IMG/VR virus record: IMGVR_UViG_3300029624_000038
Span: 1 to 35,267 of that record
Length of the DNA stretch: 35,267 nt
Strand: one strand, 5' to 3'
DNA from: a virus
The position numbers were made by a program, and so were the translations under genes. This document shows, one piece after another, positions 1-35,267 of the stretch (positions within the stretch are counted from its first letter, which is position 1; every line of letters begins with the position of its first letter). Under the pieces are notes generated by a model. The model searched no databases. It worked only from the letters and a program-made list of their open reading frames with translations, and was not told where the DNA came from.

Positions 1-79
1 ATGTTGAACAGAAAGTATAAAAGTCTTAAACCACCCCCTACCTTTGTCAAAAATAATCTTTTTTTTTTGATTCAACAAC

Positions 80-484
80 CTATGTAATGGGTGGCGGGTT
101 GTTATCGCGTTGTGTTTGTGTAGGTGGTGGCGGTATTTTGATTGGGTCGATGTCATGTATAATGTCTGATAGGTTGGTGAATGATTGCATTATCTTTGTG
201 CTGAAATCATCTATAAATTTTGTATCAATTGAAATGGTGTACCCCATTGATTTTGTGGTGTGTTTGATCTTATGGTATAGGTGGTTATTTAATGGGATTA
301 ATTCATATGTGGTGGCATGGGTGTAAATGTATTCCCTTTTAGACCTGGATAAAAATATGATTAGTATGGGGGCGATCAACCAAAACCATATGGATGGATA
401 GTATTGAATATATGCGGTGTTGTGTGAAATTTCTACAGACTGAATACGTCTTAATTGCTTGATGTATTTGGGTGGTGATTCCAT
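80..484 (-). CDS. Hypothetical single-pass membrane protein
   Basis: 134 aa, ATG start. I do not recognise a family. One strongly hydrophobic stretch at about residues 30-46 (tryptophan/isoleucine/leucine rich, followed by basic SRSKR) predicts one membrane segment. The C-terminus is polar and proline-rich (PPPPTQTQ and PPPIT near the end). It is the last gene in transcription order before the left end of the window; if the genome ends join, it lies directly upstream of the terminase genes. A 22-bp repeat shared with the upstream side of the lipoprotein gene sits 34 bp before its start. Base composition is more AT-rich than the structural genes. A plus-strand ORF over the same DNA is judged a shadow. 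Confidence 0.6.
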   Translation of the reverse strand: MESPPKYIKQLRRIQSVEISHNTAYIQYYPSIWFWLIAPILIIFLSRSKREYIYTHATTYELIPLNNHLYHKIKHTTKSMGYTISIDTKFIDDFSTKIMQSFTNLSDIIHDIDPIKIPPPPTQTQRDNNPPPIT

Positions 485-517
485 ATTATTATTCTATTTA
501 TTGTTAAGTATAGTTAT

Positions 518-539
518 GTTCTATATGCTACTGTTATAT
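518..539. repeat. 22-bp direct repeat, copy 1
   Basis: The 22 bases starting GTTCTATATGCTACTG are identical at 518-539 and 1777-1798. In both places the repeat lies just after the stop of one minus-strand gene and 23-34 bp before the start of the next. This copy overlaps the stop codon of the 80-aa gene. Function is unknown: shared promoter/operator, or the scar of a cassette insertion, are both possible. Confidence 0.8.
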
Positions 540-776
540 ATCATCTTGTAGTATCGGCCTTAATTGGGTATATTCAAAATCACCATACTTTTTAAAAAGA
601 CTTTGCATCGCAAGCCAAAACACTCTAGGTGTTTTATACCTTCTTACTTCATCATTTATTACTATTGAATAAGCAGTTGGATTTTTATGTCTATACACTT
701 GAATACTATCTTCATCTGTGTATTTTTCATACAATCCAAAGTGCAGGTTGTATAGAAATATTGATTGTTGTTCCAT
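534..776 (-). CDS. Hypothetical protein, 80 aa
   Basis: ATG start, soluble-looking, rich in tyrosine and aromatic residues, no membrane segment and no motif I recognise. It sits between the repeat-rich gene-free stretch (upstream) and the first 22-bp repeat (downstream, overlapping its stop). Codon use is AT-rich like the other left-end genes and unlike the structural module, fitting a recently acquired accessory gene. Coding status is supported only by an uninterrupted frame and by its position in the same orientation as its neighbours. Confidence 0.5.
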   Translation of the reverse strand: MEQQSIFLYNLHFGLYEKYTDEDSIQVYRHKNPTAYSIVINDEVRRYKTPRVFWLAMQSLFKKYGDFEYTQLRPILQDDI

Positions 777-820
777 TTAATTTAGTTTTGATAAGTCAGT
801 GATTGAAGCCCGGCCAGCGT

Positions 821-832
821 TTAGCCAAACCG
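821..832. repeat. 12-bp border direct repeat, left copy
   Basis: TTAGCCAAACCG occurs here and again at 1511-1522, close to both edges of the gene-free repeat region, 690 bp apart and in the same orientation. It is preceded by a local GC-rich patch (GCCCGGCCAGCG) that stands out from the AT-rich surroundings. Confidence 0.65.
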
Positions 833-991
833 TTATCATCAATAAAACATGTTTTCAAAATTCACCTTTCGTTTTTTCAAATCTTTTTGAAATGCCGTCT
901 AAAATCTCGATAAATCGCAATTTCTATGTTTTTACCCTCTAAAAAACACCGTTTAAAGCGTTTAAATGTACTTTTTGAAATCCGTTTTTTC

Positions 992-1018
992 AAACCTAAA
1001 TTTTTTCAGAACACTTTT
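992..1018. repeat. 27-bp direct repeat (second copy at 1231-1257)
   Basis: Twenty-seven identical bases beginning AAACCTAAATTTTTTCAG occur at 992-1018 and 1231-1257, bracketing the 48-bp tandem array. The copies are 239 bp apart, which is one short of five times 48, so the whole region may derive from one expanding 48-bp-periodic sequence. Confidence 0.75.
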
Positions 1019-1047
1019 AAGTTGCTGATCAAAAACTAACTTTCTGT

Positions 1048-1215
1048 TTTTCAAAAATCAACTTTCTAATTTTTCGCCTCCAACTCAAAACCTAATTTTC
1101 AAAAATCAACTTTCTAATTTTTCGCCTCCAACTCAAAACCTAATTTTCAAAAATCAACTTTCTAATTTTTTACCTCCAACTCAAAACCTGTTTTTCAAAA
1201 ATCAACTTTTCAAAA
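1048..1215. repeat. 48-bp tandem repeat array
   Basis: The element with core CAAAAATCAACTTTCTAA begins at 1052, 1100 and 1148 with exact 48-bp spacing, and a partial fourth copy begins at 1196. Units also share CGCCTCCAACTCAAAACCTA; the third unit differs in a few bases. The array is non-coding: the plus strand is almost free of G and no long frame runs through it. Confidence 0.85.
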
Positions 1216-1271
1216 CTTGAAGAAAATCTAAAACCTAAATTTTTTCAGAACACTTTTGACCTGGTGGAAGA

Positions 1272-1353
1272 AATTTCAAAAGTGAAATTTTGAAAATCAA
1301 CTTTCTAATTTTTGATCAACTTTTCAAAAGTGAAATTTTGAAAATCAACTTTC
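1272..1353. repeat. Second repeat pair with 48-bp spacing
   Basis: TTCAAAAGTGAAATTTTG followed by AAAATCAACTTTCTA occurs twice, with the C of the first TTCAAAA at 1277 and 1325, again 48 bp apart. The AATCAACTTTCTA core is shared with the 48-bp array upstream, giving five copies in the region. The matching period suggests common origin and perhaps spacing constrained by DNA helical phase. Confidence 0.75.
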
Positions 1354-1510
1354 TATAAATCCCCAACAAAGTCAAAACCTTTGTGTTTCCGAAAAACTTT
1401 TCAAAACACGTTTTCAAAATGCGCCTTCATTCGCTTTAAACGCGCTTTTTTAGGTGCTGTTTTAAGAGAAGTTGCGTTTTTTGTAAGTTTTTCACGGTTT
1501 CAAAATCATT

Positions 1511-1526
1511 TTAGCCAAACCGGCTA
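1511..1526. repeat. Right border repeat with small hairpin
   Basis: The second TTAGCCAAACCG copy (1511-1522) extends into GGCTA, forming a 5-bp stem TAGCC/GGCTA with loop AAACC (1512-1526). It lies just after the stop codon of the lipoprotein gene, so it could act as a weak transcription-end structure, but no clear U-tract follows on the minus strand. The left copy lacks the second arm. Confidence 0.45.
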
Positions 1527-1535
1527 GTGGCAATA

Positions 1536-1754
1536 TTAATGGTTTTTACAGTTTCCTTTATGTGCTAAAGTTTGTCCAGATGTAATATTGTCTTTATACC
1601 AAATGTATTCACAACTATCAATTACTATCACTTTATAATTAATTCCGTTTTCGGTTTTACTTTTATATTTGTCAGGTGTATTGCATCCAACCATTAAAAA
1701 AGCTACTAACAAAGTGTATAATGTAAAGCTAATAAGTGTTTTAAGTCGTTTCAT
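1536..1754 (-). CDS. Small lipoprotein
   Basis: 72 aa. The N-terminus has a lysine/arginine start (MKRLK), a hydrophobic core and a lipobox ending AFLMVGC with the lipid-attachment cysteine at about residue 24, so export and lipidation by signal peptidase II are predicted. The mature part is about 48 residues and contains CEYIWY and a terminal HKGNCKNH. Short phage proteins ending HKGNC after a CEY motif are familiar from many Bacteroidota phages, without known function. Phage lipoproteins often alter the host surface or block superinfection; that is inference. It is preceded by the second copy of the 22-bp repeat. Confidence 0.75.
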   Translation of the reverse strand: MKRLKTLISFTLYTLLVAFLMVGCNTPDKYKSKTENGINYKVIVIDSCEYIWYKDNITSGQTLAHKGNCKNH

Positions 1755-1776
1755 TTTTTATCAAGCTAATATTTAA

Positions 1777-1798
1777 GTTCTATATGCTACTGTTATAT
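1777..1798. repeat. 22-bp direct repeat, copy 2
   Basis: Identical to 518-539. It lies 14 bp after the stop of the 121-aa gene and 23 bp before the ATG of the lipoprotein gene. On the minus strand the copy is preceded by GC, so GCATATA occurs twice within it, 13 bp apart. Together the two copies bracket 1.24 kb holding the 80-aa gene, the repeat-rich region and the lipoprotein gene. Confidence 0.8.
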
Positions 1799-1812
1799 GC
1801 AATTAACGTCAA

Positions 1813-2178
1813 TCAATTCACCACCCCATTCTTTGTATCTGGGAATGACTCTAGTAATTCAATTGCACTCGGATTTTTATCAGATACTTGATAATTATTA
1901 TAATCTTCAATAGAATCAAATTTATAGCACTCCATACCCATCCCATCTTTTCGCTCCCAAATTTCAAAAACACCGATACATTCCCCACGCATTGTAAAGC
2001 AAGCAATACATTTTAATGGTTGCATACTCCAAGCAGAGTCATTATAATAACACGTATGTTGCTTAAATGGTAGCGTTTTAGTATTGTTTCCACCATAAGA
2101 TTCCCAGAGTTCAATATACTTGTCAATTCTGATCGAAAGTCCGTTGAATTTTACTAATGCTTCAATTTTCGTTCTCAT
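1813..2178 (-). CDS. Hypothetical protein, 121 aa
   Basis: ATG start, 4 bp after the stop of the GIY-YIG/HTH gene, so probably co-transcribed. No membrane segment. Several cysteines (an HTCYY stretch and a CIACF stretch near residues 42-61) could bind metal but do not form a standard zinc-finger spacing. No family recognised. Part of the AT-rich left-end accessory block. Confidence 0.6.
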   Translation of the reverse strand: MRTKIEALVKFNGLSIRIDKYIELWESYGGNNTKTLPFKQHTCYYNDSAWSMQPLKCIACFTMRGECIGVFEIWERKDGMGMECYKFDSIEDYNNYQVSDKNPSAIELLESFPDTKNGVVN

Positions 2179-2182
2179 TGTA

Positions 2183-2701
2183 TTATATTTTTAATTTATC
2201 GCTTTTGCTTTCCCACCCGTACCACTCAAGTACAGGAATTAGCTTTTGAATATGTGATTCGTTCAGTTCCCTACGGCCTTGCATATAATGGCTCAAAGTC
2301 TTAGCAGGGAGGCCCGCCGACCGCTCCAAACAACGTAGCGAAAGGCATGGCCTTTCTTTAAACCAATCTATTAGCCATTTCAAATCTTGTCCAATGTCCT
2401 TTAAGTTTCCCGCTTCTGCCTTATCTATAATGGATTGAAGTTGCTTTGCAGACAACGAAAACCATTCCCCCTTCAAACGTTTATCTTTAAGATTATAATG
2501 AATGGTGGATTCAAGAAGATTTGGGTTTTCAGCTTTTATTTTATGAACTAATACAAGTTTGTATGGGGATGCTGTTTGTAGCTCACAAAGCCTTTTTTGA
2601 ACATTTGTAGCCAATCCTATTTTGACATTTTCGGTTGTCTCTGCTTGTATAAAATATACGTAACTCATAGATGTCGCTTCATATAATTCAAGTATTTTCA
2701 T
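2183..2701 (-). CDS. GIY-YIG (T5orf172-type) nuclease domain fused to HTH
   Basis: 172 aa from the ATG at 2701, which overlaps the upstream stop by 14 bp; a longer reading would need a TTG start. The N-terminal half has the T5orf172/Mug113 GIY-YIG pattern: a YVYFIQAE strand, VKIGLA with the following arginine (VQKRL), ELQTASPYKL, a glutamate preceding the IHYNLKDKR segment, and GEWF. The C-terminal third (about residues 110-165) looks like a lambda-repressor/XRE-type helix-turn-helix (SLRCLERSAGLPAKTLSHYM). Known GIY-YIG proteins cut DNA or act as homing enzymes; the HTH would give site recognition or autoregulation. The exact substrate is unknown. It belongs to a cluster of nuclease-type genes at the left end. 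Confidence 0.7.
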   Translation of the reverse strand: MKILELYEATSMSYVYFIQAETTENVKIGLATNVQKRLCELQTASPYKLVLVHKIKAENPNLLESTIHYNLKDKRLKGEWFSLSAKQLQSIIDKAEAGNLKDIGQDLKWLIDWFKERPCLSLRCLERSAGLPAKTLSHYMQGRRELNESHIQKLIPVLEWYGWESKSDKLKI

Positions 2702-3014
2702 ATTTATTTGTTCCAAATATTTCAGCGGCTTTTTGGGCTACTATCGCATATTCTGGTATGTAGAACAATTTCAGCTCTTCATTGAATGTAGCTTCATTAG
2801 CTAACCAGTCAACAAACCGTTCTTTCTTATCTTCCAAGGTTTCAGGTCCCTTAATTTCTTCAAAGTGATCTGTTTCTTCTACGTAGGAAGCCGGTAAATA
2901 GGGGGTGTAGCCCCATGCACTGTAATCACCATCAGAATCTTGTTCCCAAATAGTACCCGGTACTATGCTGGACCCTTCTGCTTTAATCTCTTTTGTGTTT
3001 CTATATTTTTTCAT
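2688..3014 (-). CDS. Hypothetical acidic protein, 108 aa
   Basis: I choose the ATG at 3014 (MKKYRNTKEIKAEG), which overlaps the HNH gene's stop by 14 bp, instead of the longer frame to 3131 that would run deep into the HNH gene. The same 14-bp overlap is used by its downstream neighbour. The protein is soluble, acidic in its middle part and lacks recognised motifs. Its tight coupling to the HNH and GIY-YIG genes suggests co-expression. Confidence 0.6.
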   Translation of the reverse strand: MKKYRNTKEIKAEGSSIVPGTIWEQDSDGDYSAWGYTPYLPASYVEETDHFEEIKGPETLEDKKERFVDWLANEATFNEELKLFYIPEYAIVAQKAAEIFGTNKYENT

Positions 3015-3306
3015 TCGATCGTTTTGCCGCTTTTCGCATATTGCACCGTTTACAAACTGGTTGTAAATTGTCATAACTCCATTTTTCACCACCTTGATCA
3101 ATCGGTACAATATGATCCACTTGCGATGCAAGTGTTGTAATTCCTTCAGATTCGCATATTCGGCAAAGCTGATTTCCGGTAATCTTCAAAAATCGTTTTG
3201 CGTGTTTCCGCCATGCATGCGAATTGTAAAACTTGTAATTATTAGCGTTAAAATTTTCCTTTTCAGGCAACCAAGGCGGGCGTTTTGGTTTGCTAATCCG
3301 GGTCAT
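3001..3306 (-). CDS. HNH endonuclease, terminase-associated type
   Basis: 101 aa. Contains a WxxHAKRFLK-type helix, a zinc-binding CRIC (about residues 48-51) paired with CKRC (about 85-88), and the HNH core: DHIVPI, then YDNLQPVCKRCN. This is the HK97 gp74 type, which in many cos phages lies at the genome end next to the small terminase and is needed for correct packaging cleavage. Here it lies near the left end, and would be upstream of the terminase pair once the genome ends join. It overlaps the preceding membrane-protein gene by an ATGA junction. Confidence 0.88.
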   Translation of the reverse strand: MTRISKPKRPPWLPEKENFNANNYKFYNSHAWRKHAKRFLKITGNQLCRICESEGITTLASQVDHIVPIDQGGEKWSYDNLQPVCKRCNMRKAAKRSNEKI

Positions 3307-3545
3307 GATATTCGTTGCCTGATTTGCTCAATAATAGCCCATATAAGCCATGATGTAAAAAACACCACCATTGCAACGACCAACAATGTAATCGGTAGCC
3401 ATATCGGCATTGTGGTCAAATAAAAATACTTCCCGAATGTTATTTCATTGGTTGGGTTTTCTAGCGATTGCCATATGATCATATTCCATATAATCATTAT
3501 TTCAATAGCGTAAAAAAAGAAAGTGTATTTAATTACTGGTTTCAT
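3303..3545 (-). CDS. Small two-pass membrane protein
   Basis: 80 aa with two hydrophobic segments (about residues 7-26 and 45-72, the second long enough to be tilted or to form a hairpin), separated by a polar NPTNEITFGK loop; the C-terminus is basic (EQIRQRIS). It is the first gene after a promoter-like site at 3565-3597 and is translationally coupled to the HNH gene (ATGA). The size and topology also fit small holins or antiholins, but its distance from the lysis genes makes this only a possibility. Confidence 0.6.
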   Translation of the reverse strand: MKPVIKYTFFFYAIEIMIIWNMIIWQSLENPTNEITFGKYFYLTTMPIWLPITLLVVAMVVFFTSWLIWAIIEQIRQRIS

Positions 3546-3564
3546 CTTTAATTGGTTTGTTTAT

Positions 3565-3597
3565 CAATGATACACACTTGTTCGTATATCTGCAAAC
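3565..3597 (-). promoter_or_regulatory. Bacteroidota-type promoter, left-end operon
   Basis: On the minus strand, TTTG (3596-3593) is followed after 20 bp by TATCATTG (3572-3565), close to the Bacteroidota -33 TTTG / -7 TAnnTTTG consensus. The start codon of the 80-aa membrane protein is 20 bp further on. The site aligns without gaps to the one at 14821-14853: both have GTTTGCA, CGAACAA, TG, TA and ATTG at the same offsets, and both have AACCAATT shortly before the ATG. Confidence 0.65.
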
Positions 3598-3613
3598 ATT
3601 TTTATGTTTTTTT

Positions 3614-4012
3614 TTAATCGGATAAGTGAATCCGGGCGCGGTATGATTCCGGATCATGTGTTTTCAACACTTCCATCCGTGAATTATGGTTGTGGTGTGA
3701 TTTAAATTTTCCGGATTTATATGATTCCCATTCCATGTGACATTCTCGGCACGACCAAACATAATTGCAAGGGTCTGCAATTAACCATTCTTTGCCGATT
3801 TGCTTGCATCGTTTTTGACTAATTGTGTGGTCGTGTTCCGTTCCGTGTTCTTTTCTACAGCATTCACAAATCGATCCAGGACCATAATTAGCCGCTTTGT
3901 ATGATCGATTAAGTTGTTTATTGAGTTTTGATTGTTTTGAACTAATCTTTTTAATTCTTTTAGGTCGCTTTCTTTTTCGTTCATTTGGTTTGGGGTATGG
4001 TCTGAAACTCAT
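3614..4012 (-). CDS. HNH-like zinc nuclease candidate
   Basis: 132 aa. The first 40 residues are very basic (KRKRPKRIKK), suggesting nucleic-acid binding. The core has CECC, then EHDHTIS, an asparagine in CNYVWSCRECH, and a final histidine-rich stretch (SHHNHN). Cysteine pairs on each side of a DH motif are the layout of HNH/McrA-type nucleases. The gene overlaps the preceding one by 32 bp. Another frame of 67 codons (3781-3984) lies inside it. Its role may be packaging, recombination or attack on other DNA; the sequence does not say. Confidence 0.65.
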   Translation of the reverse strand: MSFRPYPKPNERKRKRPKRIKKISSKQSKLNKQLNRSYKAANYGPGSICECCRKEHGTEHDHTISQKRCKQIGKEWLIADPCNYVWSCRECHMEWESYKSGKFKSHHNHNSRMEVLKTHDPESYRARIHLSD

Positions 4013-4253
4013 TTACAATTCCAATTTTATTTGATAATTTGATTGCGCGCCATATTTCCAGGCATCCGGCCGGGGTCCATTCCGGTTTGAATTTATCTTC
4101 GGAATACATAAAAGCCCATTTATCATGATACAAAGCCATCATGGCTTCACGCGCCGTTTCCGAATCCTTTGCGCCAATAATTACGTGGTGATCGTGTAGT
4201 GGCTTGCCGTTGGCCGTGTGTGCGGTTCCAAAGGTAAAATAAAAGCGTATCAT
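3981..4253 (-). CDS. Hypothetical protein, 90 aa
   Basis: Small soluble protein with an alpha/beta look (MIRFYFTFGTAH, then HHVIIGAKDSETAREAM, then WAFMYSEDKF). It overlaps the upstream zinc-binding gene by an ATGA junction. Short proteins of this kind are seen in phage accessory operons, but I assign no family or role. Confidence 0.6.
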   Translation of the reverse strand: MIRFYFTFGTAHTANGKPLHDHHVIIGAKDSETAREAMMALYHDKWAFMYSEDKFKPEWTPAGCLEIWRAIKLSNKIGIVNEFQTIPQTK

Positions 4254-4447
4254 TTAACATTCAATTGCTTCATGGCATCACGTACATCCAATTTACCGCG
4301 GCAATCCTTTGAACATGCCGTGAATATCCGGCCTTTTATATTCTTTTCGGCCCATCCTTCCGGATGTGTCCACAATATGCGATTAAAGGCCCGAATAGGT
4401 GTTGCAAGCGCTTCCTTTCCGCAATTATCACATTTGTATAATATCAT
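4250..4447 (-). CDS. Small zinc-binding protein, 65 aa
   Basis: Has CDNC at residues 6-9 and a second pair C-SKD-C around residues 45-49, a spacing suited to one structural zinc (zinc ribbon or treble clef). The rest is polar with two tryptophans. It starts at the last base of the preceding gene's stop (shared base) and ends in ATGA with the next gene, so it is translationally coupled. DNA- or protein-binding is likely for such small zinc proteins, but unproven. Confidence 0.6.
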   Translation of the reverse strand: MILYKCDNCGKEALATPIRAFNRILWTHPEGWAEKNIKGRIFTACSKDCRGKLDVRDAMKQLNVK

Positions 4448-5883
4448 TATCCTAAATCTTCAAGTTGACTATACATGAAAAGCATACCCGGAACTAATTC
4501 AGAGTATCCGCCAAATGGGGAAACTGTCAAACCTTGTTCATTTGCTATGCTTTGGTAATCCTGGGTAGCATAATCGGTGCCCCTGGGATCACGTAAATAC
4601 AATTCTTGATAACGGGTTGAATCATAGTATTTGTTTGCAATTGGCAAAACCCCTAAATCTGTTATAAACTGTCCGCCGTCACCGGTTTGGCCGAATGGAT
4701 TAGCAACAACGCCATCATATTCAAATACGCTGGTTTCCTCAATAACATCGCAATAGGTGTTTAATACTACCTCTAAGGTTTTGGGGCCGCCAACGGTTGG
4801 GCCGTATCCTTCCGATGTTGAATAGGTGTATAATGAATTATCGCCAATTCGGCGCAATGCATCGGCCACCATTACATAATTTTGTAGTAAAATTCCTTCA
4901 TAAAAAATACCCTGCCAATTAGTTCCGCCGGATCCGTTGCGCTGCCATTCGCCCGGCGCACCGTTAGGCAAACAACTAAAACGTATAAATTCCTGAAAAA
5001 ACCGCTTTGCCTGGGTGATTAAATACGTGTTGTTAAGCATGGCACCAACCAAACCACAATACAAAGCCAAACAGGACCGGCGATTGTTATATATCAGGGC
5101 TATTTGCTTCATATTAGCGGCGCCGTCGTAATATGGCACCGGACCGGGTTCATCCAAAAAAGGGAAAAAATTTACATTGGAAGGGGTGTAATCATCCGAA
5201 TCACGATTAGGAAAGTATGAAATCAAACGCGTATCTAAGCGTTCAGCCACCCGGAATGCGGTTTGATAAAAAAACGCTTCCATTATTGTTTTTTCGGATG
5301 ATGTAAACATCCATTTAGCAAAATCATATGACATCAACATACGAACATACCAAAAACAGTTCCGCCAAATACCGCTGTCCTGATCTTCACTTTGGCTGGT
5401 TAAACTGGGTAGTTCATACCCTTCATAACTTAGTAAGTCACGTTTAATTGGTGTTTCGTAAAGTCTTGATCGGTTGATCAATGACCAAAACGAAATATCA
5501 CGTAATTCAACGCCGGCGAAATTTGGAACGTTTTGATTTGTTGTGATTGGCAGGGCGCCACTAATCAAATAAGGATGTTCAATCAATGTTTTGGTTGGCG
5601 TCCCGCCTTGTTCGTTAGCAATGTAATCATTGACATTAACAATAATTCGCCGGTCCCAATCTGCCGATTGTACTTGCGGTTCATTTGCAATTGTCTTATA
5701 CGGCCCGTTTATAGACCTGGATTCCCATTGCAACACCTCATTATTGGTGTAAAGTATTCCTAATAGTTCGTTTCTGTTTTCTATGTTTTCCGGCGCGGAA
5801 ACGTCAACGGATAACGTTCTAGTTTCGCTGGTTACTGAAACGGTAAACGACCTGGATTGTGATGATGTTTCAAATGTTGCCAT
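4447..5883 (-). CDS. Alpha-toroid protein, candidate tail depolymerase
   Basis: 478 aa. Residues 1-110 are beta-rich and threonine/serine-rich, as in a virion attachment domain. From about 130 on, helices with repeated aromatic and YNNRR/SCLALYCGLVGAML and NWQGIFYEGILLQNYVMVADALRR segments resemble the (alpha/alpha) toroid of alginate/chondroitin lyase-type enzymes. I cannot fix catalytic residues by eye. It follows a BppU-like baseplate domain gene with a TAATG junction, so the two are probably made together as receptor-binding or polysaccharide-degrading virion parts. Its placement in the replication block, away from the tail genes, is odd. An unrelated helical protein remains possible. Confidence 0.5.
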   Translation of the reverse strand: MATFETSSQSRSFTVSVTSETRTLSVDVSAPENIENRNELLGILYTNNEVLQWESRSINGPYKTIANEPQVQSADWDRRIIVNVNDYIANEQGGTPTKTLIEHPYLISGALPITTNQNVPNFAGVELRDISFWSLINRSRLYETPIKRDLLSYEGYELPSLTSQSEDQDSGIWRNCFWYVRMLMSYDFAKWMFTSSEKTIMEAFFYQTAFRVAERLDTRLISYFPNRDSDDYTPSNVNFFPFLDEPGPVPYYDGAANMKQIALIYNNRRSCLALYCGLVGAMLNNTYLITQAKRFFQEFIRFSCLPNGAPGEWQRNGSGGTNWQGIFYEGILLQNYVMVADALRRIGDNSLYTYSTSEGYGPTVGGPKTLEVVLNTYCDVIEETSVFEYDGVVANPFGQTGDGGQFITDLGVLPIANKYYDSTRYQELYLRDPRGTDYATQDYQSIANEQGLTVSPFGGYSELVPGMLFMYSQLEDLG

Positions 5884-6239
5884 TACACGATGGCGCTATT
5901 TAGAATATCCATTCGCCCTTTAATATATGTTCTGATTTCACCGGATGAAAACGTGACCCGTAAAAAACAATAATGAGTCCCAACACTCATTGACGATAAA
6001 TCAAATTCATCGATTTGCAGTTCACCGGCATCGGCATCGGTCAAGGTCACCCCGCCGGCTGATGTGCTTTTATTAATGCTTACGGCACCCGTATCGGGGT
6101 GATTGAATCGGGCGTAAAATTCAACCGTGGCCCCTGTTAAATCGACCGGTGAACCATCTTCATTGATAGTTATATCATAGGCGTTGAATGTATCGCCTTC
6201 AAAGTAAGACCCAAAATCGTGTTTTACAAATGTTGCCAT
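5883..6239 (-). CDS. BppU N-terminal-like baseplate/fibre domain protein
   Basis: 118 aa, all-beta. The pattern GDTFNAYDITINEDGSPVDL followed by TGATVEFYARF, a mid-protein TDADAGELQI and YCFLRVTFSSGEIRTY is typical of BppU-type N-terminal domains, which anchor receptor-binding proteins to the baseplate of siphoviruses. In this genome it is a stand-alone single domain coupled to the alpha-toroid gene. It overlaps the upstream membrane-protein gene by 16 bp. Confidence 0.65.
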   Translation of the reverse strand: MATFVKHDFGSYFEGDTFNAYDITINEDGSPVDLTGATVEFYARFNHPDTGAVSINKSTSAGGVTLTDADAGELQIDEFDLSSMSVGTHYCFLRVTFSSGEIRTYIKGRMDILNSAIV

Positions 6240-6637
6240 ACATCATGATTAAACAGCAAGCCGATGGAAAATATAAATATGAATAACCTCAAAGCAAGCC
6301 GGACAATAGGCGGGATTTTTACAACCAATTTATCCCAAACGGCGGAATTGCGGGCCGTACTAACATATTCTATTGGTTTACCACGTAACGCGTTCAATGT
6401 ATAATCAAAAAACATCACATGAGTTGAAAACGCTATAAAGGCATATTCCGGCCACCAATCCATTGTGTGATCCATCATGGCGATAATAGGGAAGGCAACC
6501 GCCGCGCGGACTAATGTAATTAGCCAATGGCGGATCGGTTTGTGGTTGTTTATTCTGGTTTCCTGAATTAGCGCTTGAATTACAATGAATATCATCATAA
6601 TAACGCAAAATATTATTCCACGTATTTCAGGCATCAT
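6224..6637 (-). CDS. Membrane protein, 137 aa
   Basis: Hydrophobic segments at about residues 7-24, 38-56, 65-78 and 108-127 suggest three or four membrane passes; the loops carry arginine and lysine (RINNHKPIRHW, RGKPIEY). The start overlaps the stop of the preceding gene by ATGA. No family recognised. Possible roles include a second holin or a membrane partner for the neighbouring surface-sugar and virion genes; both are guesses. Confidence 0.6.
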   Translation of the reverse strand: MMPEIRGIIFCVIMMIFIVIQALIQETRINNHKPIRHWLITLVRAAVAFPIIAMMDHTMDWWPEYAFIAFSTHVMFFDYTLNALRGKPIEYVSTARNSAVWDKLVVKIPPIVRLALRLFIFIFSIGLLFNHDVWQHL

Positions 6638-6801
6638 ACTATTTTTTCAAGTTTCAAAATATATTCCGGAATATTGCGGCCGAAAGCAATGTAATCTTCC
6701 CCATATTCAACGTATTTGAATATTTCATTTTTGGGTATAATTTTAACCAATGACATAATAGCTGAAGCTTTTTCTATTGATTTTATCTTTGTGGACCTCA
6801 T
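6634..6801 (-). CDS. Small hypothetical protein, 55 aa
   Basis: I use the ATG at 6801 (MRSTKIKSIEK), 4 bp after the sugar dehydrogenase stop; the longer frame to 6831 would need a TTG start within the upstream gene. The protein is basic at the N-terminus with no motif. Its stop overlaps the next start by ATGA, which supports its reality as part of the operon. Confidence 0.5.
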   Translation of the reverse strand: MRSTKIKSIEKASAIMSLVKIIPKNEIFKYVEYGEDYIAFGRNIPEYILKLEKIV

Positions 6802-6805
6802 AAAG

Positions 6806-7762
6806 TTACTGATTTCCGTACAACATTTCAATCGCTTTAACTGTTTTCATTCCAACCACCCCGTCAACGATTTTTCCGTTTCCCGAATTTATATCTTTTA
6901 CACACTCATGTATAAACTTGTCATGGTTTGATGATGTGCCTTGATATCCATCATATACATTTGGTCGATCAATTTCATCGACCATTGGCATGGGTACGCC
7001 TTCAACGTCCCAATAAAGTATTTTATTCAAGTATGGTCCACCGATTTCTACGGTTCCGCCTTGACCTATCACGGTAATTGACCCGGTTAAATTTTTGTTT
7101 TGTACCGCCGTTGACCAAACTAAATTAGTCATTACCCCGGAATCAAACATAATAACACTAATTCCAGTATCTTCAATGGTCAACCCATGATGGGCATAGT
7201 TTTCTATATGTGTTTTGCAAAACAAAATATTCCCAAACCAATTGACCAATAAATCAATGAAGTGTGAAACCTGGGTAAATAGCGGCCCCCCTTCTTTTTC
7301 TTTGTCGCCGCGCCAATCTGAAAGTGTGTAATAAGGCCACGGCCTATTCCATAACACGCGGCATTCAACAATTGAAATTGGCTTCAGCTTTTCCATTACC
7401 CGATCCAATGCCTTTACCGGCTGATTGAACCGATTTTGTTTCATAACATACAATTTGCGGCCGTTTCTTTTGGCCGCTTCAATCATATCAACACAATCGG
7501 ATGATGATAATGCCATTGGTTTTTCACATATGACGTGTTTTCCGGCGTGCAATGCCTGGATCGTTATTTCCTTATGTGTGTCGTGTGGGGTGCAAACGCA
7601 AATAATTTCACAATCGGTGTTCAATAGTTCATCTAATGAACTGCAAACGGAAAGTATATTATCTGGGTTGGTGTCAAATGTTGCAACCAGATCGTAATTT
7701 TCCTTTATGATGTGATAATGGCGCCGGCCGATGTTGCCTAATCCTACTATTCCAAATTTCAT
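6806..7762 (-). CDS. Gfo/Idh/MocA oxidoreductase, WlbA/WbpB-like sugar dehydrogenase
   Basis: 318 aa, a usual length for the family. Rossmann motif GIVGLGNIGRRH (residues 4-15), CTPHDTH, EKP at 80-82 (the conserved lysine), KQNRFNQPV at 109-116, and GGPLFTQVSHFIDLL at 158-172 with the catalytic histidine near 167. KQNRFN, the NRPWPYY..DWRG segment, EDTG and GSITVIGQGGTVEIGG match the subgroup that oxidises C3 of UDP-N-acetylglucosaminuronate (WlbA/WbpB) on the way to 2,3-diacetamido sugars of LPS. Subgroup assignment is from memory of the motifs. Such genes are rare in phages. With two glycosyltransferase-like genes in the head module, it suggests phage-directed sugar modification. Confidence 0.88.
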   Translation of the reverse strand: MKFGIVGLGNIGRRHYHIIKENYDLVATFDTNPDNILSVCSSLDELLNTDCEIICVCTPHDTHKEITIQALHAGKHVICEKPMALSSSDCVDMIEAAKRNGRKLYVMKQNRFNQPVKALDRVMEKLKPISIVECRVLWNRPWPYYTLSDWRGDKEKEGGPLFTQVSHFIDLLVNWFGNILFCKTHIENYAHHGLTIEDTGISVIMFDSGVMTNLVWSTAVQNKNLTGSITVIGQGGTVEIGGPYLNKILYWDVEGVPMPMVDEIDRPNVYDGYQGTSSNHDKFIHECVKDINSGNGKIVDGVVGMKTVKAIEMLYGNQ

Positions 7763-7763
7763 T

Positions 7764-7964
7764 TCAATTATGGTTTGATGATACTATTTGATTTTCAATA
7801 ACGATAATTTCATACGGGGTATTTGCGGCATACAATGACTCTATTTTTTGCCGCATTTTTTGGCGGAATTCATGTTCCGTGGCGGCATATCCCCGCAAGA
7901 TGTCCGGGCAAAAATACTTTCCATTTTCACGGTATTTGATTGCATATAATTTACACTTATTCAT
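7764..7964 (-). CDS. Small hypothetical protein, 66 aa
   Basis: ATG start in an ATGA junction with the preceding gene; its stop lies 1 bp before the dehydrogenase start. Basic, with a KLYAIKYREN opening and ENQIV strand. No family recognised; tight packing between two genes supports it being translated. Confidence 0.55.
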   Translation of the reverse strand: MNKCKLYAIKYRENGKYFCPDILRGYAATEHEFRQKMRQKIESLYAANTPYEIIVIENQIVSSNHN

Positions 7965-8356
7965 GATTTGTAAGAATCGGGCAATTCAACATTCGTGTCG
8001 TTCAATACATCGCGTTTGAATTTCGTGATATATTCCCGCATTTCTGCCATTGTTAGTTGGGTTAATGACATTACGTGTTCGATTGGTTCAGATAAACTAT
8101 TTACTACGTACCGGGTAAGGTGCTTGCCTTCATAATGATCGCGTAAATCGGATACATCGTTCCCGGTTTCCTTAGCAACCAAATCCAACATCATGAAATA
8201 ATATCTTAATTGCGATTCCGTGGGGCAATCCTGATCGCTAATCATGATAATGTATTTACCCGCTTTCAATTCATTCATCGATTTGGTCAATCGTTTTATG
8301 ATTTCCGGTGGAATATCGCCGGGCTTTTTAGTGAATCGAATTTGGTATTGTTTCAT
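7961..8356 (-). CDS. NinB/Orf-like recombination protein candidate
   Basis: 131 aa. The layout resembles the phage NinB (lambda Orf) family: an N-terminal beta segment, then TESQLRYYFMMLDLVAKETG, a helix with HYEGKHL, then a SLTQLTMAEMREYITKFKRDV helix and a closing ELPDS near the C-terminus. Lambda Orf helps load the annealing protein on SSB-coated single strands. That role would fit the putative annealing protein and nuclease nearby. The match is by overall pattern only and should be treated as tentative. Confidence 0.45.
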   Translation of the reverse strand: MKQYQIRFTKKPGDIPPEIIKRLTKSMNELKAGKYIIMISDQDCPTESQLRYYFMMLDLVAKETGNDVSDLRDHYEGKHLTRYVVNSLSEPIEHVMSLTQLTMAEMREYITKFKRDVLNDTNVELPDSYKS

Positions 8357-8600
8357 GGTAGTTAACTATTTCGTTTAATCTGATTAGCTTTTTCCCGTTG
8401 GGCCTAATGATGTTAAGGTAATATTTATATTTATAATTTTTCGGGTGATCTTCAAATATCCGGCGCCCTTCAATTATGGCTTCATAATCACTTGACGAAA
8501 TCATTGGCCCGCGTAAAATAGATGGTCCTAACTTCAGCATGTTGAATTCGGTTCCAGGCTTAAACGATAACATTTGATATCTATATCCGTAATCCTTCAT
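8328..8600 (-). CDS. Hypothetical protein, 90 aa
   Basis: ATG start directly next to the helicase stop, overlapping the NinB-like gene by 29 bp. Tyrosine-rich, with a mid-segment SSDYEAIIEGRRIFEDHPKN and a hydrophobic strand YYLNIIRPNGKKLIRL. No family recognised. Its position between helicase and NinB-like protein places it in the replication/recombination operon. Confidence 0.55.
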   Translation of the reverse strand: MKDYGYRYQMLSFKPGTEFNMLKLGPSILRGPMISSSDYEAIIEGRRIFEDHPKNYKYKYYLNIIRPNGKKLIRLNEIVNYHETIPNSIH

Positions 8601-9617
8601 CTAAAATGGTGCCTTTTGATTCAATTCATGTGTTTGCCCGGTGAACGGATCCCGTTTATCAAACAGAAACCTATTCATTTTTTCGACAAAAAATATATCG
8701 CCAACGGATCCAGGTTTTCCAACCAAGGTCTGTTTACGCTGTTTTAGGTTGAACAGTTCGCACCATGGGGATTTTGGATCATCGTGTTTGAATGGTCGGT
8801 GAAATGAATAAAAGCCATCCATGTTATTATCCCATGAAGCGCCGCCCAACATCATATCGGGTTCAACCACTTTGTATTCGCCTTCATTTTGACCGCTTGT
8901 AATTTTCTTTTTTTCATTTTTGGGATGGGCTACAATGTTCACGGATGAATTTGTTTCGATGGCTACATCTTTTAACGCCGCAAATGTTTCATCCAAATAC
9001 AAGTCGGTACGCCCTTTTTCATCGGACCGAATATTTTTAAATGGGTCAATGAATATTCCGTCAAACGGCCGGTGATCATATGAATATTTTATTAAATCGA
9101 TCAACCCATTCCATGAACGGTTGTCAGGCTGAACTATCATAAAATGAGCTTCAAGCCATTTCATGGTTTCAATATACACGTCACGTTCCATGCGGGCCCA
9201 TCCTTTTTTTTCGTGGTGATGCTTGTATGGCGTTTGGCCCTGATAGGTGAACGCTAGTTCGTCCCATACATCATTGGCATCCACTTTGATTTTGCCATTT
9301 GGCATTCGGTGTGATCCTACATCTTCCGGGACAAACAAAACCCACTTCCACCCGGCCTTGTATGATTTCAATAATGCGATGTATTTGGTAAATGTTGATT
9401 TTCCGAAATTTGGCCACCCGGTCCAACAATTGACAAAAGTTCGTTTCCAGGATATAACGCCGTCCAATGTTTTTGCGTGGGTGGTTTCGCCTAATTGCTT
9501 CCCGTTTTCATATTCATCCAACAATGATTCCATATCCGGGCGTAATATTTGCCGCTCCATGATTGGATCCGTCGTAAACCCATCAACCAAGTCATTAACC
9601 GAATCGAAATTATTCAT
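8601..9617 (-). CDS. RecA/DnaB-fold replicative helicase-like ATPase
   Basis: 338 aa. Walker A GWPNFGKST at residues 67-75, a following LLFVPED-type strand with the catalytic acidic pair (PED, 97-99), Walker B FDGIFID at 185-191, a sensor-like NIVAHPKN around 227-233, and GGASWDNNMDGFYSFHR near 270, which is the DnaB/Twinkle pattern before the last strands. It lacks a full DnaB N-terminal domain or a primase domain, so it may need the initiator or a host primase as partner. It lies downstream of the origin-bearing initiator gene in the same operon. Confidence 0.8.
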   Translation of the reverse strand: MNNFDSVNDLVDGFTTDPIMERQILRPDMESLLDEYENGKQLGETTHAKTLDGVISWKRTFVNCWTGWPNFGKSTFTKYIALLKSYKAGWKWVLFVPEDVGSHRMPNGKIKVDANDVWDELAFTYQGQTPYKHHHEKKGWARMERDVYIETMKWLEAHFMIVQPDNRSWNGLIDLIKYSYDHRPFDGIFIDPFKNIRSDEKGRTDLYLDETFAALKDVAIETNSSVNIVAHPKNEKKKITSGQNEGEYKVVEPDMMLGGASWDNNMDGFYSFHRPFKHDDPKSPWCELFNLKQRKQTLVGKPGSVGDIFFVEKMNRFLFDKRDPFTGQTHELNQKAPF

Positions 9618-9674
9618 AGCTGAAACCGGTCCAATGGATTATTTTACCAGTAAATTCCGTTTTAAATCCTAAAA

Positions 9675-10154
9675 TCATGATTGTGGTTTTTTATCCATCC
9701 AGGTTTCAAACTCTTTTGATTTGATAAACCGGGCAAACTCTATTGGGTTTTCAAATTTCTTTTCTGTGATCATATCCGCTAGTTCAGCTAACAGCATTCG
9801 ATTCATGCGGTTTTCTACTATTAATTTGGCTTTAGTGTCAACATCCATTCCGTATATTTTCCACATCTGATTAATCGATGATCGAACGGTTTTAATATAC
9901 ATTCCCAATAACTTATCCAGTTCCGCAACGGCAACGGCTACATTTTGATTATTGTTTACCGTATCGATTTGCGCTTTGTTCAGTTTGTGAAATTGGTTTT
10001 GCCAATGTTTTATTTTTTGAACCATGTGGTCAATCCCAACCGCTAATTTTTGACGGCGTTCATTCATTTCGCGTTCGTAATAATCAAGCGTGCCGTTTAG
10101 GGCGTCCGCCGTTGTTACTTTTCCGCTATCAAAGTGATCGTTTTTTTTATCCAT
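9675..10154 (-). CDS. Hypothetical helical/coiled-coil protein, 159 aa
   Basis: Nearly all helical, with heptad-like stretches at residues 25-60 and 70-100 (HMVQKIKHWQNQFHKLNKAQ; VAVAVAELDKLLGMYIKTV). No catalytic motif. Position between the initiator and the helicase genes suggests a helicase loader, SSB-like partner or regulator, but the sequence gives no direct support. A 57-bp gap without features separates it from the helicase start. Confidence 0.6.
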   Translation of the reverse strand: MDKKNDHFDSGKVTTADALNGTLDYYEREMNERRQKLAVGIDHMVQKIKHWQNQFHKLNKAQIDTVNNNQNVAVAVAELDKLLGMYIKTVRSSINQMWKIYGMDVDTKAKLIVENRMNRMLLAELADMITEKKFENPIEFARFIKSKEFETWMDKKPQS

Positions 10155-10273
10155 ATTGATTTTTTGGTTTCGTCGGTTATTTCAGTTGCGACAATTTGGT
10201 GTTTGATTTTTCGTTTTTGCCCGCAGACAACTAATTCATATTTTCCTGGCTTTATTTCGTTTACAGTTACCAT
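10115..10273 (-). CDS. Small basic ORF, 52 aa
   Basis: An ATG at 10273 overlaps the initiator stop by 7 bp and opens a frame of 52 codons, starting MVTVNEIKPGKYELVVCG and ending at 10115, where it overlaps the start of the 159-aa gene by 40 bp. It fills the otherwise empty space between these genes. The content is a plausible small beta barrel (KYELVVCGQKRKI), but there is no family. The coupling pattern is the same as for other genes in this operon. Confidence 0.5.
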   Translation of the reverse strand: MVTVNEIKPGKYELVVCGQKRKIKHQIVATEITDETKKSIWIKKTITLIAEK

Positions 10274-11064
10274 GATACGCGTGGATCTATTGATTTTGAT
10301 TCTTTGGTATCAACCCCATCCCACCATTCAAAGTATTTTTCAAACTTAGTTCCCATTAAGGTTTCATAATTTAAATGCCTTTCGAACTCGGTGCCCTTCC
10401 ATTTTTTGAACATAAATCGTAAGGTGGAAATAATTTCATCCGGGGTGTGCTTGTCCCGGATCCGGGCGTTGATAAGTGAACGCCGGGAATTGGTCAATCT
10501 CAAATCGCGCGCGCGCCCATTTAACCCCCTATGCAGTTCGTTGAATACGGAATGAATTTCATCTAAATCCCTATTATTATTATTTATATTATTACTTATA
10601 TTATTATAGTCGTTCATTTTTGAACGACGTGGTCGTTCATTTTTGAACGACGTGTCGTTCATTTTTGAATGGGGTCCGGCCTCCCAAATTTCAATCCCAA
10701 CACACGAAATCGAAACATAAACACCCTGTAATTTTTTGTTATTAGGGTGCCTATCAACCAGGCCCAAACGGACTAATTTTTCCACCCGCCGGTACAAAGT
10801 TGGGGCTGATTTTATGCCGGCAATTGGTATCTGATCATTGACATAATTAAGCTTTATAAGAACAAACCGTTTATCCCCTTCATCTATTTTTTTTGATTTG
10901 TGGGTGACCGTTAAATGATAAATCAAATCTAGTAAAGCGCAATCGATTAGATCTACCTGATCAATCAATCCGGCTTCCCTAATAGCGTATTGATTTGTTT
11001 GTATGTTGTATTTCATATTATTCAATTGGTAAAAAAATGGCGACGCCCTGTAATACGCCGCCAT
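10267..11064 (-). CDS. Replication initiator (winged-helix plus phage C-terminal domain)
   Basis: 265 aa from ATG at 11064 (an ATG at 11016, MKYNIQ, is an equally good start). Residues 35-125 form a winged-helix-type DNA-binding domain (SAPTLYRRVEKLVRLGLVDRH). Residues 130-167 are a low-complexity linker (asparagine-rich). Residues 170-248 match the conserved phage C-terminal domain Phg_2220_C seen in O/DnaD-like replication proteins: LINARIRDKHTPDEII, FKKWKGTEF, LNYETLMGTKFEKY. The linker is encoded by three iterons and an AT-rich tract, as in lambda O, so the protein probably binds within its own gene and recruits the helicase encoded 0.7 kb downstream. Confidence 0.82.
   Translation of the reverse strand: MAAYYRASPFFYQLNNMKYNIQTNQYAIREAGLIDQVDLIDCALLDLIYHLTVTHKSKKIDEGDKRFVLIKLNYVNDQIPIAGIKSAPTLYRRVEKLVRLGLVDRHPNNKKLQGVYVSISCVGIEIWEAGPHSKMNDTSFKNERPRRSKMNDYNNISNNINNNNRDLDEIHSVFNELHRGLNGRARDLRLTNSRRSLINARIRDKHTPDEIISTLRFMFKKWKGTEFERHLNYETLMGTKFEKYFEWWDGVDTKESKSIDPRVSW
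10573..10608. other. AT-rich unwinding element candidate
   Basis: Thirty-five of 36 bases are A or T, directly beside the iterons and on the downstream side in the gene's reading direction, as in the lambda origin. It encodes the asparagine/isoleucine-rich linker of the initiator. Proposed site of initial strand opening. Confidence 0.6.
10609..10670. repeat. Three palindromic iterons, probable replication origin
   Basis: GTCGTTCATTTTTGAACGAC begins at 10609 and again at 10632; a third, right-arm-degenerate copy begins at 10654. Spacing is 23 and 22 bp, about two helical turns. The first two copies are perfect inverted repeats with 8-bp arms and a TTTT centre. They lie inside the initiator gene and encode a repeated KMND peptide in its linker. 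Iterons with internal symmetry inside the initiator gene followed by AT-rich DNA are the hallmark of the lambda ori. Confidence 0.8.
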
Positions 11065-11079
11065 CGATCACTACACACA

Positions 11080-11280
11080 CTAATCCTTAATCGATACAAA
11101 TTCGATTCGCGGATATCGTTTTCCAATGAAATTGTGTTCAGTCCCGCACGCCTTACATTTATGCATGTATTCAACGGCTTGTCCCACACGTACCGATCCT
11201 ATTTCCATTAGATCACCTTTGCCACAAACATCGCATTGGTAATTTATTTCTACTGGTTGGACTTTAGTTCGCCTTTCCAT
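11080..11280 (-). CDS. Zinc-ribbon protein, 66 aa
   Basis: I start at the ATG at 11280 (MERRTKVQPVEI); the longer frame begins with TTG. CDVC near residues 15-18 and CKAC near 43-46 make a two-knuckle zinc ribbon, with a conserved GTEHNF following. Small zinc-ribbon proteins commonly bind nucleic acid or a polymerase subunit. It lies immediately before the initiator gene (15 bp gap) and overlaps the preceding gene by 17 bp. Confidence 0.65.
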   Translation of the reverse strand: MERRTKVQPVEINYQCDVCGKGDLMEIGSVRVGQAVEYMHKCKACGTEHNFIGKRYPRIEFVSIKD

Positions 11281-11671
11281 TGGTAGCGGTTTCAATTACT
11301 GATTCCTTAATTTGGACCTGGTAATCATCCTGGGTCATTTTTCGGGTGTCAACCTCTTTTCCGTCAACCATCCAAACGATCATGCCTTTATCATAATCCT
11401 TTACCCGCATGGCTTCCACTACTTGCGGCTTTGTGCCGGTTTCAATCTTTTCGTTTTGCCTGAACAAATCGGCGTTTAGCTCTTTGATTTGTTCGTTGAT
11501 GTCCTTATTGTAGGACCGTTTTTCCTCTTTTAGATCTTCCACCTTGACGTATAATTCATGAAGATGATCAAGTATTTTTAAACGATCTTCATTAGTCAAC
11601 TTAACGCGGATGGTGTGTTTTTCTTTTACCGGTTCATCCTTTACGGGCGTTGCTTCTTTTTTCTTTGCCAT
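11264..11671 (-). CDS. Hypothetical coiled-coil protein, 135 aa
   Basis: Lysine-rich N-terminus (MAKKKEATPVKDEPVKEKH), a coiled-coil stretch at residues 30-77 (LKILDHLHELYVKVEDLKEEK and continuing), and a small beta segment after residue 85 (MIVWMVDGKEVDTRKM). No family recognised. Overlaps the genes on both sides (38 bp upstream, 17 bp downstream), typical of this operon. Confidence 0.55.
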   Translation of the reverse strand: MAKKKEATPVKDEPVKEKHTIRVKLTNEDRLKILDHLHELYVKVEDLKEEKRSYNKDINEQIKELNADLFRQNEKIETGTKPQVVEAMRVKDYDKGMIVWMVDGKEVDTRKMTQDDYQVQIKESVIETATNGKAN

Positions 11672-12059
11672 AGTTCAAAATATTTAATAGTTCAATTATA
11701 TAATCTGTTTTAGTAATTCCATCACGGTAAAATATTGGATATATGCCGTTCCTGCTGAATTGCGGGTGTTCATTGACAAACTTGTCAACCGATCCGTATT
11801 CATATTTTATAGTTTTAAATATATAATCGCGTTCATGTTTGCTTAAAATCGAATCATCCGTTTCCGGATCCGTGTGTTTCATTAGTATCCAAAGTTCCTT
11901 TATTTCATCGACAAATGATTGATCATTTTGGCGAACCAAACGCCGCCAATGCTGCAACTTGTTTGACGGTATATCAGCGGCACGCGCAAATGATTCCATC
12001 GAACCAAATTTTTTACGTGCTTGTTTATTTAGCTTTTTCCAAGCTTCATTCAGTTTCAT
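11634..12059 (-). CDS. Hypothetical HTH-like protein, 141 aa
   Basis: The ATG at 12059 (MKLNEAWKKLNKQ) overlaps the nuclease stop by 14 bp; the longer frame to 12209 lies inside the nuclease gene and is not credible. Residues 14-45 (ARKKFGSMESFARAADIPSNKLQHWRRL) look like a helix-turn-helix of the Cro/phage-regulator kind, and a second similar segment appears around residues 85-100 (KYEYGSVDKFVNEHPQF). Could be a regulator of the replication operon; no further support. Confidence 0.55.
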   Translation of the reverse strand: MKLNEAWKKLNKQARKKFGSMESFARAADIPSNKLQHWRRLVRQNDQSFVDEIKELWILMKHTDPETDDSILSKHERDYIFKTIKYEYGSVDKFVNEHPQFSRNGIYPIFYRDGITKTDYIIELLNILNYGKEKRSNARKG

Positions 12060-12870
12060 AGAATAAATCAATTTCAATTGGTTGCGGTGTCGAATGGCGG
12101 TCCTTGCATTTACCCAATTCCTTATGATTGTATAGCGGGCACCGGATACACTCGTTATATTCGGGCGTAGCGTTGAAATCATTTGTAATACATAGTGCAT
12201 TAAATTCATCGCGATACCGGTTTGCGGTTTTTACATATTGATCCAAATACCATTCATCAAACGTTACTTTAAATAGCCGGACAGATCCAGATGTTCCAAA
12301 AACTAGATAGTAAAAGGGTATGCCGCACGTTATGTGATAGTGTTGGGCCTGAATGGAATGATAATTCCTTTGATCTTTAGCGTGATAACCATTGAATCCA
12401 AACCCATATTTGGACCGATCATCACCGGCGCCGCTATATTTTGCGTCAATTATTAGCTCCCTGCCCCTTCTTACTCCAATAATATCCGTATCAGCTTCAA
12501 ACATGATTTTAGAGTTCCGGAACCGTTGGCCGGTGTGCTTGATAGTAATACCCATTCGCTTTAATAGCTCCAATGCCTTTGTGGCGTGTTTGGCCGCGTC
12601 CTGGTACTGTTTAGTCATATCTGAATCCTTCCGTTCCCCCACCGGCTTTTTTTTGGCTGATGCAAGCCAATCAGGCTGTGGCGGCTTCATATCCTTTGGC
12701 AGGTTTCCGGTCATTCTGTATTCAAAAAACGCCCCCAACCGCATTGATGGGTTTGATTGATCTACTTTAACACCGTCACGCCACCGGGCAGCTAGTATAT
12801 TACCGCATAATTCCCCGGCTTTATAATCCATCATGTCCTTTACAAACGAATTGGTAATATATTCAATCAC
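12046..12870 (-). CDS. PD-(D/E)XK exonuclease with cysteine cluster
   Basis: 274 aa, GTG start at 12870. Core: G-x-FFE near residue 50, FEADTDII at 124-131, and LIIDAKYS at 139-146 (acidic residue plus DxK, the PD-(D/E)XK signature). C22 and the C-terminal trio C241, C244, C255 match the one-plus-three cysteine arrangement of Cas4/AddB-type 4Fe-4S nucleases. Such enzymes resect DNA ends; with the putative annealing protein encoded upstream it would form a Red/RecET-like pair. Cysteine spacing in the last pair is wider than in classical Cas4 and needs structure prediction. Confidence 0.75.
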   Translation of the reverse strand: MIEYITNSFVKDMMDYKAGELCGNILAARWRDGVKVDQSNPSMRLGAFFEYRMTGNLPKDMKPPQPDWLASAKKKPVGERKDSDMTKQYQDAAKHATKALELLKRMGITIKHTGQRFRNSKIMFEADTDIIGVRRGRELIIDAKYSGAGDDRSKYGFGFNGYHAKDQRNYHSIQAQHYHITCGIPFYYLVFGTSGSVRLFKVTFDEWYLDQYVKTANRYRDEFNALCITNDFNATPEYNECIRCPLYNHKELGKCKDRHSTPQPIEIDLFYETE

Positions 12871-13006
12871 GGGTTATAATTATCCAGTAATGTAAAAATC
12901 TAATATCAAGTGAATGCCCATGATCCAATACAATTGTTGGAGTAATGTATAAAACCCAATCATGGTAGCTAATTTCCACGCAAAAACGCCATATTTTAAT
13001 TTTCAT
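12863..13006 (-). CDS. Small ORF, 47 aa
   Basis: An ATG at 13006 overlaps the stop of the secreted-protein gene by 11 bp; the frame runs through the otherwise empty 125-bp gap and stops at 12863, overlapping the GTG start of the nuclease by 8 bp. The peptide begins MKIKIWRFCVEI and is aromatic and hydrophobic in the middle. The precise fit at both ends is the main argument; no family is known. Confidence 0.5.
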   Translation of the reverse strand: MKIKIWRFCVEISYHDWVLYITPTIVLDHGHSLDIRFLHYWIIITRD

Positions 13007-13358
13007 AATCAATCAATAGTTTGTCATAAAACCCACCATTATACCGCTTAATTATTGGTGTGTTAAATATCAAGGATTTGTTTTCACCTTGAATAATCAC
13101 GTACCCATCGCTTTTTGACTGATTATTGTCATTCAGATATCGAACGGAATAATATAATTCAAATGGTGTTTGAACCTGAAACGTTGTATCCCAATCACCC
13201 CGCGCCAATGTTTGAAACGGCACGTTGTTGATTTCACCGGATATGATCCGGGGTGCCATTGATGGTATTTCAACCGTTACGTTATGGGTGGTGTAATATT
13301 GCGCCATTAGATTAGTGGCCGAAAGCCACACAACCAAAACTGTTATAAGCCTTACCAT
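12996..13358 (-). CDS. Secreted/periplasmic protein, 120 aa
   Basis: N-terminal signal peptide: MVRLITVLVVWLSATNLMA, with a likely signal peptidase I site after AMA-type LMA at about residue 19. The mature part is beta-rich (VTVEIPSMAPRIISGEI; GYVIIQGENKSLIF) and may fold as a small beta sandwich. An exported protein encoded in the replication operon would be made early, so a host-envelope role such as blocking further infection is possible (inference). The gene overlaps its upstream neighbour by 7 bp. Confidence 0.65.
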   Translation of the reverse strand: MVRLITVLVVWLSATNLMAQYYTTHNVTVEIPSMAPRIISGEINNVPFQTLARGDWDTTFQVQTPFELYYSVRYLNDNNQSKSDGYVIIQGENKSLIFNTPIIKRYNGGFYDKLLIDYEN

Positions 13359-13624
13359 ATGATCAATGTTTTAATTGGTAAATCCGGTTCCGTATCATCT
13401 TGAACATCTTCAATTTCAAAACCCTGCATGATCAACACGCGCCGAATATATACTTGCGTAATTTGATCCGATTCATAATAATATTGCCCATTGTTAGCGG
13501 CATTTAATAATTGTTCATGTATCCAATCATAATGCCGTTTGATCTCGGGCCATTCATCGGATTTTTCAATCACCCCATCGGCAATACTGGCCAAATCAGT
13601 TGCTAATGTCATTTCTTCTGTCAT
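13352..13624 (-). CDS. Hypothetical acidic protein, 90 aa
   Basis: Strongly acidic (ends DVQDDTEPDLPIKT), helical first half with WPEIKRHYDWIHEQLL. No family recognised. It starts in an ATGA junction with the annealing-protein candidate. Small acidic proteins beside recombination genes can be nuclease inhibitors or DNA mimics; this is only a thought. Confidence 0.55.
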   Translation of the reverse strand: MTEEMTLATDLASIADGVIEKSDEWPEIKRHYDWIHEQLLNAANNGQYYYESDQITQVYIRRVLIMQGFEIEDVQDDTEPDLPIKTLIIW

Positions 13625-14373
13625 AATTTATTTATGATTTCTAATTGTTCACGGTTCAGCGTGTAATTAGCCAACACCGCGTTTTTTGATGTTTTCCCTT
13701 CTTTTATGGCTTCAACCAGCTTTTCAAATGATGCCATTGATAGTTCATTTTTATCTGATTCCGGGCCCGGATCCTGTATTTGCATATCCGATAAATCTTC
13801 CATTTCTTCAGCCGGCGTTGGCTCATATCCTGCCGCGCTCATTACATAGCCAAATAGGTTTCGGTATGCTTTACTAATTGCCCTGGTTTGTGCCATAGAT
13901 AAAACTGAATATTCGTCCCAACTACTTTTCGCAACTTCTAAATTGGAACACGTTGCAAAACCATTACCGTGAATCTGGTTCCCGTTGGGCTTTTGGATCA
14001 CGGCACTACATTCATATGTGAATAGTGGTTTGACTATCTCGTGAACCACTTTATGTTTTTCCTTGTATAGCTCCAACATATCGGTGTTGTGTGAACAAAA
14101 CCCCGGAACCATTTTCGTTTTGCCTTTTTTATCCGTTCGGTTTATGAAGCAAATCCATAAATTTTGCCCGGATTGATGAAGTGGTTTCGGTTTGTCAACG
14201 ATTGCCGTATACCCAAAATTAAGCCCGGCAAATTTCCAGCCATCAACTAAAACATATTGGCGGCCTTGAATCTCGATTGATAGTTTTGTTTTGCGTACAA
14301 AATCCTTTAGTGTTGCGGCAAACTCCAAAACATGGGCCGGATTAGTGATCGTTAGTTTTTTTAGGGTACTCAT
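13621..14373 (-). CDS. Putative single-strand annealing (ERF/Rad52-like) protein
   Basis: 250 aa from the ATG at 14373, which forms ATGA with the upstream stop (an ATG three codons earlier is also possible). N-terminal half is an alpha/beta domain (QYVLVDGWKFAGLNFGYTAIV). The stretch SMAQTRAISKAYRNLFGYVMSAAGYEPTPAEEM at about 160-195 is a motif I associate with phage annealing proteins of the ERF/Rad52-like type, where AQTRAxxRAxRN lies before an acidic tail. The C-terminal part (DLSDMQIQDPGPESDKNE and a helical end) could contact SSB. It would work with the PD-(D/E)XK nuclease. Family assignment is by motif memory. Confidence 0.6.
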   Translation of the reverse strand: MSTLKKLTITNPAHVLEFAATLKDFVRKTKLSIEIQGRQYVLVDGWKFAGLNFGYTAIVDKPKPLHQSGQNLWICFINRTDKKGKTKMVPGFCSHNTDMLELYKEKHKVVHEIVKPLFTYECSAVIQKPNGNQIHGNGFATCSNLEVAKSSWDEYSVLSMAQTRAISKAYRNLFGYVMSAAGYEPTPAEEMEDLSDMQIQDPGPESDKNELSMASFEKLVEAIKEGKTSKNAVLANYTLNREQLEIINKL

Positions 14374-14585
14374 GATGGCCACAATCTATTCACCGCGGAT
14401 GATATCGCCAATGGCAATGCATCGGTTAATGGAATATCTCTTAGGTTGTATACATCTAATAACCTACGATTGCAACATTGGCCCTTGAAACCTGCCGAAA
14501 CGAATAATAAACGATTGCCCTTCTCGTCGATTGTTTCCCTGATGGAAACCGTTTCATGGTTGTTTGACAAATCTTTTGTGATCAT
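14370..14585 (-). CDS. Small hypothetical protein, 71 aa
   Basis: ATG in an ATGA junction with the gene before it and ATGA with the gene after it. Contains a CCNRR patch and a LPLAISSAVNRLW helix. No family recognised. Second gene of the replication operon. Confidence 0.55.
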   Translation of the reverse strand: MITKDLSNNHETVSIRETIDEKGNRLLFVSAGFKGQCCNRRLLDVYNLRDIPLTDALPLAISSAVNRLWPS

Positions 14586-14791
14586 TTTTTTACCCCCTTG
14601 CTGGCATTGACGTTTTGAAACTTATCAATATGTAATTTTGCGCGTTGTATGGCGGGTACTTCATCAACTTCCCCCAAATACTCGGTAATGAATGCTTTTA
14701 CAAACTCCCCATCCTTTGTAATGGCGGCGCTACGATCAGAATAATAAATATAGTAGCCTTTGTAATCGGTTTTTACTTGCGATGTGTTCAT
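14582..14791 (-). CDS. Small hypothetical protein, first gene of replication operon
   Basis: 69 aa, ATG start 30 bp after a promoter-like site and 70 bp after the terminator hairpin, so it is the first gene of the replication block. Sequence is alpha/beta (GYYIYYSDRSAAITKDGEFVK then a helix with IQRAKLHIDKF). No Shine-Dalgarno motif precedes it; the upstream bases are A/T-rich with AACCAATT. Function unknown. Confidence 0.6.
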   Translation of the reverse strand: MNTSQVKTDYKGYYIYYSDRSAAITKDGEFVKAFITEYLGEVDEVPAIQRAKLHIDKFQNVNASKGVKK

Positions 14792-14820
14792 AATTCAATT
14801 GGTTTTAATTATGTATACGA

Positions 14821-14853
14821 CAATACTAATCAATTGTTCGGATTTGTGCAAAC
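14821..14853 (-). promoter_or_regulatory. Bacteroidota-type promoter, replication operon
   Basis: On the minus strand TTTG (14852-14849) is followed after 20 bp by TAGTATTG (14828-14821), close to -33 TTTG / -7 TAnnTTTG. It lies between the terminator and the first gene of the replication operon; predicted transcript start is about 20-25 nt before the ATG at 14791. Same spacing and much shared sequence as the site at 3565-3597. Confidence 0.65.
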
Positions 14854-14860
14854 ATTCAGC

Positions 14861-14891
14861 AAAAAAAACCCGGTAGGGTTTGACTACCGGG
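14861..14891 (-). terminator. Rho-independent terminator after lysis genes
   Basis: Perfect 8-bp stem CCCGGTAG / CTACCGGG with a 7-base loop (14869-14891), followed on the minus strand by eight U (14868-14861). It lies about 95 bp after the last spanin-like gene and before the replication promoter, so it ends the packaging-head-tail-lysis transcript. The 80 bp between gene and hairpin hold nothing else I can identify. Confidence 0.92.
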
Positions 14892-14986
14892 CAACCAATT
14901 GAGTAAAATAGACGATTAAAAGCAATTAGAACACCATGTCACTTTCAACGGGTTCAATATACTATTTTTTTTTATTATTGAAAAGC

Positions 14987-15388
14987 TTACAACCTGGATA
15001 ACCCGAACCCAACTAATATCCCAATGCTTATATGGGTTATTGGATGTTGTAAAAACCCGGGCGGTTTGCGTTCCTTTATCAATTCAGTATTTAAACGTAT
15101 GATTTCGGCGGCTTGCATTTCACTTAATGCCATTTCATGTATGATGATTGAATCCATAGCGGTTTGATATTGTTTATGCCAGAATAGTATATCATCGCAC
15201 GATTGAAGCTTTTTTGATTCATCAACCCATGTTTGCTTTTCGGTTGCTACCCCTTCATTGTAGGGGAACGGATCACCCTTTTTCATTAGCTTGTACGGCT
15301 CTTTATTGTTCTGGGAATAACCGCGGGCGCCTAATATCAATAGAATTATAAGCGCCAATAATAGAATCAAGGTTTTTTTTAGCTTCAT
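14987..15388 (-). CDS. Spanin-like lysis protein with two terminal membrane segments
   Basis: 133 aa from the ATG at 15388 (MKLKKTLILLL). A signal/anchor segment at residues 4-21, a charged middle with a helical stretch (LSEMQAAEIIRLNTELIKE, about 88-106) and a hydrophobic C-terminus (HISIGILVGFGLSRL). There is no lipobox cysteine near the signal. It follows and overlaps by 86 bp the coiled-coil gene after the endolysin, the usual place of the outer spanin. Two membrane ends would suit a bridge between the membranes, like a unimolecular spanin, or a classical pair of unusual form. Confidence 0.55.
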   Translation of the reverse strand: MKLKKTLILLLALIILLILGARGYSQNNKEPYKLMKKGDPFPYNEGVATEKQTWVDESKKLQSCDDILFWHKQYQTAMDSIIIHEMALSEMQAAEIIRLNTELIKERKPPGFLQHPITHISIGILVGFGLSRL

Positions 15389-15584
15389 TGGCTTTAATTT
15401 CGGCATTTCTAATGCGATATACAAGTGAATCCTGTTTCCTTTCAAATGCCTGGATCTGCCTTTGGGCTTTAATCCCGCGCTTGTAAGCGTTTCTAATCTG
15501 TAATTGGCTTATCATTACATATAGTATGATCGCCGCCCAAACCAGGTGTTTAAATTTCAGATTTTTCAATAAGTTTAACAGCAT
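15303..15584 (-). CDS. Inner-membrane spanin (Rz-like) candidate
   Basis: 93 aa from the ATG at 15584 (the preceding TTG is less likely). One N-terminal membrane segment (HLVWAAIILYVMISQL, about residues 13-28) then a charged coiled-coil-type helix (QIQAFERKQDSLVYRIRNAEIKA region, about 40-75) and a short polar tail with PRLFP. Size, type II topology and place directly after the endolysin (35-bp overlap) match i-spanins, which fuse inner and outer membranes at the end of lysis in Gram-negative hosts. Confidence 0.65.
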   Translation of the reverse strand: MLLNLLKNLKFKHLVWAAIILYVMISQLQIRNAYKRGIKAQRQIQAFERKQDSLVYRIRNAEIKANEAKKNLDSIIGAYNSIDIRRPRLFPEQ

Positions 15585-16185
15585 CAACCAACGTGTTTAC
15601 GTACTTAGTAACAACATTCATATCCTTTAGCATTTCATAATCAGCCGGGTTGTCATAAAAAAGAAACTCAATCAACACCGCCGGGCCTTTGGTCCCGGTT
15701 AAAACTGTAAATTTAGCTTCTTTATCAAGGTCACCATCTGATTTGTCCGCCCGGAATGGGACGCCTGGAAACTTTGATTTTAAACGCTTTGCTATAACCT
15801 CAGCAACTTTATCGGATTTGGTTTGTCCGGGTGATGTAAATATTTCAATACCGCGTGCGTTATGTTGCGGTGATGCGTTTGAATGTAACGAAATAAATAT
15901 GGCTTTACCATTGCGGCTATCATATATGCTATTAGCCTTATTACACCGCCATTGCAACGATTTATCCGCTGTTCCAATACAGGTGAATACGCTATCGATA
16001 TTATGCCGATCTAATTCATTATGTAGCATGTTTGCAACCAGCCTATTGAAATCACCTTCATAAAATATTTTTCCGCCACCATGATCAAACATTTTTCCGG
16101 GTGCCGTGGTATACTTTCTGGTTTGGGGATCGATGCCGCCGTGGCCCGGATCCAAAATGTAAAGGTATTTACTTCGTGGTTTCAT
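15550..16185 (-). CDS. Endolysin, N-acetylmuramoyl-L-alanine amidase (Amidase_3)
   Basis: 211 aa from ATG at 16185 (MKPRSKYLYILDPGHGG), which overlaps the holin-candidate stop by 17 bp; the longer frame to 16272 lies in the holin gene. Zinc-ligand and catalytic motifs of Amidase_3: DPGHGG (H15), EGDFN (E43), SLHSNA (H101), and LIEFLF (E173). The enzyme cuts the amide bond between muramic acid and L-alanine. No signal peptide, so release would depend on a holin. No separate wall-binding domain, as usual for Gram-negative hosts. Confidence 0.92.
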   Translation of the reverse strand: MKPRSKYLYILDPGHGGIDPQTRKYTTAPGKMFDHGGGKIFYEGDFNRLVANMLHNELDRHNIDSVFTCIGTADKSLQWRCNKANSIYDSRNGKAIFISLHSNASPQHNARGIEIFTSPGQTKSDKVAEVIAKRLKSKFPGVPFRADKSDGDLDKEAKFTVLTGTKGPAVLIEFLFYDNPADYEMLKDMNVVTKYVNTLVDAVKLIEKSEI

Positions 16186-16519
16186 TTTGTTTTTTGCTTT
16201 TGAACGCTTGAACGGCGCGCACCAATTCCGTGGATGCAAAACCGCTAAAAGATAAGTAACAAACAGTTTCATTGAATCTTCCCCCTAATATATCCACAAC
16301 GAAAGTGATTCCAAATATTAGCAAACAAACTACCGATGCCCATGATTGGATCATGCTTTCAACTTCTTCTATTTGCAATATACCATCGTCACCCACTATT
16401 CCTTGCTTTATCCACAATCTAAAATTACGGTTCAATAGTATTAGGATAGGAAAAAGCAAAACAACCGTTAATAATACAGTCGTTAACATTAAACCGATAT
16501 CATTTTTATTTGGGTCCAT
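16169..16519 (-). CDS. Holin candidate
   Basis: 116 aa. Three hydrophobic segments: about residues 9-29 (LMLTTVLLTVVLLFPILILL), 60-79 (WASVVCLLIFGITFVVDILGG) and 84-97. Acidic short N-terminus and a lysine-rich C-terminal tail (KSKKQNETTK). Its position directly before the endolysin, with overlap, is the usual holin place. The loop between segments 1 and 2 is long, so class I is only approximate. Confidence 0.65.
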   Translation of the reverse strand: MDPNKNDIGLMLTTVLLTVVLLFPILILLNRNFRLWIKQGIVGDDGILQIEEVESMIQSWASVVCLLIFGITFVVDILGGRFNETVCYLSFSGFASTELVRAVQAFKSKKQNETTK

Positions 16520-17147
16520 GGGTTATTGGAATTTTGCCTTGATATTGTACGTTCATGGCGGTTGCGATCTTTTTACGGGCTTCATATTTCAAGTATTCAA
16601 TATACTTGTCCCCGTAATCGGAATATTCCGCGGCAATACACCACAATGTCACAACCTCTTTTCCTTTTTGCATTGTGCTAATTCTTAACGTCATATGCGA
16701 TGAAACATTATGAACCCAATCCATTACATTGGCATCCACTTCATCATCCTTTGGTTTACTGAATCGGTCCAAATGCCGATGGGTTATGTCGTGTTTTCCA
16801 GCTTCGTGAATAAGTAAAATAGCATCGGACCCCAAAAAGTATTCATTTTCATTTTGGCTTTTTTGATAAGGGTGGTTTTGTTCACAAACTAACCTGGAAT
16901 ATCCCTTTGCTGGTAATGGTATTTCATCCACGTTTGAATCAAACTTATTGACATATATACCGCAATGGGCTAAATTGGCCTTATCACGAACGCGATTCAA
17001 TACGCCTTCCAATGTTTTCATTGCGATTATTTTGCGAATCTTAACCTGTCCCCGGAAGTATAGCCAAAAAAATATGGATGCCGCTAATATTAAAACGGCA
17101 TGCCATACATCATATGATTCGCGTATGAACTGCCAATGTTCCTTCAT
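16506..17147 (-). CDS. Membrane-anchored protein of unknown function, 213 aa
   Basis: One N-terminal membrane segment (AVLILAASIFFWLYF, about residues 17-31), followed by a soluble domain of about 170 residues (alpha/beta; MKTLEGVLNRVRDKANLAHCGIYV and later MTLRISTMQKGKEVVTLWCIAAEY). The order of strands and helices recalls a GAF-like sensor fold, which is a guess. It directly precedes the holin candidate (14-bp overlap), so a role in lysis timing or envelope interaction is conceivable. Confidence 0.6.
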   Translation of the reverse strand: MKEHWQFIRESYDVWHAVLILAASIFFWLYFRGQVKIRKIIAMKTLEGVLNRVRDKANLAHCGIYVNKFDSNVDEIPLPAKGYSRLVCEQNHPYQKSQNENEYFLGSDAILLIHEAGKHDITHRHLDRFSKPKDDEVDANVMDWVHNVSSHMTLRISTMQKGKEVVTLWCIAAEYSDYGDKYIEYLKYEARKKIATAMNVQYQGKIPITHGPK

Positions 17148-17537
17148 TTATGATGGGATTGTTTTATCTATTGAGTTAACGCCCTGCATCGCTTCAATAA
17201 CCATCAAAGATTTATTATTCAATTGGCTATCACTTATGTTTGATAGGGTTGGGACGTTATCCAAATCCGGGGCTAATGTAAACGCGGCAACTTTAACTAT
17301 CCGGCGGATGGTTTGATCTTTTTTATTTACTTCCACAATCTCGGCGATGCTTGCGATGGCCCTGTTAATTTTGGCCCTATATTCCGGGGTTGGGAATGTG
17401 GCGGATCCATCCGCGGCGGCGGATGTTCTTAACTCTTGCGCCTTCATGCCAATAGCTATGAATAGCCTATTCATAAATGTGGTATCATTTATAATGTTAT
17501 TGATTAGTGTTGCGGTTGATGTTAAATCTAAAGCCAT
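17148..17537 (-). CDS. Hypothetical helical protein, 129 aa
   Basis: ATG start 18 bp after the lectin-like gene; stop abuts the next start. Rich in alanine, isoleucine and serine/threonine, with helices at 1-35 and 55-90; no membrane segment. Position between tail-fibre genes and lysis genes suggests a virion-accessory or fibre chaperone role, but no motif supports it. Confidence 0.55.
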   Translation of the reverse strand: MALDLTSTATLINNIINDTTFMNRLFIAIGMKAQELRTSAAADGSATFPTPEYRAKINRAIASIAEIVEVNKKDQTIRRIVKVAAFTLAPDLDNVPTLSNISDSQLNNKSLMVIEAMQGVNSIDKTIPS

Positions 17538-17555
17538 GATATAAAGATAGTTTTT

Positions 17556-18347
17556 TTAAATAAAACTTGTTCCCCATTTGGTATTAAAGTATGACGCAAA
17601 AGTGCCATTCGTAATACTAGACGTTACCTTGAATAACTGAATTTCAGCAATCATAAAGTTGTTTTGCGTACCGCCCAATAATTCAATAACGAATTCATTT
17701 AATGGACTACCTGTAAAAGGCCCGGATGCGGTGTCGTTGTCGAAAACCCTTGAAGCCCCTTCCCTGTACGCTATTAAATCCCAACGGTTTGTTGCGTATA
17801 CATTTCTTGCTGATACATTTAGGTTGTTACATGGTCCAGACGGTGCATTAAACCCCTGCATAATATCGTTAGTAGCGTCTATAAAACCCCTCAATCTGGC
17901 CCTTACCTTATTTCCTGAAAAGTCATTACCGTTGTAATTTCTGAATCCTTGTTCTATAACTTCGACCCCGCCTTTCCTGCCGTAAAAAACGGATGAACTG
18001 AAACCATCATCCCCACTATTTACGGCTCCATCTTTAACCCATAGAACGTTGAAATAATATTCATTGGCATTGTCAATGTTTTCAAGGGTCCAATTAATAG
18101 TGCATGACGAATTTGATGACCTTGTTAATGTTGGTTTGCTATTCAATCCAGTGGTATTAATAGCCGGTGTTTCATCGGGGGTAGTGCCGGCTGTCCCATC
18201 TATTAAATTATAAATGGTTGCCGGATCTGTACCGGCATAACTGTCTGGGTTTGTTCCATCCCACCAAAATAGCCAATCTTCAATTGGAACATCAAACGGT
18301 GGAACCAACCCGCCATTAAAATCGCTATGTGGCCCGAATAAATGCAT
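17556..18347 (-). CDS. Lectin-like (concanavalin/LamG-type) tail protein
   Basis: 263 aa. Beta-rich, with aromatic and asparagine/glycine-rich turns typical of jelly-roll lectin domains (ANEYYFNVLWVKDG; NRWDLIAYREGASRVF; NNFMIAEIQLFKVT). The final TNGTFASYFNTKWG segment recalls the end of LamG-type phage proteins. It starts by a TAATG junction after the repeat fibre protein. The likely job is binding to host-surface sugars as a receptor-binding protein; assignment is by fold impression, not by a definite motif. Confidence 0.55.
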   Translation of the reverse strand: MHLFGPHSDFNGGLVPPFDVPIEDWLFWWDGTNPDSYAGTDPATIYNLIDGTAGTTPDETPAINTTGLNSKPTLTRSSNSSCTINWTLENIDNANEYYFNVLWVKDGAVNSGDDGFSSSVFYGRKGGVEVIEQGFRNYNGNDFSGNKVRARLRGFIDATNDIMQGFNAPSGPCNNLNVSARNVYATNRWDLIAYREGASRVFDNDTASGPFTGSPLNEFVIELLGGTQNNFMIAEIQLFKVTSSITNGTFASYFNTKWGTSFI

Positions 18348-19477
18348 TAGCTCCCGAATATTGGTTGGGTATTGAAGAAATGTATTTTGCCGTTATATAT
18401 CTGATAACCTAAAAATACATATTGATTGTTCAATAGGCTGGATATATCCGCGGTATCCTGATCACCAAACGTGGCATCCGCAGAAACCCCATCCGCTTGA
18501 AATGCTAATGTTACGGAACTTGTACCGCGTAATATGATAAAAAAACCACCCTGCCCATTATCTATATTGGTTGCGTTTAACGTCACGGTTCCGGTAGCGG
18601 TTGAGCAATCAATTATAGGGTTTTGGTATGTTTCCATATCAACGGCTTGCGTGGGGCTTGATCCGGTAACTGTAATCGGTGACTGATCAGCGGCGTATGC
18701 ACTACCTTCACGGATTACCATTTGGTAACCATCTAAATCAATATATAAATTAGCGCCTTGCGAATCAAACAATATATCATTACCGTCTGATTGAATGGTA
18801 AATGTCCCGCCGGCTGTATCCAATAGCATATTCCCGCCATTAGAATCTAATGTCATTGTTCCGCCATTAGAATCTAGTGTCATATTTCCGCCATCAGAAT
18901 CAAATAACATATTGCCACCGTTTGATTGCATGGTTATATTTCCCCCGTCATTTTCCAACACCCAATCACCGCCGCCGCCTGTATAAACTGTAAAGTTTGA
19001 TAGCGGATCGCCTGATGTTCCAAGGTTCACCGCATACGTTCCGGATGCGCCTGTGATTGTTGCGTCCTGATCCAATGCACCGGTCCAATCCAATTCACCA
19101 CCTGATTCAGTCAATCCGGAACCGGGCAAGTTTGATGATACCGTTTTCAAATCCCATTGTGAATTACCATCGTCATAATAAATAACTTGCTGGTCCTGTG
19201 ATGCCCCCGGTGACTGAAGATCCCCGGAAGATGTTAGACCAAACAAATAAACATCAACCCACGCCCTGAATTGGTCCGGGGCAATGGCTTTTGCGTTTTC
19301 AACACCTGTTTGAATTTCCAACGCCGTTGCAAAACCACCATCCGCGATATTTAAAAACGAATCTTTTATGTCCGTTGTAAACGTTCTCATATCCCCTTCA
19401 CTAATTTCACCGGTGGTGTTATCGGCAAATAGGGCGTTGAACTTAGATAAAAAGTTTGCAGCGGTTAATTGTGCCAT
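18347..19477 (-). CDS. Tail fibre protein with nonapeptide repeats
   Basis: 376 aa. Residues 1-80 are helical and probably anchor to the tail tip; around 168-250 there are eight nine-residue repeats (GGNMxxDSN type); the C-terminal part (from about 265) is beta-rich with a jelly-roll-like VTLNATNIDNGQGGFFIILRG segment. Nonapeptide repeats of this kind can form a parallel beta helix or roll. It is preceded 5 bp upstream by the large tail-tip gene and followed by the lectin-like gene. A role as a fibre holding the receptor-binding end is likely. Confidence 0.65.
   Translation of the reverse strand: MAQLTAANFLSKFNALFADNTTGEISEGDMRTFTTDIKDSFLNIADGGFATALEIQTGVENAKAIAPDQFRAWVDVYLFGLTSSGDLQSPGASQDQQVIYYDDGNSQWDLKTVSSNLPGSGLTESGGELDWTGALDQDATITGASGTYAVNLGTSGDPLSNFTVYTGGGGDWVLENDGGNITMQSNGGNMLFDSDGGNMTLDSNGGTMTLDSNGGNMLLDTAGGTFTIQSDGNDILFDSQGANLYIDLDGYQMVIREGSAYAADQSPITVTGSSPTQAVDMETYQNPIIDCSTATGTVTLNATNIDNGQGGFFIILRGTSSVTLAFQADGVSADATFGDQDTADISSLLNNQYVFLGYQIYNGKIHFFNTQPIFGS
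18731..18946. repeat. 27-bp coding repeats in fibre gene
   Basis: In-frame repeats encode GGN/T-M/F-x-L-D-S-N/D units at residues 178, 187, 196, 205, 214, 223, and more weakly 232 and 241 (nine-residue period). On DNA the CCGCCATTAGAATCTA block recurs at 27-bp spacing. Such arrays can change length by recombination and so vary fibre length. Confidence 0.75.
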
Positions 19478-19482
19478 AATTT

Positions 19483-22224
19483 TTAATCAAATCCGGACGC
19501 CCCGAATCCGGTTGTAAATCCTGAACTAAATGCCGGGGCGCCGTCGGCCGTTCCGGGTATTTCTAATAAAGTCACATTGCATTCGCTACGTTGAAAATCT
19601 ATTGTCATTGTGTCAATTATCAGCGTTACCCCTGGTAAATTTACGGAATCTATGAATGAATTGTAAAATTTAATGTCAAAATCGAATATCCCGTTTCCTG
19701 AAAATTCCCGCGTGACTTCCTGGTAAAAACTAATGATAACTTTAGTTAATATAGATTGTAAGCGTTCGGATTCCCCAACGCTATCGCGGGCCCATGTCGT
19801 GGTTTTGTTTCCGTTGCTTAGTCTGTAACTATTATTGTATATGTTTTTAGCGTTTCGTATGTCTGGAATATCACCAAACCGCAATATTATATCATCTGGC
19901 GTGAATGATGATCCCGGATTCCCGATTCGCGTGGTCAATGATTCATCCGGTATTTGTTCGCCGGATGGTAAATGAACTAAGTCCGAATTATCATATATAA
20001 TACCCTGAATGTATTCTTTTGTGTCGTCCGTATTTTCAGGGCCATATAACCACAACTGAGCGGAACCGTCAATGGTTCCGGTTACACCCGGTGCGCCTAT
20101 AATCACTTCATGTTCGATCCACCTGCCGAATTCATCTTTATCAACTGATATTGTTACGAAACTTGATGAAGTAGACCAACCGCCGGAATCCTGCAAGTAA
20201 TAAGTAGTACCCCCGTCAACCACCAAAACGGCAAACCGAACATCCACACTATCCGGGACCGGATCACCGGTCGATAAATCACCCGTTCCAACGTTCACAT
20301 TGTATTCAAATGATATTCTAAATGAATCGGTTGATGTATATTCAACACTTATGGCCGTTGATTTAGCAATGGCATACGAATTCCCGGTGGTAAACTTTGG
20401 ATCGCCTGATAAAAAAAACCCTGCCGATAGCGCCCCGGAAACTTCAAGCGCAAAAGTAGATCCGCGCCGGCCAACGCTTATTCGGCGGTATTCATATTGT
20501 AATGATTCGTTATCCGGGTTGATTACCTGTCGGCCCCAACTTTGTAAGATGTTTTCAAATTCACCGGTTAAAGCGTTGAATTGAAAATCCCATATTTCAA
20601 ACCCACCGTTTTTGATTTTAAATTCATCCTGTTGCCATTGTGTTCTAATGTTGATTTCGTTATATGCCTGAAGGCCACGAAACGATTGTGAACGGCCTTT
20701 CCAAACCAATCGATTACTGGTTGATGATCGTGCGATTTGTTGAACCACATCGGACAATGTGCCATTGGATGAATAGTCCCCGGTATAATCAAATTCGCGG
20801 TAATCAATGGTAGAATACAATTCTTCCACACGCAAAATATACCAATAACCGCCCCAATTGATTAATCGGGCACCAAATGTTAACAGTATTTCGCGCAATG
20901 ATTCGCCTATGTTTCGTGATTTACGTTCCTTAATTACATTTCCTAATAATGCAATGGTTTTGGATTCATCAATTTCATAAAACACATCATTGGATATGTA
21001 TGTTTGATCCAATGGATCATCGGCGGCGGTCGTTGCGTGGTTTGTTTCGTAAAGGTTTACACCCACCCGGATTGATTGTTCTAAGCCCGTAAACTGAAGC
21101 ATGCGGGCGATGATCTTTATTAACTTTTCCGTTCCAAAAAACTGTTTATTCCCATCACCTAATGAAAAATCATATATTCCCGCGGTGCCTGTTTTTTCAT
21201 ATGGCAAATCATTGAGTTTTTGAACCCCGTCGGTGGCTACTAATTCAACATTGTACGGCGGTTCCAACCATGGTTCAATCCATGTATCAGTTAAAATACT
21301 TCCCTGCCAAATCAAGGAATCATTTTTATATATCTTTAGTTTGTGTTTATCTTCATCGGCCCCGAATATTTCACGCATTTTCCCTTCAGACTGAACGGTA
21401 AACCGGGCCACGGCGCGGGTCGCTTTTAATGGGCTTAGTTTTTGTATTTCCTGCCTGGATATTGTGGTCATTTCCAACGTTAACGGTGACCCCCCGTCCA
21501 TTTTTGGTATATCGACAATAGCGCCGGTGTAATCTTTTTCGGTTACATCAATTCGGAAACTGTCGCCATTCCAGGAAACCCATTCAGATCTATATTTAAC
21601 GGGCTCAGGGGCCGGGGGCGTTGGTGGCTCTGTTCCTATTCCGCCAATTACGACTGTTTGGGTTATTATGTTCCCGACCGAATCATAGGCGTAAACGGTA
21701 TAGGTGCCCTTTACAAGCCCAGTAAAATTTCCAGACGTGTTGGTCGCGATTGGGTAGGTTAACGGATCCAGGGAATAACGAACGTCACCGGATGCGGTGG
21801 TAGTTGCGGAAACTGTAAATTCACCATCCGCCGCGCTTGTACTTGATGCATCGGTAATTGATAACGTATCCCATTCCAAAGTTTCGGTTTCCCCGCTACA
21901 TAAAAGTGAATCATTTTCCGATTTTATTGCATATGGAAAATTTACGCCCCCGCGCCACGTTGCAAGCTTGTCGTTTGTGGGGTTGCATATTTGCGGCTCA
22001 TAATATCCAAGTATTCCGGTAACTACCAACGAATCGTTTTCGGCTAACGGGATTAGCGGGCCGCCGGTACGCTCTGCAAATATACCGTTTCCAAGCGTAT
22101 CAACATACACCGATAATTCCGGGGATTCAAAAAAATCGTGTCTTATTTCAACCTGATCACCCGCATCATAACCGCTTCCATATGTTGCCGTTAGGGTAAA
22201 TCTTCCAAGTATAGTTTGCGCCAT
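19483..22224 (-). CDS. Large tail-tip/baseplate hub protein, 913 aa
   Basis: Follows the tape measure gene with no gap (stop at 22225, start at 22224), the usual place of distal-tail/hub proteins. Residues 1-120 are beta-rich; about 120-195 look like an immunoglobulin-like or SprB-type repeat domain (TYTVYAYDSVGNIITQTVVIGG), then a proline linker (EPPTPPAPEP); 210-500 contain the hub-like part (KYRSEWVSWNGDSFRID; LIKIIARMLQFTGLEQSIRV); the C-terminal third has carbohydrate-binding-like beta segments. No lysozyme motif. Probably assembles as the trimeric tip that carries the fibres. Confidence 0.7.
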   Translation of the reverse strand: MAQTILGRFTLTATYGSGYDAGDQVEIRHDFFESPELSVYVDTLGNGIFAERTGGPLIPLAENDSLVVTGILGYYEPQICNPTNDKLATWRGGVNFPYAIKSENDSLLCSGETETLEWDTLSITDASSTSAADGEFTVSATTTASGDVRYSLDPLTYPIATNTSGNFTGLVKGTYTVYAYDSVGNIITQTVVIGGIGTEPPTPPAPEPVKYRSEWVSWNGDSFRIDVTEKDYTGAIVDIPKMDGGSPLTLEMTTISRQEIQKLSPLKATRAVARFTVQSEGKMREIFGADEDKHKLKIYKNDSLIWQGSILTDTWIEPWLEPPYNVELVATDGVQKLNDLPYEKTGTAGIYDFSLGDGNKQFFGTEKLIKIIARMLQFTGLEQSIRVGVNLYETNHATTAADDPLDQTYISNDVFYEIDESKTIALLGNVIKERKSRNIGESLREILLTFGARLINWGGYWYILRVEELYSTIDYREFDYTGDYSSNGTLSDVVQQIARSSTSNRLVWKGRSQSFRGLQAYNEINIRTQWQQDEFKIKNGGFEIWDFQFNALTGEFENILQSWGRQVINPDNESLQYEYRRISVGRRGSTFALEVSGALSAGFFLSGDPKFTTGNSYAIAKSTAISVEYTSTDSFRISFEYNVNVGTGDLSTGDPVPDSVDVRFAVLVVDGGTTYYLQDSGGWSTSSSFVTISVDKDEFGRWIEHEVIIGAPGVTGTIDGSAQLWLYGPENTDDTKEYIQGIIYDNSDLVHLPSGEQIPDESLTTRIGNPGSSFTPDDIILRFGDIPDIRNAKNIYNNSYRLSNGNKTTTWARDSVGESERLQSILTKVIISFYQEVTREFSGNGIFDFDIKFYNSFIDSVNLPGVTLIIDTMTIDFQRSECNVTLLEIPGTADGAPAFSSGFTTGFGASGFD

Positions 22225-24471
22225 CTATACAGCTATTTGAGTTATTCCGCCGGAACGCTTATTCAAATTGATTTGCCGATCAAAGGCCGTAACTAAATCG
22301 TTTCCGGATGCGGAAAAGTGCCCGATGATTCGTATTGTTTTCATCCCACCGGCGCCACCACTCATTTTATTCATAATGCCTGGGAACTCCTTTAATGGTA
22401 TAATGGCCTCCCGGCCGGCTTCACCAACCAATGCGGGCGTTGGTCCTGTGGCTATTCCACCCGTGGCCATTGGTGTTAACATCCTACTAAATAGCGCCTT
22501 TAGTCCTGCCGCTGCTGCCCCCGCGATTGGTAGCGCCGCCGGTCCTAAAAAACTTAGCTTACCAATTGTCCCGGCCATGATGGCGCTAATGGCCTGATTG
22601 ATATAATTACCAACTAATTTTTTGATTGCGTTTCCTATCGATTGTGTACCATCAATTACGCTGGTTACCGCCGACCCCATCGATGATGCAAATGAATCGG
22701 ACCACGATATTTGCGCCTCCGCGTTCCGTTCCTGGGTTTCGGTTAATTCGTCGGTTTTTTCTTTTAATAAAACTACTTTTCCGATAAGCTGATCCAGCGG
22801 GCCGCCGCCTGTATCGCCTTCCATAGATCCAACTTTACTTATACCACCTAACGCATTTTGCCGGTTGTCAACGGGGGCCGACTGGCTGGTTGGTGATGAT
22901 GGCATGGTTGGTGCCATTGGTAATGATCTGTTTTCTGATTTGGTTTGTTTCAGCTTCCCGCCGCCTGATAACACATCCATCATGCCGGTTGTTAATCCGC
23001 TGGTTTGCCCGGCCGCTGATGATACACCTTGTTCAGCGCCCCGCATGGTTAATTGAATTTCTTTTCTAAATGCTTCCGTTGATTTCCGGGCTTCTTCTAT
23101 AGCTTCCCCCCAATCGCTTTTGAAAAATCCGGCTACGCGCCCCAACGGTCCCAAAATTGCATCAACAAACCCGAACGCCAAATTAATCAACTTATTAATC
23201 CAGATAGCGAATATGTTATATGCCGCATCCCAAACCGCATCCCACCCCCTGGTTGAAACGTCCTTAAACGCGTTAATTATTTCAACAATAGTGGATATGA
23301 ACCCATCTATTAATTCAATTATCGGGGTGATTACGCGTTTTATGGTGTCCCAAATTAAGCCCAACGTATTATCCCAAATCCGGGTTAACGTGTCGCCCAT
23401 CGTATTAGTGCTGGATATTACATTCCCATTGAATTTATTAAACAGGCTTTCAACACGTTTGATCGTTGGTCCCAGCCTAGTTTCAAAAAATTCAACCACT
23501 TCATCCCAATGTGTTACTATTGCCGCCGCTGTTAAGGCTGCTGCCGCCGCTATGGCGCCAATGGGGCCGGTCATTAGCGCCAATCCTGATGCCACCGCCG
23601 GCGCAATGCTTACTATTCCACCCAATGCAACCAACAAAGGGCCAACCGCGGCCGCTAATGCGGCAACAACTGTAATGGTTCGTTTTACCGATGGGTCCAA
23701 TTCCTTAAACCGGGCTACTAAATCCCTTATATAATCAATAGCGGGCTGTAATATTTCCAAAATGAATGGTCCGAAATCTTCCATCAAATCACCAACTGAA
23801 TTTGATAGTTGTTGCAATGCACCCGCGCCGGCGGTGGCGGCGGCCGCGCTACCCCCATATTGTTTTTCAAGCTCGGTTAATATTATTGATTGTGCTTGCG
23901 CTAATTGTCCGGATTGCGCCAATCCTTTTACCATATCCGTTTGGGAATCGCTGAACTGAATACCCGCCCGACCTAGGGCGCCTAAATTAGCGACCGGGTC
24001 ATTTAACGCTTTACCCAACATGATTGAAGCGGCTGTTAAATCACCCCCCAAACGTGTTGCTAAATCAATCGACGCTTGTTGCGTTCGATCAAAGGCGGTT
24101 TCTGTTATGTTGGTAAATGTTAGAAGTTGGGCCGTAACGCCTTGCAATATTTCTTCATCACCAAATATGGTGTTTTGTTGAAATTTTTCGGCTTGCTTTT
24201 GTAATTCTTCTAATGTCCGGCCAACGGTTCCACCTGTAGATTTTAACCCGGCTTCCACCTGGGCAATGGCCTTGGCTTGTTTGTCAAATGCCATTACTGA
24301 TTTAGCGCCCAATGCAATGATTGGCGCGGTAACACCAATGGACAAATCACGCCCGATTCGCTTCATCCTACCCCCAACGCGTTTGAAATCGCGTTCCATC
24401 TTCTGCATTTTCGTGCTGAAGTCATTCAGGCGGGCGGATACTTTTACCGCTAATTCCTTAATTGATGCCAT
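22225..24471 (-). CDS. Tape measure protein
   Basis: 748 aa. Residues 1-50 are charged and helical (ARLNDFSTKMQKMERDFKRVGGRMKRIGRDL), as in the TP901 tape-measure family; hydrophobic alanine-rich segments at about 263-318; a C-terminal glycine/alanine-rich part with GEAGREAIIPL, a motif common near the ends of these proteins. It is the longest gene after the chaperone frameshift pair, as expected. At about 1.5 angstrom per residue the predicted tail length is near 110 nm, a normal siphovirus value. A murein-cutting domain is not visible. Confidence 0.92.
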   Translation of the reverse strand: MASIKELAVKVSARLNDFSTKMQKMERDFKRVGGRMKRIGRDLSIGVTAPIIALGAKSVMAFDKQAKAIAQVEAGLKSTGGTVGRTLEELQKQAEKFQQNTIFGDEEILQGVTAQLLTFTNITETAFDRTQQASIDLATRLGGDLTAASIMLGKALNDPVANLGALGRAGIQFSDSQTDMVKGLAQSGQLAQAQSIILTELEKQYGGSAAAATAGAGALQQLSNSVGDLMEDFGPFILEILQPAIDYIRDLVARFKELDPSVKRTITVVAALAAAVGPLLVALGGIVSIAPAVASGLALMTGPIGAIAAAAALTAAAIVTHWDEVVEFFETRLGPTIKRVESLFNKFNGNVISSTNTMGDTLTRIWDNTLGLIWDTIKRVITPIIELIDGFISTIVEIINAFKDVSTRGWDAVWDAAYNIFAIWINKLINLAFGFVDAILGPLGRVAGFFKSDWGEAIEEARKSTEAFRKEIQLTMRGAEQGVSSAAGQTSGLTTGMMDVLSGGGKLKQTKSENRSLPMAPTMPSSPTSQSAPVDNRQNALGGISKVGSMEGDTGGGPLDQLIGKVVLLKEKTDELTETQERNAEAQISWSDSFASSMGSAVTSVIDGTQSIGNAIKKLVGNYINQAISAIMAGTIGKLSFLGPAALPIAGAAAAGLKALFSRMLTPMATGGIATGPTPALVGEAGREAIIPLKEFPGIMNKMSGGAGGMKTIRIIGHFSASGNDLVTAFDRQINLNKRSGGITQIAV

Positions 24472-24850
24472 CGTTGTATTTTTTTACGACCCTATTCAAT
24501 TTTCTGTCAAGTTCGGCAATTTGTTCAGGTGTTAATTTACCACTTTTTTTAAGGGTTTCCGACTTTTTGTCCCATGGGAATGGTAACATCTTTTCCGGTG
24601 TCAATCCGTCACCCTTGGTGTGAACATTGGAATATATTTGAACCCGTAAAACATTCATTAATCCTTCATACAAAGATTGAATGTATTTTATTTCTGATTC
24701 CTTCATTTCGTATTCATAATCAAACGCCCCGCGGATTAAAATATCGTATTCGCGGGGCGTTAAATCATCAACCATGTTGGGCGGCATTTTCAGGATATTC
24801 CACCCGGTTATTAGTACGGAATCAAAATATTCATCAATAGTTATTTTTTT
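24458..24850 (-). CDS. Tail assembly chaperone, -1 frame extension (gpT-like)
   Basis: The frame is open without a stop from 24850 to 24458, although the first ATG is only at 24787. Read as an extension of the upstream ORF after a -1 shift, it begins ITIDEYFDSVLITGWNILK, then MPPNMVDDLTPREYDILIRGAF, so it adds about 128 residues to the 123-residue product (fusion of about 251 aa). The WNxxxMPPxxVDxLTPxEY pattern is the kind of segment found in phage chaperone extensions. It overlaps the tape measure start by 14 bp, which is the standard location of lambda G/GT-type pairs. Confidence 0.75.
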   Translation of the reverse strand, partial: KKITIDEYFDSVLITGWNILKMPPNMVDDLTPREYDILIRGAFDYEYEMKESEIKYIQSLYEGLMNVLRVQIYSNVHTKGDGLTPEKMLPFPWDKKSETLKKSGKLTPEQIAELDRKLNRVVKKYNDGIN

Positions 24851-25212
24851 TTACTAGCTGGTTTTTTACCGTCTGATCCCCCGAACGCCGTTTCAATTTG
24901 TTTTTGAAACACTTCAAAAAGATGTGTAAAATCAACCCCATCCATATGATCTTCAAGTTCGCCGGGATCATCGTATTCAAAGCTTAGTCCCTCTTTTTGG
25001 GCGCCGTATTTCATTCCATAAAACAAAATCGTTTCAAACGCGCCTTCAGATAAACACATTGAAATATTAATATTCCCGCTTAGAACATCAAATCCGGCCT
25101 TTGCCATATTCCGGAATGCATCGGACGCAACAATTCGTTTCAACGCGGCATAACTAAAACGTATTGGATGTTTTTTATCCAATGATGGTATGTAAATTAC
25201 CTCAATGGCCAC
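24841..25212 (-). CDS. Tail assembly chaperone (gpG-like)
   Basis: 123 aa, placed between major tail protein and tape measure. N-terminal strand and helices (IEVIYIPSLDKKHPIRFSY; ALKRIVASDAFRNMAKAGF), acidic middle (EYDDPGELEDHMDG), lysine-rich end (KKPASKKK). The stop follows a run of nine A. Small proteins in this place coat the tape measure during tail assembly; a minor -1 frameshift product recruits it to the tail tube. Its start shares the last base of the major tail protein's stop region. Confidence 0.78.
   Translation of the reverse strand: MAIEVIYIPSLDKKHPIRFSYAALKRIVASDAFRNMAKAGFDVLSGNINISMCLSEGAFETILFYGMKYGAQKEGLSFEYDDPGELEDHMDGVDFTHLFEVFQKQIETAFGGSDGKKPASKKK
24844..24853 (-). promoter_or_regulatory. 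Programmed -1 frameshift slippery site
   Basis: On the minus strand the zero frame ends AGT AAA AAA AAA TAA. The nine A contain the classic A_AAA_AAA heptamer. The -1 frame then continues ATA ACT ATT GAT GAA without a stop to 24458. Location between the two chaperone ORFs is as in lambda and most siphophages. I did not find a clear stimulatory pseudoknot by eye; the following bases are AT-rich. Confidence 0.75.
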
Positions 25213-25634
25213 TATGAAACCGTGTTTTTGGTAATTGCCCCGGTTCCTTCAAATGAAATGGATGCGGTCACGTTATCTTCCACGCCGGCGGATATGGATA
25301 ACGATGTAAGGTAAACAGTTCCGCGCCAAAATAAATCACCTGTAACTTCAGTTGACCAATAAGCCGTTAAGGTGGTTCGGTTATCAATTGAGTTTTGAAG
25401 CTCATTTGCACCGTTGGCAACGCCAATTTCTACAAAAAATTCCCCGGAACCTGTGAAGTTCCGTAACGCTTCCAAATTATCCTTCCACCCTTGCGAATCC
25501 TTTGTGGTGGTTTCGCGCAATTCCTGGTTTATAGTTAATTCGGTATTGGTGCTATTGGCAATTTTGACTTCACTTCCGGATGTTCCGGTGTAAAGTGCAA
25601 ACAGGGTACTATTTATTATGTTTACGGTTGGCAT
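25212..25634 (-). CDS. Major tail tube protein
   Basis: 140 aa, all-beta, matching the TP901-1-type major tail protein layout: an N-terminal SGSEVKIANSTNTELTIN part, TTKDSQGWKDNLEALRNFTGSGEFFVE in the middle, ending VTASISFEGTGAI. It is upstream of the chaperone pair and shares its boundary base with it. Expected to form the tail tube rings around the tape measure. Confidence 0.85.
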   Translation of the reverse strand: MPTVNIINSTLFALYTGTSGSEVKIANSTNTELTINQELRETTTKDSQGWKDNLEALRNFTGSGEFFVEIGVANGANELQNSIDNRTTLTAYWSTEVTGDLFWRGTVYLTSLSISAGVEDNVTASISFEGTGAITKNTVS

Positions 25635-25637
25635 TTT

Positions 25638-25901
25638 TTATGAAATATTTTTATCCGTGGATCTGGTTTTGCGTTTTCTTTTGCTTTCCATGGTTTGAAT
25701 TCCGTGGCTCCTTAAAGATACATTTTTTTCAACAATTTTCCACACTTGACCCAATAATGGGTCGTTTTCGGAAACCATTTCCAGCGCCAAACCGGATTTA
25801 ATTAATCGTAAACCGTAATTTTTAACGACTTCCAATTCCAAACCCTTTTTCATGGCCGGTCCGGATTCGCGTTCGATTTCCTTTGTTAGTTTTATTCTCA
25901 T
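25638..25901 (-). CDS. Hypothetical small basic protein, 87 aa
   Basis: ATG start in an ATGA junction with the tail terminator-like gene; stop 3 bp before the major tail gene. Charged throughout; C-terminus very basic (ESKRKRKTRSTDKN). A MKKGLELEVVKNYGLRLIKSGLALEM segment suggests a small beta/alpha domain. No family recognised. Its place between tail terminator and tube protein suggests a structural accessory. Confidence 0.55.
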   Translation of the reverse strand: MRIKLTKEIERESGPAMKKGLELEVVKNYGLRLIKSGLALEMVSENDPLLGQVWKIVEKNVSLRSHGIQTMESKRKRKTRSTDKNIS

Positions 25902-26311
25902 GATCTTAAAACCCTAAATTGATAATCATATACTTTATGGTGCAACCCTTCATCTTCCGGAAGGTTTTCAAATTCATCATCTTCATCCAGGTATTGCGTT
26001 GACTGGATCCGGATGGATAAATGTGTTCCGGAATAACGGTCAATTGCGGACCTAATCGATTCGCCTATTGATTGCGCTTCCGCGTATGTTTTTGCAAATA
26101 CTGATATTTGAACACGTATTGCATCCAGTTTTGAAGGCCCATCTTTTGTGTCTGATGGTAATACGCTAATTCTTGATAGGCGTACAAACGGCGGGGGAAC
26201 TCCGTGTGGAATAATGTTTGAATAAACCTTAATATCACCATCGCCATCGTTTCCGATTAGCGTTGATACGGATGGCGTATTAATTAATTTATGTCGAACA
26301 CCTTCAAGCAT
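25898..26311 (-). CDS. Tail terminator/completion protein (DUF3168/gp17-like)
   Basis: 137 aa with the pattern of tail-completion proteins: an N-terminal TPSVSTLIGNDGDGDIKVYSNIIPHGVPPPFVRLSRI region, SKLDAIRVQISVFAKTYAEAQSIGESIRSAID in the middle and a DEGLHHKVYDYQFRV end. It would cap the tail tube and join it to the head. Position after HK97 gp10-like and before the tail tube genes agrees. Confidence 0.78.
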   Translation of the reverse strand: MLEGVRHKLINTPSVSTLIGNDGDGDIKVYSNIIPHGVPPPFVRLSRISVLPSDTKDGPSKLDAIRVQISVFAKTYAEAQSIGESIRSAIDRYSGTHLSIRIQSTQYLDEDDEFENLPEDEGLHHKVYDYQFRVLRS

Positions 26312-26330
26312 ACTATAAATTTAGCCAAAA

Positions 26331-26846
26331 TTACCGTTTTTTGTCCCATTCCTTTTGTATTTCCTTTGCTATCAGATCAGAATGAAGCTTATTTACTTTG
26401 TCCTTGTTAGCATCAAACGCCGGTCGGATAAATGGTTGGGGTCGCATATTTACGGTTCCAAACTCAATAAAAAGCGCGTAAAATGCATCATTGGCAACGT
26501 ACCGCCCGCCTTTGTCTGCCTTAACACCTACTAATTTAAAAACGTCTGCCGACCGACGGCCGGCGCGGGTGCTAATCGTTTTTATAGTTTTCTTCAATGT
26601 ACCTGGGTTGTATTCAAATGATGGCTTTGATTGGCCTTTACCCTTACGTTGTCCATTGGCACGGGGGTATACATAATGTTTTGATGTTGAAACCGGGACG
26701 CGCGATTTCATATCATTCCTGATGATTGCGGACCCCCTGGTTAATATTCTTAATAGGGTGTTTTTGCGTTGACGGAAATCTAATCCTTTTAGGGATTTTT
26801 CCAGATCATGAAATCCAATTAATTCCACTTTTACTTCGTCCGCCAT
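26331..26846 (-). CDS. HK97 gp10-like head-tail/tail completion protein
   Basis: 171 aa. Contains the gp10 family pattern: basic N-terminal helix (LEKSLKGLDFRQRKNTLLRIL), AIIRNDMKSRVPVST, a basic GTLKKTIKTI segment, then AFYALFIEFGTVNMRPQPFIRPAFDA, the family's FVEFGT..xxPxPFxRPA motif. It overlaps the glycosyltransferase-like gene start region by 16 bp, showing that the latter is inserted into, but tightly linked with, the connector cassette. Confidence 0.85.
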   Translation of the reverse strand: MADEVKVELIGFHDLEKSLKGLDFRQRKNTLLRILTRGSAIIRNDMKSRVPVSTSKHYVYPRANGQRKGKGQSKPSFEYNPGTLKKTIKTISTRAGRRSADVFKLVGVKADKGGRYVANDAFYALFIEFGTVNMRPQPFIRPAFDANKDKVNKLHSDLIAKEIQKEWDKKR

Positions 26847-27703
26847 TTTTCAATTAATGATTTAATGTCATCATATTCCGGAATATACGGTTTTATCCAC
26901 TCCAAATCACGCGGTTTTCCATCGAATTTTTCAAAGCTATGAATATTAACGTCTGATTTTATCCCAACGGTAACCGGGGCGTCCGGGTATCCCATAAGGG
27001 TTGCAAAAACTTGTTTTGAATGCAAAAACCGGTTTGATGATGTGTCTAATCCGCTGTTAATGTGTGTATCCCATAAACAAACGGACGGCCCCCGGATGAT
27101 TTCAATTATACCACGATTAACCAGATCATGGGCTTTTTTGTGTTCAAGGGTTATTCGTAAATTTTTACGGAAAATTCCGCCCCCGGATGTGTAGTTTTTC
27201 AAAAAACGAACATCATAGCCGATGGCGTTTTTAACTAAAATTTCGCGTGAAAACATCCGACCCACACCAAACGCGCCGGGCCATGATGGGTGCCATACGT
27301 GCTTTACTTCCCCGGTATACTTATTGACAAAATTGTGTTCCTGGATTGCCACATAATGCATTCCATTATGTATTTGCTTCATCATCAAATCCATGTATTG
27401 ATTGGATAGTATATCATCGGACCCCAATTCAACCATAAAATCCCATTCATGCTTCATGGCTTCCGATAACCCTGCGTTTTTTTTCTGCCCCAAATAATCA
27501 TTGGAATACATGAACGTTTTGATTCCGTATTTTTCCGCCTTTGGCCTCATGTATGGTTCCGATATAACACAAAAGGCCATTCCAGTATATCCGTTAGCGT
27601 AATCTATTAGGCGTCGGATACCTTTAAAACAAATTTCAGTTATATCTGGTCGTTTCCAGGCTGCAAGGAAAAAACATATTCTAGGAATCCAATGTTGGTT
27701 CAT
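26831..27703 (-). CDS. GT-A glycosyltransferase-like protein in connector module
   Basis: 290 aa. N-terminal Rossmann-like strand then FCVISEPYMRP, GQKKNAGLSEAM and FMVELGSDDILSNQY (GSDD at about 94-97), matching the nucleotide-sugar- and metal-binding region of GT-A (family 2-like) enzymes. The middle has aromatic, charged segments (NKYTGEVKHVWHPSWPGAFGVGR). No membrane segment. It is placed between the closure protein and gp10-like genes, overlapping both (23 and 16 bp), which suggests expression with virion proteins. A hypothesis is glycosylation of a head/tail protein. The acceptor is unknown. Confidence 0.75.
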   Translation of the reverse strand: MNQHWIPRICFFLAAWKRPDITEICFKGIRRLIDYANGYTGMAFCVISEPYMRPKAEKYGIKTFMYSNDYLGQKKNAGLSEAMKHEWDFMVELGSDDILSNQYMDLMMKQIHNGMHYVAIQEHNFVNKYTGEVKHVWHPSWPGAFGVGRMFSREILVKNAIGYDVRFLKNYTSGGGIFRKNLRITLEHKKAHDLVNRGIIEIIRGPSVCLWDTHINSGLDTSSNRFLHSKQVFATLMGYPDAPVTVGIKSDVNIHSFEKFDGKPRDLEWIKPYIPEYDDIKSLIEKWRTK

Positions 27704-28025
27704 TATCGCGCAATTCGGTAACTATTATCAATTCGTGTTGCGTTCTCATTTTTTCTTTGGTGCCGATAATGTAATAATACTGATCATCAAAATTAACTCG
27801 CATTTGTGCCGTTACGCCATCTATGTGGCGGACCACCCATTCGGTAAAATCCTTGCTAACTTGTTGTGCCGCTTCAAATGTTTCGCGGGTATTCGTTACG
27901 TTGCGGCGGGCCCAAACTGTGGCAAACGTAGCCCATCCGGTGGTTTCTTTGTCGCCGTGGGTGGTGGTGGTTTTGGTCGGCTGTTCAATTACTATTTTTT
28001 TATCGAACTGATGGATCCTTGACAT
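27681..28025 (-). CDS. Head closure protein (Phage_H_T_join type)
   Basis: 114 aa. Matches the SPP1 gp16/HK97 head-closure pattern: RIHQFDKKIVIEQPT, TGWATFATVWARRNVTNTRETFEAAQ, TEWVVRHIDGVTAQMRVNFDDQYYYIIGTKEK, then an ELIIVTEL strand. It overlaps the adaptor gene before it by 26 bp and the glycosyltransferase-like gene after it by 23 bp. It seals the portal after packaging. Confidence 0.85.
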   Translation of the reverse strand: MSRIHQFDKKIVIEQPTKTTTTHGDKETTGWATFATVWARRNVTNTRETFEAAQQVSKDFTEWVVRHIDGVTAQMRVNFDDQYYYIIGTKEKMRTQHELIIVTELRDNEPTLDS

Positions 28026-28605
28026 TTCCGTAATATTTATACGCGGCTAATAGAAAACGATGGCCCATTGGGACGCGGTAAACAGGCGCCCCGCTTATTA
28101 CATCCTGTCGGGATTCTTCAAAATATGTAGCTGCAATAATTTTTATAGCTGATCTTATGGCTTGCGGAACGTCTGAAATATTTTCACCATATCCAGCCTT
28201 AAACCTGATTCGTATTCGGCCGTTTGTGTTTGATTTTAATTGTGGGGTGGAACCGGTGATTTTTATTCGGCCTGGTTCCATTCGGGTTTCAATTGTGTAA
28301 TTGCTTGATGCAAACGTCTGATCATCGGATGATGTACCGTCATACTTTATGCTTTCAACGGATAATAACGGGGGGAACGGGATGTTTATACACGTATCCC
28401 AATCATCCATCGTCATTTCATATGTTTTTGATATTAAAGACCTAGATAAATAATGTTCTGCCGCTTGTCTTGCTGCGGTGATCAGCGATTCAATTAAAGT
28501 ATCTTCATCGGATGATGTAACACGCAAATGATCCTTCATTTCCGACAAGGTCACCGGTTCAATAGCTGAATCCGTAACGACTTTAACGGATTTTATTGGC
28601 TGCAT
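28000..28605 (-). CDS. Head-tail adaptor (HK97 gp6 / phiE125 gp8-like)
   Basis: 201 aa. Begins with VTDSAIEPVTLSEMKDHLRVTSSDEDTLIESLITAARQAAEHYLSRSL, the typical phiE125 gp8/HK97 gp6 pattern, with a TIETRMEPGRI beta part and a closing helix AIKIIAATYFEES. Forms the adaptor ring below the portal. Overlaps the HhH-containing gene by 23 bp. Confidence 0.9.
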   Translation of the reverse strand: MQPIKSVKVVTDSAIEPVTLSEMKDHLRVTSSDEDTLIESLITAARQAAEHYLSRSLISKTYEMTMDDWDTCINIPFPPLLSVESIKYDGTSSDDQTFASSNYTIETRMEPGRIKITGSTPQLKSNTNGRIRIRFKAGYGENISDVPQAIRSAIKIIAATYFEESRQDVISGAPVYRVPMGHRFLLAAYKYYGNVKDPSVR

Positions 28606-28876
28606 TAATTATGCTTTTTGCTGATTTTTTCCCAATACCTGGGATGGTGGTTAAATCGCCGTATTCCTTTATCAATTGAATGCTATTTAGTCCATTCCGG
28701 ATCATTACCGACCTAAATGGAAAATCCTTTGGCAAATCGTGTTGGATTTCGATTTCACGCGCTATCCCAAGTTTTACAGCTTCATCCGCCTTTAAATTGG
28801 GAAGGTCCATAACGGAACCGGGGCCCGCCGCAAATAGATACGGTTGCCCCGGCTTTATAAATTTAACCCTTTTCAC
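28583..28876 (-). CDS. Small head-module protein with helix-hairpin-helix
   Basis: 97 aa, GTG start. The last 25 residues contain TIPGIGKKSAKSIINAA, a helix-hairpin-helix-type DNA-binding hairpin. The first half is beta-rich (VKFIKPGQPYLFAAGPGSV). Small proteins with such C-terminal HhH motifs are found after capsid genes in several phages; the role may be DNA contact in the head. It is 6 bp from the capsid stop. Confidence 0.65.
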   Translation of the reverse strand: MKRVKFIKPGQPYLFAAGPGSVMDLPNLKADEAVKLGIAREIEIQHDLPKDFPFRSVMIRNGLNSIQLIKEYGDLTTIPGIGKKSAKSIINAANKIR

Positions 28877-28882
28877 TAGTTA

Positions 28883-30250
28883 CTAGGAATCTAATGAAAC
28901 GTTAATATCATCAACACGTACAAATGAATTCGGTCGGCGTACCCCAACGTCTTGATAAACATTCAATACGATTCGATCTAATCCCGATGTGGCTTGCGTA
29001 TATGGATCGTAAACAATATCCAGGCCACCCCATTGACCGATTATCAAATCGGCAAAATTACCATAAACCAATCCGGACAAATTAGATCCACCGCCTTTGG
29101 TAAAGGTGTTGGGTACTAAGGTGGTAACCGCACACATTTTACCAACAATAGTTCTAATCGCTTGCAACATTTGTGCAACTTTCAGGCCTGAACCACTGTC
29201 AACGTCTTGCCCCATCAAATAAAAGAATACATCTGGGTTGGTAAGGAAACGCGCCGCGTCGCCATCACCTAAATTGTTTTCTAGGGTTTTCATAATGGCT
29301 AATACTTCCGCGTATTTCAGATTTCCGCCATCTGATGACCCGGCTTCAAAATTAGGGACGTCGGTATCGGCCAAAATACCGGTAGGTTCGTTTGAACCAC
29401 CGCCGTTGATCGCAACGTTTGTGATTTTTTGCGCCACCTTTGCAACCAAATCATTGACCAATATAGTTTCAATATCGGGGGATGATTGGATAATTAGTTG
29501 CTTTGAAATATCAATAAACGCTTCCTGGCGTTTCGGTGACATTGAAAGTTTTTCCAACGTGGGGGAAACCTCATTTCCGGCGCCTGTTTCCGAATTCCAG
29601 GTGGTGGATGTTTCCGTGTCGAAACGTGGCCAATCCATGTTTGAAGTCAACCCGGTAAGGAATTGGGCACCTAATTCAGTAAACACTAATTTAGCTTGCA
29701 ACGCCGGAATAAATTGCCCCAATTGCGTTGCAACTGCAGCAGGTCCACCGGACCCAACGGAAATATCCCGTTTTTCAACAGATCTTTGATTGATGAATTT
29801 CAACGGAACTGATATCGATTGCCCGCCATCACTTAATGGGATACCGATTCTAGCGGCTTCCCGTTGGGCTTCTTCATTTATTTCAGCAATCGCGCCTTTT
29901 GCCGGTCCTTTGGATTTTGCCGCCAAAATCAATTCCCTGAATGTGGGGGTTATTTTTGCAATTTCTTTTGCTTCCCCATCCGGGGTATCTGGATCCTGAA
30001 CACCGATTGCGCGGTTTTCATCCCGGCGTTTGGTTTCTTTTTGTTCTTCTGCCTGATCCGCGCGCAATTTGTTGATTTTTTCGCGCTTTGATATTTTAGT
30101 GTCGACTTCAGCGATTTCATCGACTAATTCATCAAGTCTGGCGACTTGATCGTCGGTCATTTCATCAATATCAAGCTTCAAAAGGCCATCGCGTTCTTTT
30201 ACAAGCTCGCCGCGTTGTTTTTCCAGATCAGTTAATTTTATTTCCGGCAT
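28883..30250 (-). CDS. Major capsid protein, HK97 fold
   Basis: 455 aa. Residues 1-85 are a charged coiled-coil scaffold-like (delta) domain (LEKQRGELVKERDGLLKLDIDEM; LDELVDEIAEVDTKISKREKINK), followed by a likely protease cleavage region before about residue 120. The mature part has HK97 features: FINQRSVEKRDISVG, the E-loop, LNNDLVAKVAQKITNVAINGGG and GLDIVYDPYTQATSGLDRIVLNVYQDVGVRRPNSFVRV at the end. The protease gene lies directly upstream, 2 bp away. Confidence 0.92.
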   Translation of the reverse strand: MPEIKLTDLEKQRGELVKERDGLLKLDIDEMTDDQVARLDELVDEIAEVDTKISKREKINKLRADQAEEQKETKRRDENRAIGVQDPDTPDGEAKEIAKITPTFRELILAAKSKGPAKGAIAEINEEAQREAARIGIPLSDGGQSISVPLKFINQRSVEKRDISVGSGGPAAVATQLGQFIPALQAKLVFTELGAQFLTGLTSNMDWPRFDTETSTTWNSETGAGNEVSPTLEKLSMSPKRQEAFIDISKQLIIQSSPDIETILVNDLVAKVAQKITNVAINGGGSNEPTGILADTDVPNFEAGSSDGGNLKYAEVLAIMKTLENNLGDGDAARFLTNPDVFFYLMGQDVDSGSGLKVAQMLQAIRTIVGKMCAVTTLVPNTFTKGGGSNLSGLVYGNFADLIIGQWGGLDIVYDPYTQATSGLDRIVLNVYQDVGVRRPNSFVRVDDINVSLDS

Positions 30251-30252
30251 GA

Positions 30253-30900
30253 TTATATTTTTTGATTTCTGTGGTTCCTTATTTTATCGGTAATTTCGAT
30301 ATATTTTTTCTTTTTTTCAATTTTAGCCCGCCTTTTTTCAAGCTTTTCATCTTTTTTGGATTCCTGATAGGCTGATAATTCATCACGGGCTATTTTTACG
30401 GTGGTTTCCTTATATGCTGGATAGGTCACCGGGCTAACATCATACAAACGGCCAACTTTTAAAATTTGACGTGTCAATGTGCCGTCATCGTGTTCAATGA
30501 TTTTCGATTCTTTGACGGTGAACGCAAATGATGATTGATCGATGTTACCTAATCGTATATTTTCCAATAAATCATTCCCGGCGGTGGTGTTTGGCGCCTC
30601 AAATTCATAACGCAAACCATCCGGGCCGGTGGATAGCTTCAACGTGCCTGATCCGCTGCGTGAACGGGCTAAAATCATATTCCTATCATGATTAAAAAGT
30701 GCCCTAACATCATCATTCATGGAATCATCAAACGCGCCGCGGGCAATTTCTTCAAAAAAACCTTCCCATATTTCCGCGCGGGTGTTAAATACCGCCGCAA
30801 CGCCTGAAACCGTTCGTTTTTCCCCTTCTTCCCGTATTTCAATAATAGAATTAAAATCGCGGGTTTCGATGTTGTCTTTTTTAATGTTTTCCGTTTTCAT
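30253..30900 (-). CDS. Prohead protease, HK97 family (U35)
   Basis: 215 aa. Catalytic histidine in RALFNHD (H71) and serine in DQSSFAFTV (S123/S124), separated by a DGLRYEFEAPNTTAGNDLLENIRLG stretch, is the standard order. A SGVAAVFNTRAEIWEGFFEEIARGAF start is typical. The C-terminus is lysine-rich (KKDEKLEKRRAKIEKKKK). It cleaves the capsid delta domain during maturation. The start overlaps the portal gene by 20 bp. Confidence 0.92.
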   Translation of the reverse strand: MKTENIKKDNIETRDFNSIIEIREEGEKRTVSGVAAVFNTRAEIWEGFFEEIARGAFDDSMNDDVRALFNHDRNMILARSRSGSGTLKLSTGPDGLRYEFEAPNTTAGNDLLENIRLGNIDQSSFAFTVKESKIIEHDDGTLTRQILKVGRLYDVSPVTYPAYKETTVKIARDELSAYQESKKDEKLEKRRAKIEKKKKYIEITDKIRNHRNQKI

Positions 30901-32173
30901 TTAGTTGTAATTGTTCAATGACCTGTTTTTCCTTTGCCCTGTTCAACGTTTCATCGATGCGATCCGCCGGAACCATATTCATCGGTACGTATGGCCGTTG
31001 ACCTTGGTTGTTTGGTAACGGATTCATCCCGTTTGCTTCCCTGATTTCATCCGCTGTAATGGCGCCGCTATTCCATAAGCTTCTAAACCCTTCCGTCCTG
31101 GTTTTAAAATCGCCTTGCATCAACGAATTTAAGTCAAATTTAATAAAAAAGCCTGAATCGATTTCGTCTTTTGAAAACAGCTTCAAATTTAGTTCGGCCT
31201 GTATATTCCTTACAATGGGCAATAAGGTATATTTTGTAAACACTAAGTTTTGTTGTTCGGCATTGTTCCACGTGGCCCGGCCGTAATCTTGTGCTAATGA
31301 CGGGGGAACTCGAAATATTCCGTATATATCTTCTTTTGTTAGACGGCGTGTTTCAATAAACTGGGCATCTTCCGGACTGATAGTAATTGCCTTAAATTCG
31401 GAACCGGATGATAACACCGGCGGGAATTTGCCGTCGCCACGTTCAACCATTTGCGCCCATCGGTCACTAAAATCGCGGGCCTGTTGTTCATCCAATTCCT
31501 GATCGGTTGATATATAACCGGGTGGTTTTAAGCCGTAAACCCCACCGCTGTATTTTTCCTGTTTTATCGCCAATCCAATTGATTCACTATTAACTAAAAT
31601 GGGGCTTAATCCCGTTACACCGTCGATGGTAAAAGCATTGATATGTACTAATCGCGATGGGTCTATTATACTGCCATTAAGGTAGTATGTATATTGTGGA
31701 ATTCCGGTTGACGGGGTGTAATCCTGAATCCGTACTTTCCAGGGCTCAACAAAATCTATTTTCCGGATCTCGCCGTTCCGGGATCCGTCTATATACGAAT
31801 AAGATTTACCCCACCCCATCATCCGGGCAACCATCACAAACCAATAATCATATGCGGTCATGTAATCATTTGGTTGTGTGCTTATTAAATACCCTACATT
31901 GTGCCCGTTTACCCGTTGGGTCACGTTACCGGTTTTTTGATAAACCCCAACGTCAAGCGATGCAATTGATTCAGCTAATACACGGATACAAGTGAACACG
32001 GTGGCCACTTTCAAGGCTTTTGCTTCCGATACGTTTTCGCCTGATGATGATGGTACGCCCCAATTTATAAGCCATGATAGTGGTGATATTAGCGCGGATG
32101 GATTATTTGACCTCTTTTCAACCGATTTTTTTTCGGGTAAAATTCGGTTTATAACTGCTTTAAATGGGTCCAT
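30881..32173 (-). CDS. Portal protein (HK97 family)
   Basis: About 430 aa; I start at the ATG at 32173 (a TTG lies two codons earlier). Family pattern: ALKVATVFTCIRVLAESIASLDVGVYQ, a LISTQPNDYMTAYDYWFVMVARMMGWGKSYSYI part, LRHIxA-like VHINAFTIDGVTGLSPI, and FRVPPSLAQDYGRATWNNAEQQNLVFTKYTLLPIVRNIQAELNLKL, typical of Phage_portal (PF04860). Forms the DNA gate at one capsid vertex. Confidence 0.92.
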   Translation of the reverse strand: MDPFKAVINRILPEKKSVEKRSNNPSALISPLSWLINWGVPSSSGENVSEAKALKVATVFTCIRVLAESIASLDVGVYQKTGNVTQRVNGHNVGYLISTQPNDYMTAYDYWFVMVARMMGWGKSYSYIDGSRNGEIRKIDFVEPWKVRIQDYTPSTGIPQYTYYLNGSIIDPSRLVHINAFTIDGVTGLSPILVNSESIGLAIKQEKYSGGVYGLKPPGYISTDQELDEQQARDFSDRWAQMVERGDGKFPPVLSSGSEFKAITISPEDAQFIETRRLTKEDIYGIFRVPPSLAQDYGRATWNNAEQQNLVFTKYTLLPIVRNIQAELNLKLFSKDEIDSGFFIKFDLNSLMQGDFKTRTEGFRSLWNSGAITADEIREANGMNPLPNNQGQRPYVPMNMVPADRIDETLNRAKEKQVIEQLQLNENGKH

Positions 32174-32190
32174 GTTCAAATATACGTATT

Positions 32191-32397
32191 TTATGACTCA
32201 ATATCATTACGAAATATTGGCGGGGGTGTGGCGTTTCTGTTTTCAATTGTCACACATGAATGATATTTACCATTCCAATAGAAAATTATCAGCTTTTTAT
32301 TTCTTATCCACCTTAATACAAACCGGGCACCAAAAAACATTGCAAACTTGAAAACAAAATGCCAAAATGTGAATTTCATTGTCAATGGTCCGGCCAT
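32191..32397 (-). CDS. Small membrane protein, 68 aa
   Basis: The ATG at 32397 sits in a TAATG junction with the rhamnosyltransferase-like gene; the longer frame starts at a TTG. Residues about 10-29 are hydrophobic and aromatic (FTFWHFVFKFAMFFGARFVL), followed by a basic patch (RWIRNKK), predicting one membrane segment. It may be a partner of the sugar-transfer gene next to it. No family. Confidence 0.5.
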   Translation of the reverse strand: MAGPLTMKFTFWHFVFKFAMFFGARFVLRWIRNKKLIIFYWNGKYHSCVTIENRNATPPPIFRNDIES

Positions 32398-33056
32398 TAT
32401 ATCCAAAGTTTTGATCGGTCAATTACTTTATATCCGTTGTGTTGCTTGCTTACCATATTATTTTTGTGAATCACCTGAATCCATCTATATCGCGGGTCCT
32501 GGATCACTAAATCAACGTAATTATGCATTTCGTTATGCTTAGTGCTGTATGGATGTTCTAAATACCCCCGCATAAACGATCGTTTTACACACAAAGTAAG
32601 GAACATTGAACACTTTTTGGTAGAATAATAATCAAATTCAACCGCTTGATTTGTTGGTTTGTCATACCTAAACCCATGAAAATCGATGATAAATGACTTG
32701 ATTTTCGGGTTTTTTTCAACGGTTTCATTGAAAATATCATGAATGTTTTGCGTAAAATCCGGATGAATAGAATCATCTGTATCAAATCGGGTCATTAAAA
32801 CCCAATCAGTTTTTCCGGCCAACGGTAGAATGTTCCAATATCTTTGATGGGCCATGTTGTAGGTACTTCCACCGTAAGCAATTGAATCGTGGATCTTTTC
32901 AAAGTGGCCTGTTTTAAATAGCCACGTGAAATTCCCATTTAATTGATCATTCATTGCCGGGACGCTAAATTCCCGAAAAACCGCCATTCGTTTATTCAAA
33001 TCATTTGGATCTGAATGATGAAACCGGGTGCAAATAAAGTGCTTGAAATTATTCAT
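32397..33056 (-). CDS. Putative rhamnosyltransferase-like glycosyltransferase
   Basis: 219 aa. MTRFDTDDSIHPDF at about residues 88-101 is the TRxDxDDxxHxDF motif characteristic of the putative rhamnosyl transferase family (PF11316), with the DxDD metal/nucleotide-sugar site. The start FICTRFHHSDPNDLNKRMAVF and the later FRYDKPTNQAVEFDYY segment fit the same family. No membrane segment. It stands between TerL (8-bp overlap) and portal, an unusual place, so it is transcribed with the head genes. Sugar donor and acceptor cannot be told from sequence. Confidence 0.78.
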   Translation of the reverse strand: MNNFKHFICTRFHHSDPNDLNKRMAVFREFSVPAMNDQLNGNFTWLFKTGHFEKIHDSIAYGGSTYNMAHQRYWNILPLAGKTDWVLMTRFDTDDSIHPDFTQNIHDIFNETVEKNPKIKSFIIDFHGFRYDKPTNQAVEFDYYSTKKCSMFLTLCVKRSFMRGYLEHPYSTKHNEMHNYVDLVIQDPRYRWIQVIHKNNMVSKQHNGYKVIDRSKLWI

Positions 33057-34731
33057 TTTTAAATGCTTTGGGATTTACAAACAATATTGGTGACTTTTTA
33101 CTTTTAAAACGATCTTCCATCCATTGATATATGGCCATTGATAGCGCAACCGGTCCATCAACTTTGCTTTGACTTTTCCCCTTATCAATTTTAATCGAAT
33201 CTTCCGCGTTATGCATCAATGTAATATTCCCCATCATCCATGTAAAAATCGGGTTTCCAAAATTTTCAAATTGTTTTGAGTTTGCAAGCCGTTCAAATTC
33301 CTTTGTCGGGGCGCTTAATCGGCTAATTACCTGTGAAATCTGGGTGGTTTTGGCACCTGATTCGGTTAGTTTTTGAATTAGTCCATGGTGTGCATAATAC
33401 GGATCATATCCAATTGAAATAATATCATATGTTTTATACAGGTTTTGAATGTCCTTATAAATAAAACCGTGATCAATAACGTTTCCGGGGGTGGTTTTTA
33501 GGTGCCCTTGCTTTTGCCATTGCATATAAAAAAACGCGTTTTCGCTTCCATCCTTTAATCGATCTTCAGGGACCCAAAAATATGGTAATATTGGAAATAC
33601 ATTTTCTTTGTAATCGTGAAAAAACAAAACGAATGCATTCATATCGCTAGTGGCCGCTAAATCAAGACCCCCGAAACACTTCAGTCCCTTTAAAGATGAT
33701 TTTTTTATCCCGTGGGTGTTTGCTTTCCAAATTTCAGCCCGTATAAATGTAGATGCCGAACCGGTCCACACATTAAAATTCTTAGTTCTTACGTCAACTT
33801 CTTTTGTTCCGCCTTCCTTTGAAGCACTGTCAACCTGCCCCGCAATATAATCATGGTTTGGCGTAACTGGGTAATTCGGATTTGGCTTTGGCCATACTTT
33901 TGGATCCGTATATTCATCATCTTCATCCAGGGAATAGATTAAAATAAAACGGCGATCCATTTGGATTGTGTTTTTTAACACTTCCCGCGCCGTGGTCCTG
34001 AACTTTTTGCACGGCCCTTGATCGTTATAACCGGCGGTTGTAATAAACACCATGGGCGCAAACGCCCGCGCCCCCATTCCGGATTCAATAATGTTTCTTA
34101 CATCATCGTTGGGGTGTGCATGGTATTCATCGATGATTCCCATTGATGGATCAAACCCATCATTTGTTTTTGAATCACGCCCCAACGCCCGCATAAATGA
34201 TTTGGTTTTCGGGTAGACTAATCGCGTAACCCGTTCATCGGATCCATACGTTTTGATCATATCACGCAATCCAGGCGTGACGCGGGCAATTTGACCCGCA
34301 TCATTTACCACGATTCGGGCTTGTTCTTCCTTTGTTGCCCCTGCATATATTTGTGCGCCCTGAACGCCATCCAATATAAAATGTGCCAAGGCTTGTAAAG
34401 CTGCCATCGTGGTTTTAGAATTTTTACGGGCAACCTCTAAATATGATGAAGTAAATCGACGGTTTCCCGCTTTATCAACCCACCCGTATAATGATCCTAA
34501 ATAAAACACCTGCCATGGCTCCAACCTGATCGGAGTATTCGCCCATCTTCCCTTCCAATGGTAACAATGTTCAAAGAATTCAATGTAGGGCGCCGCTTTG
34601 TGTGGGTTGAATTTGTAAATGGTGGATTCTTTGGTGTCCCGGATGTGGCGTTCTACCGCCAATTGAATGTCCCCGCCAACGGTTAATTTACCTTTCTGAA
34701 CGGCTTTTACATATTGGTTAAACCTATGCAC
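33049..34731 (-). CDS. Terminase large subunit (TerL)
   Basis: About 560 aa with a non-ATG start (GTG at 34731, or TTG one codon earlier), overlapping the small terminase stop by 8 bp. ATPase: variant Walker A in VARKNSKTT (about residues 101-109), Walker B MGIIDE followed by YHAHP (about 197-207), a TTAGYN-type coupling motif. Nuclease half: GGLDLAATSDMNAF with the first catalytic aspartate, a mid region FDxxD-like SIGYDPYYAH, and DGPVALSMAIYQWM at the end. HK97/lambda-phage-like Terminase_1 family. It packages DNA into the prohead. Confidence 0.93.
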   Translation of the reverse strand: MHRFNQYVKAVQKGKLTVGGDIQLAVERHIRDTKESTIYKFNPHKAAPYIEFFEHCYHWKGRWANTPIRLEPWQVFYLGSLYGWVDKAGNRRFTSSYLEVARKNSKTTMAALQALAHFILDGVQGAQIYAGATKEEQARIVVNDAGQIARVTPGLRDMIKTYGSDERVTRLVYPKTKSFMRALGRDSKTNDGFDPSMGIIDEYHAHPNDDVRNIIESGMGARAFAPMVFITTAGYNDQGPCKKFRTTAREVLKNTIQMDRRFILIYSLDEDDEYTDPKVWPKPNPNYPVTPNHDYIAGQVDSASKEGGTKEVDVRTKNFNVWTGSASTFIRAEIWKANTHGIKKSSLKGLKCFGGLDLAATSDMNAFVLFFHDYKENVFPILPYFWVPEDRLKDGSENAFFYMQWQKQGHLKTTPGNVIDHGFIYKDIQNLYKTYDIISIGYDPYYAHHGLIQKLTESGAKTTQISQVISRLSAPTKEFERLANSKQFENFGNPIFTWMMGNITLMHNAEDSIKIDKGKSQSKVDGPVALSMAIYQWMEDRFKSKKSPILFVNPKAFKNE

Positions 34732-35188
34732 CAACTTGCTTTTGAAGTTTTACAAACGGGTTGTTTGCTTCTTCATTTTTGGTACCTTGAGGCATGATTA
34801 TTTTTTGCCTATTGGATGGTCCAAACCCCAATAATCCAGATAGGTAACGCCATTCAGGTAATAACCTGGTATACGTTTGAAAATGTGATGTTGGTTTACC
34901 CTTTTTGTATGTGCCCTGTTTAGATATAATGTTGCCCGCACGGCGTATTTGATAAGTTAACGTGACATAGGTTTCCAACATATGTAAATCGGTAACCTCT
35001 AATATTCCGCTATCTTTTAATTGGCCGGCTAATACTTCCCAAAGTGAAACCATTTCGGACGTAAACCATTCAGGTGGATCCGGCACGTAATCCATTTTTT
35101 CAAATGTCAATGGATTTGCATTCGCCCGGTCCGCGCGGTACGTTCCTTCTAATTTTTTTTGTTCAATGGGCTTTGCTGGATTACTCAT
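34724..35188 (-). CDS. Terminase small subunit, P27-like
   Basis: 154 aa. P27-family pattern: basic N-terminus (IEQKKLEGTYRADRAN), VPDPPEWFTSEMVSLWEVLAGQLKDSGIL, TDLHMLETYVTLTYQIRRA and a LLPEWRYLSGLLGFGPSNRQKI end. First gene of the late operon and 34 bp from the biological end of the window, as expected in cos-type genomes. It recognises the packaging site and brings TerL to it. Confidence 0.88.
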   Translation of the reverse strand: MSNPAKPIEQKKLEGTYRADRANANPLTFEKMDYVPDPPEWFTSEMVSLWEVLAGQLKDSGILEVTDLHMLETYVTLTYQIRRAGNIISKQGTYKKGKPTSHFQTYTRLLPEWRYLSGLLGFGPSNRQKIIMPQGTKNEEANNPFVKLQKQVGA

Positions 35189-35222
35189 TTTCTTTTCTCA
35201 AATGACATGCGTAAAAGTTTGC

Positions 35223-35267
35223 AGATCGGAAGAGCGTCGTGTAGGGAAAGAGTGTAGATCTCGGTGG
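35223..35267. other. Illumina TruSeq adapter sequence
   Basis: AGATCGGAAGAGCGTCGTGT and the bases following it to the window end reproduce the universal Illumina read-2-side adapter and its continuation (AGATCTCGGTGG). It is a sequencing artefact. True phage sequence ends at about 35222, just upstream of the small terminase gene. Confidence 0.98.

Follow-up and report, generated by a model that had tools for sequence, protein, structure and literature searches.

Placement of a replication origin inside the gene of its own initiator is a known layout. In phage lambda, the position of ori within initiator gene O is established (PMC7466680), and in the RepA_N plasmid pSK41 the origin also lies in the initiator gene, with its repeats in a dispensable linker (PMC5703833). 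The chimeric plasmid pPR9 represents a natural swap of the N-terminal domain together with the origin (PMC5703833), and for phage 80alpha an origin inside the initiator gene has been inferred (PMC5499656). The stretch of viral DNA analysed here in its entirety (35,267 nt, hereafter the window) adds a well-supported further member: judging from its sequence, the segment 10572-10673 is very probably a phage replication origin that lies within the gene of its initiator (Table 1).

The iterons are 20 bp long and spaced by 23 and 22 bp. Two are perfect copies of GTCGTTCATTTTTGAACGAC, with 8 of 8 arm positions pairing around a 4-nt centre; the degenerate third copy has 3 mismatches, retains one arm and the core, and pairs at 5 arm positions. 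Thus, the three iterons that the sequence-only reading had described as 22-23 bp apart, two of them perfect palindromes with 8-bp arms, are present as stated. No further copies with up to 3 mismatches were found elsewhere in the 35,267-nt window (0 expected from shuffles). The accompanying claim of a 36-bp tract with one non-A/T base beside the iterons also held, and the tract is unique in the window: the only 36-mers with a single G/C start at 10572 and 10573. Duplex stability in the contig is lowest, by a wide margin, for the 40-mer at 10571 (−33.9 kcal/mol; the next reaches −38.2 and the mean is −51.4). GC skew across the window shows no turn at the site and is uninformative. Searches of IMG/VR with the exact iteron gave no matches, and those with the initiator alone or the helicase alone gave no relatives; because no close phage relative was found, the exact iteron is known from one genome only.

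Table 1. Features of the candidate origin and of the surrounding replication genes (window coordinates).
Feature	Position	Strand	Basis
Predicted initiator gene, 249 aa, ATG giving MKYNIQTNQ	10267..11016	-	PF09524, phrog_428, phrog_18020; conserved start
N-terminal domain, residues 1-103, predicted winged helix, putatively iteron-binding	10708..11016	-	AF2 pLDDT 78
Iteron 1 in reading direction (degenerate, 17/20)	10654..10673	-	
Iteron 2 (perfect palindrome GTCGTTCAAAAATGAACGAC)	10632..10651	-	
Iteron 3 (perfect palindrome), adjoins AT tract	10609..10628	-	
AT tract, 37 bp, putative unwinding element, encodes YNNISNNINNNN	10572..10608	.	Composition unique in window; least stable 40-mer
Phg_2220_C-type C-terminal domain, residues 175-229 matched, putative recruiter of helicase machinery	10330..10494	-	PF09524
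Small gene between initiator and helicase	9675..10154	-	No usable match
RecA-fold helicase-type gene, downstream of initiator, same direction	8601..9617	-	phrog_5482; primase/helicase families

Family matches predict that the gene holding these elements encodes a replication initiator. Its product matches PF09524 (Phg_2220_C; 2.3e-9, 37.6 bits against a gathering cut-off of 27), phrog_428 (replication initiation; 1.5e-15) and phrog_18020 (O-like; 8.5e-5), and reaches 32 bits with TIGR02220, under the cut-off of 66.65. An upstream ATG at 11064 is likewise open, and the start at 11016 is favoured because it yields the motif MKY.I..NQ, which is conserved from residue 1 in relatives. The AF2 model of the N-terminal domain (pLDDT 78) has the element order H-H-EE-H-H-E, and its matches in the PDB are mostly winged-helix proteins, none of them under an E value of 0.001. 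Among the matches listed, the top TM score, 0.63 at an E value of 0.53 for this model of pLDDT 78, was to 4pql, which we take to be a RepA-type initiator domain. The full-length fold was poor (pLDDT 53) and its PDB matches are meaningless. Residues 96-149, forming the linker, have pLDDT values below 50, which fits disorder, the alignment being too shallow to prove it. The iterons and the AT tract fall in the part of the gene encoding this linker. The order proposed earlier, from winged-helix domain through iterons and AT tract to Phg_2220_C domain, is borne out by the profile matches and the N-terminal domain model.

The description of the locus as lambda-like stands as an analogy of layout, but does not extend to the N-terminal domain, which has no sequence match to lambda O. 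Both loci carry in-gene iterons read in several frames (20-24 bp apart in lambda) and followed by an AT tract, and in both the iterons are flanked by a DNA-binding domain on the N-terminal side and a partner-binding one on the C-terminal side, these binding roles being putative in the window. However, the window protein yielded no Pfam match to Phage_rep_O (PF04492) and an hhalign probability of 0.1% against lambda O. Furthermore, unlike lambda, the window has a C-terminal domain of the Phg_2220_C type, three iterons rather than four, a different iteron sequence, and a downstream helicase-type gene in place of a P-type loader. As models, RepA_N plasmid and phage origins are at least as close as lambda ori. 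In RepA_N initiators such as that of pSK41, a winged-helix N-terminal domain binds repeats in the rep gene and the origin encodes the linker, an arrangement similar to that in the window, where binding is presumed; RepA_N origins also have semi-palindromic iterons converging on an A-tract, akin to those seen here. In streptococcal phages 315.1 and Javan275, RepA_N is joined to Phg_2220_C, the type of C-terminal domain also present in the window. In contrast to RepA_N proteins, the window protein has no match to PF06970, either in the Pfam scan or in an own-genome search, the control genomes of the latter being silent too. The locus would thus resemble lambda ori/O and RepA_N plasmid origins in its mode of action, and it is a proven member of neither, because its N-terminal domain matches neither family by sequence.

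In the proposed mechanism, the three 20-bp iterons would be occupied by the winged-helix domain, most likely in the form of dimers separated by about two helical turns, and the bound complex would strain and open the adjacent A/T tract. The Phg_2220_C domain would then bring in the replicative helicase, which could be the RecA-fold protein encoded two genes downstream or that of the host.

Readings in which the sites serve only as operators, act as RNA hairpins or arose by chance are weak. The palindromes could be operators regulating transcription of the replication operon, with the initiator or a repressor acting on them and replication starting elsewhere. A perfect palindrome occupied by a winged-helix dimer makes a typical operator, and the PDB matches of the N-terminal domain are mostly transcription regulators; nevertheless, we judge this unlikely, as the sites lie about 340 bp inside the gene, away from its start, and directly before an AT tract; many relatives share this layout, which is the proven origin in lambda (PMC7466680). 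Autoregulation by the initiator through the same palindromes may occur.

Three other near-tandem repeats with spacings of 18-27 bp occur in the window, at 18.83, 1.03 and 16.06 kb. The last is a single 14/16 pair, at chance level, and the first is an in-frame 27-bp coding repeat, encoding Gly/Asn-rich units in a structural-looking ORF (18818-18913). That at 1.03 kb is a 14/16 pair within an array of 48-bp direct repeats (1048-1377; 30% GC) in a 760-bp AT-rich intergenic region (780-1540). This array is a minor rival or second site. Six of its sites lie one mismatch from the 12-bp iteron core TTCAAAAATGAA, and the chance of at least 2 such sites at the local composition is about 0.01-0.02 (post hoc), as might be expected if the initiator also bound the array and the array were the true origin or an additional one. 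We consider this improbable, since the six are copies of just two sites, the GTCG/CGAC arms are absent, the best match to the full iteron has 6 mismatches (p 0.19), and the array has neither an initiator gene nor relatives in the phage collection. The whole region 780-1540 likewise had no matches in that collection, and the exact 48-bp unit had none in IMG/VR. Two exact direct repeats, GTTCTATATGCTACTGTTATAT (518-539 and 1777-1798) and TTTAGCCAAACCG (820-832 and 1510-1522), lie symmetrically on either side of the array and of two small minus-strand ORFs, in the manner of a gene cassette.

A role of the repeats as RNA hairpins in the initiator mRNA, in attenuation or translation control, is still less probable. 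Compared with shuffles, the region does fold better, both in the window (z −4.7) and in relatives; however, palindromic DNA sites fold in this way regardless of their role, and we rejected this reading because the proven DNA iterons of lambda reach z −7.2 in the same test and because the fold varies among relatives while the spacing of the repeats stays.

The iterons are under DNA-level selection. In reading order, the three copies encode H-SKMND, SFKNER and R-SKMND, that is, one DNA sequence in two frames. Their summed matches are 54 of 60, compared with a mean of 37.5 and a maximum of 52 among synonymous recodings of the linker, none of which (0/50,000) attained the observed repeat identity; the repeat is therefore not imposed by the protein. 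An ordinary repeat at the protein level, or a low-complexity linker arisen by chance, as the Asn-rich linkers of such initiators, variable among relatives, might suggest, retains next to no probability, being refuted by these recodings and by the different reading frames of the copies. The annotated lambda O iterons, run through the same script, gave spacings of 20/24/23, frames 0,2,2,1 and an AT tract directly after. Frames also alternate between repeats in Campylobacter PC11, TCUEAP2 and streptococcal 315.1, and in the near-identical contigs L022 and L023 all three frames are used to read a single DNA word.

We gathered 27 initiators by protein similarity, with one search pattern taking in the Asn-rich linker; the set includes the window itself and near-identical members (L022/L023). 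An initial score combining repeats and palindromes beat the synonymous null in the window, SP120 and yong2, with PC11 borderline, and overlooked relatives in which centres are odd or copies are skipped; it was replaced by a simpler off-frame repeat test. Of the 27 initiator genes, 9 contained near-tandem repeats whose spacing is not divisible by three, against 1 of 131 control ORFs (Fisher 3e-7, indicative only, given the make-up of the set and the adoption of the test after the first score had proved unsuitable). The strict script found no repeat in 15 of the 27, several of which have looser repeats by eye.

The sequence-only reading had called for co-varying iterons in related phages, and these were found: in many relatives, among them phages of Elizabethkingia, Campylobacter and streptococci as well as uncultured phages, the gene retains internal repeats about 21-24 bp apart while the sequences differ, and in one swap the iterons move with the N-terminal domain. 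Elizabethkingia phage TCUEAP2, the contigs L020 and L024, and Campylobacter PC11 RepO share the N-terminal domain family of the window, with in-gene iterons and an AT tract, but differ from it in iteron sequence and C-terminal domain. The iteron TAAACGAAAGTTTA occurs in TCUEAP2, L020 and L024, whose N-terminal domains are 73-81% identical, and that of PC11 is CTAGGTAAA...TTTACC. L021 carries about five in-frame copies of a 21-bp unit, and units of 21 bp are also repeated in L025. Initiators combining HTH_36 with Phg_2220_C (Staphylococcus SP120, L022/L023) have the C-terminal domain of the window, in-gene repeats at 22-24 bp and, as in the window, an AT tract encoding an Asn-rich linker, whereas their N-terminal domain belongs to another winged-helix family with weak profile similarity only. 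The iteron centre of L022 (CAAAAATG) is similar to the window iteron core.

A natural swap separates L020 from Bacteroides phage C1_85S2P. The DNA flanks are about 95.6% identical on both sides and the C-terminal domains are identical (106/106), but the N-terminal domains are just 24% identical and the linker repeats differ. The exchanged segment (L020:2610-3507) is clean and contains the N-terminal domain, the iterons and the AT tract. The swap resembles that in the chimeric plasmid pPR9 (PMC5703833), and these two phages provide a clean natural test of origin specificity. In L025, which stems from a gammaproteobacterial symbiont, the N-terminal domain family of the window is fused to a lambda-O-type C-terminus (39% over 77 aa). 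When 299 genomes of the phylum of G001 were surveyed, there were only 4 matches, among them the L025 genome itself. Comparison of sequences establishes that the repeats are conserved as DNA within the gene, that the iterons precede the AT tract and that, in relatives, the iterons travel with the N-terminal domain. In relatives, the MKY.I..NQ domain family overlaps the unannotated PHROG 11527. There is about an even chance that this domain is a module for origin recognition, a role in which it had not been described before, and that it moves between phages with the iterons and AT tract as one cassette and joins at least 3 unrelated C-terminal domains (Phg_2220_C, phrog_6969-like and lambda O-like), so that origin specificity would be exchanged across host phyla separately from helicase recruitment. 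What is new, to a modest degree, is the N-terminal domain family and its free combination with several C-terminal domains. The locus provides a precise candidate origin for a phage that has no close relative in culture and points to a role for an unnamed domain family, and repeats read in different frames offer a simple signature for origins in unannotated phage initiator genes.

The helicase-type gene beside the initiator, also noted earlier, was confirmed by its matches to phrog_5482 and primase/helicase families, which a gene near the initiator of Flavobacterium phage V165 matches as well. No P/DnaC-type loader was recognised among the genes scanned. Matches of the helicase and the N-terminal domain suggest that the host probably belongs to the Bacteroidota; the terminase matches listed at the top are to Pseudomonadota phages, at about 34%. 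A rhamnosyltransferase-like gene (32397-33056) adjoins the terminase gene. The contig end (35223-35267) carries AGATCGGAAGAGCGTCGTGTAGGG..., presumably Illumina TruSeq adapter sequence, reflecting either an artefact of assembly or reads that ran past a physical end. The phage also carries an unusual metabolic passenger, a gene for a Gfo/Idh/MocA-type oxidoreductase (6806-7762).
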